Origin: an uncultured Isosphaeraceae bacterium | Lineage (GTDB): Bacteria > Planctomycetota > Planctomycetia > Isosphaerales > Isosphaeraceae | Assembly (NCBI GenBank): GCA_945957605.1 | Contig: CAMFLR010000010.1 | Span: 186,001 to 250,000 of the forward strand | DNA length: 64,000 nucleotides | Direction: 5' to 3' | Part shown: positions 1-64,000 of the stretch, in pieces | Position numbering within the stretch: position 1 is the stretch's first letter | Layout: each line of letters begins with the position of its first letter | Made by a program: the position numbers and the translations under genes | Notes under the pieces: generated by a model | Database searches by the model: none | What the model was told of the DNA's origin: nothing | The model's input: the letters and a program-made list of their open reading frames with translations, nothing else

Positions 1-1
1 C

Positions 2-640
2 GATGCACTGGCGCGAAAACACAAGCTGAACCCCGACGTGCTCGACAACGTGCGCGCGGGGCTAGCGGTTTCGCCCGACCGTAAGTTCAAGCTGGTGGCG
101 AACCTGCCGTACAACGTCGCCACGCCGATCATCACGAACCTGCTCGTCGACCGCGAAATGTGTCCCGAGCGTCTGGTTGTGACAATTCAAAAAGAGCTGG
201 CCGACCGCATCATGGCCGAGCCCGCGTCGCCCGACTTCGGCGCGCTCTCGCTGCTCTGCCAGGCCCTGGCCGATATCACACTCGTGCGCGTGTTGCCCCC
301 AACTGTCTTCTGGCCGCGGCCCAAGGTTGATTCCGCAGTCATCTCGGTGATCCCCAATGCGGAGAAACGTGCGAATATCGGTGACGTTCCCTGGTTCCAT
401 TCAGTCGTCCGGCGCGTCTTTCTGCATCGCCGCAAGAACTTGCGCACGGTGCTCGCCTCGATCTTCCGCGATCGCTTTTCGAAGTCCGATATCGACGCTC
501 TGCTCGCAAACCTCGGGCTCGACGGCACCATTCGCGCGGAAGCGATGAATGTCGAGGAATTCATCAGCCTGGCGCAAGCGCTCAAGCCGACTGATGGCGC
601 TGAGGAAGCCGAGGAGCTCGACGAAGAGGAAGCCGAATAA
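2..640 (+). CDS. rsmA: 16S rRNA dimethyladenosine transferase RsmA (KsgA), C-terminal part
   Basis: The frame is open from base 2, so the gene begins outside the window and about the last 212 residues are seen. RsmA/KsgA dimethylates two adjacent adenines in the 3'-terminal helix of 16S rRNA during small-subunit maturation, using S-adenosylmethionine. The NLPYNVATP segment is the catalytic NLPY motif of this N6-adenine methyltransferase family. FWPRPKVDSAVI and the VFLHRRKNLRTVL stretch match the family's C-terminal helical domain. An odd feature is the very acidic tail, largely Glu and Asp over the last 14 residues, which lies beyond the usual end of the family. The next gene follows on the same strand after a short gap, with no obvious functional link. 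Confidence is high because both the motif and the C-terminal domain are present. Confidence 0.93.
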   Translation, partial: DALARKHKLNPDVLDNVRAGLAVSPDRKFKLVANLPYNVATPIITNLLVDREMCPERLVVTIQKELADRIMAEPASPDFGALSLLCQALADITLVRVLPPTVFWPRPKVDSAVISVIPNAEKRANIGDVPWFHSVVRRVFLHRRKNLRTVLASIFRDRFSKSDIDALLANLGLDGTIRAEAMNVEEFISLAQALKPTDGAEEAEELDEEEAE

Positions 641-737
641 GTTGCGGCCGACCTCGACACGGACGGCGTCGACCGCAATTCCAATATCCAGTAAGATTCG
701 CCCCTGAATGCCAGGATCGGTCTCAGGGAGCGAGACG

Positions 738-2273
738 ATGGGCGGTTCAGGAAGATTAGGAAAGCGGTCGATCGCCGCGATTGTCGGCCTGTGCGTGCTG
801 AGCATTGGCCCGGGGATGACGGCGCGACTGTCATATCACGAGGCAATCGTCGCGCAAGGCGTACGCGAAATGCGCGCGGCGGGAACGTGGCTCGTCCCGC
901 TGCTCGACAGCCGCCCCTGGCTCGAAAAACCACCGCTCCTGCACTGGCTGATAAAGATCGGGGCATGGATTTGCGGCGATGCGACCGAGTTGGTCGCCCG
1001 GGTTCCATCGCTTCTAGGCGCAATTGGAATTTCGCTGGCCGTCGCAACGCTCGCCTCGCGCCGGTTTAATCCGATCGTCGGCCTGATCGCCGGCTGCATC
1101 CAGGCGACAACATCGTGGACCGTCCTCCGCGGACGCCTCGCCGAGGCCGACATTCTGCTCGCCTGTCTTATCGCCTGGGTGATCGTTGGCTTCGATCGTC
1201 TGCGTTGTGTAGATTCTTCCAAACGGCTTACTTTAACCCGATGGGTTCTAGTCGGAATCGGAGCTGCCGCGCTGCTGAAGGGAATCGTTTTCGGTGCCGT
1301 TCTGATCGTGGCGACACTTGTTCTGATTCTGGCGTGGGATCGCGACTGGTTTCTGCTAATGCGGCTTGTCGAACCATTAGGTCTTGTCGCTTCACTACTT
1401 ATCGCACTGGCATGGCCTGCCACAATTCTGTCGCGCTATCCTGAAGCATTGAAATTATGGACAACCCACGTCGCCGATCGCCTGGCAGATCGGCCCGAGG
1501 TGTTTGCAGGACAGGCATCATGGTGGGCGTATGCGCCGGTTGCCCTCAGCCTAACTTTGCCGTGGATGCCATTTGCTTTGGTGGGTGCCTGGCGTTCGTT
1601 ACGACGAGCGTGGAATGAACGTGGCGGAGTCGATCGCCTGCTATGGGCCTGGGCCTTCGCGCCGCTAGTGCTGCTTTCAATGGCAACGGTAAAGAACCCG
1701 CATTACGCGATCCACGCCCTGGCACCATGGTCGATCTGGGCCGCGCCCACGCTCGTTCGAATCGGCGAACGCATCACGGCACGAGGCCGATCTCTGGTAC
1801 GAGCGCGAAACTGGCTGATTACATCGTTCGTAGTGTTGGCGACGGCGTTTGGACTGGGATACGGCGTGATTGCACCACGCTTAGAAAAGCGATCGATCGA
1901 GTGGGGGTTCTACGAACGAGTCGCTGGCCAACTCAAATTCGATGACTCGCTCGTGCTGCTCTACGACGATTGGGACCGCCTGCCATACCCAACCCCATTT
2001 GGCCCAGTGCCTCACGACCTGGCCATTCGGCTCTACTATCTGAAGCACCCGGTTGCCTGGCGCGAGGGGAAGGGAAGTTGGCCGGATCTGCCCGAGACGT
2101 CATTTCTGGCCATCGGCCGCGATCGCGACACGGCCGGCTTATCTCGCGTGGGAACAGTGGAACGCGTGCTCCAAGGTCCCCCCGCGCGTTGGGATCGCAC
2201 CTATTCGCTCTATCGCGTCACTCCGTTCGGGCTGGCTTCGGCAACAAAGCCTGAAACCTCGCACATTCGTTAA
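738..2273 (+). CDS. GT39-family (ArnT/PMT-like) membrane glycosyltransferase
   Basis: A polytopic membrane protein of 511 residues resembling glycosyltransferase family 39 enzymes such as ArnT, which move a sugar from a polyprenyl-phosphate donor on the outer face of the inner membrane. Early in the protein a SYHEAI segment sits where the family has its catalytic acidic residue in the first periplasmic loop, followed by the typical WLEKPPLLHWL motif and many hydrophobic helices up to about residue 370. The soluble tail is short. I chose the ATG at 738 because AGGGAG lies 7 bases upstream; a longer frame starts at ATG 708 without one. The stop codon is 4 bases from the stop of the convergent Hint gene. 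The acceptor (lipid, protein or glycan) cannot be told from sequence. Confidence 0.82.
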   Translation: MGGSGRLGKRSIAAIVGLCVLSIGPGMTARLSYHEAIVAQGVREMRAAGTWLVPLLDSRPWLEKPPLLHWLIKIGAWICGDATELVARVPSLLGAIGISLAVATLASRRFNPIVGLIAGCIQATTSWTVLRGRLAEADILLACLIAWVIVGFDRLRCVDSSKRLTLTRWVLVGIGAAALLKGIVFGAVLIVATLVLILAWDRDWFLLMRLVEPLGLVASLLIALAWPATILSRYPEALKLWTTHVADRLADRPEVFAGQASWWAYAPVALSLTLPWMPFALVGAWRSLRRAWNERGGVDRLLWAWAFAPLVLLSMATVKNPHYAIHALAPWSIWAAPTLVRIGERITARGRSLVRARNWLITSFVVLATAFGLGYGVIAPRLEKRSIEWGFYERVAGQLKFDDSLVLLYDDWDRLPYPTPFGPVPHDLAIRLYYLKHPVAWREGKGSWPDLPETSFLAIGRDRDTAGLSRVGTVERVLQGPPARWDRTYSLYRVTPFGLASATKPETSHIR

Positions 2274-2277
2274 TGCA

Positions 2278-4527
2278 TCAGGGTTTGAGAGTTGCAAAAG
2301 ATGCCGGTGCGTCGAACGGTGTTTGTTTCAGGTCGGGCAGGGTGTTGTCGTGCACCAGAGCTGCAATCGGACCTGCGAAGAAATCAGAATCATCGGCGAT
2401 GTCGAGGTTGAACACCGGTTGAACGGGGGCCGTTTCGATTTTCGTTATCTTTGCCACGCCGCTCAGCACGCGAACCGTGTCGCCGACCTGTAAGTCGCGG
2501 GCCATGACCCAGCCGTGGCCGACTTTCCAGAAGCGGTGGAAGTAGCTTGAAATCAAGTCTGCTCCGTTCATCGCAATCTTGTAAGTCGGGCTTGGCGGAT
2601 TGTGATGAACGAGCACGATTGGTTTATATCTCAGCTTACCCGTCGCAACATCCTGACTTAACACCAGGTCGCCAATCTGCAAATCCTCAATCGGCTGAGG
2701 GCCCGACGATGTCTGCACCATCGTTCCTTTGCCGAAGCAACTGATCCGCGAGAGTTTGAGAATCTCAAACGAGGGCGTAACCACGGCTGTGGGTTGATAA
2801 CTCGAGGGTACGACTTCAACAATCGTCGGCACTTCTTGCGATGAGAGAGAAGCGTAGCCCACCTGGTTTGACAGCCACTTTTCCCACTCTTTCCGGTCCT
2901 CACCAAACGTTTGGCCTGTACTTCCACTCAAGACGGCAAGTGCTCGTGTGTTCGATTGCGAAATTTGAAGATTGATTTTATCGAGAATCTCTTTATCGCC
3001 TTTAAGCTGCTCGGCGGCGGTTGTAAGCGAGTTGACGGCGTCTTGTTGTAACTTGGCGAGCGGTGCTACGAGCTTCGTTCCAGCCGTCATCTGAGCGATC
3101 GTAGTTTCGTGGATCCAGTTTGGGCCAAATGTTTGATAGATCTGCCGCTGATTGAGCATTCTCTCGTACATCAGACGATTGAGATACGCGAACTCGATAT
3201 CTCGTGAATTGCCTACCACGAGGTCAAGGACTTGTTGGCCTTGCCCGGCAAAAGGACTGTTCTGCAATGTCTTGTTCATCTGCCCTACGATTGGGTCGAC
3301 ATTCGGTCCCGTCGTTATTACGGGACGACTAAGCCGATCGATTCCCGCAGCTATTGTAGGAGTTACAAGATTATAGTCAGCCCACGGGTTGAAATTATTG
3401 GCGGCCAGGATGGAAACCCATTCTGCTCCATGTATCACTCCGGTATCAAAAACGCCCAACATTCTTGCCACCATCGTCTCGCCGTTCGGAGCCTGAAAAA
3501 TCTGATCTCCCGGCTGCAGTTCAAATGGAGCGCCGGGTTTATAAAGCCTCTTATAATTGGCGGTTTTTGTCTTGATTTCAAGCATGCCCGGATCTTTGGC
3601 TCCGCCCACTGGTTTATAGACGTAAACAATCTTCTGTCTCAACAATCCCACGGGAATATCGGCCCATTCGCGGGCGTCACGACGTCGTAACGTTTCAATC
3701 GCACGCGCGCGAATTTCGTCGGTTTCCGAGAGAAGAGCGAGTTTGACAAGTCCGCGGGATGCTTCGATCGCGTCAATCTGCCCAAGGAGTTGGACTGCCA
3801 CTCTCTGGTCTACAGCAGCACCCGCGCCGAAAACCTTCAGTACCATCGGTACGGCTCTGGCGTCATGAATCTCGGCCAGTGATTTCTGTGCCTGGTCGCG
3901 GTTTGCGACCGCTTTGAGTTGATCTTTAAGCTTGATTAGAATCGGCTTCCATTTCTTGTCGGCAGCGGCCTGCAACTCTTTCTCGGACTTCTCCTGAGTG
4001 GCCTGATCGTTAGTCACCCAGCGATTGCCAACTTTCTTATAACCGAGCTTTCTCCAGGCTTCCGCATTCTTCGGGTCAAGCCGCACCACGGTCGCAAGGT
4101 GAGCCCTTGCTTCATCCTTCAGAGCATGCTCCTCACACCAAAGCGCGAGCTTGTATTGAGGAGCTGCCGACACGGGAGTCTTCACCCGCCTGTCGTGGTA
4201 TTCCGCCAACAAGTCGGCCTTTGCGACATCAAGCTTACTCTCAGAGGCCACTGCATCCGGCCGTTTCCACTTCCCCTGATATTCCACCAAGCCCAATAAC
4301 CCACGCGCCAGCGTATGCGACGGATTCGCCAACACCGCAATCGCCAGATGCTTCATACGTTCGGTTTCGAGGCCGTGGGCTTCACACCAAAGCGCAAGCT
4401 TTACCTGCGAATCGGCGTCGCGACCTGCAACCGCTTTAAGCTGGTTGTATTCCTTAAGGTCGACCGTTGGCTCCTGGTCGACAAACCCGATCATCGCTCC
4501 CACAGCCACGAATACGAGGGGGAACAT
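2278..4527 (-). CDS. TPR/HEAT-like repeat protein with C-terminal Hint domain (tandem copy 1)
   Basis: A protein of 749 residues. A short hydrophobic N-terminus (MFPLVFVAVGAMIG) may be a signal or anchor, although it lacks the usual basic n-region. Residues about 25-190 hold TPR-like helical repeats (LALWCE, LDPKNAEAWRKLGYKKVGNRW) and about 210-290 a HEAT-like stretch; this combination recurs in planctomycete paralogue families. The middle, about 300-590, is unrecognised. Residues 597-728 form a Hint (intein/hedgehog-type autoprocessing) domain: start Cys597 in CFGKGT, block-B-like His664 in SSYFHRFW, and terminal VHDN at 725-728. Only 21 residues follow, so this is not a classical polymorphic toxin with a C-terminal toxin domain. 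ATG 4527 has GGAGG 7 bases upstream. The paralogue lies immediately upstream on the same strand. Function unknown; self-cleavage is inferred from the family. Confidence 0.8.
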   Translation of the reverse strand: MFPLVFVAVGAMIGFVDQEPTVDLKEYNQLKAVAGRDADSQVKLALWCEAHGLETERMKHLAIAVLANPSHTLARGLLGLVEYQGKWKRPDAVASESKLDVAKADLLAEYHDRRVKTPVSAAPQYKLALWCEEHALKDEARAHLATVVRLDPKNAEAWRKLGYKKVGNRWVTNDQATQEKSEKELQAAADKKWKPILIKLKDQLKAVANRDQAQKSLAEIHDARAVPMVLKVFGAGAAVDQRVAVQLLGQIDAIEASRGLVKLALLSETDEIRARAIETLRRRDAREWADIPVGLLRQKIVYVYKPVGGAKDPGMLEIKTKTANYKRLYKPGAPFELQPGDQIFQAPNGETMVARMLGVFDTGVIHGAEWVSILAANNFNPWADYNLVTPTIAAGIDRLSRPVITTGPNVDPIVGQMNKTLQNSPFAGQGQQVLDLVVGNSRDIEFAYLNRLMYERMLNQRQIYQTFGPNWIHETTIAQMTAGTKLVAPLAKLQQDAVNSLTTAAEQLKGDKEILDKINLQISQSNTRALAVLSGSTGQTFGEDRKEWEKWLSNQVGYASLSSQEVPTIVEVVPSSYQPTAVVTPSFEILKLSRISCFGKGTMVQTSSGPQPIEDLQIGDLVLSQDVATGKLRYKPIVLVHHNPPSPTYKIAMNGADLISSYFHRFWKVGHGWVMARDLQVGDTVRVLSGVAKITKIETAPVQPVFNLDIADDSDFFAGPIAALVHDNTLPDLKQTPFDAPASFATLKP

Positions 4528-4545
4528 GGCCTGGCCTCCGCTCCG
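4265..4545. repeat. 5' identity block shared by the two Hint genes, copy 1
   Basis: This block covers the ribosome binding site, start codon and about the first 87 codons of Hint gene 1. It aligns without gaps to 6511-6791, offset 2246; I counted 8 differences in 281 positions. The adjoining sequence downstream in the genes is far more diverged, and upstream of the RBS similarity stops abruptly. Confidence 0.85.
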
Positions 4546-4586
4546 AGTGAAGCTGCTACCCGATAAGGAGTGTTAGTCGACCGATC

Positions 4587-6773
4587 TTACGGTTTGGCGG
4601 CGGCAAATGCCGCCGGCGCGTCGAACGGTGTTTGCTTCAAGTCGGGCAGGGTGTTGTCGTGCACGAGTGCAGCGACTTCACCCGCAAAGAAGTTGGCATC
4701 GTTTGCAACGTCGAGATTGAACACCGGCTGAACCTTGTCGCGCTCGATTGCGGTAATCTTCGTGACACCGCCGAGAATGCGAATCGGATCATCGACCTTG
4801 AGGTCGCGGGCCATCATCCAGCCGTGGCCGACTTTCCAGAACCGGTGGAAGTAGCTCGAAACGATCGGACGGCCGTCGAGTGTAATGCGGTATGTTTCGC
4901 TCGGCGGGTTTCTATGAACATGGGTGATCGGCTGGTAGCCGAGTTTGCCGGTGTGCGTGTCCTGCGTGAGCACGCGGTCGCCGATGCTCAGCGTTTCAAT
5001 CGCGCGAGGGCCATCGACTGTTCGCACGAGCGTGCCTTTGCCAAAGCAGCTCATGCGAAAAGTTTCCAGATTTATCCTGTGAGTCGTCTCGATCGGAATT
5101 GGCCGAGCTTGGTCGAGCAGTGGTGCGTTCTCTACGATCGTAGGGACTTCATCGGGCGTCGTGAGGTTATAGCGATAGCCTACCTGATTGACGAACCACT
5201 TTTGCCAGAACTGCGGCTCGAGCGGTAGATTAATACCCGTTGCCGTTTTGAGAATGAAGCCGACTCGATCATTCCATTCGCCAATGCCTTTGTTCTCATC
5301 ATCAAGTATTTTCAGGTCAGACTTCAGTTGTTCTTCGGCCGACATGGCAACGCGTTGCGCTTCCATTGTTGCTCGGCCGACTGGAATCCGCGTCTGATCA
5401 TTATTGATAAGCGTGATGTATCGCAACGTCCAACCCGGCATACCAGTTTCGACGACTCGACCGTTCATCGTGGCGTCATGGATCAACTGGGCCTTCGGAT
5501 CAAAGAAGAGCTCCAAGTCTGCAACTTGTGAATCAGTGATACCCATTCCCTTTGGGAGGTTTGCTCGAAGCTGGTTACCGTTTTTGGCAATGACGGCCGG
5601 ATCGGACAGACCTGGATAGAGCGAAGCAAACGTTGGGTAATTTCCTGGAGCAGATATATTCCCGGGCGTGATTGGGATAGTGCCGCCGTAGCTGTACTGC
5701 TGACGCACCAAAACTGGCAATCCGTTCGCGTCATACTGAATCGTATCACCCGGCATCATCGCCACCTGCGGCGCACCAGGCGGTGCATAAACCCGCTTGA
5801 AATTCGCCTTCTTACCCGCAACAAATATCTCGCCAGGCGAGCCGGGACCGCCAACATGCTTCACTTCATATTTAATCTTGTCTTGAAGCAGTGTAATAAG
5901 CAAGTCTGCATATTCACGAGCATCACGACGACGCAGAGTTTCCGTCGCGCGGCGGCGGGCGTCGGTATTCGGCGAGAAGATGGCAAGTGTGGCTAATGCG
6001 CGTGATGCTTCGATCGCATCAATCTGACCAAAAAGCTGCACGGCACGCGGGTGATGCGCTTGTCCCTTCTGCACAAACACCTGCCAGATCATCGGCACCG
6101 CGCGAGGATCGGTGATTTCACTCAGCGTCTTTTCTGCTGCTTCGTGATTCCCCTTCGCGGCCAAGGAGTCGCGGAGCTTTTCGAGTTTTGGACGCCACGC
6201 CTTGTCTGCCCTCTCTTGAGCCTGCTTTTCAACCTTGATACTGCTGGCCTGCGCATCGGTTAGCCAGCGATTCCCAGACTTCTTGTAGCCCAATTTTTTC
6301 CAGGCATCGGTGTGATTCGGGTCGAGCCGGACAACCGTTGCAAAGTGCGCCCGAGCCTCGTCCTTGAGTCCCTTTTCTTCGCACCAGAGACCAAGCTTGT
6401 ATTGAGGTACTGCGGCAACCGGCGTTTGCACGCGCTTCCCGTTGTACTCGGCGATCAGGTCGGCATGAGCAACGTCGTTTTGCAACGATTTCGCCAGGTC
6501 GTCTGGGCGCTTCCACTTCCCCTGATATTCCACCAATCCCAATAACCCACGCGCCAGCGTATGCGACGGATTCGCCAACACCGCAATCGCCAGATGCTTC
6601 ATACGTTCGGTTTCGAGGCCGTGGGCTTCACACCAAAGCGCAAGCTTTACCTGCGAATCGGCATCGCGACCCGCAACCGCTTTAAGCTGGTTGTATTCTT
6701 TAAGGTCGACCGCTGGTTCCTGGTCGACAACCCCGATCATCACTCCCACAGCCACGAATACGAGGGGGAACAT
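4587..6773 (-). CDS. TPR/HEAT-like repeat protein with C-terminal Hint domain (tandem copy 2)
   Basis: A paralogue of the downstream neighbour with 728 residues and the same order: short hydrophobic N-terminus, TPR-like repeats, HEAT-like stretch, variable middle, and Hint domain from about Cys576 (CFGKGT) through SSYFHRFWKVGHGW to LVHDN at about 703-707, then a 21-residue tail (TLPDLKQTPFDAPA start) nearly the same as in copy 1. The middle third, residues about 290-555, has little visible similarity to copy 1. The start is ATG 6773, because it matches the MFPLVF start of copy 1 and has GGAGG 7 bases upstream; a frame 20 codons longer is open but unsupported. The 59-base gap to copy 1 suggests co-transcription. 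The Hint domain probably self-processes, but neither partner nor purpose is visible. Confidence 0.8.
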   Translation of the reverse strand: MFPLVFVAVGVMIGVVDQEPAVDLKEYNQLKAVAGRDADSQVKLALWCEAHGLETERMKHLAIAVLANPSHTLARGLLGLVEYQGKWKRPDDLAKSLQNDVAHADLIAEYNGKRVQTPVAAVPQYKLGLWCEEKGLKDEARAHFATVVRLDPNHTDAWKKLGYKKSGNRWLTDAQASSIKVEKQAQERADKAWRPKLEKLRDSLAAKGNHEAAEKTLSEITDPRAVPMIWQVFVQKGQAHHPRAVQLFGQIDAIEASRALATLAIFSPNTDARRRATETLRRRDAREYADLLITLLQDKIKYEVKHVGGPGSPGEIFVAGKKANFKRVYAPPGAPQVAMMPGDTIQYDANGLPVLVRQQYSYGGTIPITPGNISAPGNYPTFASLYPGLSDPAVIAKNGNQLRANLPKGMGITDSQVADLELFFDPKAQLIHDATMNGRVVETGMPGWTLRYITLINNDQTRIPVGRATMEAQRVAMSAEEQLKSDLKILDDENKGIGEWNDRVGFILKTATGINLPLEPQFWQKWFVNQVGYRYNLTTPDEVPTIVENAPLLDQARPIPIETTHRINLETFRMSCFGKGTLVRTVDGPRAIETLSIGDRVLTQDTHTGKLGYQPITHVHRNPPSETYRITLDGRPIVSSYFHRFWKVGHGWMMARDLKVDDPIRILGGVTKITAIERDKVQPVFNLDVANDANFFAGEVAALVHDNTLPDLKQTPFDAPAAFAAAKP

Positions 6774-6791
6774 GGCCTGGCCTCCGCTCCG
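6511..6791. repeat. 5' identity block shared by the two Hint genes, copy 2
   Basis: Partner of the block at 4265-4545, about 97% identical by my count and without indels, covering the RBS, start codon and first 87 codons. Such a sharp border of identity within otherwise diverged paralogues points to gene conversion or recent recombination. Confidence 0.85.
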
Positions 6792-6952
6792 ATTGGAGAA
6801 TCGAGCCGCAAACGCGAATGAAACGGCAGTCACTCATCCGGGATCATAGCGTGCATGCATCAAGTGGGCAAGCTTCAAATCATAAGAATTTTTACTCGGC
6901 TTCCGTGCGACTGGAATTGCTGGCAACGCCCATAAACTTCAACACGTATCGA

Positions 6953-7627
6953 TCAAATGCAGCCGTCGCGGGTTTCGCCGGACTGGTTGGCCTGCCAGTA
7001 GCGGCCGCTTTGGATGTCGAGGCAGGTGAGCCAGTATCCCTTGTACACCCAGGTGTCGAGGCAAATGGCATGGCCGTGGTTGGTGGGAATACCATTGCGC
7101 TGAGGGGTGTGGCCGCAAACCATGACTTTGCCGGATGCGTGCGGGCGCGCGAAATCGATGTCGAACTTTTCCCAGTAAATCTCGTAATCCGGCTGCTCGT
7201 GGAGCTCGATGTCGTGCATCGCATTCGCATGCACGAAGAAATGGGTGTCAATCTCGTGGTACGGGCGCGTTTCCTGTTCGATGAATTGCCAATGCCGCGC
7301 GGGGACGTCGGACAAATCGCCGGGGCGACCAACTGGTGCGTACGACTCCAGCGTCTCCTTGCCGCCGCACTCGCGCCAGACTCGAAGGTACTCGCGCTGC
7401 TTGATCGCTTCGATCATCATCAGCTCGTGATTGCCGCGAAGGGCCACGAGCTTGCCCGCTTCGTGCCGCTTGATCAGCCAGTCGAGCACCGAACGGCTGT
7501 CGGGACCGCGATCGACGTAATCGCCGAGCGTGATCAGAAGGTCGTCGGGGCTGATTTTGGCGAACGCTGCCACGGTTTGGAGCGCAGTGAAACAGCCGTG
7601 AATGTCGCCAATGGCGAGCGTGCGCAT
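6953..7627 (-). CDS. Serine/threonine-type metallophosphoesterase (PP2A/ApaH-like fold)
   Basis: A calcineurin-like phosphoesterase of 224 residues. Motifs in order are GDIHGC near the N-terminus, GDYVDRGPDS, RGNHE, and a late VCGHTP with further histidines (NHGHAI). Together these supply the two-metal site of the PP2A/ApaH/lambda-phosphatase group. Substrates could be phosphoproteins or dinucleotide polyphosphates; the sequence does not decide. I start at ATG 7627 (MRTLAIGDIHG). The longer frame from 7771 would add 48 residues without family similarity and would overlap the upstream peptidase gene. No strong Shine-Dalgarno is seen, so the start is moderately sure. It lies 98 bases after the peptidase gene on the same strand and may share its transcript. 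Confidence 0.88.
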   Translation of the reverse strand: MRTLAIGDIHGCFTALQTVAAFAKISPDDLLITLGDYVDRGPDSRSVLDWLIKRHEAGKLVALRGNHELMMIEAIKQREYLRVWRECGGKETLESYAPVGRPGDLSDVPARHWQFIEQETRPYHEIDTHFFVHANAMHDIELHEQPDYEIYWEKFDIDFARPHASGKVMVCGHTPQRNGIPTNHGHAICLDTWVYKGYWLTCLDIQSGRYWQANQSGETRDGCI

Positions 7628-7725
7628 GGAATCGACGCGTGTTTCTGCAAAATGATTGTGGGGGGAGGGTGGCGCCTCGCGCACCACCCACGATTCCGTT
7701 TTAATCGATTGCGCTGGCGATGCAA

Positions 7726-9576
7726 TCAGGTCCAGCCAATTTCGCGTCCCTTGTTCTGTTCTTGCAGCCAACCGAGCAGCGGCTCGAAGTAATTCACCAT
7801 CGGTTTGGCGGTCAACCCTTGGCCGGTCGCGTTCTTGAGCACCTCGTTCCAGTCGCGTGTCGCACCCAGGCGGAGAATATCCTTGAGGAAGTCTCCCACC
7901 TTCTTGTTGCCGAAGTAATTACACTCGCGCGGATCTTGCTTGAGAATCTCGCGAGCAATATGGTCGTGCAACTGGAACTTCAGCACCGTTCCAATCGCGT
8001 AGTCATAGTATTGGGCCGGGTCGTCGTTGATGTGCGTCTTGGTCGCGGCGTCGCAGAGGTCTTCAGGACGTTCGCGCGGCGGAATGATTCCCTGATATTC
8101 GCCGACGTACTTCCACCAGGCAGCGTTCAGGCCATTGTCGGGAATCTTGCCGGCGTAGAAATCGGCCTCGAACTGCGTCATCGTCCCGGCCGAGAACGGC
8201 AAGAACACGATCGATGCGCCGTCGAGTGCCGTATCGAGCAGCCATTGTACCTGTTCGGCCTTTTCGGCTGCGGGAGCGAGGAGCCCAACCTCCTTGAGAT
8301 AGGGCCGCTGGCCCGACGCCAGGCCAATCAGATCGCCAACACCTTCGTGGAAGGCGCGGTTGGCACCTGCACGTAACAGGTAAGGAACTTCTGGACGGGA
8401 ATAACTGATATAGTAATAAATGTGTCCCAATTCATGATGTGCGGTATTGAACCAGCGTGAATCGGGCTCGACGCTCATCAGGCTGCGAACGTCTTCCTTG
8501 AGATCGATGTGCCAGGCCGAGGCGTGGCTGTTTTTCTTGCGGCCGGATTTGGGATCGGCTGGGTACAGATCGCTCTTGGTGTAAAAGGATTTCGGCAGCT
8601 TGGGGAAGCCGAGCGAGACATAAAACGCCTCGGCCTGTTCGACGATAAACTCCTTCGTTTTCGTTTTGAAAGGCGCATCCATATCGACGCCCGAAACCAG
8701 GCCCGGCCAGTTCTGGCCCCAGCGGTTAGGGAGCCAATGCGCGGGAATTTTTCCGGCCGGAACCTTTGTTTTGTAGCGATCGGCCAGGGCGTATTTTGCC
8801 CACGTGTGAAGCTGGCTGTAGAGCGGTTTGGCATCGGCCAAAAAGCTGTTCGTCAGCTTGAGCATTTCGGGCACAGTCATGCCGTAATCGGCGACCTGGA
8901 GCGCGAAGAAGTTGTCGAACCCGAGCGCCTGGGCGACCTTGTTCCGCAGATCGCGAAGCTTGAGCAAGCCGGTGCGAAGCGGCCCGCCGATATCCTTGGC
9001 AACGGTCCAGAAATCCTCACGTTCACCGAGGTCGTGCGACTCGACAAGCACCTTGTCAATCGCATTGGCGGATGGCTTTTCCTCAGGTTTGCCAGCTCGT
9101 TTCAGCGAGTAGCTAAAACCGTCTTGTACCTTCGATTGATCGGCCTCGGCCAGGGTGCGCGCCTTGACGATCTCGGGGACGCTCGCTGGTGCTTCGGCCG
9201 CGCGGAGGCGGATTTTTTCGAGCTGGCGAATCGTGAGATCGTCGAGCTTGTCCTTCTGATCGAGAAACGTCCGAACCGCTTCGATCACCTTGCGCGAGCC
9301 GACAAATTCATTCAGCGGCTGCGCTTTGGCGACCTGATTGTTCGTGTGGGCGTCGCTCACGTCAGTAAGGGCAGTCCAGCTTGCCTCGCTCGCAGCGGTT
9401 TCGAGCGGTAGCCACCCGGCGTTGTATTCTTCGAGAAATGCCTTTGCCGCAGCTGCGACATCGGGCGCGAAATTTGAGCCATGGGCAGACTGTGCCAGGG
9501 GCAGGGCACCGGCCGCCGCGGTGACAGCCAGAGACTTGAGAAACTCACGACGGTCTGAACGCAACGGATCGGCCAT
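7726..9576 (-). CDS. Peptidase M2 family (ACE-like) zinc metallopeptidase, Tat-exported
   Basis: A 616-residue homologue of angiotensin-converting-enzyme-type M2 peptidases, which remove C-terminal dipeptides. The zinc motif HHELGH is at about residue 380, followed by the family's second signature RAGANRAFHEGVGDL, which carries the third zinc ligand Glu. The N-terminus reads SDRREFLKSLAVTAAAGALP, a twin-arginine signal, so the folded enzyme is probably exported to the periplasm. Length is normal for bacterial M2 enzymes. ATG 9576 has GGGGAG 9 bases upstream. The closest neighbour on the same strand is the metallophosphoesterase downstream; the sulfatase upstream is divergent. The physiological peptide substrate is unknown. 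Confidence 0.92.
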   Translation of the reverse strand: MADPLRSDRREFLKSLAVTAAAGALPLAQSAHGSNFAPDVAAAAKAFLEEYNAGWLPLETAASEASWTALTDVSDAHTNNQVAKAQPLNEFVGSRKVIEAVRTFLDQKDKLDDLTIRQLEKIRLRAAEAPASVPEIVKARTLAEADQSKVQDGFSYSLKRAGKPEEKPSANAIDKVLVESHDLGEREDFWTVAKDIGGPLRTGLLKLRDLRNKVAQALGFDNFFALQVADYGMTVPEMLKLTNSFLADAKPLYSQLHTWAKYALADRYKTKVPAGKIPAHWLPNRWGQNWPGLVSGVDMDAPFKTKTKEFIVEQAEAFYVSLGFPKLPKSFYTKSDLYPADPKSGRKKNSHASAWHIDLKEDVRSLMSVEPDSRWFNTAHHELGHIYYYISYSRPEVPYLLRAGANRAFHEGVGDLIGLASGQRPYLKEVGLLAPAAEKAEQVQWLLDTALDGASIVFLPFSAGTMTQFEADFYAGKIPDNGLNAAWWKYVGEYQGIIPPRERPEDLCDAATKTHINDDPAQYYDYAIGTVLKFQLHDHIAREILKQDPRECNYFGNKKVGDFLKDILRLGATRDWNEVLKNATGQGLTAKPMVNYFEPLLGWLQEQNKGREIGWT

Positions 9577-9769
9577 TGGCGAAAACTCCCCTCAAACGCG
9601 CCGTGACTGTGGGCGATGAGCTTGACCGTACAACCCTGCGCGGGCTGGGTCAAGCACGCGGTTGGCTCAAAAACAGGCAAATCTGGATTCTTGATCGCTT
9701 TGTCGTCGTGCGCATACTCTTGACTGACTGTCGTGGCTTCGCGCCAAAGTTTTGTCGGGGTCGATCGTC

Positions 9770-11641
9770 ATGATGCGTACCTTATGTACACTTGTAGCGC
9801 TCGCGCTGGCCGGCATATTCGCATCGAATCCGGCCCTGGCCGCCGATCGACCGAACATTCTCTGGCTGACAAGTGAAGACCACGGCCCGCATATGGGGTG
9901 TTACGGTGACCCCCTTGCGACGACGCCGAATATCGACGCCCTCGCCAGGCGCGGAATGATCTACACGCGCGTTTGGTCGAATGCTCCCGTCTGCGCCCCC
10001 GCGCGAACGACCTTGATTTCGGGCATGTACGCGACGTCGCTCGGTGGCGAGCACATGCGCAGCCTCGTGCCGTATCCTGCTGGCCTGAAGATGTTCCCTC
10101 AGCTTCTGCGCGAGGCCGGTTATTACTGCGCGAACAACGCGAAGGAAGATTACAACGTCGCCAAGCCGGGGCAGGTGTGGGATGCATCATCACGCCAGGC
10201 GCACTGGCGCAATCGCAAGGCGGGTCAGCCGTTTTTCGCGGTGTTCAACTCGGAAAAAAGCCACGAAAGTCAGATCCGCACCCGGCCGCACAAGTTGGTG
10301 CACGACCCCGCTCGCGTGCGAATTCCCGCCTATCATCCCGATACGCCCGAAGTCCGGCACGACTGGGCCCAGTATTACGATGGCGTCTCAAACGCCGATG
10401 CCGACGCGGGTGTTCGGCTCAAGCAGCTCGAAGCTGATGGGTTGCTCGACGACACAATCATTTTCTATTTCGCCGATCATGGTTCGGGGATGCCACGAAA
10501 CAAGCGGAGTCCGTGCGATTCGGGGCTGCACGTTCCGCTCGTGATTGTGATTCCCGAAAAGTGGCGCTCGCTTGCGCCCAGGGATTATCAACCCGGCGGC
10601 AAGACTGATCGGCTCGTGAGCTTCGTCGATTTTGGGCCGACGGTATTGAGTCTGGCAGGAATCAAGCCTCCCGACAGCATGCAGGGTGAGGCATTTCTGG
10701 GGGAATTCGCACGGCAGCCGCGGATGTTTGCGTATGGATTTCGTGGCCGTATGGATGAACGTTACGACATGATCCGGTCAGTTACCGACGGCAAGTTTGT
10801 TTATGTCCGCAACTTCATGCCGCATCGAATTGCCGGAGCGCGGCAGGATTATATGTTCCAGACGCCAACCACGCAGGTTTGGAAATCGCTTCACGACGCT
10901 GGCAAACTGAACGCCGCGCAGGAGATTTTCTGGACCGAGAAGCCAGCCGAGGAACTATTCGAGCTGGCAAGTGATCCGGATGAAGTTCACAATCTGGCCA
11001 ATTCACCCGAGCAGAAAGCCACGCTGGAACGGTTCAGAAATGCGCTCAAAACTCACGTTCGCGCAATTCGCGATGTTGGCTTTCTTCCCGAAGGAGAACG
11101 TTTCGAGCGGTTTCCCAAGATGAGCCCGTACGATGGTGCGCGCTTACCCAATAAGTATGACTATGAAAAGATTATCACGACGGCCGAGCTTGCAGCAGAT
11201 CGTGATATGAAGCCAATTCCTTCCCTTCTCAATGCGCTCTACGACCCGGATTCGGCCGTGCGCTACTGGGCCGCAACCGGCTTTGTGATTCGTGGGAAGA
11301 ATGCTGTGACCGCCCATGCCGATGTGATGCGCATCAAATTGAACGACCCTTCACCCTACGTTCAGATCGCCGCGAGCGAGGCACTTGCGCGATTTGGCTC
11401 GACCAAAGATCGTTCTCGTGCCACGGCAAACCTGGTGCAACTCTGCGACGCGGCCAAACATGATGTTTTTGTAAGCATAACAGCCGCAAATTCGCTTGAT
11501 CTTCTCGATCGCTCGCAGCTCTTGCCGTTCCGCGAGGCGATCAAAATACTGCCGCTCGAAGCCAAATTGCCGGATGCGCGATATTCACCCTATATCCCTC
11601 GCCTCTTGGGTGATCTGAAACAGTCGCTCGACGCAAAATGA
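9770..11641 (+). CDS. Exported arylsulfatase-family sulfatase with C-terminal HEAT-like tail
   Basis: A 623-residue sulfatase with an N-terminal signal peptide ending near ALA-AD. The alkaline-phosphatase-superfamily start (NILWLTSEDHG, metal-binding acidic residues) is followed by CAPAR at Cys75, the C-x-P-x-R motif in which Cys is converted to formylglycine. A late FYFADHGSGMPRNKRSPCDSG stretch carries the C-terminal metal site and lysine. Residues about 480-610 look like helical HEAT-type repeats (LNDPSPYVQIAASEALARFG), a fusion common in planctomycete sulfatases. Such enzymes are usually tied to use of sulfated polysaccharides, but no glycan-degradation genes are nearby. The start is one of two adjacent ATGs at 9770/9773; the frame extends to a TTG at 9752. 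No formylglycine-generating enzyme gene is in the window. Confidence 0.93.
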   Translation: MMRTLCTLVALALAGIFASNPALAADRPNILWLTSEDHGPHMGCYGDPLATTPNIDALARRGMIYTRVWSNAPVCAPARTTLISGMYATSLGGEHMRSLVPYPAGLKMFPQLLREAGYYCANNAKEDYNVAKPGQVWDASSRQAHWRNRKAGQPFFAVFNSEKSHESQIRTRPHKLVHDPARVRIPAYHPDTPEVRHDWAQYYDGVSNADADAGVRLKQLEADGLLDDTIIFYFADHGSGMPRNKRSPCDSGLHVPLVIVIPEKWRSLAPRDYQPGGKTDRLVSFVDFGPTVLSLAGIKPPDSMQGEAFLGEFARQPRMFAYGFRGRMDERYDMIRSVTDGKFVYVRNFMPHRIAGARQDYMFQTPTTQVWKSLHDAGKLNAAQEIFWTEKPAEELFELASDPDEVHNLANSPEQKATLERFRNALKTHVRAIRDVGFLPEGERFERFPKMSPYDGARLPNKYDYEKIITTAELAADRDMKPIPSLLNALYDPDSAVRYWAATGFVIRGKNAVTAHADVMRIKLNDPSPYVQIAASEALARFGSTKDRSRATANLVQLCDAAKHDVFVSITAANSLDLLDRSQLLPFREAIKILPLEAKLPDARYSPYIPRLLGDLKQSLDAK

Positions 11642-11821
11642 GTGCCGCAAAACGGTACTATGTTCTTTTGTTAGGCCGGCGAATGCCATAAAATCGTTGC
11701 TGTCTCTCGCCAAACAGCCTGATGCTGTTGAATCGATGCACATGATTCTGAGAGGCATCTATCATCGGCAACGATACGTTTCACCCACATCCGCTGGCAC
11801 TCCTCCGCGCGAATTGAGCCG

Positions 11822-13954
11822 ATGAAATTCTCCTTCCGCCTCACGCTGCTGACGACTCTCCTCCTGCTGCTCGCCACGACGGTTTCTGTCATCGGCGTGA
11901 TTTCCTATCGTCACGCGCGGTTCGCGGCAAACAACATGGCGCGCGAGCTGCTCGAGCAGGCGATGGAGCGCATCGAAGCGCAGATCGAGAATCGGCTGGG
12001 GCTGGCGATGAAGCTCAACGCCCTCACCGAGCGGCGGATGCAGCAAGGCACGATGCACGTTGATGATGCCGATCGCTTCGTGAGCTACGCACTCGGAGCG
12101 CTCGACATTGCGAACGAGTTGTGCGGCTACTTCATTGGTTACGAGTCGAACGGCGAAGCGACGGGTGTCTCACGGCTAACGGGGAAGCCATCGATCTGGA
12201 GGTCGGAGTTAATCCCCGCTCGCAAGGTTTATGAATTCCGCGAATACTGGCCCGAGAGTTATCCCAACACGCCCTATTCCTTCGATCCCAGCCAAAGAAC
12301 GCCCGACTCGCGCACTCGCCCCTGGTATGAAAAGGCCAAAAGCGAAGGGAAGTCGATCTGGACCGACGCCTTCGTTTTCCTGGGCGTCAAGGGAACGAGC
12401 GATGTTCATGGAGTTTCGTATGTCACTCCCATCTTCGGGAAAGATGGCAAACTTCTCGCGGTTCTTGATGCTGATTTTGAACTCAACGAGCTCTCGCGAT
12501 TTCTGGCGACGCTCGACCTTGGTGATACGGGATATGCTTATATTGTCGAACTCATGGATGATGGTACCGAACAGGTAGTTGCGCATCCGAACCCGAAATT
12601 GCTCTTGCGAAAATCGACAAAGACGACGAGTGACGGGCACGAATTGATTCCGCCCAGCGAGTTCGCCGACCCGCGGGTTGTGGCGTTTTCTGCTCACGTC
12701 AACAAAGCGAAAATCCCCAGAAACCCCGATTCCAGCGTGACATTTCGTTTTCTGGCCGAGGGAATTCCCTACCTGGGAACGATGCAAATGCTCGACCCGG
12801 CAACGCATCCCTCGTGGATGATTTGCACTGTGTTGCCCGAGGAAGAGGTGCTGGGCAAGGTGCATCAGAGCGTTCGCGAAACGTTGTTCATCGGCATTGG
12901 CGTTTTTGTGATCTCGCTGATCATTGGCGTGCTGGTGGCGGGGCAGGTCTCTCGACCGCTCGAACAGCTTGCTCTCGAAGCCAAGGCGATTCAAGACTTG
13001 CAGTTTCGTCAGGAACCGATATCCGACTCGATCGTCAGCGAGGTTCATTCGCTTGCGGTTGCGATGGAAGATATGAAGCTGGGTTTGAGGTCGTTTCGTA
13101 AATATATTCCACCGGGTTTGTTTCAGTCATTCCTCACTTCGAAGCAAGAAGCGGTGTTCGGCGGTGAGCGCGAGGTGGTGACAATCTTCTTCAGCGATAT
13201 CGTCAACTTCACGACCATCGCCGAAACCCAGCGCCCCGAACAGCTCGTCGTGCTGCTGCGGTCGTATCTCAACACGGTGTGCGCAGCGATTGAAACGACT
13301 GAAGGAACCGTCGACAAATACATTGGCGACGCGGTGATGGCGTTCTGGCAGGGCGGGCCGGCGGCCAACAATCACGCGCGTGCCGCCTGTATCGCGGCGC
13401 TCGAATGTCAGGCCGCACTCGACGAACTCAATCAGCGGTGGGAAGCGCTTGGGCGAGCACCTTTCCACACGCGAATCGGCCTGAATACGGGTGAGGTGGT
13501 CGTCGGTAACATCGGTTCCGACACCCGGTTCAACTACACAATCATTGGCGACGCGGTGAATCTGTCGAGCCGGCTCGAAGGGCTCAACAAGGTTTACGGC
13601 ACGCGGATTTTGGTCAGCGACATCACCTATCACTGGGCGGCCGACGCCGTTGTTGCCCGGCCGCTTGATTTCGTCGCGGTCAAAGGACGGCAAACGGCGG
13701 TTGTTATTTATGAACTGCTCGGGCTGAAGATCAACGAGACCGACGAGCAACGACAGCTTGTCGAGCTCTCCGCGCAGGGGTTGCAGCAGTACCGCGACCG
13801 GCAGTGGGTCGACGCGATTGGCATCTTCAGCGTGATCGCCGAGCTTTACCCGCACGACAAGGCGTCACGACTCATGCTCGAGCGCTGTCAGGCATATTTG
13901 ATCTCCCCGCCCGAACCGAACTGGGATGGGTCAAATCGGATGACGCATAAGTAA
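11822..13954 (+). CDS. Class III adenylate/guanylate cyclase with Cache-type sensor and HAMP
   Basis: A 710-residue membrane sensor. One transmembrane helix lies at about residues 5-27. A periplasmic region, about 30-345, has Cache-like features (RTPDSRTRPWYEKAKSEGKS, VSYVTPIFGKDGKLLAVLD). A second helix is at about 350-375, followed by a HAMP-like linker (SRPLEQLALEAKAI). The class III cyclase domain spans about 440-640: FSDIVNFT and DKYIGDAVMAFW carry the two metal-binding Asp residues, and NLSSRLEG carries the transition-state Asn and Arg. The protein should make cyclic nucleotide, most probably cAMP, in response to an extracytoplasmic small molecule. A helical, possibly TPR-like tail follows. 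No Shine-Dalgarno is evident at ATG 11822. No cAMP receptor gene is in the window. Confidence 0.92.
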   Translation: MKFSFRLTLLTTLLLLLATTVSVIGVISYRHARFAANNMARELLEQAMERIEAQIENRLGLAMKLNALTERRMQQGTMHVDDADRFVSYALGALDIANELCGYFIGYESNGEATGVSRLTGKPSIWRSELIPARKVYEFREYWPESYPNTPYSFDPSQRTPDSRTRPWYEKAKSEGKSIWTDAFVFLGVKGTSDVHGVSYVTPIFGKDGKLLAVLDADFELNELSRFLATLDLGDTGYAYIVELMDDGTEQVVAHPNPKLLLRKSTKTTSDGHELIPPSEFADPRVVAFSAHVNKAKIPRNPDSSVTFRFLAEGIPYLGTMQMLDPATHPSWMICTVLPEEEVLGKVHQSVRETLFIGIGVFVISLIIGVLVAGQVSRPLEQLALEAKAIQDLQFRQEPISDSIVSEVHSLAVAMEDMKLGLRSFRKYIPPGLFQSFLTSKQEAVFGGEREVVTIFFSDIVNFTTIAETQRPEQLVVLLRSYLNTVCAAIETTEGTVDKYIGDAVMAFWQGGPAANNHARAACIAALECQAALDELNQRWEALGRAPFHTRIGLNTGEVVVGNIGSDTRFNYTIIGDAVNLSSRLEGLNKVYGTRILVSDITYHWAADAVVARPLDFVAVKGRQTAVVIYELLGLKINETDEQRQLVELSAQGLQQYRDRQWVDAIGIFSVIAELYPHDKASRLMLERCQAYLISPPEPNWDGSNRMTHK

Positions 13955-14182
13955 GCTATTTGGCCGCGCCGAATTAATTAAGCGGTAATGATCATTCAAC
14001 CGATTCGGTAGGCGCGTGGTTCTAATTGCTGTAAAGCGCGCAAATTGGCAAGCGCCGACGCTTGTCGAAGGTTGCGTGCGCCCTTACTATGTTATGATAA
14101 GGGGAGAGTTTGCGTAGAGGGGAGAAGGGGGAGCGGCGGAGCCACAACTCGTTCCAGGGGGACTCCCAGGGAGTTATTCGGA

Positions 14183-15331
14183 ATGCGTAACCGTCGGTCC
14201 GCCGTGATGATGACCTTCGTTGGAGCGGTGGCGACCGTTGGGTTCGCCCTGACCGATCTCCGTGCCTGGGCTCAAGATGCGCCCAAAGCCGCAACCAAGG
14301 ACGCCCCAAAACAACCCGCCGGTAAAGACGCTCCCAAGTCTACCGCCAAGAAGCGGAAGGGTGGCCTCCTGGCTCCTGGCGGTCCCAAGGCCAAGGCGCT
14401 TGGGAAGGAAGCCGACCCGCTGGGCAAGCAAGCGGTCGACGTGACGAAGAATCTCACCGCCGGCTCGTTCCATTACGGCTTCAAGTTGATGGCGTCGGAC
14501 GGGACACCGCTCGCGGCCAACTACTACCCCTCGCGGCTCGGCACCGGCGCCCCTGTGGTGCTGCTCGTCCACGAGAAAGACCGCTCGAACAAGGACTTCG
14601 AGGAAAAGATCACCGATTTTGGGGATCGTCCCCTCGCCGAGGGTTTGCAAAAGGACGGTTACGCCGTGCTGGCGGTCAACCTTCGTGGCCACGGTGCCAA
14701 CGCCAGGCGCTCGCTTGGCTCGAAGGACTGGCAGATGATGGTGGCCGACCTGCAGTCGGCTTATATCTTCCTGGTCGATCGCCATAACCGGGGTGAGCTT
14801 AACCTATCGCGGCTGGGAGTTATCGCACTCGGCGAAGGGGCGAACCTGGTCGCGACGTGGGCCAACCTGCCAGGCGGCGCGGTATCGAGCCAGGGGCGCG
14901 CGAGCGACCTGAACGGCCTGATCCTGATCTCGCCGATGGTTGACGGCCGAAGCCAGGGGATCAAGATCCTCCAACCGCTGACCGCGCTTGCACCCCGGGT
15001 GCCGATCTTCGTGATGGTCGGTGAGCGTGACCAGGCGTCGATCGACGTCGTGAAGGCCGCCAAGCCGGCGATTACGCGCGTCCCCAAGAACAAGGTCGAG
15101 TTCTTCCCGTCGTCGCTGCACGGTTACAAGATGCTGCGGCTCGAGCCGAACGTGACGAACTCGATCACGAAGTTCCTGGAAGAGACGATCAAGGCGAAGG
15201 CGGAAGAGTGGGAACCGCGGTACAACCTGGATCCGGTCACCTACGGCGAGGTCAGCCTGGTAGCGCACAAGGACGACAAGGAAAAGGAAAAAGAGAAGAC
15301 CGAGCCCGCGGCGAAAGAGGCAGCAAAGTAA
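14183..15331 (+). CDS. Exported alpha/beta-hydrolase-fold protein, probable nucleophile loss
   Basis: A 382-residue protein with a signal peptide (MRNRRSAVMMTFVGAV...AWAQ) and a Lys/Ala/Pro-rich linker up to about residue 90. Then comes an alpha/beta-hydrolase fold: VVLLVHE after strand 3, NLRGHGANA, the nucleophile-elbow region GVIALGEGANLV, the acid loop MVGERDQAS and a late SLHGYKML with the expected His. At the elbow the usual G-x-S-x-G appears as A-L-G-E-G, so the catalytic Ser is replaced by Gly while Asp and His remain. It may therefore be a non-catalytic binding protein. The start at ATG 14183 has AGGGAG upstream and gives a proper signal peptide; the longer frame from 14045 does not. 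The C-terminus is Lys/Glu-rich. It ends 7 bases before the end of the convergent next gene. Confidence 0.82.
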   Translation: MRNRRSAVMMTFVGAVATVGFALTDLRAWAQDAPKAATKDAPKQPAGKDAPKSTAKKRKGGLLAPGGPKAKALGKEADPLGKQAVDVTKNLTAGSFHYGFKLMASDGTPLAANYYPSRLGTGAPVVLLVHEKDRSNKDFEEKITDFGDRPLAEGLQKDGYAVLAVNLRGHGANARRSLGSKDWQMMVADLQSAYIFLVDRHNRGELNLSRLGVIALGEGANLVATWANLPGGAVSSQGRASDLNGLILISPMVDGRSQGIKILQPLTALAPRVPIFVMVGERDQASIDVVKAAKPAITRVPKNKVEFFPSSLHGYKMLRLEPNVTNSITKFLEETIKAKAEEWEPRYNLDPVTYGEVSLVAHKDDKEKEKEKTEPAAKEAAK

Positions 15332-15338
15332 GGCTTGC

Positions 15339-15917
15339 TTACGCGTCAATCTCGGTGAGCCAGGGTGGCAGAATCGCCAGCGACTCTGCCAACTCTTCTT
15401 CGGTCACCAGGCCACCGAGCACCTCGCGGAGCACGACAAGTACGCTCCGATCGACGACGGAATCCCAGGCAACAACGGCCTCCTCAAGCCGACGTATGAA
15501 CAGATCATACTCGGGGAATTGCTGAGGCCCAGCTTTGGCAAGATGCCGTTTCAATCGTCCGCGATCGGGAAGAGCGTAGCCCAGGATCTGGTAGCGATCG
15601 CCGCAAATCCAGGTTGGATTGCGACAGGCTCGCGGGGTGAGCCAGCGGCAGAAGATATCCCCCATCGACCAGAGATCCGACCACTCGACGAAGTGGATCA
15701 CGGGCGGTGCGCAGCCGTTGGCGCGAAGCCGATCGGCAAAGGTGTCGGCCTGCTTGCGAACCTCGATCGGCCATTGGTCGGGCGACCATTCGTCCTGAAC
15801 AGTCGTCGTTCTTGCGGCTTGCCATTGGTTCGCGAGTGTGATGATGGTGTCGACGGAGACGCCGGCGATTTTCGCGAGCGTGACGCGCTGGCTTGCCACG
15901 GAAGTAGCCTCGATCAT
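15339..15917 (-). CDS. Conserved-looking hypothetical protein, 192 aa
   Basis: I do not recognise this soluble protein. It starts with a helical segment that could be helix-turn-helix-like (RVTLAKIAGVSVDTIITLAN). A Trp-rich middle follows (WSPDQWPIEV, FVEWSDLWSMGDIFCRWLTP), then ICGDRYQILGYALPDRGR and a helical C-terminus. No signal peptide or membrane segment is seen. Codon use resembles neighbouring real genes, and no competing frame is better. It is convergent with the hydrolase gene and divergent from the SNF2 helicase gene, about 118 bases away, so that gap should hold both promoters. No Shine-Dalgarno stands out before ATG 15917. Confidence 0.65.
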   Translation of the reverse strand: MIEATSVASQRVTLAKIAGVSVDTIITLANQWQAARTTTVQDEWSPDQWPIEVRKQADTFADRLRANGCAPPVIHFVEWSDLWSMGDIFCRWLTPRACRNPTWICGDRYQILGYALPDRGRLKRHLAKAGPQQFPEYDLFIRRLEEAVVAWDSVVDRSVLVVLREVLGGLVTEEELAESLAILPPWLTEIDA

Positions 15918-16035
15918 TCGGGCGATGTTTTAGGCTTTACTCTCTATGGATTGATCGGCGCAGTGTGATGGTTCGCATTTTGCGTACAATAACAATCCGG
16001 TTGAAAAATCTTCACCCGGCCCAGAGAACCGCACT

Positions 16036-19000
16036 GTGCTGTCAGCGAACTTGACAACTTTCTTTTCAAAAGGGGTACGCGAGCGAGGTCGCCATTATTT
16101 CATCGCGCGGAGGGTGACGTCCGCTGAGGGCGGCGCATGGCGCATGGACGCGACCGTCCGGGGCAGCCAGTCCTACAAGGTAAAACTCTTCCGCGAGGGC
16201 GATGCGGTCGAGGCTTCGTGTTCGTGCGCGTATCTCGAGGAGTATGGTACACCTTGCAAGCACATCTGGGCCACGGTTCTCACGGCGGATATCAAGGGTT
16301 ATCTCAAGGGGACCAGTAGAGGAGTGGTTCGGCAGCTGAGGTTGGTCGAGCCGGGCGATGGTGATTTGAGAAAAGACGGAAAACGGTCCGAGACGTCGCG
16401 CTCATCTCCCACGCAAACCAATTCGGCGCATTCCAAGGCTCCGTCTCGCCGACCTCAGCAGCAAACTCCCGAGTGGAAGACGACTCTTTCACACCTGCAG
16501 ACCGCAGCCGAGCGCGCCGCGGTAAGCTCCTCCACGACTCTGCCCGCCGGACACGAGCTTGTTTATATCATAGACAGAGCTGAGTCTCTCAAAGGCAATG
16601 GACTCTCGCTCGACATAGCGACGCGCCATCGCAAGTTAGACGGTGAGTGGAGCAGACCCAAGGCCAAGCGCCTTACCCACGACGAGATTGCCACTCTGCC
16701 GGAACCCGCCGATCGGCATGTGATGGCCATCCTGGCCAACACGCGCGAGCATATTGCCAATGTTTACTATAGCGGTACTTATTATAGCACCAGTGCACCT
16801 AGCCGCGTTACTCTGAAGCACGCGCTTGCTGAGACGCTTCTGCCGATGCTCTGCGCCACGGGGCATTGTTTCTTGCGCGATTCGGAAACAGATGACTCGC
16901 TAAGGACGCTCCACTGGAATGACGCTGGTCCCTGGGAATTCTGGCTGAAAGTCACACCCGACGGCGCCGGCAAAACCTACGCGATTACCGGCGAGTTACG
17001 TCGGGCTGGGGAGCGAATGGGGCTCGAGACGCTTTCGCTTTTGGTCAGCGGTGGATTCGTATTCTGGGGTGATTCTGTCGCACAACTTTATGATTTCAAC
17101 GCGTTTTCATGGATTGCGCTGTTGCGAGAGCAGGGGAAAATATCCGTCCCCGCGAAGCAGAAGCAAGAATTTCTCGCGGAATTGCTCCGGCTGCCGGATT
17201 TGCCTCGGCTCGATTTGCCGGTGGATCTGCGGTACGAAGAGATCACGGTGGCGCCACGGCCTCGCTTGAAGGTCAAGCGCCGCGAGAGCCGAGGATGGGA
17301 GACGGAAAGAGATCAGAACTGGCTCCTCGGCGAACTTTCCTTCGACTATGGTGGCCATATCATATCTGCAAAAACTTCAGCTCGCAGCGTTTTCGAGCCC
17401 AAGCAGAGGCGTCTCTTGCTGCGCGACCCTGGAGCCGAGCGTTCCTTTTCGGCCCGGCTCGATGAGGTTGGCTTTCATCGCAAGACTGAATTTCAGCGGG
17501 GCGAGATTCTGGAATTACTCGCACGCAACTTGCCGAAGGCCGCGCACAAGCTTTTGCAGGAAGGCTGGCACGTCGAGGCCGAGGGAAAGCTGTATCGTCA
17601 GGCGAATGAATTCAAGATCGAGGTAAAGTCCGAAATCGACTGGTTCGAAGTCCACGGCGGGGCGAAATTTGACGGCCAAGAAGTGCCGCTCCCTGCGTTG
17701 CTCGCTGCCCTCAGGCGCGGTGAGAACCTGGTGCAACTGGGCGACGGCAGCTTCGGTCTCTTGCCGGAAGAGTGGCTCAAAAAGTACGCATCGCTGGGTG
17801 GACTGGGAACAGCGGAGGGGGATCACCTTCGATTTCGGCAGACGCAGGTTGGCTTGCTCGACGTCCTGCTGGCCGAGCAACCCGACGTAAAATTCGACCG
17901 GCGATTCGAGCGAGCACGCGAAAGGCTACGTCAGTTTCAGGGAGTTGAGCCGCAGGATCCACCGAGCCGGTTTCAGGGCGAGCTGCGGGGTTATCAGCGC
18001 GAAGGGTTGGGCTGGCTCCACTTCCTTCGCGAGTTTGGTTTCGGAGGTTGTCTGGCCGATGATATGGGTCTCGGTAAGACGGTTCAGGTGCTCGCTCTAC
18101 TGGAAGCGCGCAGGGAGTTGCGGGCCGCTCCCAGAAAACGGCGACGACCCCCGCCGTCGCTGGTTGTGGTGCCGCGATCACTCGTATTCAACTGGAAAGA
18201 AGAGGCGGCGCGGTTCACACCAAAATTGCGGATTCTCGACAACACAGGGATCGGTCGAAGCAAAACCGGTGAATCATTCGAGAATTTTGATGTCGTTCTC
18301 ACAACCTATGGCACCCTTCGGCAAGACATCGTCGACTTGAAGGATTACCAGTTCGATTATGCGATTCTTGACGAAGCGCAGGCGATCAAGAACGCGAGCA
18401 GCCAGTCGGCAAAGGCGGCGCGCCTGATTCAGGCGGAACATCGCCTGGCGCTCAGCGGTACGCCGATTGAAAATCACATAGGCGAGTTGTGGAGCCTATT
18501 TGAGTTCCTCAACCCCGGCATGCTCGGCAAGGCAACGGAGACAGGTCTTCTCAGGGCCGATGAAGAGACCAGATCGCTGCTGGCAAAAGCGCTCCGGCCG
18601 TTCATTCTGAGACGCACGAAGGAACGGGTCGCGAGGGATTTGCCGGAGAAGTCGGAGCAAACAATTTACTGCGACCTCGAACCTGTTCAGCGCAAGCTCT
18701 ACAATGAGCTGCGCGAGCATTATCGGAGCTCGCTACTCGGGCGCGTCGCGCGCGATGGGATCAACAAGTCAAAAATTCAGATTCTCGAAGCACTCTTACG
18801 ATTGCGACAAGCCGCCTGCCATCCCGGTTTGATCGACAAAAGCAAGCAATCGCACGAATCCAGCGCCAAGCTCGACGTCCTCTTACCGCAACTGCGCGAA
18901 GTCGTCGACGAGGGGCACAAAACCCTGGTCTTCTCGCAGTTCACGAGCATGCTGGCGATCGTCAAAAAGCGGCTCGACGAGGAGGGAATCTCCTATGCCT

Positions 19001-19368
19001 ATCTCGACGGCCGCACGCGCGACCGGCAGGAACGCGTGCAACAGTTCCAAAACGATCCGGACTGCAAGGTCTTCCTGATCAGCCTCAAGGCCGGCGGCCT
19101 CGGCTTGAACCTGACGGCGGCGGATTACATCTTCCTGCTCGACCCCTGGTGGAACCCCGCCGTCGAGGCGCAGGCGATCGACCGTGCTCACCGGATCGGT
19201 CAGATGCATCCGGTGTTTGCGTATCGACTGATTGCGCGTGATACGGTTGAGGAGAAGGTGCTTCAGCTTCAGTCGCAAAAACGGGCGCTGGCTGATGCGA
19301 TTATCAATGCGGATAACAGTCTGATACGGGACCTTGGGCGTGCGGAGTTGGAGTTGTTGTTGTCGTGA
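16036..19368 (+). CDS. SWI2/SNF2-family helicase with N-terminal SWIM zinc finger
   Basis: An 1110-residue SF2 ATPase of the bacterial SNF2 group. An N-terminal SWIM zinc finger has Cys62-x-Cys64 and Cys74-x-His76 (CSCAYLEEYGTPCKHIW). A long central region of unknown fold follows. The helicase core begins near residue 650 with the Q-motif-like LRGYQREGLGWLHFL, then Walker A DDMGLGKT at about 675-682, the DEAQ box near 778, SGTPIENH, and in the second RecA lobe LKAGGLGLNLTAADY and AHRIGQ. Such proteins are thought to translocate on double-stranded DNA or dislodge proteins, including RNA polymerase in the RapA-like case. The GTG start at 16036 is supported because the upstream paralogous N-terminus (FSKGVRERGRHYF) begins there. 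A longer paralogue lies 2 kb downstream on the other strand. Confidence 0.93.
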   Translation: MLSANLTTFFSKGVRERGRHYFIARRVTSAEGGAWRMDATVRGSQSYKVKLFREGDAVEASCSCAYLEEYGTPCKHIWATVLTADIKGYLKGTSRGVVRQLRLVEPGDGDLRKDGKRSETSRSSPTQTNSAHSKAPSRRPQQQTPEWKTTLSHLQTAAERAAVSSSTTLPAGHELVYIIDRAESLKGNGLSLDIATRHRKLDGEWSRPKAKRLTHDEIATLPEPADRHVMAILANTREHIANVYYSGTYYSTSAPSRVTLKHALAETLLPMLCATGHCFLRDSETDDSLRTLHWNDAGPWEFWLKVTPDGAGKTYAITGELRRAGERMGLETLSLLVSGGFVFWGDSVAQLYDFNAFSWIALLREQGKISVPAKQKQEFLAELLRLPDLPRLDLPVDLRYEEITVAPRPRLKVKRRESRGWETERDQNWLLGELSFDYGGHIISAKTSARSVFEPKQRRLLLRDPGAERSFSARLDEVGFHRKTEFQRGEILELLARNLPKAAHKLLQEGWHVEAEGKLYRQANEFKIEVKSEIDWFEVHGGAKFDGQEVPLPALLAALRRGENLVQLGDGSFGLLPEEWLKKYASLGGLGTAEGDHLRFRQTQVGLLDVLLAEQPDVKFDRRFERARERLRQFQGVEPQDPPSRFQGELRGYQREGLGWLHFLREFGFGGCLADDMGLGKTVQVLALLEARRELRAAPRKRRRPPPSLVVVPRSLVFNWKEEAARFTPKLRILDNTGIGRSKTGESFENFDVVLTTYGTLRQDIVDLKDYQFDYAILDEAQAIKNASSQSAKAARLIQAEHRLALSGTPIENHIGELWSLFEFLNPGMLGKATETGLLRADEETRSLLAKALRPFILRRTKERVARDLPEKSEQTIYCDLEPVQRKLYNELREHYRSSLLGRVARDGINKSKIQILEALLRLRQAACHPGLIDKSKQSHESSAKLDVLLPQLREVVDEGHKTLVFSQFTSMLAIVKKRLDEEGISYAYLDGRTRDRQERVQQFQNDPDCKVFLISLKAGGLGLNLTAADYIFLLDPWWNPAVEAQAIDRAHRIGQMHPVFAYRLIARDTVEEKVLQLQSQKRALADAIINADNSLIRDLGRAELELLLS

Positions 19369-19420
19369 ATTTCAGGACCTGCACGGGATGTGTTTTATCT
19401 CGCACTCATGCGCTGACGAC

Positions 19421-20098
19421 TCAGGCGCAAGTCGATTTGGGCCTCACCCTCATGCGCCTAACGACTGAAGTGATCAGGACACAAAAGCATATCCACGCAG
19501 CAGGCTCTGGGACTGGCTGAGGACTAGCTGGAGCGGGCAATGAGAGGTCTAACCAACTCTGGGCTTGCTGCTGAGCGTAACCACCGACGATCTGGCCGCT
19601 GACTGTCGCTTGCAGCTCTTGCAACCAACTTGGGACCGTCGTGGGATCGATTCCGGGCATGACGGTGTAGTCCGTGGTCGTTAAGGTTCCGCTCGCATAG
19701 CCTCCAATTTTATAGGGAGCATCCATGTCTAACTCTATTGAAGAACGGCCTGTTAAGTAGGTGCCCGTTCCAACGAAATGGACCGATGCAAGGGGCTGTT
19801 CATCGGTATTTGCATCGCCATAACCCAACGTCAAAACCAGATTCAACGGAGTGGTCACCGTCGAAGATGTGCCGGACGTATATGTTGGAGGTGGAGGGGT
19901 CATGTCCACTCCAAGGTTCAAGGGAGCAACTCGCAAGAGCGGAGTTGAGAAATCGATATTTTTTGCCTCGATTGGCCAGTCTTGGAATACGGAACCGTCG
20001 CCACTCAAATAAAGATACAGGCTTGAAGCTTGCGACCGGGCGGGACTGCCCATTATCACGATAACTGCAATAACCGAGACAAACGTGGCTCTTCGCAT
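19421..20098 (-). CDS. PEP-CTERM sorting-signal protein
   Basis: A 225-residue secreted protein. It has an N-terminal signal peptide (MRRATFVSVIAVIVIMGSPARSQA) and a C-terminal PEP-CTERM tripartite signal: VPEPAAW, a hydrophobic stretch (ICFCVLITSVV) and basic residues (RRMRVRPK). PEP-CTERM proteins are recognised by an exosortase and moved to the cell surface or exopolysaccharide. The middle is beta-rich and Ser/Thr/Gly-rich without a domain I recognise. ATG 20098 has GGAG 8 bases upstream. No exosortase gene is in the window, so the sorting enzyme must lie elsewhere. It follows the SNF2 operon on the same strand after about 200 bases and probably has its own promoter. Confidence 0.85.
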   Translation of the reverse strand: MRRATFVSVIAVIVIMGSPARSQASSLYLYLSGDGSVFQDWPIEAKNIDFSTPLLRVAPLNLGVDMTPPPPTYTSGTSSTVTTPLNLVLTLGYGDANTDEQPLASVHFVGTGTYLTGRSSIELDMDAPYKIGGYASGTLTTTDYTVMPGIDPTTVPSWLQELQATVSGQIVGGYAQQQAQSWLDLSLPAPASPQPVPEPAAWICFCVLITSVVRRMRVRPKSTCA

Positions 20099-20297
20099 GA
20101 CACAATCTCCGCACTCGTCAAATTCACGGCTGCTTCTGAGCTGATCTATTGAGCGCGAAGAAATACCAGAATTGCTTTTTAGCGCAAAGACCAGAGTCGA
20201 TCCTCATACCCGAATATTCTTAAATAGGAGCTACGCGATTGGTGCATTTGCTGATTTAAGGGTGAGTTCCGGTCGCGATACGCCGTACAGCCAACCT

Positions 20298-20987
20298 CTA
20301 CGACACCCACGTACCCCACCACTCGATTACAGACCCATCTCGAATGATAGCTAGGCCACCTGCCGAACTGAGTGGTCCACCTTCGCGTCGCCATTCCCAC
20401 AATTCATCGCCTGGCTGTAGCTTGGCTGCGATTGAAACGGTGCGCTCCTCGACCCGAGCGAGTAGTTTTGGTGGAACAGTATCGAGCCTGCCGAGAAATC
20501 GGTCAACGTACTGGCGGAATGTCGTTGGTCCAATCAACCAGCGTCGCGGTAGCTGGCCGTCGAAAACACAGGCGCCCCACTCGCCTCTCGACTGCAACAC
20601 CCGACGACACGTGGGGCAATAGATGACCTTCGTCTCGGTGCTATCGTCTCGGAAACTGTCTTCAATGTGCACCGTGCTTCGGGCGTAGGGGAAGTTCTGA
20701 TCGCGGTCTTTGATTTCGTCGGCAGTAAGGCGGAAGGATCCGCGTTTGATTGGCACGACGTCCTCTTCTAACTCGCTGCCGTGGACCTCACAGAAGCGGA
20801 AGTACGACCAGATCGAAGCGAGCGGAAGATCCATTGCCGGATAGGCTGAAGTGAACCGCTGCCAGAGTTGCTCTTGCCAGAAGCGCAGACGATCCTGACG
20901 GCCTGTGTTGAGGGCGCGGACGAACCGGCGGAAGGATTCGTCACCAACCACGGAGCGGAAGGCCTGGCGCACGGTGGCGATATCCAC
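20298..20987 (-). CDS. Hypothetical protein with one CxxC pair, third gene of SNF2 operon
   Basis: A 229-residue soluble protein that I do not recognise. It carries one CxxC pair (IYCPTCRRVL) and several Trp residues, with a charged middle (TADEIKDRDQNF) and a C-terminus rich in Gly and Trp (IIRDGSVIEWWGTW). I start at GTG 20987 because a full GGAGG lies 7 bases upstream. The frame runs on to a TTG at 21077 that would overlap the upstream gene and has no such site. It follows the 113-residue membrane protein by 50 bases, and both follow the SNF2 helicase closely, so they are probably one transcript. Whether it works with the helicase is unknown. Confidence 0.66.
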   Translation of the reverse strand: MDIATVRQAFRSVVGDESFRRFVRALNTGRQDRLRFWQEQLWQRFTSAYPAMDLPLASIWSYFRFCEVHGSELEEDVVPIKRGSFRLTADEIKDRDQNFPYARSTVHIEDSFRDDSTETKVIYCPTCRRVLQSRGEWGACVFDGQLPRRWLIGPTTFRQYVDRFLGRLDTVPPKLLARVEERTVSIAAKLQPGDELWEWRREGGPLSSAGGLAIIRDGSVIEWWGTWVS

Positions 20988-21037
20988 AAGCAGGCCTCCG
21001 AGGTTTGTCCTCGCAATTGGCTGACCCAGATGGCGGG

Positions 21038-21379
21038 TCAATTGCTCAGTATCTTGCCCTTCGTCGGAGCAACCCAATCACTAGGCGGGAATGGTTGGCT
21101 CTGAGGACGCGGCATTTCAGGGTCGTGCGCAGCCCGATTGAATTCGTCCCGCATATACTCATGCCATGCGGACAATTTCAACATACCTTCATCGTATCGC
21201 GCGTTCTGGCGGTATTCGGCCGCGAGGCTTGCGTGGGCGGCGGCAAGTTCGAGGCAGCGCTCGCGTCTCTCTTTGACCCGATTCCGAAGCGGACCGGTAG
21301 CGAGATGCGCAACGATCGCCACCACCGCGATCAGAAGCACCAACCGGAAGACGGTCAAACGAAACCGAGGATTCTGCAT
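21038..21379 (-). CDS. Small single-pass membrane protein coupled to SNF2 helicase gene
   Basis: A 113-residue protein with one N-terminal transmembrane helix (VFRLVLLIAVVAIVAHLA), then a basic helical stretch (RNRVKERRERCLELAAAHASL) and a Pro-rich end. The pattern of a short basic N-terminus plus one helix and a heptad-like cytoplasmic or periplasmic segment is common among small planctomycete proteins. Its ATG begins 2 bases after the helicase stop codon, so translation is probably coupled to that gene. I can assign no function from sequence. Confidence 0.68.
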   Translation of the reverse strand: MQNPRFRLTVFRLVLLIAVVAIVAHLATGPLRNRVKERRERCLELAAAHASLAAEYRQNARYDEGMLKLSAWHEYMRDEFNRAAHDPEMPRPQSQPFPPSDWVAPTKGKILSN

Positions 21380-21381
21380 CT

Positions 21382-24300
21382 TTACGACAACAAGAATTCA
21401 AGGTCATCACGGGTCAAGCCCGCAATCACACCCTTATTGTCAGCATTGAGAATCGCATCAGCAAGATCGCGCTTCTTCTGCTGAAGTTCGAGAATCTTCT
21501 GCTCGACCGTATCACGGCAAATCAGGCGGTAGGCGAACACGCGCTGGGTCTGGCCGATACGGTGCGAGCGGTCGATGGCTTGCGCTTCGACGGCGGGATT
21601 CCACCAGGGGTCGAGCAGGTAAACATATCCTGCTGCCGTCAGGTTGAGACCCAAACCGCCGGCCTTGAGGCTGATCAGGAAGACCGGGATGGTCGGGTCG
21701 TTCTGGAACCGCTCGACGCGCTCGGCGCGGTTGCGGGTTCGGCCGTCGAGGTATTCGTACGTCACCCCTTCGGCGTCGAGGCGTTCCTTCACCAGCGAGA
21801 GGAAGCTTGTGAATTGCGAGAAGATCAGCACCTTGTGCCCTTCGGCCACCACTTCGGCAAGCTGCGGCATCAGCATGTCGAGCTTGGCGCTGGCCTCGCT
21901 GGCGCGGGCGGTGTCGATCAGGCCCGGATGGCACGCGGCCTGTCGCAGGCGAAGCAGGGCTTCGAGCACCTCGATCTTCGACTTGTTCAGGTCGGCGCTG
22001 TCCTTGCGGAGCAGGGCCTGGCGGTAGTGAGCACGCAGGTCTTCGTAAAGCTGACGCTGCGGCGGCTCCATGTCGCAGTAGAACGTTTGCTCGGTCTTTT
22101 CGGGAAGATCCTGAACGACCTGCTGCTTCGTGCGTCTCAGAATGAACGGCCGGAGCGAGCGGGCGATCAGGGCACGCGAACCTTCATCGGCGGCCGAAGC
22201 GGTTGATGTGTGCTTCTTGAACACACTGGCGGTGCCGAGCATGCCGGGGTTGAGGAACTCGAAGATCGACCACAATTCGCCAAGGTGGTTTTCGATCGGC
22301 GTACCGGTCATCGCCAGGCGATGCTTGCCCTTGAGCAGGCGTGCGGCCTTGGCGGCCTGGCTATCGGCGTTCTTGATCGCCTGTGCTTCGTCGAGAATCA
22401 CGCAGTCGAAGTTGACGTTGCAGAGGTCGGCAATGTCGGTGCGAAGCGTGCCGTAGGTTGTGATGATCAGGTCGTGATCGTCGAACGTTTCGCGGAGCAC
22501 CTGGCGGCCGGGACCGGTGTAGTCGAGCACTCGCAGGCGCGGGGTGAAGCGCTCGGCTTCTTGCATCCAGTTGAAAACAAGTGAACGCGGGACAACGATG
22601 AGCGAAGGTCCGCGCGACTGCCTTCGGGCGCGCCGGCTTTGTAGCATGGCGAGCACTTGCACGGTCTTACCGAGACCCATGTCGTCGGCGAGGATACCGC
22701 CGAACTCGAACTTCTGGAGATAGTCGAGCCAGCCGAGGCCTTCTTGCTGATAGGGGCGAAGCTCGCCGCGGAAGCCGGCCGGCGCGTCGCGTGGGGTGAG
22801 GCCGTCGAAGCGCGGGAGGGCTTGGCGGATCTTGCCGAACGCCATGTCGACGCGGATATCAGGCTGCGCGGCGAGCAGGGCGTCAAGCAATCCTGCCTGG
22901 GCACGGCCGAAGCGGAGCCCTTCGCCGTCGGTGGTGCCGAGGTCGGCGAGCAGGCCGTACTTCTTGAGCCACTCTTCGGGCAACATGCCCATCGAGCCGT
23001 CACCCAGCTCGACCATCGTGTCGCCACGGCGGGCGGCGGCGAGCAACTCGGGCAAGGGGACGCTCTGACCGCCGAAGTCAACGGCGCCACCGAGCTCGAA
23101 CCAGTCGATGCCGGTCGTCACGTTGAGCTTGAATTCGCTGACGGGGTGAATAATCGCCCCTTCGGCCTCGACTTTCCAGCCGAGCGAGACCAGCTCCTTC
23201 GTCACCGCCGGCATGCGTTTGGCGGGAAGTTCCATCGTACCGGGATCGAGCAGATGGTCCTTCGACTCCTTGAAGCCGAGGTTGAAGAGCAGGAGCATTG
23301 CTTCCTGTTCGGCGGGATTCGTGCGAACGGCCGCAAGGCCCTGTTCGGTGCGAACGGCGTAGCGTCCCGGTGCCTGGATGATCGGCACGCGAACGGCGTC
23401 GTAGTCGAAGCTGATCTCGGCGAGCAGCTTGTCGGTGCCCCAGTTCTGGCGAGGGGTCCGCAAGGTCAGGCTGGGGCGCGGTGGTACGTCGATGACTTTG
23501 AGCTCGAGCGTGTCGATCAGTTCGTTGGGTGGGATCCGGGCGTCGGACAGGATGCGTTCGAGCTTTTCATCCTGCTCGGCGGCGTCGCTGAAGACCATTT
23601 CCTTTTCGTGACGGATGCGCATCATCCAGAGGAAGATGCCGGCGTCGTCGAATGGGGCGACACGTCCATTACCGAGAATGACGAGACCATTGAGCAGAGC
23701 GAGCGGCTCGCCCAGATCCATCTTCTGATCTTCGCCATTCAGCTTGCGCTTGAGGATGCCGCGCCAGGTCCAGCGCTTGCCTGACGGGTCCGACTTCACG
23801 TCGATGCCGAAGCGCCAGGGGGCGCGTTCGTCCCAGCGAATTGCGGGCGGGGCTTCCTCACCACCAGCGCGACGGATCTTCATGCGGCCGGTCTTGGCGA
23901 GGGCTTCGATGATCGCCACTTGCCGGTCGGGCTGGATGATGAATTTTGATGTGCCGGGGAGGTCGCCGCCGTTCGCCGCGGCGGCGGGTGCGGCATTGAC
24001 TGAGGCACCGGTCAGCAGCGTGAGGAGTTCTTCGTCTTCGGGCTCGTAGCGGTGCTGGGCGATGGTGGGCTTGCCGGAGTGCCGCCAGACCTTGAAGTCG
24101 CTCCATTCTCCGTTGGGCTTGCGCAGGCGGCGTGCCAGCTCGATGACCACCTGGTTGGCGGCGATTGTCGCGGGGACGTCGAGGATGTAGGCCAGCATGC
24201 GCTTGGTGTTGCGCGTGAGCTTGCCTTGTTGCACCTGTTGGCGGACGACCCGGCCGTTGCGCAATTGCATCGACCGTGCGCCGGGAGGCAGAGTGCCCGG

Positions 24301-25557
24301 AACGCCAGGACGTCCATCCGGGCCGGGATACTGTCCCTCGCCTTGAGGGACGGGCCGGCCGCGATGTTTTTCTTTGCGGTTGTTGTTATTGCGGCCGCGG
24401 GCGTTCTGATTGTTCGGAAGCTGAGGCGGGGGACCGTAGCCTTGTCCTGAACCGGGGCCGTAATTCGAGCCGGGGCCGTAACCCGTATTCGAGCTGGGAC
24501 CATATCCCGTGTTCGAGCTGGGACCGTATCCTGTGTTCGAGCTGGGACCGTATCCCGAACCGGGTGCTGCGCCATAGCCTGGGCCGGGTGCCGCGCCGTA
24601 GCCCTGGCCGGGACCCGTGGGACCGTAGCCATTCCGGTAGGCGGATGGGTTCTGTGATTGGTGCCGTTGCTGCTGCGGGTAACGATACTCGCGCTGCGGC
24701 TGGCTCGGGGCGTTACCGGGCGCGTCGTCGGGCAGGGGAAGGGCGAGCGGGCCGTTGTTCGGCTCGGGTGCACCTTCGCCACCAGCGGGATACCCTTCCT
24801 GCGGGGGCCTTTGCTTGGGACCAGGGTCGGTGACGAGCTTGAGCGGGCGCATCGGTGCCGAGGCGAACAGGCCACGCGCATCGGCGGCGAGAATCGTGGC
24901 CCAGATGTGCTTGCACGGGTCGCCGAATGGTGCGAAGAACGGGCAACTGCACGTTGCGAGCAATTTCGGTCCACGAAGACGTAAGCGGACGCGGTACTTT
25001 GTGGTCCCCTTCACTCGTGCGACAACTTCACCCGGCGTGGCGGATGTGATGGCCACGCGATTCTTGGCGAAGTACGACTGACCGCGAGAACGAACGCCGT
25101 CGCTGAATTCGCGGGCGATCTTCTGCGCCAGGCCCATCTGCCCTTCGAATGGGGGCCGGCCTTGCCCTTGTTTGCGTTGTTGCTGCTGGGCGCGGTGGCG
25201 ACGATTGCCGTTCTTCCCTTGGCCGGGGCCGCCGTTGTTGTTGTTTGTGTGGCGACGGCCAGTCTGGTCGCGCGGCGGCAGGTGCGCTGGGCCTCGCGCA
25301 TCGTTGGCGTTGCCGTTGATCGTGTTGCCGGCGTTGTCGTAGTCGAATTCGGGGGCGGGACGGGGTTCGGGCGGGGGGCCGTAGTTGTTTGGGCTGGGTG
25401 TGCCGCGAGGAACGCGGGGCGGGCGCGAGCGACGGTTTTCCTCGTATGGCGACGGTTGCCGAGGCTCGCTTTCGCGTTCGCGCTGATATGGCTCGCGCGC
25501 CTCGTCCTGATCGCGGCGGGTCAGTTCCGGCTCGTATTCGTTGCCCCAGCCACCCAT
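21382..25557 (-). CDS. SWI2/SNF2-family helicase with SWIM finger and long disordered N-terminal regions
   Basis: A 1391-residue paralogue of the helicase at 16-19 kb. Residues 1-140 are charged and rich in Pro, Arg, Asn and Gln. A SWIM finger follows with Cys203-x-Cys205 and Cys215-x-His217 (CSCPFFAPFGDPCKHIW). Residues about 240-440 are a second low-complexity region rich in Gly, Tyr, Pro and Asn with near-exact GYGPSSNT repeats. The SF2 core contains ADDMGLGKTVQ, VILDEAQAIKN, MTGTPIENH, LKAGGLGLNLTAAGY and SHRIGQ. ATG 25557 has AAGG 8 bases upstream; the frame extends to a TTG at 25599. Two small genes follow almost without gap. Low-complexity arms of this type can bind nucleic acid or drive clustering, which is inference here. 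Confidence 0.93.
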   Translation of the reverse strand: MGGWGNEYEPELTRRDQDEAREPYQRERESEPRQPSPYEENRRSRPPRVPRGTPSPNNYGPPPEPRPAPEFDYDNAGNTINGNANDARGPAHLPPRDQTGRRHTNNNNGGPGQGKNGNRRHRAQQQQRKQGQGRPPFEGQMGLAQKIAREFSDGVRSRGQSYFAKNRVAITSATPGEVVARVKGTTKYRVRLRLRGPKLLATCSCPFFAPFGDPCKHIWATILAADARGLFASAPMRPLKLVTDPGPKQRPPQEGYPAGGEGAPEPNNGPLALPLPDDAPGNAPSQPQREYRYPQQQRHQSQNPSAYRNGYGPTGPGQGYGAAPGPGYGAAPGSGYGPSSNTGYGPSSNTGYGPSSNTGYGPGSNYGPGSGQGYGPPPQLPNNQNARGRNNNNRKEKHRGRPVPQGEGQYPGPDGRPGVPGTLPPGARSMQLRNGRVVRQQVQQGKLTRNTKRMLAYILDVPATIAANQVVIELARRLRKPNGEWSDFKVWRHSGKPTIAQHRYEPEDEELLTLLTGASVNAAPAAAANGGDLPGTSKFIIQPDRQVAIIEALAKTGRMKIRRAGGEEAPPAIRWDERAPWRFGIDVKSDPSGKRWTWRGILKRKLNGEDQKMDLGEPLALLNGLVILGNGRVAPFDDAGIFLWMMRIRHEKEMVFSDAAEQDEKLERILSDARIPPNELIDTLELKVIDVPPRPSLTLRTPRQNWGTDKLLAEISFDYDAVRVPIIQAPGRYAVRTEQGLAAVRTNPAEQEAMLLLFNLGFKESKDHLLDPGTMELPAKRMPAVTKELVSLGWKVEAEGAIIHPVSEFKLNVTTGIDWFELGGAVDFGGQSVPLPELLAAARRGDTMVELGDGSMGMLPEEWLKKYGLLADLGTTDGEGLRFGRAQAGLLDALLAAQPDIRVDMAFGKIRQALPRFDGLTPRDAPAGFRGELRPYQQEGLGWLDYLQKFEFGGILADDMGLGKTVQVLAMLQSRRARRQSRGPSLIVVPRSLVFNWMQEAERFTPRLRVLDYTGPGRQVLRETFDDHDLIITTYGTLRTDIADLCNVNFDCVILDEAQAIKNADSQAAKAARLLKGKHRLAMTGTPIENHLGELWSIFEFLNPGMLGTASVFKKHTSTASAADEGSRALIARSLRPFILRRTKQQVVQDLPEKTEQTFYCDMEPPQRQLYEDLRAHYRQALLRKDSADLNKSKIEVLEALLRLRQAACHPGLIDTARASEASAKLDMLMPQLAEVVAEGHKVLIFSQFTSFLSLVKERLDAEGVTYEYLDGRTRNRAERVERFQNDPTIPVFLISLKAGGLGLNLTAAGYVYLLDPWWNPAVEAQAIDRSHRIGQTQRVFAYRLICRDTVEQKILELQQKKRDLADAILNADNKGVIAGLTRDDLEFLLS
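24482..24553. repeat. Three 24-bp tandem repeats inside SNF2 gene
   Basis: Three direct copies of a 24-base unit (each beginning CC[CT]GTRTTCGAG) encode three GYGPSSNT units of the disordered region. The surrounding sequence holds further degenerate GYG-coding units. Copies differ by one or two bases. Confidence 0.85.
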
Positions 25558-26108
25558 CCGTTCAACCTTCGGAAAAGCGCTCCGGCAACTCCGTCGCAAG
25601 GGAGGATCGCCGGGCTGGATTCGCGGGCTTCGCGGGAGCTTCCTTTTCGGTCCGATGCTCCGGCGAGCCGACTTGATTCGACTCGAATGTCTCTCAGCTC
25701 AACTCAAACAAACCAAATCTCAAAGGGCGCTTTGACGTAAACACCCAACTGAAGATTCGAGCAATCGCGGGACCCGCCTCGTGCGGGTGGGCCAACAGCG
25801 ATCACCTTGTGGCGAGAGCATCTGGCTCGCACTGATGCGCGGACGATGAGTCCCGCACCCGTTTGGCGTGCGCAACTGTGGAAAGGTTGCGCACCGCGTT
25901 GCCGAGGGTTTCAACGGCCGGCAGGGCCAGATGCTGCACTGACTTCAAATACTCCGAACTCCGACGATCCGGTCTCCCTTGGTGCGGCCGCTCGATGCGC
26001 CGCACACCCTGCGGGAAGCGAGGCGGTGGGACGGCCCCACGCGCCTCTTCATTCAGCCTTGCTTTACGAACTCACTCTTTCGGGACACAGAGACTCAATT
26101 GTTTATGA
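25558..26108. other. Intergenic region between gyrB and SNF2 gene, with strong hairpin
   Basis: No coding frame here looks real. The interval should contain the gyrB 3' end and the promoter of the SNF2 operon. At 25868-25894 there is a perfect hairpin with 9-base arms (GTGCGCAAC and GTTGCGCAC) around a 9-base loop, and at about 25767-25783 a shorter one (ACCCGC/GCGGGT). Neither is followed by a T-run, so they are not typical intrinsic terminators. Confidence 0.6.
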
Positions 26109-29082
<2,974 letters not shown>

Positions 29083-29547
29083 TTAGCGGCGCCCTGGTTT
29101 TGGTGGCTTCGGCGGCGCGGGTGGTGGAGATCCTGGGGGATTCGTGTTGCGGACCGGCCCAATGCGAAAGCGAATATCGTGAATCGCCGTGCCGGCCAGC
29201 GAGCGCCGCAACGAGGCCAGTAGGTCCGGTTTTTGGAAGGATGCCAGTTCCTCGAGCAGTGTCGGGTGCGCGACGATGATGCTCAGGATGCCACGCCGGA
29301 GTCCGTCAACCTGGGTATAGCGATTCGCCAGTTCACCAACGGCGTTGGTCCAGGCGGCTTCGAGTTCGCTCGTCGCCTGGATCCGCGCCAGACCTCGCGC
29401 GGCGAACAGGTCGGCCAGGATATCGGAGAGCGGTTTGGGACCATGCGATCGTTCCGACGCTCCGTGACTTTCCGGCGCGGCCTTCCGGCCTGCGCTCGGG
29501 CGTGTCTTTGGCTGCTCGGAATCGTGGCCGTCCAACCCCTGATTCAA
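29083..29547 (-). CDS. dciA: DUF721/DciA-family protein, probable replicative helicase loader
   Basis: A 154-residue protein with the DUF721 core: LSDILADLFAARGLAR, the ELEAAWTNAVGELANRYTQVDGLRRGILSI stretch, and the HPTLLEELA...LLASLRR helix. DciA is the widespread bacterial loader of the DnaB helicase in lineages lacking DnaC/DnaI. Its place between dnaN and gyrB fits that role. The C-terminus is a Pro/Lys-rich tail (PPAPPKPPKPGRR) that is probably flexible. The start is uncertain because no in-frame ATG exists. I chose TTG 29547 with GAGAGG 10 bases upstream; TTGs at 29607 and 29535 are alternatives. It is 98 bases downstream of dnaN and probably in the same transcript. Confidence 0.8.
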   Translation of the reverse strand: MNQGLDGHDSEQPKTRPSAGRKAAPESHGASERSHGPKPLSDILADLFAARGLARIQATSELEAAWTNAVGELANRYTQVDGLRRGILSIIVAHPTLLEELASFQKPDLLASLRRSLAGTAIHDIRFRIGPVRNTNPPGSPPPAPPKPPKPGRR

Positions 29548-29609
29548 GTACGAATGTCCTCTCAATTGTAACGGCCCAGGGCCCTGGAAGCAACGCCATT
29601 CGGCCAAAT

Positions 29610-29628
29610 CGGGCGCGATAAGCGCCCG
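29610..29628. other. Hairpin between dnaN and dciA
   Basis: CGGGCGC and GCGCCCG form a perfect 7-base stem around the loop GATAA, just after the dnaN stop codon. There is no T-run, so it is more likely an mRNA stabiliser or attenuator than a full terminator. Confidence 0.55.
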
Positions 29629-29645
29629 GCTAGCGCCTCGATCGC

Positions 29646-30764
29646 TTACCGATCGCGGGTGAGAGGCATCACGACGTAGCTGTAGCCGTCTTCCGTCTTG
29701 AACACCGCGGCATTCCGGCCGTCGATCAGCTCGGCGTGAATGACCGACCCGTCGTCCAGGGTCTTGAGTGCGTCGGTGAGGTAACGGGGGTCGAAGGTGA
29801 TCTCGACCGTCTTCCCTTCGTAGCTGATCGCTAGCTCGATCTGTGAGCTTCCCACATCGGCGGCCTGGCTCGCAAGCGTCAGTGCCTCGGGCGAGAAGTT
29901 GAAGTCGACGCCTCGGCTCTCGTCGCTTGTGACGATCGAAGCCTGTTCTACTGCCAGACGCAGCGGCCCAACTTCCAGCGGGATCTTTACGTCCGTCTTC
30001 GCTGGGAAGACGTCCTGATACCGCGGAAAGCGTCCTTCGACGAGCCGGCTGTAGATCACCGCGTTGTGCGTACGCACCAGAACCGATGTCGTGCTCTGGA
30101 TCGCCAGGTGTACCGGCGGATCGTCGTCCGCGACGTTACGTTCGATCAATTTGAGAGCTTTCACCGGGATGACCGGCATCCCCTGCGGCGGCTCTGCGCC
30201 ATTTTCCGCCTCTGCGCCAGCGGACATTTTCGCCAGGCGTCGCCCATCCGTTCCCACCATCGAGATCCGGTCGTCCGAAAGCTCGACGAGCACACCACCA
30301 AGCGCGTAACGTGTGCTCTCAACGTCGGTTGCGAACATCGTTCGGCGAATCAACCGCCTGAGATCGGCTGCGCCCACGACGTGATAGCTACTCGCGGCGA
30401 AGTCGGGAACTTCGGGGAAGAGGTCGGGGTCTTCGGCGGGAAGACGGAACTGCGACCGTGCGCCTCGGACGTGCAAAACGTCGTTCACCACCTCGATTTC
30501 GAGCTCTTCATCGGAGCTGGTCGCGAGGATTTGCTGCACCTTGGCGGTCGGCAAGATCACTGCGCCCGGCTGTTCGACTTTGACTCCGAGCACCCGGTAG
30601 CGGATTCCGACTTCGAGGTCGGTCGCCATCAGGGTCGAGCCGTCATCGGGATCGGCGACGAGTTTGAGATTCTGGAGGATTGGCTTCGGGCTGCGCGACG
30701 GAGCAACGCCAGACACCATGCCAAATGCCGCCAGCAATCCCTTGCGGTTGCACAACGCCTTCAT
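29646..30764 (-). CDS. dnaN: DNA polymerase III sliding clamp (beta subunit)
   Basis: A 372-residue beta clamp with the three-domain family layout. Recognisable segments are ILQNLKLVADPDDGSTLMATDLEVGI in domain I, FPEVPDF and RTMFATDVESTRYALGGVLVEL in domain II, and the C-terminal AVFKTEDGYSYVVMPLTR, ending close to the usual MPMRL-type terminus. The clamp tethers polymerases and repair factors to DNA. ATG 30764 has GAGG 8 bases upstream. It begins a minus-strand run of dnaN, dciA and gyrB. The region upstream contains inverted DnaA-box-like repeats, consistent with an origin-proximal position. dnaA and recF are not adjacent here. Confidence 0.96.
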   Translation of the reverse strand: MKALCNRKGLLAAFGMVSGVAPSRSPKPILQNLKLVADPDDGSTLMATDLEVGIRYRVLGVKVEQPGAVILPTAKVQQILATSSDEELEIEVVNDVLHVRGARSQFRLPAEDPDLFPEVPDFAASSYHVVGAADLRRLIRRTMFATDVESTRYALGGVLVELSDDRISMVGTDGRRLAKMSAGAEAENGAEPPQGMPVIPVKALKLIERNVADDDPPVHLAIQSTTSVLVRTHNAVIYSRLVEGRFPRYQDVFPAKTDVKIPLEVGPLRLAVEQASIVTSDESRGVDFNFSPEALTLASQAADVGSSQIELAISYEGKTVEITFDPRYLTDALKTLDDGSVIHAELIDGRNAAVFKTEDGYSYVVMPLTRDR

Positions 30765-30964
30765 GCCGATGACCTCGCTTCATGCCGAACGCCCCGCTCG
30801 CCATCGTGAGAACGAGGGCGGGGCTGTGGTCTCATTAAGAGATAAAGGGAGAGAGGTAACTCGTCGTCTCATTCGAAGACGCGAGATCCCACCGCGGATA
30901 AACGAAAGACTCCTCCCGGGAAGGCCATGCTACCTAATGACTTAGCCAACCACAACACCCCCTT

Positions 30965-31125
30965 GTTCACTAGGGGAAAACCTGTCGATAAACCGGTCAA
31001 AAGCGCCGGCATGAGCCGTGACGTTCCGGTGCGCCCCGAGCAGCCATCACCAAATTCATGCCGGATCGACCCGGCCCACCAAGGCGCCGGTAACACGGTT
31101 ATCAACAGGTTTTCCCTGGGTGAAC
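30965..31125. other. Candidate chromosomal origin (oriC) element: inverted repeat with DnaA-box-like sites
   Basis: Two arms of about 30 bases lie in inverted orientation at 30965-30996 and 31096-31125. Read on opposite strands, both give GTTCAC, then GGGAAAACCTGT, then [C/T]GATAA and CCG, with about four differences. Each arm holds a 9-mer one mismatch from the consensus DnaA box TTATCCACA: TTATCGACA on the minus strand at 30983-30991 and TTATCAACA on the plus strand at 31099-31107. A GTGAACGTTCAC palindrome follows at 31120-31131. The position beside dnaN, at the point where long minus-strand gene runs give way to plus-strand genes, supports an origin. An operator for divergent transcription is the main alternative. 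Confidence 0.55.
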
Positions 31126-31257
31126 GTTCACAATTGAAGGCGTTAAACAGATGACGTTAGTTGTTTTGGGATCGCAGTTTATGAAAAATGGCCGGCTGCA
31201 GCTCTCGCGCAATCGTTGGATCGCGTTTTTGGAGCTATTTCATCGCTGATTTCCGCA

Positions 31258-31276
31258 CGATCTTATATTAAGATCG
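31258..31276. promoter_or_regulatory. Perfect 19-bp palindrome upstream of ECF sigma gene
   Basis: CGATCTTA and TAAGATCG form perfect 8-base arms around TAT, about 80 bases upstream of the chosen sigma-factor start, in a locally AT-rich stretch. It could be an operator, part of the promoter, or an origin unwinding element. No T-run follows, so it is unlikely to be a terminator. Confidence 0.5.
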
Positions 31277-31357
31277 CTAGAAATTAGGAGAGCGTTTGAA
31301 CCGAATGCAAGGTTGCCGCGACCTTGGAATTGCTGCCCGTTGTTCACGACCCAGGTT

Positions 31358-31930
31358 ATGCGAGCGCGAGCGTTGTCATCCGATCTCCGAGAGCTGCGGG
31401 ATGAGTGGCTGGTGCTGCGTTGCCGGCTGGGCGATCGCGCGGCATTTGAGGAGCTGATGGGGGAGTGGGAGCCGCGGCTCCTCTACTACCTAAGGCGGCT
31501 CGTGCCCCAAGAAGCCGACGCCTGGGACGCCCTCCAGCGCACCTGGCTCGCCGTCTATCGCGACTTGCGGCGATTGAAAGATCCCAAGGCGCTTCGGACC
31601 TGGCTCTACCGAGTCGCCCGCAACCAAGCCGCCACGCATTGCCGCCGCCAGTTTCGTCACGAAGCGCGGCGAGACGATGGAGCCGATCTCGCAAACATCG
31701 CCGGCCCGGACTGGTCGCCCGCGCTCGAAGACGCCGAACGCGTCCACAAAGCGCTGGCGGCGCTCAGCCTGCCGCACCGTGAGGTGATCACCCTGCAGTT
31801 TCTCGAGCAAATGACGATCGACGAGATCGCCGCCATCACCAAAACGCCCCCGGGAACGATCAAATCGCGACTTCACTACGCAAAGCTGGCGCTGAAAGGG
31901 CTTCTCGAAGCGGGGGAGAATCAACCATGA
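31358..31930 (+). CDS. ECF-type RNA polymerase sigma factor
   Basis: A 190-residue sigma-70-family protein with only regions 2 and 4. Region 2 includes AAFEELMGEWEPRLLYYLRRLV, DAWDALQRTWLAVYRDLRRL and the -10-recognition segment FRTWLYRVARNQA-like (seen as LRTWLYRVARNQAATHCRR). Region 4 has LSLPHREVITLQFLEQMTIDEIAAITKTPPGTIKSRLH. ECF sigma factors direct stress or envelope responses and are usually held by an anti-sigma factor. I use ATG 31358; the frame is open to a TTG at 31313. The stop overlaps the ATG of the next gene by four bases (ATGA), so the two products are translationally coupled and are probably partners. Confidence 0.9.
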   Translation: MRARALSSDLRELRDEWLVLRCRLGDRAAFEELMGEWEPRLLYYLRRLVPQEADAWDALQRTWLAVYRDLRRLKDPKALRTWLYRVARNQAATHCRRQFRHEARRDDGADLANIAGPDWSPALEDAERVHKALAALSLPHREVITLQFLEQMTIDEIAAITKTPPGTIKSRLHYAKLALKGLLEAGENQP

Positions 31931-32514
31931 TCGATGAACCATCGCCTGATTTCGCCGCACAGCTTATTAAAGCAGATTCCTGGAACGACGATTTGCGGAC
32001 CCGCTACGAACAGCAAAAGCTGGCGCTGGTGGAGCGTCGCCTGACTCGGGTGCAGCAGTGGGTTGGCTGGCTGTCGTTGCCGGTGTATCCCGCCTTGGTG
32101 GTGGGAGTGTTGTATCGTCGACTGACGACGGGCGAGCGCGATTCGCGCGAGTGGCTGATTCTGGAGATGGTTTCGGCGATCGTTTTGCTGGCGCTGGGCG
32201 GGTGGATTCTCTGGGTCTTACTGCGGCAGGGGCGCGTCACCTGGCGCGACGACCGGGCGATGGAATGGATTGGTGGAATTGGCCTGGCCGCCTTGACGTT
32301 TTCACTTTACGAACTGGCCCGCTCGCTGCCCGATGCCAAAGCTGCACTCGGGCTCCACGAGGCCGCGACCATCATCCTTGTTCTGGGCGCGTCCGCCATC
32401 GTATTCGAGCGGGTGCGCCGGAGCCGGCTGGAGACGCGTGTCGAGTTGCTCGAGCTTGAGTTGCGCTACGCAGAGCTCGCACGGCAAATCAGATCGTCGG
32501 TGGATAGGATCTGA
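31927..32514 (+). CDS. Four-helix membrane protein coupled to ECF sigma factor, candidate anti-sigma factor
   Basis: A 195-residue protein whose ATG overlaps the sigma-factor stop. Residues 1-45 are cytoplasmic-looking and charged (WNDDLRTRYEQQKLALVERRLTRVQQ). About four transmembrane helices follow (WLSLPVYPALVVGVLY, EMVSAIVLLALGGWILWVLL, WIGGIGLAALTFSLYEL, IILVLGASAIVFERV), ending in a helical RRSRLETRVELLELELRYAEL tail. By position it is the likely regulator of the sigma factor. It lacks the HxxxCxxC zinc anti-sigma motif and I see no similarity to a named anti-sigma domain, so the role rests on gene order only. Confidence 0.72.
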   Translation: MIDEPSPDFAAQLIKADSWNDDLRTRYEQQKLALVERRLTRVQQWVGWLSLPVYPALVVGVLYRRLTTGERDSREWLILEMVSAIVLLALGGWILWVLLRQGRVTWRDDRAMEWIGGIGLAALTFSLYELARSLPDAKAALGLHEAATIILVLGASAIVFERVRRSRLETRVELLELELRYAELARQIRSSVDRI

Positions 32515-32534
32515 TTCAGGCGGCTCTCTCCACT

Positions 32535-32876
32535 TCAGCTCTCGGGGTCATACCCAAACTCGCGGAGCTCCTGCGAGCAGCGGCAAGCTTTGGCGATTTT
32601 CGCAGCCCAGTGTATGGCGGCCTCGCGCGACGGGAGCTGGAGGACACAAAAGCCGCCGTCGAACTCCTTTGTCTCGGGATAGGTTTCGTTTGTGATCGTG
32701 CCGTCTGAGGCGACCATGAGTGGTGCGACATCCGCGTTGATACCACCACCGAACACGTATACGCCTGCAGCCTTCGCCTCGCGTATGACCTCGTGCGCAG
32801 CTTCTCCCACGGCAGCAAAATCCTCGGCGGGGACGTCCATCGCCCTTGCAGGAAAGGAGATGAGGTATTTCGTCAT
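32535..32876 (-). CDS. YCII-domain (DGPF-type) protein
   Basis: A 113-residue protein of the YCII-related family, small dimeric ferredoxin-like-fold proteins of mostly unknown function. Visible family traits are MTKYLISFPA at the start, AHEVIREAKAAGVYVFGGGI, a PETKEFDGGFCVLQLPSREAA stretch and helical ending WAAKIAKACRCSQELREF. ATG 32876 has AAGGA 7 bases upstream. It is convergent with the sigma-factor operon and upstream of the ligase gene on the same strand. YCII/DGPF proteins accompany some ECF groups, but here the sigma factor lacks the long C-terminal extension of those groups, so I do not link them. Confidence 0.8.
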   Translation of the reverse strand: MTKYLISFPARAMDVPAEDFAAVGEAAHEVIREAKAAGVYVFGGGINADVAPLMVASDGTITNETYPETKEFDGGFCVLQLPSREAAIHWAAKIAKACRCSQELREFGYDPES

Positions 32877-32947
32877 CGTTCGGTCCTTCGGTTGAGGTCG
32901 ATGCTGTTTGTAAGGCCTAAATCAAAGCCGATGCCCGAGAAAACAAT

Positions 32948-34546
32948 TCACGCACGATCAGGCGGTAAGAGGTCGCGCAAGGTTTGCAGGCTATCTGCAT
33001 CGGCAGCCGTTTTGTCGGTCCGCCAGCGGACGATTCTCGGAAACCGCACGGCAATCCCCGCCTTGTGCCGTGTCGATCGGTTCAAGCCTTCAAACGCCAA
33101 TTCGAACACGAGCTCGGGCTTGACCGTCCGAACGGGGCCGAATTTCTCGATCATATTCCGACGAACGAATGCATCAACTTTCTTGATTTCATCATCCGTG
33201 AGACCGGAATATGCCTTGGCGATGGTCACAAGCTGCGAGCCGTCCCAGACGCCGAACGTGTAATCGGTATAAAGGCTCGCACGCTTGCCACTCCCGCGCT
33301 GGGCGGCGGTGAGTACGGCGTCGATCGTGTGCGGCACCACCTTCCACTTCCACCAATCACCCCGCTTGCGGCCGACTCCATAGTTCGAGTCGAGCCGCTT
33401 GAGCATCAATCCTTCGGCATGATTTTCCCGGCTCGTTTCACGCACAGCGGCGAGGTCGGACCAGGCGAGCGCCTCGACGCGCGGTGAGAGCAGCAAACGC
33501 CTGGGAAATTCTCCCTCCGCAACAAGCTTCGCCAGTATTTCCCTGCGCGTGGCGAGCGGTTCCTCACGAATGTCGCGGCCAGCAAATTCGAGGACGTCAA
33601 ACGCCATGAGCACGACCGGAATCTCGGCCAGAATCGCTTTACTGACAGTCTTGCGGCCGATCCTGCGCTGAAGCTGCGCAAAGGGAAGGGGAGCTTCACT
33701 CGTCCACGGCAGGATCTCGCCGTCGAGCACCGTGCCGTCGGGCAGCGCATCACCAACAGCCGCCAGCTCGGGATAACGCTCGGTGACCAGTTCCTCGCCG
33801 CGCGTCCAGAGAAACGTTTCACCACCGCGCCTGATGAGCTGCGCACGAATGCCGTCCCACTTCCACTCGGCGTGCCAAGCGTGCAAATCACCCAGTTCGG
33901 CGGGATCGCCTTCGATCGGGTGTGCGAGATAGAAGGGATACGGCTGGCTGATGTTCGCTTCGTGCGCTTGCTCGGCGTGCAGGCTCTCGAAAAACGCGGG
34001 GGTCGGTTCCCAATCGCCCATCAGGCGATGAGCAACCACGCTCGGCGCGATGCCGCGAACCTTCGCAAGTGCGCGCGTGACGAGCTGCTGCGAAACACCG
34101 ACGCGAAACCCGCCGCTGAGCAGCTTGTTCCAGACGAACCGTTGCGACTGATCCATCGCCGCCCAGGCTTCGACAATCGCCTCGCGAAGCCGTTCCTCGC
34201 CCGCCTTGCGTAGGGGGAGCAAATGCTGCTCGACCCATTCGTGCAAGGGGCGATCGCTCGAAGCCACCGGATCGGGCAAGAGGAGGGCGATCGTTTCGGC
34301 AATATCACCGACGGCGTCATACGACTCGTTGAACAGCCAATCGGGCAAATCGGCCTCAGCCGCTGCCCAGGCACGCAGCTTCCCCGAAGGCACGATTTGC
34401 TTGATCTTGCGACCAATCAAAAAGTAAACCGCCCATGCCGCATCGGCCGGCGGTGCCTGCGCGAAATAGTCGGTGAGCGCAGCGACCTTTTCCGTCGTTT
34501 TGGTTGTCTCGTCGAGCGCGTTGTAGAGGTTCGCGAAGGCTCGCAT
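32948..34546 (-). CDS. ATP-dependent DNA ligase
   Basis: A 532-residue ligase with an N-terminal DNA-binding domain (residues 1-200, helical), a nucleotidyltransferase domain and an OB-fold tail. The adenylated lysine is Lys229 in EWKWDGIR (K-x-D-G motif I). Later motifs include the DGEIL segment, VLMAFDVLE, AEGLMLKRLDSNYGVGRKRGDWWKWK (motifs IV-V) and the C-terminal RFPRIVRWRTDKTAADAD. It seals nicks using ATP, unlike the essential NAD-dependent LigA. It starts 3 bases after the stop of the MBL-fold exonuclease gene, so the two form a coupled pair. The pairing matches the known 'DNA ligase-associated' repair set. The Lhr-type helicase and PdeM-type phosphoesterase of the full set are not beside it. 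Confidence 0.94.
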   Translation of the reverse strand: MRAFANLYNALDETTKTTEKVAALTDYFAQAPPADAAWAVYFLIGRKIKQIVPSGKLRAWAAAEADLPDWLFNESYDAVGDIAETIALLLPDPVASSDRPLHEWVEQHLLPLRKAGEERLREAIVEAWAAMDQSQRFVWNKLLSGGFRVGVSQQLVTRALAKVRGIAPSVVAHRLMGDWEPTPAFFESLHAEQAHEANISQPYPFYLAHPIEGDPAELGDLHAWHAEWKWDGIRAQLIRRGGETFLWTRGEELVTERYPELAAVGDALPDGTVLDGEILPWTSEAPLPFAQLQRRIGRKTVSKAILAEIPVVLMAFDVLEFAGRDIREEPLATRREILAKLVAEGEFPRRLLLSPRVEALAWSDLAAVRETSRENHAEGLMLKRLDSNYGVGRKRGDWWKWKVVPHTIDAVLTAAQRGSGKRASLYTDYTFGVWDGSQLVTIAKAYSGLTDDEIKKVDAFVRRNMIEKFGPVRTVKPELVFELAFEGLNRSTRHKAGIAVRFPRIVRWRTDKTAADADSLQTLRDLLPPDRA

Positions 34547-34549
34547 TTC

Positions 34550-35632
34550 TTAACGGGCCTCCGCCGCGTCGGTGCCATCAAAGAGCGAAGGAGTCGATGC
34601 CTCATCCGCCGCTTCGGCGGTTGCTAGCTCGACCAGTCCATCGTCGCGCTCGCCTTCGTAGCGCGTGGCAATGACATCCGCGTCGTAACCATTTTCACGA
34701 AGCCAGCGCGTGACGACCGAGGTGTAACCGTGCGTGAGCAAAATTCGCTCGGCACCGGTCGCCTTGATGCTCGACAGCAGACTCGGCCAGTCGACGTGGT
34801 CGGACAGCACGAACCCGCGGTCGACTGTGCGCCTCCGTCGAGGACCGCGAATCCGCATCCAGCCCGATGCGAAACCGGTCGACACCGCACCAAACCGACG
34901 AAGCCACGGTGTCCCCTGGGCTGAAGGCGGCGCAACGATTAACGACCGCGACCAGTCGGCTTTACCATCGCCTACATAAGCTGTTTCTGGCAACGGAACG
35001 CCCGACGCTCGATATGCCTGATTAAGCGGTTCGACGGCACCGTGGGTGTAAATCGGTCCGATATCGTTACCGACTCCGGCAATGATGCGCTGTGCCTTGC
35101 CGAGGGCGTAGGCGAAGATGACACTCGCCACGCCTTCACGCTGATTTTCTCGCCACCAGGCGCGAATCGATTCGAACACCTCGAGCTGCGCGGGCCAGCG
35201 ATAGATGGGCAGGCCGAACGTCGATTCAGAAATGAACACATGACATGGAACAGGTTCAAAGGGGTCGCACGTGCGGTCGGGCTCGGTCTTGTAATCGCCC
35301 GAAGCGACCCACACTTCTCCTTTGTATTCCACGCGCACCTGCGACGAGCCAAGGATATGCCCGGCGGGATGGAGAGAGACGCTAACGTCGTTGATATTGA
35401 CCGTCGTTCCATAAGGAACGGAGTCGATGAGCGCGCCTGGATTCATGCGAACCCGCAGCACACCTTCGCCAGGCGTGCTCGTCAAATAGCGGCGACACCC
35501 TCGGCAGGCATGGTCGCCATGCGCGTGCGTGACGACGGCGCGGTCAACGGGTCGCCAGGGGTCGATATAAAAATCGCCAGGGGCGCAGTAGAGGCCGTCG
35601 GCCGTGGTTTCGAGCAGGATCGACTTGGTCAT
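34550..35632 (-). CDS. Ligase-associated MBL-fold DNA exonuclease
   Basis: A 360-residue metallo-beta-lactamase-fold protein of the beta-CASP-like group. The metal motif THAHGDHA is near residue 36, followed by GHILGSSQV and SGDYKTEPDRTCDPFEPV with further ligands, and a late FVLSDHVDWPSLL and LTHGYTSVVTRWL. This matches the putative exonuclease that is usually encoded beside ATP-dependent ligases of this type. I start at ATG 35632 (MTKSILLETTADG), where similarity begins; the longer frame from 35770 adds unsupported residues. No Shine-Dalgarno is seen. Instead TATAAT lies 6 bases upstream of the ATG, which would place the transcription start on the start codon. Translation of the ligase is probably coupled to it. 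Confidence 0.9.
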   Translation of the reverse strand: MTKSILLETTADGLYCAPGDFYIDPWRPVDRAVVTHAHGDHACRGCRRYLTSTPGEGVLRVRMNPGALIDSVPYGTTVNINDVSVSLHPAGHILGSSQVRVEYKGEVWVASGDYKTEPDRTCDPFEPVPCHVFISESTFGLPIYRWPAQLEVFESIRAWWRENQREGVASVIFAYALGKAQRIIAGVGNDIGPIYTHGAVEPLNQAYRASGVPLPETAYVGDGKADWSRSLIVAPPSAQGTPWLRRFGAVSTGFASGWMRIRGPRRRRTVDRGFVLSDHVDWPSLLSSIKATGAERILLTHGYTSVVTRWLRENGYDADVIATRYEGERDDGLVELATAEAADEASTPSLFDGTDAAEAR

Positions 35633-35638
35633 GCGTAC

Positions 35639-35644
35639 ATTATA
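35639..35644 (-). promoter_or_regulatory. Consensus -10 element, possible leaderless promoter
   Basis: A perfect TATAAT on the minus strand sits 6 bases before the exonuclease ATG. With normal spacing, transcription would begin at or next to the start codon, giving a leaderless mRNA, in line with the missing Shine-Dalgarno. No clear -35 box is seen at 16-18 bases. Confidence 0.4.
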
Positions 35645-35873
35645 GCCGCTGGCTTGCTCTCGGCGAGTCGGTTTCCTAGATATCAAATGGACCGGCGGCT
35701 TAAGGCGGCTGGGGAGTTTTGCTAGGAGATCGAGATAAGGAGGAGCGCGATGAAATAGCAGGGGAGCCAAGAAGACTCGTCAGAATAAGTTGCCTGCTTT
35801 ACTTGCATTTTGGCGCAATGAATTAGGTCCAAACGCAGTGAATCCATCGGATATTTCGCGTTAACCCGCTGCA

Positions 35874-36512
35874 TCAGCTTAGCCGGGGCTGGAGGCCGCT
35901 CAGCCGAAAGCGCTCGACGAACCAGCGGGTGTCGGGGGGCGCGTGGCGATCGGCAAGGAACCGAACCAGGTCCTGTATCTCCTGCCAGGCGCCGTCGAGG
36001 TCACCCACAAGATAACGGATCTGCGCATTGAGGCGCTGGGGGATCGGAAGAGCGCGGTCGAACCATCGGTGCGCTCGATATGCGTCGACACCGTCAATGG
36101 TGTCTAGCTCGGCGACCAACTGGTCGATGAGGCCGCGGAGCACGCCCACGATCCTGAGCACGTCGTCGGCGTCGCTCAGGCCCCAACGATCGGGAGCACC
36201 AGGAATCAAGTTTTCCAGGCGGTCGCGCGTCCCACACTCGTCACACTGATACTCCTTCAGTGTTTCGAGCACCGGCTGTCCCATCAACCGGCACAATGCG
36301 TCAAAGGCGATTCCAGCATTGACGTAAAACACTTTCTCCGTCGCGGTCGATCCCTGGCTTAACTGGATGTTTATTACCTGAACTGTCTCGCCGCGGCGGC
36401 GATGATAGTTCAGCGCGCTCTTACGGAAGCCGGCGACCTTGAGCGGAGGCGTGATCGCCTGAGCGACCACCTCTTTCAGCAGGTCCTCGGCCGGTGACAG
36501 ATTGCGTGCCAT
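35874..36512 (-). CDS. DUF4304-like protein
   Basis: A 212-residue protein whose first half resembles the DUF4304 family: LKVAGFRKSALNYHRRRGETVQVINIQLSQGS with the following VFYVNAGIAFDAL. The second half has one CxxC pair (QCDECGTRDRL) and a helical C-terminus with a Trp/Phe-rich end (HRWFDRALPIPQRL, RWFVERFRLSGL). Molecular function of this family is not known to me. ATG 36512 has GGAG 8 bases upstream; the longer frame to 36629 runs into the transposase remnant and is not supported. It stands alone, with about 240 bases to the exonuclease gene. Confidence 0.75.
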   Translation of the reverse strand: MARNLSPAEDLLKEVVAQAITPPLKVAGFRKSALNYHRRRGETVQVINIQLSQGSTATEKVFYVNAGIAFDALCRLMGQPVLETLKEYQCDECGTRDRLENLIPGAPDRWGLSDADDVLRIVGVLRGLIDQLVAELDTIDGVDAYRAHRWFDRALPIPQRLNAQIRYLVGDLDGAWQEIQDLVRFLADRHAPPDTRWFVERFRLSGLQPRLS

Positions 36513-36618
36513 GTCGATCGCTCCGGGACGGAAAGCACTATTCAGGGAACGCCTTGACCAGGTCTGAAGGAGGAAGGAAGACGATTGTAGGTTCAACGGG
36601 CTCGTCGGAACCAGTTCC

Positions 36619-36880
36619 CTACTTTTCACGCATACTCGGCTCGATGAGCTTGTTCCAGTTGCCGTGAAATCGATCGGGTGTAATGTTCACTGTGGCCAGT
36701 TGTTCGTCACTCACCTTAGTACCATTCGGGTAGTTGCCGCGATCGAGTTCTCTCTGGATGCTCAGATTCTGTTCAGTCGCAGCGTTGGAGATCGGCTTGA
36801 TGATCACCTCGTGGCTGACCCGCGTCAGTTCTGCGTGACGTGGCAGAACATTCGGTGCTCGATCTTATTTTGACAAGCCT
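36619..36880 (-). pseudogene. ISAzo13-family transposase remnant (C-terminal end)
   Basis: The 3' part reads VIIKPISNAATEQNLSI...NYPNGTKVSDEQLATVN...FHGNWNKLIEP, which matches the C-terminal end of ISAzo13 (Rhodopirellula-type DDE) transposases. Just upstream in a different frame I read NKIEHRMFCHVTQN followed by TGA where the family has Trp, then RG, and the frame changes before the SHEVII part. So there is at least one nonsense change and an apparent deletion of about 10 bases. Nothing of the catalytic core remains upstream of about 36880, where an unrelated gene begins on the other strand. No terminal inverted repeats are visible. Confidence 0.8.
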
Positions 36881-36931
36881 CCTAAAGTGATAATTCGCCT
36901 GGAGCGCAAGCCGGCCACAGGGAGAGGACAA

Positions 36932-37264
36932 ATGGATAGGAAAGCAGTCGCCGCGTGGTTGTCGTCGCTCACTGACAAACAGTTCATCGATTTCTTCTAC
37001 GAATCGCTCGCCTCTCGGCAACTGTACAGCTCAGAGCAGACTTATCTCGAATCGCACCTTGTCCTGGCCAACGCTAGGCATCTCCTTGAGGATGACGGCT
37101 ACACATGGGGTAAATGGAATCTGGAGCTGGTTTGCCCGGCACGCGAGCAGTGGGTCGATGACGCTCCGGTGTGTCAATTCGGCGAGCATTGCGGGCTGAA
37201 TACCGCGAGCTGGTCCAAACATTCAATCTGCCCGATCTGCGGTGGGGATGTGTACGGCACCTGA
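36932..37264 (+). CDS. Small zinc-ribbon-like hypothetical protein
   Basis: A 110-residue protein with an N-terminal helical part (MDRKAVAAWLSSLTDKQFIDFFYESL) and Cys-rich second half: CPAREQW, CQFGEHC and a final CPICGGDVYG. The last CxxC pair with the earlier Cys residues could bind zinc. I choose ATG 36932, which follows GGGAGAGG by about 4 bases; a longer frame opens at 36887 and would run into the transposase remnant. Family unknown. Its left edge lies next to the dead transposase, so the locus has been rearranged. Confidence 0.6.
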   Translation: MDRKAVAAWLSSLTDKQFIDFFYESLASRQLYSSEQTYLESHLVLANARHLLEDDGYTWGKWNLELVCPAREQWVDDAPVCQFGEHCGLNTASWSKHSICPICGGDVYGT

Positions 37265-37396
37265 ATGTCGACCACGGCTCACTTATCGGGCGCGTGTTCA
37301 TGGGAGACTTCATCCGCCACGATTGAAAATAAAGAAAAACTCTCATAGCATGAAACGGCTCGCGCCAGGGAGCACCGTTTCAGAAATGAGGGGAAC

Positions 37397-37840
37397 TTGG
37401 ACAATCCTAAGGCGCTCGAATGGTTCGCGCGTTTGGTCGGAGTGGGTGGGCTCGCGTTGATCGCGGCGGTGGCTTACTTCGGATTGCGTGGGTATCGCTC
37501 TTTCAATCGCGCGGCCGAGGCTGCGCGGCAGCGTGCGCTCCAGGACTTAAAGCTTCATGATGGACCGGCGCCGGGATTGGTGGTTGTGGTTTTTCATACT
37601 TACCACGGAGTGTTGGCATGGATAACCACGACCGAATACAGGTTCTGGGCTCCCCCCGTTGATGCGCGACAGGCACTTTGGCGGCTTCATCGGTTTAACG
37701 TGAACTGGGGGCTACTCGCCTCCTGCGGGTTCTTCGTTGCGCCGGTCTCGTATGCGAACTACCTGTTGCAAAAGCGCTCGATCGGTCGCCAGGAGCGAGA
37801 GATGTTTCTCAAGCCGTCTGGCGATGGATTGGATTTTTGA
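37397..37840 (+). CDS. Hypothetical membrane protein, 147 aa
   Basis: I do not recognise this protein. A first hydrophobic helix (LVGVGGLALIAAVAYFGL) is followed by a basic, Ala-rich segment (RAAEAARQRALQDLKL), a hydrophobic strand-like stretch (GLVVVVFHTYHGVLAWI) and another possible helix (WGLLASCGFFVAPVSYANYLL). The start is TTG 37397, with GAGGGG only three bases ahead, and no better in-frame start is seen, so the N-terminus is uncertain. Confidence 0.5.
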   Translation: MDNPKALEWFARLVGVGGLALIAAVAYFGLRGYRSFNRAAEAARQRALQDLKLHDGPAPGLVVVVFHTYHGVLAWITTTEYRFWAPPVDARQALWRLHRFNVNWGLLASCGFFVAPVSYANYLLQKRSIGRQEREMFLKPSGDGLDF

Positions 37841-37865
37841 TCGGAGCGCGAGGCCGTCGCCATTT

Positions 37866-37889
37866 CCGGGACGCATCACTGTCTCCCGG
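37866..37889. terminator. Hairpin between convergent genes, possible bidirectional terminator
   Basis: CCGGGA at 37866-37871 pairs with TCCCGG at 37884-37889 around a 12-base loop, between two convergent stop codons. No strong T-run follows on either strand, so this is a modest candidate. Confidence 0.4.
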
Positions 37890-37911
37890 GGATTGAGTCA
37901 ATGACCCGGCA

Positions 37912-39057
37912 TTACCAGGTGTGCGGTCCCTCGTTTTTGATCGTGGGAACGTATCTAATCTGCAAGCCAGGCCGGCGGGATTTCAGAGAGTCGATAGCTT
38001 CCTTGCTCACGTCGGTTCCAATGAGGTCGATCGCCTGCAACGCGGGCATCTTGTCGAGAAGTTTCAGGCCGCTGTCGGTAATAGAGCTGCCATTCAATGT
38101 CAGGCGAATGATTGAGGGACGCTTGGTAAGTTCGCCGAGACCAGCGTCGGTCACCTTGCGCCCGTTGGTAACCAGGATCAGAAGGTTGGGGAACTTGGTC
38201 GCGACCTTCGCCAGCGCGATATCACTGCTCAGCTCGGCGCCCATATTCAGGTCAAGCAGTTCCTTGGATGGAACAAGGGCATCGAACGCCTCTTCGGTCA
38301 GATTCGTTCCCTCAATCGCCAGGTGCCTCAACCCTTTGAAGCGATTGAGCTCAGCCATATCCGAATCGCCAAAGGGTAGGTTATACAGTCTCAGGGATGA
38401 GAGATTTGCTGCTGCGTCGAGTGCCTTCAGGCCGCCACCATCAACCCGGCAATTCGCCAAAATGAGCGTCTTCAGATCCAATTTCGCAAGATGCTTCATG
38501 CCTTCATTCGTGATTGCTAGATGCTGGAGATCGAGGCTATGCAAACTTTTGATCAGGCCGATCTGTTTGAGACCTTCATCCGTCACATTGACACGGCACA
38601 AAGTCAGATGATTCAGCCGGTCGAGGCCTTCAAGATAGGTCAGACCAAGGTCGGTGATATTGTTTGAATCAAAAATTGCGACGCGTTCGAGAGAGGGAAA
38701 CTTTTTGACAACATTTAATTGTTCATTCTTGAGTGCATCGGGTGCAAGCATTCCGCCGAATTGAGGTCGCCACCCCACACTTGTAACTTCGCGGAAGGTG
38801 GAAGCGTGGAGACGCTGAAGCATCCGGACAGGCAGCGACGACCCAGGGCCGGGCTGTGGATTCATGGTTTCAAAGTAAAATCCAACGCCGCCGCCTGAAC
38901 TTGTCACCTCGTTGATCGCAGCGTTCATGGCGTCGATCCGCCGCTTTTCCCTGCCAATCACCCCAAGAACAATCGCCGAAACCAGGACGACGATCATCAT
39001 CGTCCTGACTCGCAGACGGCCGACCAACAACTTCGTTGCGGACGTGTCGTCTTGCAC
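37912..39057 (-). CDS. Leucine-rich-repeat protein with N-terminal membrane anchor
   Basis: A 381-residue protein. One transmembrane helix at about residues 20-36 (MMIVVLVSAIVLGVIG) precedes a linker and, from about residue 115 to the end, tandem leucine-rich repeats of about 23-26 residues with the pattern LxxLxLxxxxITDxGLxxL (for example ITDLGLTYLEGL, VTDEGLKQIG, ITDSGLKLLDKM). This is the cysteine-free bacterial LRR type abundant in planctomycetes, thought to serve protein contacts. The start is GTG 39057 with only a weak GGG upstream; the ATGs at residues 20-21 are unlikely since they would begin in the anchor. It faces the preceding gene convergently and follows msrA on the same strand. 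Confidence 0.85.
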   Translation of the reverse strand: MQDDTSATKLLVGRLRVRTMMIVVLVSAIVLGVIGREKRRIDAMNAAINEVTSSGGGVGFYFETMNPQPGPGSSLPVRMLQRLHASTFREVTSVGWRPQFGGMLAPDALKNEQLNVVKKFPSLERVAIFDSNNITDLGLTYLEGLDRLNHLTLCRVNVTDEGLKQIGLIKSLHSLDLQHLAITNEGMKHLAKLDLKTLILANCRVDGGGLKALDAAANLSSLRLYNLPFGDSDMAELNRFKGLRHLAIEGTNLTEEAFDALVPSKELLDLNMGAELSSDIALAKVATKFPNLLILVTNGRKVTDAGLGELTKRPSIIRLTLNGSSITDSGLKLLDKMPALQAIDLIGTDVSKEAIDSLKSRRPGLQIRYVPTIKNEGPHTW

Positions 39058-39229
39058 GGCGCAGGCCCTTCTCCGCGAAATCGATGCGTTGCAATCGCTG
39101 TATTTTACATTTGTCGTAACCAGGGGTCAAAGACATCGTTTTGAGGGATCTCAGTGCTGGATACAACTAAGCTTAATTAAAGCGGCCGCTATTCTAACGC
39201 AGCAGCGCGAGAAAGAGCGGCCGGGTTTT

Positions 39230-39934
39230 TTATTTGAGCCTCAGCTTGCGCAGCTTGGGTTCGATGTAGAACGTCGTGTAGTCATTACCCCAGTTCTTGC
39301 GATAGTAGTCCTGGTGTTTGAACTCGGCTGGGTAGAATGCCTGGAACGGCACAAGCTGGGTAACGATCGATCTGCGAAACACCTTCTTGACCTTCAACTC
39401 GTGCGCGGACTTTTCGACCGCCTTCTTCTGCGCATCGGAATGGTACAGGACGATTGATCGGTACTGCGTGCCGTAGTCGTCGCCCTGCATGTTGAGCTGC
39501 GTTGGGTCGTGCGCCTTCCAGAAGACGGTGAGCAGCTTGTCGAACGACACCTTCTCTGGGTCGAACTCGATTTGAACCACTTCGGCATGACCGGTTTCGC
39601 CGGTGCACACCATTTCATAGGTGGGATTCGGCACGTTGCCGCCCGAATAGCCTGATGTGACTGACTTCACGCCCGGAATCCGCTCGAACACCGCCTCGGT
39701 GCACCAGAAACAGCCACCGCCGAACGTGGCGAGTTCGGTTGTCGGTTTCTTGGGTTTGTTGGACGCGTCGGTTTTCGAGGCGTCTGTCTTCGACTTGGTT
39801 TCCGGATCATCGGCGGTGGCCGGCTTGGATTCGGTCTTCGAGGACGGAGCAGGGGCGTCCTGACCGTAGAGATTTCCAGCCAACCCGAGCACGCCAACCC
39901 AGCACAGGAACGCCGAGGAGAATCGAAACCGCAT
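39230..39934 (-). CDS. msrA: Exported peptide-methionine (S)-S-oxide reductase MsrA
   Basis: A 234-residue MsrA, which repairs methionine S-sulfoxide in proteins. The catalytic motif GGGCFWCTEAVF carries the nucleophilic Cys. GYSGGNVPNPTYEMVCTGETGHAEVV and DPTQLNMQGDDYGTQYRSIVLY are conserved family segments. Unlike cytoplasmic MsrA it has a signal peptide (MRFRFSSAFLCWVGVLGLAGNLYGQ) and a Ser/Thr/Lys-rich linker of about 40 residues, so it should act in the periplasm. ATG 39934 has AGGGGG 6 bases upstream; the longer frame to 39985 is not used. The usual recycling Cys near the C-terminus is not obvious, so an external thiol donor is likely. Confidence 0.93.
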   Translation of the reverse strand: MRFRFSSAFLCWVGVLGLAGNLYGQDAPAPSSKTESKPATADDPETKSKTDASKTDASNKPKKPTTELATFGGGCFWCTEAVFERIPGVKSVTSGYSGGNVPNPTYEMVCTGETGHAEVVQIEFDPEKVSFDKLLTVFWKAHDPTQLNMQGDDYGTQYRSIVLYHSDAQKKAVEKSAHELKVKKVFRRSIVTQLVPFQAFYPAEFKHQDYYRKNWGNDYTTFYIEPKLRKLRLK

Positions 39935-40168
39935 GAGTCGCCCCCTGCAACGTGGTTTAATTACGCGTAGCCAACGCAGCGCCACGCAGTCGTCGAACGT
40001 CGTTGAGTTGTCTATTTATATACGCCCATCCGTCGAAGATCGAGGAAGAAATGCGTTTATGGGTGAAGGAATGTCGATTGCGGCGGAAATGGTGGACGAA
40101 AACGCCTGCACTCCGATATCTTTGGTCTTCCGGCTTACGGGTCTTTTGTCTGTTGAGGTGTGCAGTCG

Positions 40169-40879
40169 ATGCTCTATTATGTGGCCGAGAATCCCTGGTA
40201 TCTGGCCGGGGTGTTCGGCCTGCTTTCGGTTTCGTTCCTGATCGCGCTCCGAGTGACCCAGGACGGCAAGTTCCTGATCCGCGCTCTGATCGCGCTTGGT
40301 CTGGCGGCGATTGTGCTGGTCGTCGAGCAGTTGTGGGTAACCGATAACGAGCGGATCGAGTGGGTTGTTAAGGATCTTGTGAGCGCACTTTCACGGTCCG
40401 ACGCCGACAAGATGATCGGCCTGATGGACCAACACGTCACGTTCAGCCTGCGTTCCTCGATGCAGGGGGACGAGCTCGATACCGACTTTTTTCGTTCGAC
40501 CTTGCAAAACGCTAAATTTGATTGGGTTCACCTCAGCAAGCTCACCACCAATGCCGGCGTGCAATCACAGCGCGGATCGGCCGAGTTCAAGATCAGCGCA
40601 ACTGGCACTTACCTGATGGGCGGCACCCAGCACAATTTCGCTGGGAACTCGCAATGGTCGCTCGGCTTCCGCAAGGCGCCCAACGAGGGCTGGAAAATCA
40701 CGCGCATCACCGCCGTCGTTCTGCCGCCGTACGTCATTCTGCCGATGGTGAAGTTCCGGTCGAGAAACGGTACGACCGCAGTTGAACCACCGATGCCGCA
40801 GATACCACAGATGATGAGAAACGAGCCGTCGGACTTCGTGCCGCTCCGCAAGCCCAGGCGCGGCGAGCGCCGCGATTAA
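40169..40879 (+). CDS. Membrane-anchored hypothetical protein with NTF2-like domain
   Basis: A 236-residue protein. Two N-terminal transmembrane helices (WYLAGVFGLLSVSFLIAL and LIRALIALGLAAIVLVVEQLW) are followed by a soluble domain that resembles an NTF2/SnoaL-like cone: VVKDLVSALSRSDADKMIGLMDQHVTF at its start, then beta strands ending in GWKITRITAVVLP. The C-terminus is Pro/Met-rich and basic. NTF2-like folds often bind small ligands or act as scaffolds; I cannot tell which here. ATG 40169 has GAGGTG about 7 bases upstream; a GTG at 40160 is an alternative. It ends just before a strong hairpin shared with the convergent next gene. Confidence 0.7.
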   Translation: MLYYVAENPWYLAGVFGLLSVSFLIALRVTQDGKFLIRALIALGLAAIVLVVEQLWVTDNERIEWVVKDLVSALSRSDADKMIGLMDQHVTFSLRSSMQGDELDTDFFRSTLQNAKFDWVHLSKLTTNAGVQSQRGSAEFKISATGTYLMGGTQHNFAGNSQWSLGFRKAPNEGWKITRITAVVLPPYVILPMVKFRSRNGTTAVEPPMPQIPQMMRNEPSDFVPLRKPRRGERRD

Positions 40880-40891
40880 ATCCTGCCGTCG

Positions 40892-40928
40892 AGAGCCATG
40901 CTTACGCGATTCGCTTAAGCATGGCTCT
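40892..40928. terminator. Perfect 13-bp hairpin between convergent genes
   Basis: AGAGCCATGCTTA at 40892-40904 pairs exactly with TAAGCATGGCTCT at 40916-40928; inside the loop a GCG/CGC pair around ATT extends the stem after one mismatch. It sits between convergent stop codons (40879 and 40953). There is no T-run, but the stem strength and position suit a bidirectional terminator. Confidence 0.65.
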
Positions 40929-40952
40929 TAGAACTGGGGATATTGACGCCGC

Positions 40953-42215
40953 TCACGGCTTCTCACGCGTGAGCACTTCAAGCACGTTTCCCGATCCCGG
41001 CTTGCTTTCTAAAGCGGTCGGTCGGGTCGTCTCGTTGAGCCCGATGCAGATCGTGTAGACATCGCCTTCGAGCGAATACACCCCGCGCACGACTTTGCCG
41101 CGGTCGGGCCCCTTCGTGAACACAATGTCGATGATCTTGGGCGAAGCCGTTGGGTCGACGATATAAACCCCTTCGTGCACAACGCCCGCCTGACTGGTGG
41201 AGAAGTGGTTGTCTTTGAGCGTCATGAGCGCATTCTTGAAGAGAGTGCCACTCATTTCCTTGCCATTGAGTTTTACCGATTTGAACGACCACTTGCCGGC
41301 GAATTTCGTCTCTTCGTCAGCGATTTTGGGAGCCTTCGCCGACTCAATCTCCTTGTCTTTCACCCGACGGAAAACACGGAATGTTTCACCCGAACCTTCG
41401 GGTGCCTCGAAGCTCGTCGGTGCGCTCTTGCCAACGGCGGCAACGCATGAAAACAGAACGTTGTCGTCGAGCCGGAAGATGCTGTGGATCTGCTTTCCCT
41501 TATCCGGACCGTCGGGAATTGTATCCGTCACCTGCTTGGGAGTTTTGGTCTCATCGAGCACATAAGGAACGTCATGAGCGACTACCTGATCGCCGAACGT
41601 AACCGTGTGCGACTTCTCGCCAATCGCCACCTTGATCTTGTCGATGACGTCATCAGCCGTAACCTTGCCATCCTTGTCAGCCCAAATAAGCTGCCACGTT
41701 CCGAGAAGCGCACCGCGGTCGACGAGCGTTGGTTTAGGCGTCGGTGCCGGAGCGGGATCGCCCGGCTTGCGTTTTCTCCAGGCGACGAGTAATCGCCGCG
41801 AATCCGCCGGCGCATCGAACGAGGTCGGCCGATCGCCGGTCGTGGGAATGGGTCGACAGATGCGCAAGGTGGTGCCGTCGAACTCGTAAATCCCCTTGAG
41901 AACCTGGTCCTTGAACTGGCCTTCAAGATAAGTGAAATCGACCTGTTTCGGCTTGGTTGAGTCGTCGAACTTCATCGAAAGCCGCGTAACTTGCCCCATC
42001 ATCGTCATGATGTATTTATCCCCCGCGATCGTCAGCCGGCTCGTTTCGACGTAGCTGCTAGGCAAATCGAGGCCGTTGTAAACGATGGAGGTCATGACCC
42101 AATCGCCCTGCAGCGGCTTCACCTCTTTCGCAGCATCCGCGGCAAAACCGCTGGCATTCCAGCCTAAATAAACAACAAGAAAAACGGCAATCACGGGACA
42201 GATTCGACGGATCAT
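40953..42215 (-). CDS. Exported protein with three TIGR03067-type (planctomycete) repeats
   Basis: A 420-residue secreted protein. After a signal peptide (MIRRICPVIAVFLVVYLGWNA...FAA) come three copies of the lipocalin-like TIGR03067 domain, recognisable by their starts LQGDWVMTSIVYNGLDLP, LLGTWQLIWADKDGK and FAGKWSFKSVKLNGKEM, and by the recurrent pattern KxIDxxxxxGPDRGK...GxYxxDGxxLxIC. The family was defined in Planctomycetes and has no proven role; the beta-barrel-like pattern suggests ligand binding. ATG 42215 has GAGG 7 bases upstream; ATGs at 42227 and an open frame to 42344 are alternatives. It is divergent from the Gly/His-rich gene, about 350 bases away. Confidence 0.85.
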   Translation of the reverse strand: MIRRICPVIAVFLVVYLGWNASGFAADAAKEVKPLQGDWVMTSIVYNGLDLPSSYVETSRLTIAGDKYIMTMMGQVTRLSMKFDDSTKPKQVDFTYLEGQFKDQVLKGIYEFDGTTLRICRPIPTTGDRPTSFDAPADSRRLLVAWRKRKPGDPAPAPTPKPTLVDRGALLGTWQLIWADKDGKVTADDVIDKIKVAIGEKSHTVTFGDQVVAHDVPYVLDETKTPKQVTDTIPDGPDKGKQIHSIFRLDDNVLFSCVAAVGKSAPTSFEAPEGSGETFRVFRRVKDKEIESAKAPKIADEETKFAGKWSFKSVKLNGKEMSGTLFKNALMTLKDNHFSTSQAGVVHEGVYIVDPTASPKIIDIVFTKGPDRGKVVRGVYSLEGDVYTICIGLNETTRPTALESKPGSGNVLEVLTREKP

Positions 42216-42567
42216 TCGGTACCTCATAAGGCTTGGAGCGATAGGGAATTCACAGCGTTTCCTGGTGCGAATCGCACTGATGAAATCGACATAATTGATG
42301 CGAGACGCCGCGCCATTTTCGCACCCGTTTAGGTTCGGTTCCACTGAATTCGGTAGGTCGTGAATCGCGACATCAAATCGTATTGATTTTTATAGTTAAT
42401 ATATAATGCCGTGCTAATTAATGGCAAAATCCTAAGCTCAAATTCATCCAAGCAGAAATACCTTCTTTGTGCATCGATGATCTGCCGATGAACCATGAAT
42501 AAAGAAGCCTCGTAAAGAAAGCGCGGATCGGTTTGAAACATCAAATCCTGACGTGAAGGGGTCAAGG
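42216..42567. promoter_or_regulatory. AT-rich divergent promoter region
   Basis: About 350 bases between two divergent exported-protein genes. The core at 42380-42430 is unusually AT-rich for this window and includes TATAAT-like sequence in the stretch TTAATATATAATGCC. No coding frame is supported. It probably holds both promoters, but I cannot fix -35 boxes. Confidence 0.45.
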
Positions 42568-42873
42568 ATGAACCCGCCTATTCAAAGACGTCGTGCGATT
42601 CTTGTGAGCTCGTTGATTTTGAGCCTGTTCCTCAGCCTCCCACAGCCCGCGCTGGCTCGTGGCGGAGGCGGTGGTCACGGTGGTGGCGGCCATGGCCATT
42701 CCAGAGGCGTTCATCATGGCGGCGGTGGTAGATCCGGCGGGTTTGGGCCGAGGACTCAGTATTCGCTCGCGCAAATCAATGCGCCGGTGCTTGCGCCCGA
42801 TCAACTTCCCGAGGCCCGATTGCACCAGTTTCTGGCCTCGCATTTGCCGCATCTTCTTACCCGGCACCATTGA
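42568..42873 (+). CDS. Small secreted Gly/His-rich protein
   Basis: A 101-residue protein with a signal peptide (MNPPIQRRRAILVSSLILSL...ALA) and a mature part starting with about 35 residues of almost only Gly, His, Ser and Arg (RGGGGGHGGGGHGHS). The end is ordinary (LPEARLHQFLASHLPHLL). Such His-rich stretches can bind metal ions or polyanions, which is inference. ATG 42568 follows AAGGGG by six bases. No family recognised. Confidence 0.62.
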   Translation: MNPPIQRRRAILVSSLILSLFLSLPQPALARGGGGGHGGGGHGHSRGVHHGGGGRSGGFGPRTQYSLAQINAPVLAPDQLPEARLHQFLASHLPHLLTRHH

Positions 42874-43040
42874 CACATGCCGCCCGTTAAATAAAGCAAC
42901 ACGCGCCGCATACCTCAATTCCGCCCCATAGGCGATGCGGCGCGACACCGTTACAATCCATGAACGCAATCGCCGCGGGTTTTGGTGCAACATGGTGGTT
43001 GCGCGGCAACGTTGCTCGATCGGCAAGCCGGGAGTAGGGG

Positions 43041-45371
43041 ATGACTTGGGTCTTGGCCGGGGGCGGACGGCTTTTACTCGTGGGCGGCGGCAAAGGCTGG
43101 ACGTGGCTGCTCGTGGGAGCGGCGGCCGTCGTTCTGCTCGTGCTGCTCTATCGCGCTGAACGCAAGCTCATCTCGCGACGCGCGGGCCTGCTGCTCTTGG
43201 GTTTACGACTCATCGCCGCCGCAGTGCTTATCTTTGCGCTTTTTGAACCAGTCGCCGCCTGGACACGCCAGGAAACCGTGCGTGGACGCGTCCTGATTGG
43301 TGCCGACGTCTCCGAAAGCATGGGAACGGTTGACCCCGGTCGCACTGATGGAAAGTCGCGACAGGAACAGGTTCGCGCGCTCATCAGTGCCGAGAATTCA
43401 CCCATCGCCGCGCTGACGAGCGAACACGACGTCAAAGCCCAAACCTTTGCACGCGATACATCGCCCGAAAGTTCACTTGGGGCACTCGGCGAACGCCTGG
43501 TGCAGATCAAGCCGGGCGAAGCAGGATCGAGCGAGACCGACTGGACCGGCGTCCTTTCCACAGCACTAAAAACGTCCGACGACGTGCCAATGCTCGGCAT
43601 CGTTTTGCTGACTGACGGTCGCAAGAACGCTTCGTCTGACGATGCCGCGCTTGTCGACAAACTCGCCGCGCGGGGGATTCCCGTCTATCCGGTGCTCGTG
43701 GGTTCAACGACGGCTCCACCCGACGTGGCCATTGCCAGCCTTCGTGCGCCCGAGGGTGTTTATAAAGGCGATGTGGCGACGGTCGAAGCAAGTATCAAGG
43801 CCGATGGTGTCGCGCCCGGATCGGCGCTCGACGTCACACTCACGCGTCCGGGTGCGGCTCCGATCAAGCAATCGGTCACCGTTCCCAAAGGGGGCGCACG
43901 GCCGCTCGCGACATTCCGCCTGCCAATGGAGAACGTTGGCAATGTGCCGATTCAGGTCGCCGTTGCTCCAATCAAAGATGACGCCCGCTCCGATAATAAC
44001 AGCCGCTCGACATCGATTCAGGTGGCTGACGACAAGGTGAGCGTGTTGATCGTCGATGGCGAGGCACGATGGGAATTCCGCTATCTGCGTAATGCGCTGG
44101 CACGCGATCCACGCGTAGCGATCGACGCCGTTGTCTTCCAGCAACCGCCCGTCACAAGCACGGCCGAAGCGACTTACGCGACCACACTTCCCGTCGTACC
44201 CGCCGACACAACCACGCCCGACCCACTCAATCGCTTCGACATGATTGTGCTGGGAGACGCCGAGTTATCGGCCGATCTCTGGGCGCGGTTCGATCGCTAT
44301 GTGGCCGAGCGCGGCGGCACGTTGGTGATTGTGCCCGGTCCCAAAAACTGGCCGGCGCAGGCAGTGGCGCACGATTCGGCCCGCGCACTTTTGCCGGTCG
44401 TTGACCTCGTGCGCACTAACCCCGAGCCAACCGACGATGTCAATCACCCCAGCCTGCCGCCGGGGGCAATCGCGCTTCCCACGGCCGCTGCGCTTGATGA
44501 TCAGACGTCGTGGCCGATGCTGCAGCTTGATGCAAGTCCAAATCAGAGCCGCGAAACCTGGGCCAGTTTGCCGAGGCTCCCTTGGGCGCTCTCGGGACGT
44601 GTAAAACCGGGGGCGACGTCGCTTGTGACCGTAAAGGGCGGCGAGGAAAATGTGATGTTCGCCGCGATGCCATATGGCCTGGGTAAAACGCTCTGGGTCG
44701 GCACCGATGCCACCTGGCGCTGGCGGCACCGGATTGGCGACGCGATTCATCATCGCTTCTGGGGACAGGTCGTGCGCTGGGCGTCGACTGGCAAGCTCAG
44801 TGCGGGTAATCGTCTCGTGCGCTTCGGACCGACCAGCACTCGCGCACGTTCGGGCGAGGGGATCAAAATTCAGGCGCGTATCGCTGAAAACGTGCCAAAC
44901 GTTGGGCCGGATTTTCTCATTGCTGCGCGCGTGATCAAAGCAGGCGCGACCGAACCGACAACCGTGCTCGCACTGCGATCGGTTCCCGGGCGGCCACGTC
45001 TGTTCGAAGCGGTGACGCCTGTGCTGCCCGAAGGGTCGTACAGCGTGAAGCTCGATGCGCCTGGACTTGTCGGTGCGGAAGCGGCTGGGCCGTTGACCGA
45101 TGCCGAGCTGATCGTCGCGCCCAGGGATACGTCGGAGCGTATCGAACTGGCGGCCAATCGCGATGCGCTCGACAAACTCGCAAGCACAACCGGCGGGCGT
45201 GTGCTGACGGTCGAAGAGGCAAGCGAGTTGCCAAAACTGCTGCACGCGAAGGTCAAAACGGCGACGAAAACCGAGGAGATTCCCCTCTGGGATCACCCAG
45301 CGGCACTCATTCTGTTTCTGGGAATCGTGGGCGTGGAATGGGTCGCCCGCAAACGCGCTGGCTTGCCATGA
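43041..45371 (+). CDS. Large membrane protein with VWA domain (BatA/B-like)
   Basis: A 776-residue protein. Two transmembrane helices lie near the N-terminus (WLLVGAAAVVLLVLLY and LLLLGLRLIAAAVLIFALF) and one near the C-terminus (AALILFLGIVGVEWVA). Between them a VWA domain starts at about residue 85 with the metal-site motif GADVSESMG and continues through VLLTDGRKNASSDD. A second domain, about residues 330-600, resembles a class I glutamine-amidotransferase-like fold (VLIVDGEARWEFRYLRNAL, GDAELSADLWARF), common in planctomycete VWA proteins. It probably acts in envelope protein assembly beside MoxR-type systems, but no MoxR or DUF58 gene is adjacent. ATG 43041 has GGAG 6 bases upstream. The DUF4175-like gene follows after one intervening gene. 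Confidence 0.86.
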   Translation: MTWVLAGGGRLLLVGGGKGWTWLLVGAAAVVLLVLLYRAERKLISRRAGLLLLGLRLIAAAVLIFALFEPVAAWTRQETVRGRVLIGADVSESMGTVDPGRTDGKSRQEQVRALISAENSPIAALTSEHDVKAQTFARDTSPESSLGALGERLVQIKPGEAGSSETDWTGVLSTALKTSDDVPMLGIVLLTDGRKNASSDDAALVDKLAARGIPVYPVLVGSTTAPPDVAIASLRAPEGVYKGDVATVEASIKADGVAPGSALDVTLTRPGAAPIKQSVTVPKGGARPLATFRLPMENVGNVPIQVAVAPIKDDARSDNNSRSTSIQVADDKVSVLIVDGEARWEFRYLRNALARDPRVAIDAVVFQQPPVTSTAEATYATTLPVVPADTTTPDPLNRFDMIVLGDAELSADLWARFDRYVAERGGTLVIVPGPKNWPAQAVAHDSARALLPVVDLVRTNPEPTDDVNHPSLPPGAIALPTAAALDDQTSWPMLQLDASPNQSRETWASLPRLPWALSGRVKPGATSLVTVKGGEENVMFAAMPYGLGKTLWVGTDATWRWRHRIGDAIHHRFWGQVVRWASTGKLSAGNRLVRFGPTSTRARSGEGIKIQARIAENVPNVGPDFLIAARVIKAGATEPTTVLALRSVPGRPRLFEAVTPVLPEGSYSVKLDAPGLVGAEAAGPLTDAELIVAPRDTSERIELAANRDALDKLASTTGGRVLTVEEASELPKLLHAKVKTATKTEEIPLWDHPAALILFLGIVGVEWVARKRAGLP

Positions 45372-45499
45372 GCCGTCGTGGTGAAAGTGCTTTCGCTCAT
45401 GAATGCTTGCGTTTAAACTGAGTTTCTCGATCAAGGGTCGGGATGTGGGCATGTGTCTTAGGAGAGTAACGCACTTGGAATAACGCAAGGAATAAAACT

Positions 45500-45614
45500 G
45501 GGTGGCCTGGACAACTTGTTGTCCAGGTGGCGCAGACACAAGAGGGCAAGGCGAGACAAGCTGCTAACCTCTTGTCGCTTCGCGACCGGGACAAGCAAGT
45601 TGTCCCGGCTACCC
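45500..45614. repeat. MITE-like element with terminal inverted repeats, copy 1
   Basis: A 115-base element in a 330-base gap. The left end GGGTGGCCTGGACAACTTG and, read on the other strand, the right end GGGTAGCCGGGACAACTTG match in 17 of 19 positions. Further internal inverted pairs (ACAAGAGG/CCTCTTGT and GACAAG/CTTGTC) allow a folded structure. A related element with the same outer sequence lies at 57590-57672. No transposase frame is inside. Confidence 0.7.
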
Positions 45615-45701
45615 GATATTCTTTGTACTTCATGCCAAGTGCGTCACTTCAATTATCTTTTGAGACAAACACCCGCGCCGGATTCCTGAGGATACGTCTC
45701 A

Positions 45702-46178
45702 ATGTCTCATCTCGATTACCGCTGGGAGAATTGGTCCAGCGATTTTGGCGACTCGTACACGGCCCAGACCTGGGATCCGTCGGTTCGTGATCATATCAGC
45801 TTGATTCTCACGCAATTTGGTGAGGCGGTTGCCGCGATCGACTCCGACTTTCCCGACGAGGTTCAATCCGGAACATTCGCCAAGGTTCTCACGGAAACAA
45901 TGCCCCGCTTGGCCCTCGACGACGAGGTGCGCCGGCAAATTCCCGAGGTGATCGCACGATTCTTCGAGTACCTCCAAGAGGAAGGAAAGCTGGGCGAAGG
46001 TAACGACTGGGCCGCGCAGGTGCGTGTGATTGGCAAGTCGTATGCAGAGAGGCTCAAGCCCGGCGGTGTGAAAGGTGTGACGATTCGCCGGCCATCGAAT
46101 ACCTCAGCGGTCGGCCGTAACGACCCTTGCCCCTGCGGCTCGGGGAAGAAGTTCAAGAAGTGCTGCATGACACTCTAA
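45702..46178 (+). CDS. SEC-C motif protein
   Basis: A 158-residue soluble protein with an acidic N-terminal helical part and a C-terminal SEC-C zinc motif, [18 protein letters not shown], as at the end of SecA. In many proteins this short motif binds zinc and can contact SecB or ribosomes. The rest ([35 protein letters not shown]) is unrecognised. ATG 45702 has GAGG about 10 bases upstream. It sits between the VWA gene and the DUF4175-like gene on the same strand but behind a repeat element, so co-transcription with the VWA gene is uncertain. Confidence 0.82.
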
Positions 46179-46276
46179 CGTGATGGTTGGCAGGACGGGG
46201 TGACGAACTCGCTCGCGGGTTCTCGCCAAAGCTTGGATGCTCCTCGCGACTCTACCCTCAACGAGGATTGGCCCCA

Positions 46277-49200
46277 ATGACCACAGCGACTCTGAATCCC
46301 ACCGCCCCACGCGAGATTCGCCGTGCCCTCGGCCGAATCGCCGCGCGGTTGCAGTTCGTCAAGACGCTCAAAGGGATTGGCAGCGTTGCGGTGGTCGCAG
46401 CTCTTGGGGTGATTCTGGGCATGCTCGCTGACTTCGCCTGGCCGCTGCCTTCCATCGCGCGCTGGGGAATCTGGAGTGTGTGGGTCGTCGCGTGCGTGGT
46501 GACTTTTCTTGTCGCTGTTGTTCGTCCGCTAACGCGTTCGGTCGGCGGGCTCGAACTCGCGGCGCTTGCCGAACGAGCCCAGCCCGAGCTGGAAGAACAA
46601 ATCGTTAGCTCCGTCGCATTATTATCTGAAGGTGAAAGAACCCACGGCTCGCGTGCCTTGATTGATGCCCTCACAGCGCAGGCCGTGAACACGGCCAACC
46701 TCATCGACGCCCGCAAGGCAATTTCCGCGGATAAAGCCTGGCAGCGTTTGGCCGTGGGCAGTTTGCTTGCGCTGTTGGTTGCTGGCCCGGCGCTCATCCA
46801 GCCCGATCCCTTCGGCACGCTGGCCCGTCGGTTTCTTGCCCCCTGGGCCGAGCTCGACCGCGTGGGACGCTTTTCCCTCCGCATAAATCCTGGTGACAAA
46901 ACCGTCGCGCTCGGCGCCGATTTGCCGATCAACGCCTGGCTCTCACCTCGCGCAGGATTATCCTTCGGCGCCCTTCCACCCGACACCGCCTGGCTCGAGT
47001 GGGACGACGAAAGCGGTAAGACCACCCGCGTAAGAATGGCGACGAAAGATGCCGGATCGACAGACTCTCGCCAGTTCGAAGCCAAGCTCCCCCGGCTCGC
47101 GAAGTCGGTGCGCTATCGTGTCGTGACCGATCCGGTATCGAGTCGCTACTACCAGATCAACGCCGTCGAGCCGCCGAAGATCGAGTCGATCGTCGCGACC
47201 GTCACACCACCTTCTTACACAAAGCTACCCGCCGCGCCAGCAAAAGATGCCGCGCGGCTGAGCGTCATTGAAGGCAGCACGATCGACTTCAAGATCACGA
47301 CAAACCGCGCAGTGAAATCGCTGGTGCTGGGCTGGCCGACGTTCAATGAGTCGGCGTCTGATTCCCTGAAATCAGCGGAAATTACTCCGAGTGGCGACGG
47401 CAAAACGGGCACGCTGCAAGTTACTGCCGAAATCGCGGGTAATTATACGTTCACGACCGAACTGAAGCAGGACGAACATGGACTCGACGGCCTGCTCGAA
47501 AAACGCAAACTGCTTGTGCGGGCCGATGCTCCTCCTGTTCTGTCCGTCGTGCAAATTGAGGCCAAAGAAATTGGTGCCGAAGATGTGCTCACGATTCCCA
47601 TAGTAGCACGCGATGATTTTGATGTGAGCACAGCCGAGTTGCATTATTCACTCAAACGCGCGAACAGCGATGCCGAACCCGAGACCGGAAAAATCGCAGC
47701 GCCGCTCCGTGGATTGGGAACGATTCGCGCTCAGGGTGATGCGACGCTAGGGCTCAAGCCGCTCTCGCTCAATCCGGGCGATCAGCTTAGTTATCGCGTG
47801 AAAATCGCCGATAATCGCCCTGCGCCGCGAGGGCCGAATATCGTCTGGTCGGACGAAGGTTCGCTCGCCATTGTTGCGAAGGCCGAGCCAATCCTGGCGC
47901 GGCAAGACCGGTTGCATCGCGAGCGAATTCAGGAGCGACTCGAAGAGATCAAAAAGCAAAATACGTTCAATCGTCAGGAGACGATCCAGCTTCGCTACGC
48001 GGCCGATGCCGCACAACGCACAGCCGCAAGCTGGGACAAGTCGAAAGACGCCGCTCTCGCCGAACGCAAGGCGACGGCTCGCAAGGTGGTCGAGGATCTC
48101 AACGCCCTGGCGCGCGACCTCGATGCCGATCCCACGTACAAATCACTCGCTCGCCCCGCGAAGGAAATTGCCGAAGTCGAGGCCGAGGCAAGCCACGACG
48201 CAATCGAAGCCGCAGGCAAGGCGACCGACGCACCCAAACGTCTCGCCGAGCTGAAAGGGGCCGACAATCGGCTCTCGGCCACGCATCAGCGCATTGAAGA
48301 GCTTCAGCGCAAGTTCGAAGCGCTCGCCAAGGCCGACGCCGATCGCCAGAAGCTTCGTGAACTGGCTGCTCGTGAAGAAGCTTTAGCTGCTGAAGCCGCG
48401 CAGGCGGGTGACGATCAAGCCAAGCTCGAAGCCGTGCGTAACGAGCAAGATGAGGTGCGCAAGGAACTTGATGCGCTGGCCAATCAAGCTCCCGAACTGA
48501 AAGCGGGCTTGCTCGAAGCCCAGGCGAAGCAAGCGGCCGAACTCGCGAAGAAAGCACGCGAGTTGGCCGAAAAGCAGCGAGAAGAAGCTCGCAAAACCGG
48601 TGAAGGGACCAAGCGCAAAGAAGCGCTTCAGGAATTGGCTGAGGCGCAGCGACGTCTCGAAATGGATGCCAGGCGGCTCGCACTCGATATCGATCAGCCG
48701 CTCAATGAAAACGGTCGCGCTGGGTTGAATCCGCAGACTTTGCAAAACGCCGTGCCACCCATCGAACGCGGCGAAATTGCGCAGGGGCGTCAGCGGCTTG
48801 AAGAGGCTGAGAATGAATTGCGTCGATTGGCGCGCGACGTGGAAGATGCCCCCGCCGATCCCAAATCATTTGTGCGCCGCTTGATTCAGCGGCAGGAAGA
48901 ATTGTCGCGCCATGTCGGTGAGGCTGTGCGCGAGGCGCGAGGCAAGAACAGCCTCAAGCCCGAGGAACAAAACGAGCTTGTTGAAGCACTCAAACCGCTG
49001 GTTGCCGAGCAGGAAGCGATTCATAAGCTGACCGAAGCGCTCAAGGTTGATGAACCGCGCAAAGGGGCTGTGCGCGATGCCGAGCAAGCTGTGGCTCGGG
49101 CGCTTGAGAATCTGAAAGCCGCGCGGCCGAAGGAAGCGGAGGGACGTCAGAACGAGGCGAAGCAAGCGCTTCAACGATTGGTGCAGGCGCTTCCTGATCC

Positions 49201-51682
49201 CTGGCAGCGCGAGGAGCCGATCCGCAAGAAGCTTGAAGATGCTCGTAGACTGGCTGACGAGTCGATGCGCGATGTCGACCGCCATCTCCGCGAAACTGCT
49301 CCGCAGCCCGGGAAGCCGCACGATGAGGCCAAGGCCGCCGCCGAACTGGCGAACCGGCTCGCACCGCTGGCTCAGAAAGCAAATGAAGCCGCAACGGCAC
49401 TCGCGGCGATGGATGTTCCTGAACGAATGCAGGCGCACGTTGAACGCGCCGAACGTCGCGCCAAGGCACTCGCCGAGGAGATGAAGGCCGTCAAAACGCA
49501 GGCCGATGCACTGGCCAAACTCCCCCCGCGCAAGACCGACGCATTTCGCACGTGGCAAGTCGCCGCGCCGTTCCCCATGGCACAACGCCCGCCATTCTCG
49601 CTCAACGAACCAATCAAACCATCGGCAAAGTTCAAGGGTTTGAAAGGGAAGCCGGTCGAATTCAAGTCGGCCAAAGCGGTCGACGATCAGGGAAAGCTCG
49701 ACCTTGGATCGATCTATAGCAAAGACAGCGATCAATCGGCGTTTGCCTACACCGAGTTGGATAGCCCGGTCGCGGGTACCGCGAAGTTTTCGGTCGGTGC
49801 CGACGATACGCTGATGATCTGGGTAAACGGCAAGCAGGTCTACAAGCTCGATGGCAACCATTCCTACAGCCCCGGCGCTGAGACGTTTGACGTGCTGTTG
49901 CCTAAGGGGATGAGCCGAGTCGTTGTGCGTTGCGGCAATAGCTCGTCGGAATGGATGTTCGGCATGACGGTCGCGTTGCCGCAAGAACATAGTCCGGAGC
50001 TTGCACGTGTTCAAACGTTGCGAGCCGCCTTGCCGCAAGCGGTTGCAGAATCTCGCGCGGCGATGGAGCGCTTGACGCAAAAAGTTCATCATCAAACACC
50101 GTCCGATGAGATCGCGCAGGAGCTTGCGGCCGAGCAGGCGCAGCAGGCGGAAAAGGTCGCGAAACCAGCGGATGCAAAGGCCGATCCCGATCAGGCTCGC
50201 GAAGCCCTCGCCGAACAAAAACGGCTGGCGACGGCCCTGCGATCGCTCAATGTTTCCGATGCGGCGGTGCTTCAAAGCGAGGCTGTGCGACTCGCAGATC
50301 AGGCGGTGAAGAAGCTCGGTGATCCGCAGGCGAAGCCTGAAGAGAAAGTAGCAGCGGCGAATGAAGCGAAAGCCGCAGCGAAGAATCTGGCCGATCGCCT
50401 CACCGACGCGATCACACCGAAAGAAGAAGCCGCCGCACTCACGCGGGCCGAGCGGGCGATGAACGCGGACGACACGCCTGCCGATATCGCAGCGCAGTCG
50501 CGAGATCAGCAGGCAATCGCCGCCGAGGTTGCACGACTTGAAGCCGATACAAAACCTGCCGATCCGGCAAAGGCGGATTCTGGTGCGGTCGAGGCATTAA
50601 CTCGCGCTGCGGAAATCGCTGAACGCGCAACACAACCGGCGAACGATCCCGGCAAACCGAAGCCGACAGCGCGTGACGTCGCCAAGGCGCGCGAGCAAGC
50701 GGCGGCGCGTTTGGGCGAGCTCACCGCACGTCTCTCGGAAAAGCCGATGCTCACACCCGCACCGGCCAAACCTCGCGCCTTGCCCGATGCACCGAAAGAC
50801 CCGGCCGTGGCACCGCTAGCGGCCCGCGCCGCGGAGGTAAAAGCCCTGGCCCAACGTGAGCGGCAGATTCGCGAGAAGTTGCAAGCCGTTCTCGGCGAGC
50901 GGGTGGCACCTCAGGAAGATTTGCACGAAGCGGCCGCTGCGCTTGGGGCAGAGCTAGCCGACCTGCGCGATGAAAGTCGGCAGGTTGGTCCGCACGGTCA
51001 CGGTCATGCAAACGCCGCGGCCGATCTTTTGACGAACCAGGCGCCGCGAGCGATGGAGCAGGGGATTGACCAGCTCGCGCAAGGGCAGCCCGAGCAGGCC
51101 CGCGATAGTCAACGCCGCGCGGCCGATCTCGTCGAGCGAGCCGCTCAAGCTGCCGAGGATCTGGCGCAAGCCTTGAAGCTCGATATCCCCAACGAGGCCG
51201 GGCAGGCCGCCGATCTCCAGCCCGCGCGTGACGCCCTCGCCGAAGCTCGGCAGCAACTCGCGCAGGAAGGAAAGGGGCCAGCCGCCGCACAGGCCGCGAA
51301 TGCCAATGCGCCTCAACAAGGTGCGGCCCACGCATCAACGGGACAGAACGCGTCCCAGTCAATGCAGCGTGCGGCGCAGGCGATGCGCACCGCTGCTCGC
51401 TCGGCCCAGGGCCGCGACTCAAACGGCGAGCCGATGGCGGCGAACGAAGGACAAACACTCGACCCGAAGGATAACGGAGCAGGGGTGGTTGCCGCCGATT
51501 TGACCGAGCTGCAAGCAATGATTCGCCAGAAAACCGGCAAGAGCTGGGGCGACCTGCCCGGCCACCTGCGTACCGAAATCTTGCAGCTTTCCCAAGGGAA
51601 ATATCGCGACGACTACACGCGGCTGATCCAGCTCTACTTCAAAGAAATCGCCTCCGACGCCGCCAAACCCGCAAAGCCATGA
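46277..51682 (+). CDS. Giant DUF4175-like membrane protein with coiled coils and an inserted beta domain
   Basis: An 1801-residue protein, the largest in the window. Two transmembrane helices lie within residues about 30-80, and a third hydrophobic helix is near 155-175, as in DUF4175-like proteins. An Ig-like, beta-rich region spans about 190-530. From about 540 the protein is Ala/Glu/Lys-rich coiled coil. At about residues 1095-1235 a compact beta domain interrupts it (FRTWQVAAPFPM, TLMIWVNGKQVYKLDGNH, VVVRCGNSSSEWMFG), resembling a galactose-binding or PA14-like jelly roll. The rest is again helical. ATG 46277 has GAGG about 11 bases upstream; the longer frame to 46187 is unsupported. It is coupled by an ATGA overlap to the next gene. 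Probable envelope scaffold; function unknown. Confidence 0.82.
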   Translation: MTTATLNPTAPREIRRALGRIAARLQFVKTLKGIGSVAVVAALGVILGMLADFAWPLPSIARWGIWSVWVVACVVTFLVAVVRPLTRSVGGLELAALAERAQPELEEQIVSSVALLSEGERTHGSRALIDALTAQAVNTANLIDARKAISADKAWQRLAVGSLLALLVAGPALIQPDPFGTLARRFLAPWAELDRVGRFSLRINPGDKTVALGADLPINAWLSPRAGLSFGALPPDTAWLEWDDESGKTTRVRMATKDAGSTDSRQFEAKLPRLAKSVRYRVVTDPVSSRYYQINAVEPPKIESIVATVTPPSYTKLPAAPAKDAARLSVIEGSTIDFKITTNRAVKSLVLGWPTFNESASDSLKSAEITPSGDGKTGTLQVTAEIAGNYTFTTELKQDEHGLDGLLEKRKLLVRADAPPVLSVVQIEAKEIGAEDVLTIPIVARDDFDVSTAELHYSLKRANSDAEPETGKIAAPLRGLGTIRAQGDATLGLKPLSLNPGDQLSYRVKIADNRPAPRGPNIVWSDEGSLAIVAKAEPILARQDRLHRERIQERLEEIKKQNTFNRQETIQLRYAADAAQRTAASWDKSKDAALAERKATARKVVEDLNALARDLDADPTYKSLARPAKEIAEVEAEASHDAIEAAGKATDAPKRLAELKGADNRLSATHQRIEELQRKFEALAKADADRQKLRELAAREEALAAEAAQAGDDQAKLEAVRNEQDEVRKELDALANQAPELKAGLLEAQAKQAAELAKKARELAEKQREEARKTGEGTKRKEALQELAEAQRRLEMDARRLALDIDQPLNENGRAGLNPQTLQNAVPPIERGEIAQGRQRLEEAENELRRLARDVEDAPADPKSFVRRLIQRQEELSRHVGEAVREARGKNSLKPEEQNELVEALKPLVAEQEAIHKLTEALKVDEPRKGAVRDAEQAVARALENLKAARPKEAEGRQNEAKQALQRLVQALPDPWQREEPIRKKLEDARRLADESMRDVDRHLRETAPQPGKPHDEAKAAAELANRLAPLAQKANEAATALAAMDVPERMQAHVERAERRAKALAEEMKAVKTQADALAKLPPRKTDAFRTWQVAAPFPMAQRPPFSLNEPIKPSAKFKGLKGKPVEFKSAKAVDDQGKLDLGSIYSKDSDQSAFAYTELDSPVAGTAKFSVGADDTLMIWVNGKQVYKLDGNHSYSPGAETFDVLLPKGMSRVVVRCGNSSSEWMFGMTVALPQEHSPELARVQTLRAALPQAVAESRAAMERLTQKVHHQTPSDEIAQELAAEQAQQAEKVAKPADAKADPDQAREALAEQKRLATALRSLNVSDAAVLQSEAVRLADQAVKKLGDPQAKPEEKVAAANEAKAAAKNLADRLTDAITPKEEAAALTRAERAMNADDTPADIAAQSRDQQAIAAEVARLEADTKPADPAKADSGAVEALTRAAEIAERATQPANDPGKPKPTARDVAKAREQAAARLGELTARLSEKPMLTPAPAKPRALPDAPKDPAVAPLAARAAEVKALAQRERQIREKLQAVLGERVAPQEDLHEAAAALGAELADLRDESRQVGPHGHGHANAAADLLTNQAPRAMEQGIDQLAQGQPEQARDSQRRAADLVERAAQAAEDLAQALKLDIPNEAGQAADLQPARDALAEARQQLAQEGKGPAAAQAANANAPQQGAAHASTGQNASQSMQRAAQAMRTAARSAQGRDSNGEPMAANEGQTLDPKDNGAGVVAADLTELQAMIRQKTGKSWGDLPGHLRTEILQLSQGKYRDDYTRLIQLYFKEIASDAAKPAKP

Positions 51683-52758
51683 TTCTGTCTATGAAGCATT
51701 ACATTCTTATATTTCTGATTCCTTGCGCAATCCTTGCGCTTGTGATTCCTCTGACTGCGCATGGCCAGGATGTGGGAATCAAGCCAAGCACAGCGACCAA
51801 ATCGGCCGCGGCCGATCGCGCGATTCAGAAGGCGCTCGCTTACCTCAAATCGACCCAAAAGCCGGACGGTGGCTGGGATAGCGGGTTCGGCCGCGCCACG
51901 TCGGTCACCTCACTTTCCGTGATGGCGTTCCTCGCTGCCGGTCACGTTCCCGGCGAGCCGGGGCCGTATCGTGAAACGGTTGAGCGAGGGATCAAGTATG
52001 TGATCACAAATCAAAAACCGAATGGGATGCTCACATCGAACACGAGCCACGGGCCGATGTATTGCCATGGCATTAGCACGCTCATGCTGGCCGAGGTTGT
52101 TGGAATGTCGAGCGATCCCACGCTGGCCGAGCAATCGCGTGTGGCTTTGTCGAAGGCAATCGACCTGATCGTCAAGGCGCAGGATTTATCGAAGAGTCCG
52201 TCGCAGGCGGGAGGTTGGCGTTATCAACCGACGAGTCGCGATAGCGATCTGAGCGTGAGCGGCTGGCAGGTGATGGCACTTCGCGCGGCGAAATCGGCGG
52301 GGTGCGTGGTGCCTTCGGGACAGATTGACCGGGCGCTCGAGTACGTCAAAAAGTGCGCGGTGCGCGATGGTGGTGGATTCGGTTATCAACCAGGCGGCGG
52401 GCCAAATAATCCCCGAACGGGGACGGGAATTCTCTCCTTGGAAATTTGTGGCGAGCATGGTTCGACCGAAGCCCTCGCCGGTGCAGAGTATTTGCTCAAA
52501 CACCCGCCGCGGTGGTCGAGCGAGTATTTCTTTTATGAGGCGTACTATTGCTCGCAGGCGACGTTTCAGGTCGGTGACAAGTATTTTTTGAACTACTATC
52601 CCAAGCTCGTGGCGATTTTGCTCGACCATCAAGATCCGGATGGAAGCTGGCTTTCGGGCGACGGTCACGATCGATCGGGCGGGCGAGATTATTGTACGGC
52701 GATGGCGGTTCTTAGCCTTGCGGTTGAATATCGGTATTTGCCGATTTATCAGCGATAA
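51679..52758 (+). CDS. Exported alpha-toroid (prenyltransferase/squalene-cyclase-like) repeat protein
   Basis: A 359-residue protein with an N-terminal signal sequence (KHYILIFLIPCAILALVIPL...AHGQ) and helical repeats of the terpenoid-cyclase/prenyltransferase toroid type, seen as recurring KPDGGW, AGGWRYQ, GGGFGYQPGGG and DPDGSW segments like QW motifs. The cyclase DxDD acid motif is absent, so it is probably not an active squalene cyclase; planctomycete genomes hold many such exported proteins of unknown role. Its ATG overlaps the stop codon of the DUF4175-like gene (ATGA), so the two are translationally coupled. An internal ATG at 51691 is an alternative start. Confidence 0.83.
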   Translation: MILSMKHYILIFLIPCAILALVIPLTAHGQDVGIKPSTATKSAAADRAIQKALAYLKSTQKPDGGWDSGFGRATSVTSLSVMAFLAAGHVPGEPGPYRETVERGIKYVITNQKPNGMLTSNTSHGPMYCHGISTLMLAEVVGMSSDPTLAEQSRVALSKAIDLIVKAQDLSKSPSQAGGWRYQPTSRDSDLSVSGWQVMALRAAKSAGCVVPSGQIDRALEYVKKCAVRDGGGFGYQPGGGPNNPRTGTGILSLEICGEHGSTEALAGAEYLLKHPPRWSSEYFFYEAYYCSQATFQVGDKYFLNYYPKLVAILLDHQDPDGSWLSGDGHDRSGGRDYCTAMAVLSLAVEYRYLPIYQR

Positions 52759-52766
52759 AGATAGTT

Positions 52767-53471
52767 TCAAGAAGCTTGTTGTGGTTTAGATCGAGGCCGA
52801 GACGCACGAGCGACTAGTGCGGCTGTCAAAACGCCGGCGATTGCTCCTGTTGTTGCGCCCGACCCGACGCCATACATCACTTCAGCTTCCGACCAGCCAT
52901 ATTTCCAACGAAGATCGATACCAATCTCGGAGATCGTCGACGAGACAATAGGGATAAGCGCGACCATGGCAACTAGGGCCAACGCCAGAGCAGGGGCGAT
53001 GTAGCGAGATTGCCCTCGACCAGAGCAGAGCCAAACCATTGTTCCCATGAGAGAGACGAGCAGTCCCAGGACGACACCCGCAATTAATCCTGGCACAACA
53101 TATGAGAGGAGCAGTTTACGATTTGAATCCAGCCATTCGACCGGGCTTGGACTCAGGGTTCGTGCGATGAATGACGGGAACAGCCAAAGTAAGAGATAGC
53201 TTGCTGTGAATGTGATGAACAAAACGAGGCTCATCGTGAGCGCTGCACGCCTACCGGCGAGAATACCGAACGTACAAATGCCGCTCGCTGCGCCCGCCAC
53301 TGCGAAGGCGACGCCAAATCCCAGGATCTCGCGGTAAGAGTAAAACCCTCGCGAGAAATCCCATCCCGAGCTGTTTTGCGATGCGAAAGCCACAGCCGCG
53401 AATGCGGCCACGCACGACCACATCGCAGCTCCGAGCAGGCCAGCGTTGCGTTCTCTTCGGGGCAGGGTCAT
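52767..53471 (-). CDS. Polytopic hypothetical membrane protein
   Basis: A 234-residue protein with about six transmembrane helices (AAMWSCVAAFAAVAFAS, GFGVAFAVAGAASGICTFGIL, MSLVLFITFTASYLLLWLF, VVPGLIAGVVLGLLVSLMG, APALALALVAMVALIPIV, and a last Gly-rich GATTGAIAGVLTAALVA). The C-terminus is short and basic. No family recognised. ATG 53471 has GAGG 7 bases upstream, while the longer frame to 53522 lacks a site. It is convergent with the toroid gene, 8 bases apart. Confidence 0.7.
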   Translation of the reverse strand: MTLPRRERNAGLLGAAMWSCVAAFAAVAFASQNSSGWDFSRGFYSYREILGFGVAFAVAGAASGICTFGILAGRRAALTMSLVLFITFTASYLLLWLFPSFIARTLSPSPVEWLDSNRKLLLSYVVPGLIAGVVLGLLVSLMGTMVWLCSGRGQSRYIAPALALALVAMVALIPIVSSTISEIGIDLRWKYGWSEAEVMYGVGSGATTGAIAGVLTAALVARASRPRSKPQQAS

Positions 53472-53606
53472 TGGGATTCCTCGGATCGTCGGCAAAGGCC
53501 TTTGCGCGATCGAATCGGCCAATTGCCACGCTATGCTAAAACGATCGATAAGACCCGAGTAGCCTGTGCTCTTTTTACCTCATGAAAGTCGCACCGATAA
53601 GGCCGT

Positions 53607-54122
53607 TCACGCTTCAGTCAAGAGGTACATCCGCTGCCCTGCGGTTGCCTTGTGGGCGAGCGCAGCGATTGGAGCGAGTATCTCCGATTCCTGGTTGATC
53701 GGGCTGGAAATGTGAAAAACTTGCAGAGGCAATTCTTGCAGTGTTGCATCCGACGACGGCGGGCTGTAAATGGCGAATTCCCATGATCCGTCCACGCTGG
53801 CTGCCTTCAAGAGTGGACCGACAGTCGCTTCAGTCAAGCCCTTCGCCGCCCAATGAGCGCAGGCGCGGACGAACTCGGGAAGACGCCGTTCGAGGTAATC
53901 TTCGTAGCGGCCTTCAATAGTAGCCACTTGGTAATTGCGAGGAGGCTCCAAGTCTGAATCTCCGGGCCATTCGGGCTCGCGGCTCTCGACAATGATCAAC
54001 TCACCCGTGAAAGGATTCCGGCGTTCGCGCCGGACCGGCTGCGGCAATGGCAGGCGCCAATCGGGAAATCCGAGGAGCAATTCTCCAGGTGTGCAGAGGA
54101 AAAACGTGGTGTAGATCGCCAT
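53607..54122 (-). CDS. WRLPLP-family unknown protein, copy 1
   Basis: A 171-residue soluble protein of an unknown family that occurs twice in this window. The N-terminal signature is FPDWRLPLPQPVRRERRNPF followed by TGELIIVESREPEWPGDSD. The second copy at 62.5-63.2 kb has FPGWRLPLP...NPFTQTPVTFHTWDPG, and both end in a similar helix plus strand (ILAPIAALAHKATAGQRMYLL here, ALRRIRALAAEASRSGGHLFI there). ATG 54122 has GAGG 9 bases upstream. It follows the 126-residue gene by 32 bases and is probably in one operon with it. No enzyme motif, signal peptide or membrane segment is seen. Confidence 0.62.
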   Translation of the reverse strand: MAIYTTFFLCTPGELLLGFPDWRLPLPQPVRRERRNPFTGELIIVESREPEWPGDSDLEPPRNYQVATIEGRYEDYLERRLPEFVRACAHWAAKGLTEATVGPLLKAASVDGSWEFAIYSPPSSDATLQELPLQVFHISSPINQESEILAPIAALAHKATAGQRMYLLTEA

Positions 54123-54154
54123 ACGCCTCATCCTCTTAGTGCGAAAAAGTCTCT

Positions 54155-54535
54155 TTAGGCTCGTATGGAATACCCTACTGTTGCAACTTCGTACTGCTTA
54201 CGACCTAACTCGTATCCGGCAGGAAAAATCACGGGCCACTCGCGCGAGACCAACCACTCCGAAAACGCGATCATACTGTCTTCCGAAACAGGGAACGCAC
54301 CGTTCCACCGGCAAATTTGTTGCCGCCATTCAACAGTGAGTTCGTAATGGTCGTTCGTGGGGACTGATAGAACTCCTGCTAAGACCGATCGCCTCAGGCA
54401 ATCAGCCAACTCCGAATAGCTCGGGGCAGCGGCGCGATTGACAAATGTGTAAGCGTGGACTAATTGTGTTAAACCGCAACCGTTAACGGGAAGGGACCAC
54501 AAGATATATCCATCCAGCTCCGTAAATCGCACCAT
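54155..54535 (-). CDS. Hypothetical protein, possible winged-helix fold
   Basis: A 126-residue soluble protein. The first 75 residues have a winged-helix-like order: helix with LDGYILWSLPV, then TQLVHAYTFVNRAA, then YSELADCLRRSVLAGVLSV and a two-strand wing NDHYELTVEW. The rest is Trp-rich (FSEWLVSREWPVIFPAGYELG). If it binds DNA it could regulate the operon with the WRLPLP gene that follows, but that is inference. No strong Shine-Dalgarno is seen at ATG 54535. Confidence 0.58.
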   Translation of the reverse strand: MVRFTELDGYILWSLPVNGCGLTQLVHAYTFVNRAAAPSYSELADCLRRSVLAGVLSVPTNDHYELTVEWRQQICRWNGAFPVSEDSMIAFSEWLVSREWPVIFPAGYELGRKQYEVATVGYSIRA

Positions 54536-54565
54536 TTCTGCCGGTGTCGCTCACTTGAGATTCGA

Positions 54566-54614
54566 TAAATAAAAATCGGGACGATGACGGCTGTCGCATC
54601 CGTCCATCGTCCCG
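54566..54614 (-). terminator. Rho-independent terminator of HtrA-like protease gene
   Basis: On the minus strand CGGGACGATG and CATCGTCCCG form a perfect 10-base stem (54577-54614), with an inner ACGG/CCGT pair, followed directly by ATTTTTATTT. It lies 44 bases past the protease stop codon. This is the clearest intrinsic terminator in the window. Confidence 0.85.
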
Positions 54615-54657
54615 AACGAAGTCATCACATCATTTGGAGATCGAGGCTTGCTCGGCC

Positions 54658-56169
54658 TTACTTCTTCTTATTCCAAATCGGCGCGACATCTTCAGAGAAC
54701 TGCTGACGCACGCTGTTGTCGGAGAGAATGTCCTCCGTCGCCTGCAGCACTTCGGCGCGATCAAAGACGATTAGCTCCGAGGCCTTGTCGTCGAACTCGA
54801 AGATGACGTACTTGTCCTTCGCGTCGCGGAGGGTTTCCACCAGGTGGGCGAAGTTCTTGATCTTCGTTCCGTTAACGCTCTTCACCACCTTCGCCAGGGG
54901 GTTGGAGTACCCCTTGGAGATTTTGTGCGGGAACAGCGGCGAGCAGACGACGACGAGCTCTTCACCAGGGAAGCGGACCTTATCCCCCCGGCGCGAGGCA
55001 AGCGGGCTGCCGATTGCGCTCAGCATCGTCACCATCCGGTCGCCCATGCGTTCGAGCAGACCCGCGAACTCCACCGTGACGGGGGCAAACACCATCGGGC
55101 CGTAGATGAAATAGGTCAGCGGCTTGCCGATGCGCGACTGAATCAGCTCGTCGTGCCGCAAACCTACCGGCACTTGCACCACCTGCTGCTTGCCGTCGCG
55201 AATGATCGTCAGGGGGACCTTGTTGTCCTTCGCGACCTTTTGAATGATATATTGAAATCCTACGCGCAAGTTTTCGCGAATCTGAACCATGCCGACGTTG
55301 TCGATATCCTTGTCACCAATCTTGGTGATGATATCCCAACGCTTGAGCGGATAGTCGGCCGCATCGGTTGCCGGCTGGTGAACAACCAGGCCGGGCGCGC
55401 TTTTCGCGTTTAGCTTCGCCTTGAGTGCGTCGTTTTCCAGGGTTTGAATTGAGTCGGTCATCCGCGGCTTGCCGTCGTAATTGCCATCGGCAACGTCCTT
55501 GAGGAAGAGGTCAATCTCTTCGCTGGGGATGATGTAGCCAATGTTATCGCCGCCGCCGAGCCGGCTGTTCACAAGGCCGATCATCTTGTCGTTCACGAGC
55601 GCGGGTCCGCCGGAATTACCGGGATTTACCGCCGCGTCGATCTGAATTCGCAGACCAGCCGTGTTGTAGCCGTAGGCGACGAACTCGATGCGTGAAACAA
55701 TCCCCTTCGTGAGCGACTGGCTCGCTCCGCCGGTGGGGTAGCCGTAAACAAGCACCGACTCCTTGATTTCAGGAAGTCCTTCGGTGCGCTTGAGCGGCGG
55801 GCGGTTCTTGAAGAACGACTCGTCTTCGAGCTTGAGCACCGCGAGGTCGATGCCGGGCGCAATCGCGACGACCGTGGCTGGCAGCTTGTCGCCCGAGCCG
55901 TTCGGCTGCACGAAGACCTGGCTGCCGTACATTACAACGTGTGCATTAGTGAGCACACGGTTGCCTTCAATAATCGCACCCGAGCCGGTGGCTTCCTGCG
56001 GGCTGCCCTTTTGCCAGGGGTGGACGACGTCTGGCGGGCGCATCGTCGTGAAGATTTTTACGACCGATTCGCGAACCGCGTCGTTCTTGGCTGCGTCCTG
56101 GGCCTGGAGAGTTGAGCAGGTTAGCGCGAGCGCGAGGGTTGTGAACACAGCAAACTGGGTACGTGCCAT
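54658..56169 (-). CDS. Exported trypsin-like serine protease, HtrA/Deg type
   Basis: A 503-residue periplasmic protease. A signal peptide (MARTQFAVFTTLALALTCSTLQAQ) precedes a trypsin-like domain with catalytic His in LTNAHVV (about residue 75), Asp in GIDLAVLK (about 105) and Ser in DAAVNPGNSGGPAL (about 185). PDZ-like regions follow, as in Deg proteins (VHQPATDAADYPLKRWDIITKIGDKDI, then a second hydrophobic-Gly segment near SKGYSNPLAKVVKSVNGTKI). HtrA-type proteases degrade or refold misfolded envelope proteins. ATG 56169 has AAAGGA about 10 bases upstream; the frame extends 6 codons to a GTG. A strong terminator follows. It is downstream of nnrE with a hairpin between. Confidence 0.9.
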   Translation of the reverse strand: MARTQFAVFTTLALALTCSTLQAQDAAKNDAVRESVVKIFTTMRPPDVVHPWQKGSPQEATGSGAIIEGNRVLTNAHVVMYGSQVFVQPNGSGDKLPATVVAIAPGIDLAVLKLEDESFFKNRPPLKRTEGLPEIKESVLVYGYPTGGASQSLTKGIVSRIEFVAYGYNTAGLRIQIDAAVNPGNSGGPALVNDKMIGLVNSRLGGGDNIGYIIPSEEIDLFLKDVADGNYDGKPRMTDSIQTLENDALKAKLNAKSAPGLVVHQPATDAADYPLKRWDIITKIGDKDIDNVGMVQIRENLRVGFQYIIQKVAKDNKVPLTIIRDGKQQVVQVPVGLRHDELIQSRIGKPLTYFIYGPMVFAPVTVEFAGLLERMGDRMVTMLSAIGSPLASRRGDKVRFPGEELVVVCSPLFPHKISKGYSNPLAKVVKSVNGTKIKNFAHLVETLRDAKDKYVIFEFDDKASELIVFDRAEVLQATEDILSDNSVRQQFSEDVAPIWNKKK

Positions 56170-56221
56170 CGGGATGATCCTTTCCACGACGAGTCAAAAA
56201 GAACTCGCGCAATGACCCAAA

Positions 56222-56274
56222 GATGGGCAGTAGTCCGCCTCTCTTGGCGGCTTGGTGAAGGTTAATTGCCCATC
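56222..56274 (-). terminator. Nested hairpin between nnrE and protease gene
   Basis: GATGGGCA at 56222-56229 pairs with TGCCCATC at 56267-56274, enclosing a second stem CCGCC/GGCGG with a six-base loop. On the minus strand the outer stem is followed by TTT only. It may be a weak terminator or attenuator ahead of the protease gene. Confidence 0.45.
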
Positions 56275-56311
56275 GACACTGCATTCTAGCGGTGCCGAGC
56301 CGCGAACGCGA

Positions 56312-57013
56312 TCAGGTATCGCGGCCGATCTTGGATGATTCGGCGTCGAATGGCAGACCGCGCAGAAGCTTGCCGGGAATCCCGATTTCCACGACTTCAA
56401 CTTCTCCTGTATAAGCCCGGGCACCAGGGCGGGCGAAGCCGCGCTTGGCCGCAACAAAGGTGGTTGTAAACCTTGCGCGAATCGCAGTTCCCAGCGGCTC
56501 GCCAGTGTCGGCATCGAGGCCGGAAGGGAGGTCGAGCGCCATGACCGGTAGGCCCGATGCGTTGATCGCCTCGATCGCCTGCTGGAACATGCCCTCGACG
56601 GGACGCGTCAATCCGGTGCCGAGCAGGCCGTCGACGATCCACGCCACGCCGTTCCAAAGTGAAGACAGGTCATCAACGCCGATGTGGACCGACTGTGAAA
56701 TCTCAGCAGCGTCGACGATTTGTTTTTGTATCAGTGCATCGCCTTTCAGTTTGCCAGGATCGGCGAACCAGGCGATGTGAACGGGAAAGTTCCAGGCGTC
56801 GAGATGACGGGCAACGACCAGACCATCGCCGCCATTATTCCCCGCGCCGCAGGCGACGAGAACGCGATCGCCAGGCTGCAAACGAGTTCGCAGACGTTCG
56901 GCGGCGCCCCGGCCGGCGTTTTCCATCAGGACGATCGTGGGCAGGTGAAATTCAGTTGCGGCGCGGGCGTCGACGGCTCGCACCTCGTCTCGGCTGAGCG
57001 TTCGCATGGTCAT
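56312..57013 (-). CDS. nnrE: NAD(P)H-hydrate epimerase (YjeF N-terminal domain type)
   Basis: A 233-residue enzyme that epimerises damaged (hydrated) NADH and NADPH so that a partner dehydratase can repair them. The family segments are MENAGRGAAERL, ACGAGNNGGDGLVVARHL, VDGLLGTGLTRPV and LDLPSGLDADTG, which form the Rossmann-like core and metal site. The C-terminal ADP-dependent dehydratase domain (NnrD) that is often fused to it is absent, so it is a stand-alone epimerase. I start at ATG 57013 (MTMRTLS); the frame is open to 57094, and the site is weak. A divergent FmdB gene begins at 57121. Confidence 0.93.
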   Translation of the reverse strand: MTMRTLSRDEVRAVDARAATEFHLPTIVLMENAGRGAAERLRTRLQPGDRVLVACGAGNNGGDGLVVARHLDAWNFPVHIAWFADPGKLKGDALIQKQIVDAAEISQSVHIGVDDLSSLWNGVAWIVDGLLGTGLTRPVEGMFQQAIEAINASGLPVMALDLPSGLDADTGEPLGTAIRARFTTTFVAAKRGFARPGARAYTGEVEVVEIGIPGKLLRGLPFDAESSKIGRDT

Positions 57014-57120
57014 CTGGAATTTGCTCGTGCAAGGATCGCTCTTGAACTTCTCGCGGTCCAGCCGCAAAAATTGTTCAAAGCGAGACGATCTCAAGCTAAA
57101 ACCAGGCCAAGAGAAAAGCC

Positions 57121-57366
57121 ATGCCGCTTTATGAATACCGCTGCGAGCCGTGCAATCAGACGTTTGAAACGCTCGTCCGCCGGCCCGAAGACAAGCCGTT
57201 CTGCCCGCAGTGTGGTGGTGATGAGGTTGCGAAGCAGTTCAGCGTGCCCGCCGCCGCTCAGACGAACGGCAGCAGCGCTCTGCCAATTTGCTCGCCCGCC
57301 CCTCGGCCGATGATGGGTGGCTGCGGAACTGGCGGGTGCGGCTCTGGGATGTGTTCGATGAATTGA
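57121..57366 (+). CDS. FmdB-family zinc-ribbon protein
   Basis: An 81-residue protein of the FmdB/CxxC-CxxC regulatory family. The zinc ribbon consists of YRCEPCNQTF and FCPQCGGDEV, two CxxC pairs about 20 residues apart, after the typical MPLYEY start. The tail is Pro/Gly/Cys-rich (CGTGGCGSGMCSM), as in many family members. The family is annotated as putative regulators, but its biochemical role is not settled. AAGAG precedes the ATG by about 7 bases. It is divergent from nnrE. Confidence 0.85.
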   Translation: MPLYEYRCEPCNQTFETLVRRPEDKPFCPQCGGDEVAKQFSVPAAAQTNGSSALPICSPAPRPMMGGCGTGGCGSGMCSMN

Positions 57367-57429
57367 CGAAATATCGCCAATAAGAGTTAAGCGGTTGGAT
57401 CTGGAAACTGGGAGGAAAGCACGGCCCCT

Positions 57430-57555
57430 CGTGACGATGCTCTGCGTCGTCACGAAACTTCGGCCGCTCTGCGGCCATTTGTGATCCGTGAGCACATGCG
57501 GTACTCATGACCGCAGAGCGGTCGCAGAGACGCTCCAACGCGGAGCATTGGAGCG
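57430..57555. repeat. Composite hairpin array (four palindromes with complementary loops)
   Basis: Four hairpins occur in order. H1 (57430-57454) has arms CGTGACGA/TCGTCACG and loop TGCTCTGCG. H2 (57462-57476) is GGCCGC-TCT-GCGGCC. H3 (57509-57523) is GACCGC-AGA-GCGGTC. H4 (57531-57555) has arms CGCTCCAA/TTGGAGCG and loop CGCGGAGCA. The H1 and H4 loops are complementary at 8 of 9 positions, and the H2 and H3 loops exactly, so the array is also one large imperfect palindrome. It looks like a dispersed-repeat unit of the BIME/MITE kind rather than a gene. Confidence 0.8.
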
Positions 57556-57589
57556 AGGGTAGGGTTATGGCATCACCCTAAAACCCGAC

Positions 57590-57672
57590 GGGTGGCCGGT
57601 GCTGATTGCTCCAACCACCCCTCCGCTCAATTGCGCTAAACACATACGACAACAAAGTTGTCCCGGCCACCC
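57590..57672. repeat. MITE-like element with terminal inverted repeats, copy 2
   Basis: An 83-base element bounded by GGGTGGCCGG and its exact complement CCGGCCACCC. Its right end (AAAGTTGTCCCGGCCACCC) matches the right end of the element at 45500-45614 in 17 of 19 bases. The left end is shorter and more diverged. It sits immediately beyond the hairpin array, before the end of the ggt gene. Confidence 0.65.
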
Positions 57673-57714
57673 GATCTTAACCACGCATTTGCTTGGAAAT
57701 TGCGTAGCTTCTTC

Positions 57715-59376
57715 TCAATACGCATTCACGTGACGGCCCGCCTTGGGGTCGCCTGCGGCGCGGATGAGTTTGGTCGCTGGGTCGATCGCCAGCACAATTG
57801 GTGCGGCACCGATGATCCCCGGCGAGACCTCGAGATCGTGACCGCGGTGCGTTAGCTCGGTCAGCGTTTCCTGGCCAACGCCCGGGTTGATGCGCACGCG
57901 CCCGAGCTTGGGCGGGGGTTGGCCGAACGAGCCGGTCATGTGATCGGTCATGAACCGCGGCGACGTCACTGACTTCCCCGGCTCAACTCCGAAATCGATT
58001 TGATTGAGGATGAGCTGGAGCGTCATCTGATCCTGGTTATCACCACCGGCGACGCTGATCGCAAATGTGGGCTGACGATCGTCGTTAAGGATGATCGTCG
58101 GTGTGAGCGTGATTCGCGGGCGCTTGCCGGGTTCGATCACGTTGGGGTGGCCGACCCAGGTGTTCAGGCTTTGCAGTCGCGAACCAAGCCAGACGCCTGT
58201 TTCGCCGGCGACCACGCCCGACCAACCGCTCGGCGTCGCGGCAACGACGTTGCCCATCGCATCGGCCACCAGGCAGGTTGTGGTGTCGAACGCCGGGGCA
58301 GGGGTGCCGGAGCGGTTGTCGACGATCTCGAGCGTGGCGCGACCGTGCAGCGGATCTCCGGGACGAATTTCGAGCGAAGCCTTTTTGGGATCGATCAAAC
58401 CCTGGCGGGCTTTGGCGTAAGCGGGCGCGAGCAGGCCGTCGAGCGGTACGTTCACGAAAAGCGGGTCGGCGTAGTAGCGGTCGCGATCGGCGAGGGCGAG
58501 TTTCATCGCCTCGACGGTGAGATGAATCGCATCGGGGCTGTTGGGCTTGAGCGACTTCATGTCGAAGCCTTCAAGCATCTGCAGCGACTGCATCAGGAAC
58601 GGCCCTTGCGTCCAGACGCCGCATTTTACAATCGTATGGCCGCGATACTTGATTGAGAGCGGATCCTCGACTCGCGTGACGTGCGTGGCAAGGTCTCGGA
58701 ACCGAATCAGGCCGCCGTTGGCACGAGACCAGGCGTCGATTTCTCGGGCGATATCGCCGCGATAGAATGCGTCGGCAACGCGTCTGAGGCCGATGATGCG
58801 ATCACCACGCGACGTCGCTTCAGCCGCGACCATCCGCCGGATCGTTCGTGCGAGATGCGGATGCCAGGGCAGCTTGCCGCGATCGAGCAGTTGCAACGTC
58901 GGGGCGACAACTTCGGCAAATGTCTTCGTGCCGTGGCGTTCGAGCGTTACGACACAGGCGTCGAGCAGGGCAGGGACGGCCGCGGCTTCGACTCCTTTTT
59001 TGGGAATTCCGCCCTTGGCGACGAAATGCTCGCGCGTGGCGAGCCCGGGCGCAACCCCCTGGCCGGCGATCACCTCGACGGTCTTGCGCTTGGCGTCATA
59101 AAACATGATCGGCACTTCGCCGCCGAAGCAGACGGACTGGGCGTCGGTTACGGTGAGAGCCAGGATCGTGGCAACGGCAGCATCGGCGGCGTTACCGCCG
59201 TCTTTGAGGATCGTCATCCCAGCATCGACGGCACCTTGCCCGCCAGCAGCAACCGCGCCGTGAGTTCCCGACGCTTCCCAAATGCCTCGCGCGGCTGCGT
59301 CCTTTGACTCGGCCTGTGCCCAGCAGAGCGAGGGGACGGCCAGGATGAGTATCAAGCCAAGAAAATTGCGCACCAT
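57715..59376 (-). CDS. ggt: Gamma-glutamyltransferase, exported
   Basis: A 553-residue enzyme that transfers or hydrolyses gamma-glutamyl groups, for example from glutathione, in the periplasm. A signal peptide is present (MVRNFLGLILILAVPSLCWAQ). Family segments include GGNAADAAVATILALTV, the CFGGEVPIMFY region, and the autocleavage site before the nucleophilic Thr in FDTTTCLVADAMGNVVA at about residue 366. The C-terminal subunit ends with INPGVGQETLTELTHRGHDLEV. Length is normal. ATG 59376 has GGAG 6 bases upstream. Convergent with the FmdB gene across the repeat region. Sequence alone does not tell transferase from hydrolase preference. Confidence 0.93.
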   Translation of the reverse strand: MVRNFLGLILILAVPSLCWAQAESKDAAARGIWEASGTHGAVAAGGQGAVDAGMTILKDGGNAADAAVATILALTVTDAQSVCFGGEVPIMFYDAKRKTVEVIAGQGVAPGLATREHFVAKGGIPKKGVEAAAVPALLDACVVTLERHGTKTFAEVVAPTLQLLDRGKLPWHPHLARTIRRMVAAEATSRGDRIIGLRRVADAFYRGDIAREIDAWSRANGGLIRFRDLATHVTRVEDPLSIKYRGHTIVKCGVWTQGPFLMQSLQMLEGFDMKSLKPNSPDAIHLTVEAMKLALADRDRYYADPLFVNVPLDGLLAPAYAKARQGLIDPKKASLEIRPGDPLHGRATLEIVDNRSGTPAPAFDTTTCLVADAMGNVVAATPSGWSGVVAGETGVWLGSRLQSLNTWVGHPNVIEPGKRPRITLTPTIILNDDRQPTFAISVAGGDNQDQMTLQLILNQIDFGVEPGKSVTSPRFMTDHMTGSFGQPPPKLGRVRINPGVGQETLTELTHRGHDLEVSPGIIGAAPIVLAIDPATKLIRAAGDPKAGRHVNAY

Positions 59377-59676
59377 CGTTGGCTCCGTCGAGCGTGGTTC
59401 TCCCTTTGGATTTCGGAATCATATTCGTTGGCGCGGATGCGGTGTGCAAGGAGAATTTCCCATTGTCAGGACATAAAAACGCGAGTGATGTCTGTTGGGA
59501 ATCGTTGGCAGGAAGGAATGGTTCATTGATCGGTAAGGTTGGGAACTTACTCACAAAGGTCAGCGTTATGGTGATTTTGACGAGTTGATGGCTGAACGGA
59601 TTATTAGGCGTATACTGGCTATTTCAGTCTTTCGCGCACCACACTTGGTTACGCAATAAACACGGGAGACAGAAAA
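59377..59676. other. Divergent intergenic region between ggt and membrane-protein gene
   Basis: About 300 bases with no supportable gene. It must contain promoters for both divergent genes. A TATACT-like -10 occurs near 59610, but I find no -35 box at proper spacing. Confidence 0.4.
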
Positions 59677-60471
59677 ATGGACTTAAAAGCTGATATGGAG
59701 CCAACAAAGCCGTCAGAGAGCACGCCTTCGCCATCGTCGGAAAATACTTCTGCGCCTGATTCACACACCATGGCAACTCCTTCTGAACAATCGGGCACGG
59801 CGACAGAAGCCGCTTCAGCCTCTTCTCCAGGACAACCGCAACCGGTTACGGCAGTTGTTGCCGTGTCCAAGCCGTTGTTAGCACTTCCAAGTCGCCCACT
59901 GACCATCACAGAGGTGGTTGTCTGTGTGACGGCGATTCTGTTCTGGATTCTTTTTGTGGCCGGAGGAGTGGCCGTATCAACCAAGCCCTATCTCGACTTG
60001 ATCAGCCCGCCGGCGCCTGCCAAACCTGATCCAGCGACTAAATCTGACTCGGCGACTAAACCTCCGTCGCCCCCTGAACCGGTCGGATGGACCAAGTTTG
60101 TAGAAGCATGGTTTTTCATCATAACGTGTTACACGTTTACAAATGTGGCGATTCTCTGCTGCCTATCCGCCACGATCGGAGCCATCGGCCGAAGCGCGGG
60201 GATTGAAGACATCGAGCGAAAAACGGCGAGCACCGATTTTCGAACGCTTTGCATCTCTGGCGTCATTCGCGGGTTCTTTATCTATATCGTGATTGTGTCC
60301 GGGATTCTCGTCCTGGGCGATCAAAAATTCGACGAGATTACGATTGCGCAATATCTCAGACTCGTCGGCGTGTGTTCCGTCCTGAGTTTCGCCGTTGGTT
60401 ATGACCCGCATGTCTTTGTGACGCTGTTCCAACGCGTGGGACAGTGGACATCAAGCCCGAAAACGCCGTGA
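59677..60471 (+). CDS. Hypothetical membrane protein with long Ser/Pro-rich N-terminus
   Basis: A 264-residue protein of unknown family. The first 70 residues are Ser/Thr/Pro/Glu-rich and disordered. Helices follow (ITEVVVCVTAILFWILFVAGG, then after a Pro/Lys-rich loop with two near-repeats of PATKSDSATK, FVEAWFFIITCYTFTNVAILCCL). Two more come later (GFFIYIVIVSGILVLG and LVGVCSVLSFAVGY). The protein is likely an inner-membrane protein with about four helices. ATG 59677 follows GGGAG by 8 bases. Confidence 0.66.
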   Translation: MDLKADMEPTKPSESTPSPSSENTSAPDSHTMATPSEQSGTATEAASASSPGQPQPVTAVVAVSKPLLALPSRPLTITEVVVCVTAILFWILFVAGGVAVSTKPYLDLISPPAPAKPDPATKSDSATKPPSPPEPVGWTKFVEAWFFIITCYTFTNVAILCCLSATIGAIGRSAGIEDIERKTASTDFRTLCISGVIRGFFIYIVIVSGILVLGDQKFDEITIAQYLRLVGVCSVLSFAVGYDPHVFVTLFQRVGQWTSSPKTP

Positions 60472-60548
60472 AACAAGCGTCGGCTGGCGCAGATTGGGAT
60501 GCGGCCGGACTATGAAGATCGACGGACTCACAAGAAATGAGCGATTAG

Positions 60549-60716
60549 TTAAGTCTTTGAATAGAGAGCATGTCGCGGGTCGAGCCAGACTATGTAAAAG
60601 ACATTTTCGATCAGAAAGCCGTGAACGCGCCCGTGTTCGTTTGCGCTTAACGAGAACTGCCATGCATCGTCGTCGTACTCTTCCCAGCCATTAATCCCGA
60701 AACAGTTTTCCGACAC
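60549..60716 (-). pseudogene. Short orphan frame, probable remnant of an unrecognised protein
   Basis: A 55-codon minus-strand frame from a GTG reads with strongly protein-like composition: WEEYDDDAWQFSLSANEHG, then RVHGFLIENVFYIVWLDPRH, ending ALYSKT. The open frame continues upstream for about 18 more codons to a stop, without an ATG. The Trp/Tyr/Asp-rich C-terminus looks like the last exon-like part of a real soluble protein of perhaps 110 residues whose N-terminus is lost or in another frame. I do not know the family. It could also be a genuine short gene. The surrounding 590 bases hold no other gene. Confidence 0.35.
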
Positions 60717-61068
60717 GCCAGCGTCGTAAAATCGATTATATGAAAACGTGTTGTTTCGTTAGTTTTCGACGTCGTCAAGACGCTAATACTCTCGTGAGAC
60801 AGGTCTTTCACTCTTCCAAGTAACGTAACGAAGTATTCTCGCTCGCGATCGTGGTAACTGAATTTGCTGTTGTTTGAGTCGCAGAATTTGAGAGAGAAGC
60901 GGTGGATCGCTGCTCATTAATTCTGGAATGCGATACGCGGTTTGCGGTCCCATTGAGATTGAGCCGCTCGCCTGATCAAACCGTCCACGATCACGGGCCG
61001 CCCCATCTGGATCGGCCCAGTCTTCACTGCAAAGAGTCGACTAAAGAGATATACAGTTGATAAGATTG
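60717..61068. other. Intergenic region without a recognisable gene
   Basis: Nothing supportable in this 350-base stretch beyond the possible upstream continuation of the orphan frame. It is somewhat AT-richer than neighbouring genes, which fits decayed sequence. Confidence 0.4.
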
Positions 61069-62133
61069 TTATTTAATTGAGGTAGGCTGCGGTTTTACCA
61101 GCTTCAAACTCTCGGCAACGTGCTTTAGCTCCGCTCGGGTGGCTTCGTTGATCGCGTTTACCATAATGTGCGATTTCAGCCCATCTCGGCCTGGGATGGG
61201 AAGATCGCAGACGATTTGCAGTCCTTCACCCTCGCGAAACCCGAACCATTCCATCTTTTTTCCGAAAACGACGGCCTCTCCTTTCCGTTCTCCCATCTCA
61301 TAGTCGGGATGGTGCCCTACGTAGATAAGAACGCTGCCTGACGGAGTTCCCAATTGACCGAGCGCGACAATCCGATGAACGAGGAAGTCAGATCCATCTT
61401 GCCTAGTAACAAGCATATTCTTTCCGACCGAGACAGCGATCTCCAGTTCCTTTGAAAACGCAAACAAACGACGTTCGCCCGGCGTCAGATCTGGCTTCCG
61501 CTTGCCCGAGACAATGGACAACAAAATGTCATGCGCGACGCCCTTATATCTCTTGAGATCGTTCTCTGCGGCAAGATTGATGAAGATATCGAACGACTGT
61601 ACGGTGCGATCGGCAGATTGAATGAAGATCCCTTCGACGAAGGCAGAGTCACTGGATCGGCTGTGATCCGGCTCGTTCACAGGAATTACGAGAATTGCCT
61701 TTAGACCTTTGTCGGAAAGTTGCGCCGATTCGAGCCTGTACTTACCAGCCCATTTCGCGGTCCACTCCCTGACGTCTTTCAAAAAATCGTCGCTCGCGAT
61801 TGCGAAGCTCTCATGGGCAAGTATGACCAAACGTTCTTTTCCAGAGTCGTTGATAACCCGAGTCTCGTGCTCGTTCGATTCAGGCGCCGCCATAATCGGG
61901 AACGGTCGAGCTTCAGTTCGTGACCCTTGGGGTACTCGAACTGTAAGGTGCCCGCTCAAAACCTCGACGGGTTTTTCACCGAGCTTCGAAGTTTCGGCCG
62001 CCGGCTGTGCTCCTGGCGCTGGCGTCTGAGCCCAAAGATCGTGCTCGGATTGAGCGTAGACCAAGAAGCATATCGCGACACTCGCGACTAGCATCCTGAG
62101 AGGATTTGAGCATCGAAGTCCACTTGTCATCAT
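61069..62133 (-). CDS. Exported hypothetical protein, 354 aa
   Basis: A secreted protein with a signal peptide (MLVASVAICFLVYAQSEHDLWAQ, preceded by a short basic segment). A Pro/Ala linker is followed by two or three beta-rich domains without recognised motifs (VLSGHLTVRVPQGSRTEARPFP, FVEGIFIQSADRTVQSFDIFI, SGSVLIYVGHHPDYEMGERKGEAVVFG). The two halves may be weak repeats. No Cys pairs, metal motifs or lipobox are seen. Two adjacent ATGs at 62133 and 62130 serve as start. Family unknown. Confidence 0.66.
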   Translation of the reverse strand: MMTSGLRCSNPLRMLVASVAICFLVYAQSEHDLWAQTPAPGAQPAAETSKLGEKPVEVLSGHLTVRVPQGSRTEARPFPIMAAPESNEHETRVINDSGKERLVILAHESFAIASDDFLKDVREWTAKWAGKYRLESAQLSDKGLKAILVIPVNEPDHSRSSDSAFVEGIFIQSADRTVQSFDIFINLAAENDLKRYKGVAHDILLSIVSGKRKPDLTPGERRLFAFSKELEIAVSVGKNMLVTRQDGSDFLVHRIVALGQLGTPSGSVLIYVGHHPDYEMGERKGEAVVFGKKMEWFGFREGEGLQIVCDLPIPGRDGLKSHIMVNAINEATRAELKHVAESLKLVKPQPTSIK

Positions 62134-62483
62134 GTTTCCACTTTCGATGAGCCCTGATGTTTATCCACTCACACTATACGAGCGGAGTCCGGTTCCATAG
62201 CGGAAAGATCAACTTGCTCCTCGGTGCGCTGCGGACGAGCCCGTCCAGAACATCAGAAGGCGAGCCCGACTTGATTGGACTCGTCTCCTTGTTAAATTCG
62301 TTTGATTTCTCATCAAGAAGTCGGGCAAAAATAACTTGACGGATTTCGCTTCTTGTCGGGCGTAAGCCGCTTTGCTCCCTTGCCAAATAGAGGTAGTCAG
62401 CGGGCAGGCAGGACGGTCGGAAGAGACAGAGCCCGTTGCGTCAGTGGCCCGAAGGGGTAGACCTTAAATGACAGAGCCTCGAA
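62134..62483. other. Intergenic region without a supportable gene
   Basis: About 350 bases between two minus-strand genes. A 70-codon minus-strand frame (62174-62386) is open but has no family similarity or ribosome site that I can see. It presumably holds the promoter of the exported-protein gene. Confidence 0.4.
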
Positions 62484-63170
62484 TTAAGTCCGTGATGAGA
62501 TGAAAAGATGGCCTCCGCTCCGGCTGGCCTCAGCCGCGAGGGCACGGATACGACGCAATGCCCAAGCAGACCCTTCCGCAAATTCTGCCTCGATCAGTTT
62601 CACGGCCTTGCCCTTGATACCCAGTGCTTTTTGCCAGGCGGCGAGGCACTGTTTAGCATTGCGGTCGTCGAGGTTCGCAAGAGGCCCAATCACGTCTCCG
62701 GGGAAGGATTCAATTGTCCCCTCGTCTTCTAGACAGTCGATAAATCGAGCGGGCGGCGGCGACCCCTTGAACTGCGCAGCAAAGTAGCGACTGGGAGGTA
62801 AGCCATGAAGACCGAGGACATTCAGGAGTTCGTATAAGGGGCGTACCGAGACGCCCCACATAGCAAAGTGGGGGAACGTTCGCAGGAGGGTAGGCGTATC
62901 TTCTTCCTCGAGCCAGCAGGCCTGCTCCCCCTCAGGGGGCAGGACTGGCTCGACCATCTTCCGGCGACGAGCGACCTTGATCGAACCAGGTGGATCGGCT
63001 TCTGGTGCACGGCCGGGGTCCCAGGTATGGAAGGTCACCGGCGTCTGGGTAAATGGGTTGATCTCCTCGACTGTACGAGTCTCAGGCAGGGGCAGACGCC
63101 AGCCTGGAAAGCAGGCGTTGAGATCGGCGTCGGTGGCCGAGAAGAGAGTCAAACGATTCTCGATCCCCAT
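62484..63170 (-). CDS. WRLPLP-family unknown protein, copy 2
   Basis: A 228-residue soluble protein related to the gene at 53.6-54.1 kb. It starts MGIENRLTLFSATDADLNAC, continues with the shared FPGWRLPLPETRTVEEINPF signature and ends with the shared helix-strand tail. It carries about 60 extra residues in the middle (ARFIDCLEDEGTIESFPGDVIG). No enzyme motif is visible. I use ATG 63170, where similarity to copy 1 begins; the frame is open to 63221 and would then overlap the truncated Panacea gene. Upstream lies that remnant, which occupies the antitoxin-like position. A role in a toxin-antitoxin or defence locus is only a hypothesis. Confidence 0.62.
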   Translation of the reverse strand: MGIENRLTLFSATDADLNACFPGWRLPLPETRTVEEINPFTQTPVTFHTWDPGRAPEADPPGSIKVARRRKMVEPVLPPEGEQACWLEEEDTPTLLRTFPHFAMWGVSVRPLYELLNVLGLHGLPPSRYFAAQFKGSPPPARFIDCLEDEGTIESFPGDVIGPLANLDDRNAKQCLAAWQKALGIKGKAVKLIEAEFAEGSAWALRRIRALAAEASRSGGHLFISSRT

Positions 63171-63192
63171 GGTCCGTAGAGTCCTTTTTGTC

Positions 63193-63495
63193 GGGAAACA
63201 AAGGACGGTCAGAACCAGCAAGATGCCACGCCTGGTCGCAATACACTAGCTTCTGTAGATTCAGGTTGCTGATGAAAGAACCAGAAGCATGCGAAGACCA
63301 CAGGATGTAGTCGGCGATTAAACCTGCGGTAACAATCCGGCCGTCATGGGTCGCATCTGATCGCCATACTATACTTCCGAATAGGTATTCCAGTAGCAGG
63401 TTTTCGGCTCTTGCCCGAATCAGTTCATCTCTGGTCACATCCGCCGCGAGATGATAGCTTGTGTCGACAGGTCCCGAACGTCGACGCCTGATCAC
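63193..63495 (-). pseudogene. Truncated Panacea (DUF4065/SocA-like) antitoxin-domain gene
   Basis: The frame reads TAGLIADYILWSSHASG...ISNLNLQKLVYCDQAWHLA and DRPLF, which matches the first third of the Panacea domain found in many antitoxins (ADYFL...LTNLKLQKLLYYAQAWHL...KPLF). Similarity stops at DRPLF near 63196; the rest of the roughly 100 following domain residues is missing and the frame runs on in an unrelated way into the next gene. The N-terminal 60 residues before the match are of unclear origin. The start is GTG 63495. A broken antitoxin-like gene is the simplest reading. Confidence 0.6.
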
Positions 63496-63524
63496 TTGTC
63501 CCGCAGAAGCGAGCGCTTTTTGCC

Positions 63525-63755
63525 ATGCTCAGCGAAGACCTTTTGAAGCTCCTCGTCTGCCCGATGGGCAAGGTTCCTCTCACCCGCGAAGGCGAAACGC
63601 TCGTTTGCTCGCACTGCGGAACCCGATTCGCCATTAATGAAGACATTCCAAATATGCTGATCGAAGAGGCGCAATTGCCCGATGGATGCGCCACGTTGGC
63701 CGACTTGCCTTGCGTCAAGGAAGGGAAAGCGAAAATCGATCCCACTGATGCGTAA
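63525..63755 (+). CDS. Trm112-family small zinc-binding-type protein
   Basis: A 76-residue protein of the Trm112/UPF0434 type. LLKLLVCPMGKVPLTREGETLVCSHCG followed by INEDIPNMLIEEA matches the family layout of one Cys plus a CxxC pair and the conserved IP-ML ending. Family members act as small partners or chaperones for methyltransferases in eukaryotes and archaea; the bacterial role is less clear. The ATG lies directly divergent from the Panacea remnant. The next gene on the strand is guaB, 160 bases away. Confidence 0.85.
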   Translation: MLSEDLLKLLVCPMGKVPLTREGETLVCSHCGTRFAINEDIPNMLIEEAQLPDGCATLADLPCVKEGKAKIDPTDA

Positions 63756-63916
63756 ATGGTCAATTCACCGCAAGCCCGCACAAGTTTGCAACGGTTGACC
63801 TTGTCAGTTCGTGAGTTTGAGGGTTGAATAGACGAGGAAAGGCACCCCACGACGACCCAGCAGCTTGATGATCTCGAGGCTTTCATCACAGACTGCGGGG
63901 CCCGGAGGCTTTTCCC

Positions 63917-64000
63917 GTGCAGGATCGTATCGCCTACCAAGGCATGACGTTTGATGATGTTCTTCTTGAACCGGCCTACTCTGAACTGCTGCCTGGCCAG
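63917..64000 (+). CDS. guaB: Inosine-5'-monophosphate dehydrogenase, N-terminal start only
   Basis: The last 84 bases encode 28 residues, beginning (M)[18 protein letters not shown], which matches the conserved start of GuaB, the enzyme oxidising IMP to XMP in GTP synthesis. The GTG start at 63917 has a full GGAGG 8 bases upstream. The gene continues beyond the window. Confidence 0.88.

Follow-up and report, generated by a model that had tools for sequence, protein, structure and literature searches.

Does the inverted repeat upstream of dnaN in this uncultured Isosphaeraceae bacterium mark the replication origin of its chromosome, and if so, why is dnaA not beside it? The window analysed here is a stretch of 64,000 nucleotides (C10:186001-250000) from a genome of 33 contigs and 8.84 Mb. 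The Pfam assignments agree with the gene arrangement read in an earlier note from the sequence alone: dnaN (sliding clamp, 29646-30764), dciA (helicase operator, 29083-29607) and gyrB (26109-28709, with a start that may lie further downstream) are encoded on the minus strand, and an ECF sigma factor gene (31313-31930) is transcribed divergently on the plus strand. The site thus adjoins a group of replication genes, dnaN-dciA-gyrB, as is expected of an oriC. The same note reported dnaA as absent, which holds for the window but not for the genome, where contig C5 encodes a 509-aa DnaA and the contig of the window carries a DnaA-like gene of 362 aa.

The two arms of the repeat, 30965-30991 (minus strand, the R arm in the orientation of dnaN; GTTCACTAGGGGAAAACCTGTCGATAA) and 31099-31125 (plus strand, the F arm; GTTCACCCAGGGAAAACCTGTTGATAA as reverse complement), match at 23 of 27 positions on opposite strands, whereas the best 27-nt pairing reached 20 when the 548-bp intergenic region was shuffled 500 times under a first-order Markov model. 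The repeat is therefore real and lies where it had been noticed, its arms being 27 nt in length rather than the proposed 30 or so; a longer pairing of 65 nt is weaker (71%). Each arm carries GGGAAAACCTGT and, as first noted, a 9-mer with one mismatch to TTATCCACA, namely TTATCGACA at 30983-30991 (minus) and TTATCAACA at 31099-31107 (plus). A search of all 8.84 Mb for the core GGGAAAACCTGTYGATAA returned the two arms only, plus one site with 2 mismatches, so the repeat is not one that recurs at many unrelated loci.

Each arm is composed of two tandem DnaA-box-like sites. In the left arm the inner box is TTATCGACA, kept in 17 other Isosphaeraceae loci, and the outer box, 11 bp from it, is TTTTCCCCT (30972-30980, minus), at which the aligned site in other families is TTTTCCACA. 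In the right arm the inner box TTATCAACA is followed by the outer box TTTTCCCTG (31110-31118, plus). A third, degenerate box, TTATCCGCG (30893-30901, minus), is located 90 bp downstream of the left-arm box; its counterpart in relatives is TTATCCACA/G-like and lies 88-91 bp towards dnaN. The alignment of 18 Isosphaeraceae loci showed an arm of two 9-mers in 11-bp phase, inner TTATCNACA and outer TTTTCCCC, with a weaker third 9-mer 11 bp inward of the inner box in each arm. The arms point outward, away from each other, and the inner boxes are spaced, start to start, mostly by 114-115 bp in Isosphaeraceae and by 116 bp in the present genome, where two boxes are good and the remaining ones weak. 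With a matrix trained on the relatives, the two arms scored 33.3 and 31.5 bits, and no other site in the 407 kb scanned exceeded 19.2. The region thus holds the intergenic cluster of DnaA boxes that is expected of a DnaA-dependent oriC, and no denser cluster was found among 100 listed TTATCNACA sites of the 126 in this genome. Only one other pair within 500 bp exists among these listed sites, two copies of TTATCAACA on the same strand and 297 bp apart (G000:C1:488099-488404).

The DNA around the boxes contains further candidate elements. A promoter-like sequence leading into dnaN, TTGTGG-N17-TAGCAT (30927-30955, minus), is predicted between the second and third boxes; comparison of relatives gave the family consensus TTGTGC-N17-TATCAT, and it is by this comparison only that the site becomes visible, a generic promoter scan having returned no match because the site falls below its threshold. 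AT-rich DNA is present on both sides of the boxes, yet no single unwinding element is unambiguously conserved among relatives. Of the three 50-bp windows with the lowest stability between 26 and 37 kb, two fall in the stretch outside the right arm (31142-31286), which is a possible unwinding element in this genome, the same place in relatives not being AT-rich. The stretch beyond the third box (30830-30879), AT-rich in relatives too, is an alternative candidate. In many relatives the third box is followed by a GA run of 3-bp periodicity (AGAYGANGA-like) and an AT-rich patch, which match positions 30830-30879; this run is possibly an unwinding motif or a 5'-UTR structure, and judged by eye it does not clearly consist of the TAG repeats of a DnaA-trio.

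The divergent pair of boxes upstream of dnaN, at a near-fixed spacing, recurs across the Isosphaeraceae. The core pattern was detected in 26 of 45 genomes of the family, in many of them as an inverted pair beside dnaN. Within the 800 bp upstream of dnaN in 28 Isosphaeraceae loci, the exact sequence TTWTNCACA occurs 11 times, as against 7 times in all the flanking DNA, and boxes within one mismatch number 56 against 8.9 expected from the flanks. The relatives of this dnaN include those of named Isosphaeraceae such as Singulisphaera acidiphila and Isosphaeraceae bacterium KatS3mg108. Four entries titled Candidatus Kuenenia or Paceibacterota (L251-L253, L257) carry an Isosphaeraceae- or Planctomycetia-like dnaN, and their titles look wrong.

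Outside the family, a divergent TTTTCCMCA pair spaced by 132-137 bp was found in 32 of 48 loci from other Planctomycetia, the other 6-bp spacing bins in the same loci holding 2.0 on average and 8 at most; the outer site there is the standard DnaA box TTTTCCACA. Since dnaA lies directly upstream of dnaN in 44 of the 46 such loci with enough upstream sequence, the pair falls in the dnaA-dnaN gap, which is the classical position of oriC. An origin on the dnaN side, considered unusual in the earlier note, would therefore occupy the class-ancestral place, the one that dnaA left. None of the Isosphaeraceae loci has dnaA directly upstream of dnaN; the gene comes closest in L254, 5.4 kb upstream, and in L256, 4.4 kb downstream. 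By this comparison of gene orders, the putative origin stayed at its ancestral place and it was dnaA that departed. The pattern has exceptions. No recognisable pair was found upstream of dnaN in Tautonia-type genomes (L043, L120-L122, L250) and in some other Isosphaeraceae genera; the Tautonia-type origin may be elsewhere, having moved from dnaN. In five of the six Paludisphaera-type genomes of genus g15 that lack the short DnaA described below (L035, L114-L118), the arms are about 214 bp apart instead of the usual 115 bp or so, and in the chromosome G048 both spacings are present.

A minimum of strand skew is a usual sign of oriC, not an obligatory one. In KatS3mg108, assembled as one contig of 4.82 Mb, the GC skew stays near -0.45 across roughly 55 kb to one side of dnaN and switches to about +0.45 on the other, where it persists for at least 80 kb. 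The cumulative minimum, at 275,462, lies 3.2 kb from the element (about 278,650-278,790), with dnaN starting at 279,123; several further strong sign changes occur along this chromosome, for example -0.35 at 3.37 Mb. The local skew in KatS3mg108 is extreme, at 4-fold sites about -0.82 within about 55-80 kb of dnaN (G013:C1; L190, L209-L219), and the values of about +/-0.45 drop to 0.15-0.2 further out. In the chromosome G020 the sign changes at 3.03-3.13 Mb, with dnaN at 3.095 Mb, and a second, equally deep minimum is found at about 4.54 Mb; in G048 the sampled raw skew has a weak minimum of small amplitude around dnaN. A skew minimum at the element is thus clear in KatS3mg108 and weak in G020 and G048. 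The skew within +/-10 kb of dnaN in relatives has mostly the expected direction, and little weight was given to it because it is confounded by gene orientation.

The minimum suggested at about 31 kb is absent from the contig under study (C10, 287 kb), in raw skew as well as at 4-fold sites. The cumulative GC skew climbs across the site, and the skew at 4-fold sites suggests a leading plus strand to either side of it, so the skew support for this genome comes from its relatives. The side of dnaN on which the short dnaA gene is found varies among relatives, indicating that rearrangement near the origin is common, and such rearrangement may explain the contrary skew of this contig. Strong AT skew was observed over a few kb at window positions 47000-52000 (about +0.24) and 22000-26000 (about -0.2), the GC skew being also raised at 22-26 kb.

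Which protein would read the boxes? The long DnaA of this genome (509 aa, contig C5) combines domains I, III and IV with the NHST motif, and by these features the genome encodes a DnaA predicted to be able to read them. It is present in nearly every Isosphaeraceae genome checked, with GGRNHSTV in the box-contact helix of those inspected. The short DnaA (362 aa; C10:147318-148403, L002/L309), encoded 68.6 kb from dnaN, also has counterparts in most Isosphaeraceae genomes checked; the gene adjoins a gyrA-like gene in the present genome. In other families the dnaN-adjacent dnaA is the short one and retains DHTT or NHST, while the His-Thr pair is lost in all 29 readable Isosphaeraceae short DnaAs, mostly as GGRDPAT (L310-L338). 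In E. coli DnaA, the box-contact helix makes its base contacts through residues 432-435 (PMC5043019). The short DnaA was judged the less likely reader of the dnaN origin because its box-contact residues are lost; the long DnaA is the likelier initiator.

Taken together, the box enrichment, the fixed geometry, the conservation, the ancestral gene order, in which the element lies between dnaA and dnaN, and the reversal of skew at dnaN in KatS3mg108 strengthen the original proposal of a replication origin, and the region upstream of dnaN (about 30830-31290) is very probably the chromosomal oriC of this bacterium. Against this reading weigh the skew of contig C10, the second minimum in G020, the other sign changes in KatS3mg108 and the 3.2-kb distance of its minimum from the element, the small number of good boxes, the absence of an unambiguously conserved unwinding element and the genera in which no pair was recognised. 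The strongest alternative, to which we give a rather small chance, is that the origin lies elsewhere in the genome and that the element, though bound by DnaA, serves to control the dnaN-dciA-gyrB promoter or to titrate DnaA. The promoter-like sequence between the boxes, the contig without a skew minimum and the genera without the pair are in agreement with such a site. However, an operator needs neither two-way symmetry nor an arm far upstream of the promoter, the skew of KatS3mg108 flips at dnaN, the pair in other families sits in the classical dnaA-dnaN origin gap, and no other box cluster appeared among the 100 listed sites of 126. Binding of the arms by a dimeric regulator other than DnaA, with dnaN or the divergently transcribed ECF gene as its target, is very improbable. 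Conservation of the TTTTCCCC half-arm does exceed that of a typical weak DnaA box, but the aligned half in other families is the standard box TTTTCCACA, variation in the inner boxes runs towards TTATCCACA, the tandem sites are phased at 11 bp, and the element keeps company with dnaN in families having other neighbours. A chance repeat, a transcription terminator or a mobile-element end, for which the 6-pair stem that a terminator scanner placed over the left arm could speak, is refuted by the class-wide conservation at fixed spacing, with no further copies in the genome, arms more than 100 bp apart and no Rfam family detected in the window, and is the least credible reading of all.

For the origin at dnaN, we infer DnaA binding, unwinding, helicase loading and promoter control as follows. 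The long DnaA, encoded elsewhere, would bind the two inner boxes and extend along the outer boxes in 11-bp phase, giving rise to two oppositely directed assemblies about 11 helical turns apart, which the third box near dnaN would assist. The flanking AT-rich DNA would then open, and the helicase would be loaded, probably via DciA, the product of the gene after dnaN. With the putative dnaN promoter situated among the boxes, transcription of dnaN-dciA-gyrB is probably governed by this assembly as well, which suggests that initiation is coupled to dnaN transcription. A broader scheme is put forward tentatively, and we consider it rather doubtful as a whole: throughout the Planctomycetia a two-armed origin of fixed geometry would carry two mirror-image DnaA assemblies, and in Isosphaeraceae the short DnaA, ancestrally linked to the origin, would have lost box recognition once freed from it and then become a regulator or, as happened in Paludisphaera, disappeared, so that initiation fell to the long DnaA.

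The element is of a known kind, distinguished by a geometry shared across the class and by the departure of dnaA. The closest likeness is the dnaA-dnaN intergenic region of other Planctomycetia (Pirellulales, Gemmatales), which likewise has, at a near-fixed spacing ahead of dnaN, a divergent arrangement of DnaA boxes; there dnaA is the immediate upstream neighbour and the outer box reads TTTTCCACA, whereas here dnaA is gone and the outer box is TTTTCCCC. The oriC of E. coli is located by mnmG, not beside dnaA, and holds many more sites, together with those of IHF and Fis; the present element has fewer boxes and lies at dnaN. It resembles E. coli oriC in its two oppositely oriented arrays of DnaA sites, which in E. 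coli include weak sites 2 bp apart, according to the passage of PMC6070618 that cites Rozgaja 2011. In Synechococcus elongatus, oriC is reported near dnaN, and cyanobacterial dnaA and dnaN are separate (PMC7198777); the lineage is unrelated, and the likeness noted here is in gene position. Our search of the open-access literature found no description of a planctomycete origin. A class-wide origin core defined by sequence would be a direct target for work on planctomycete replication and the cell cycle, and could also be used for origin-based plasmids. It would also provide a case in which the origin remained fixed in place while the gene of its initiator relocated and another copy of DnaA diverged.
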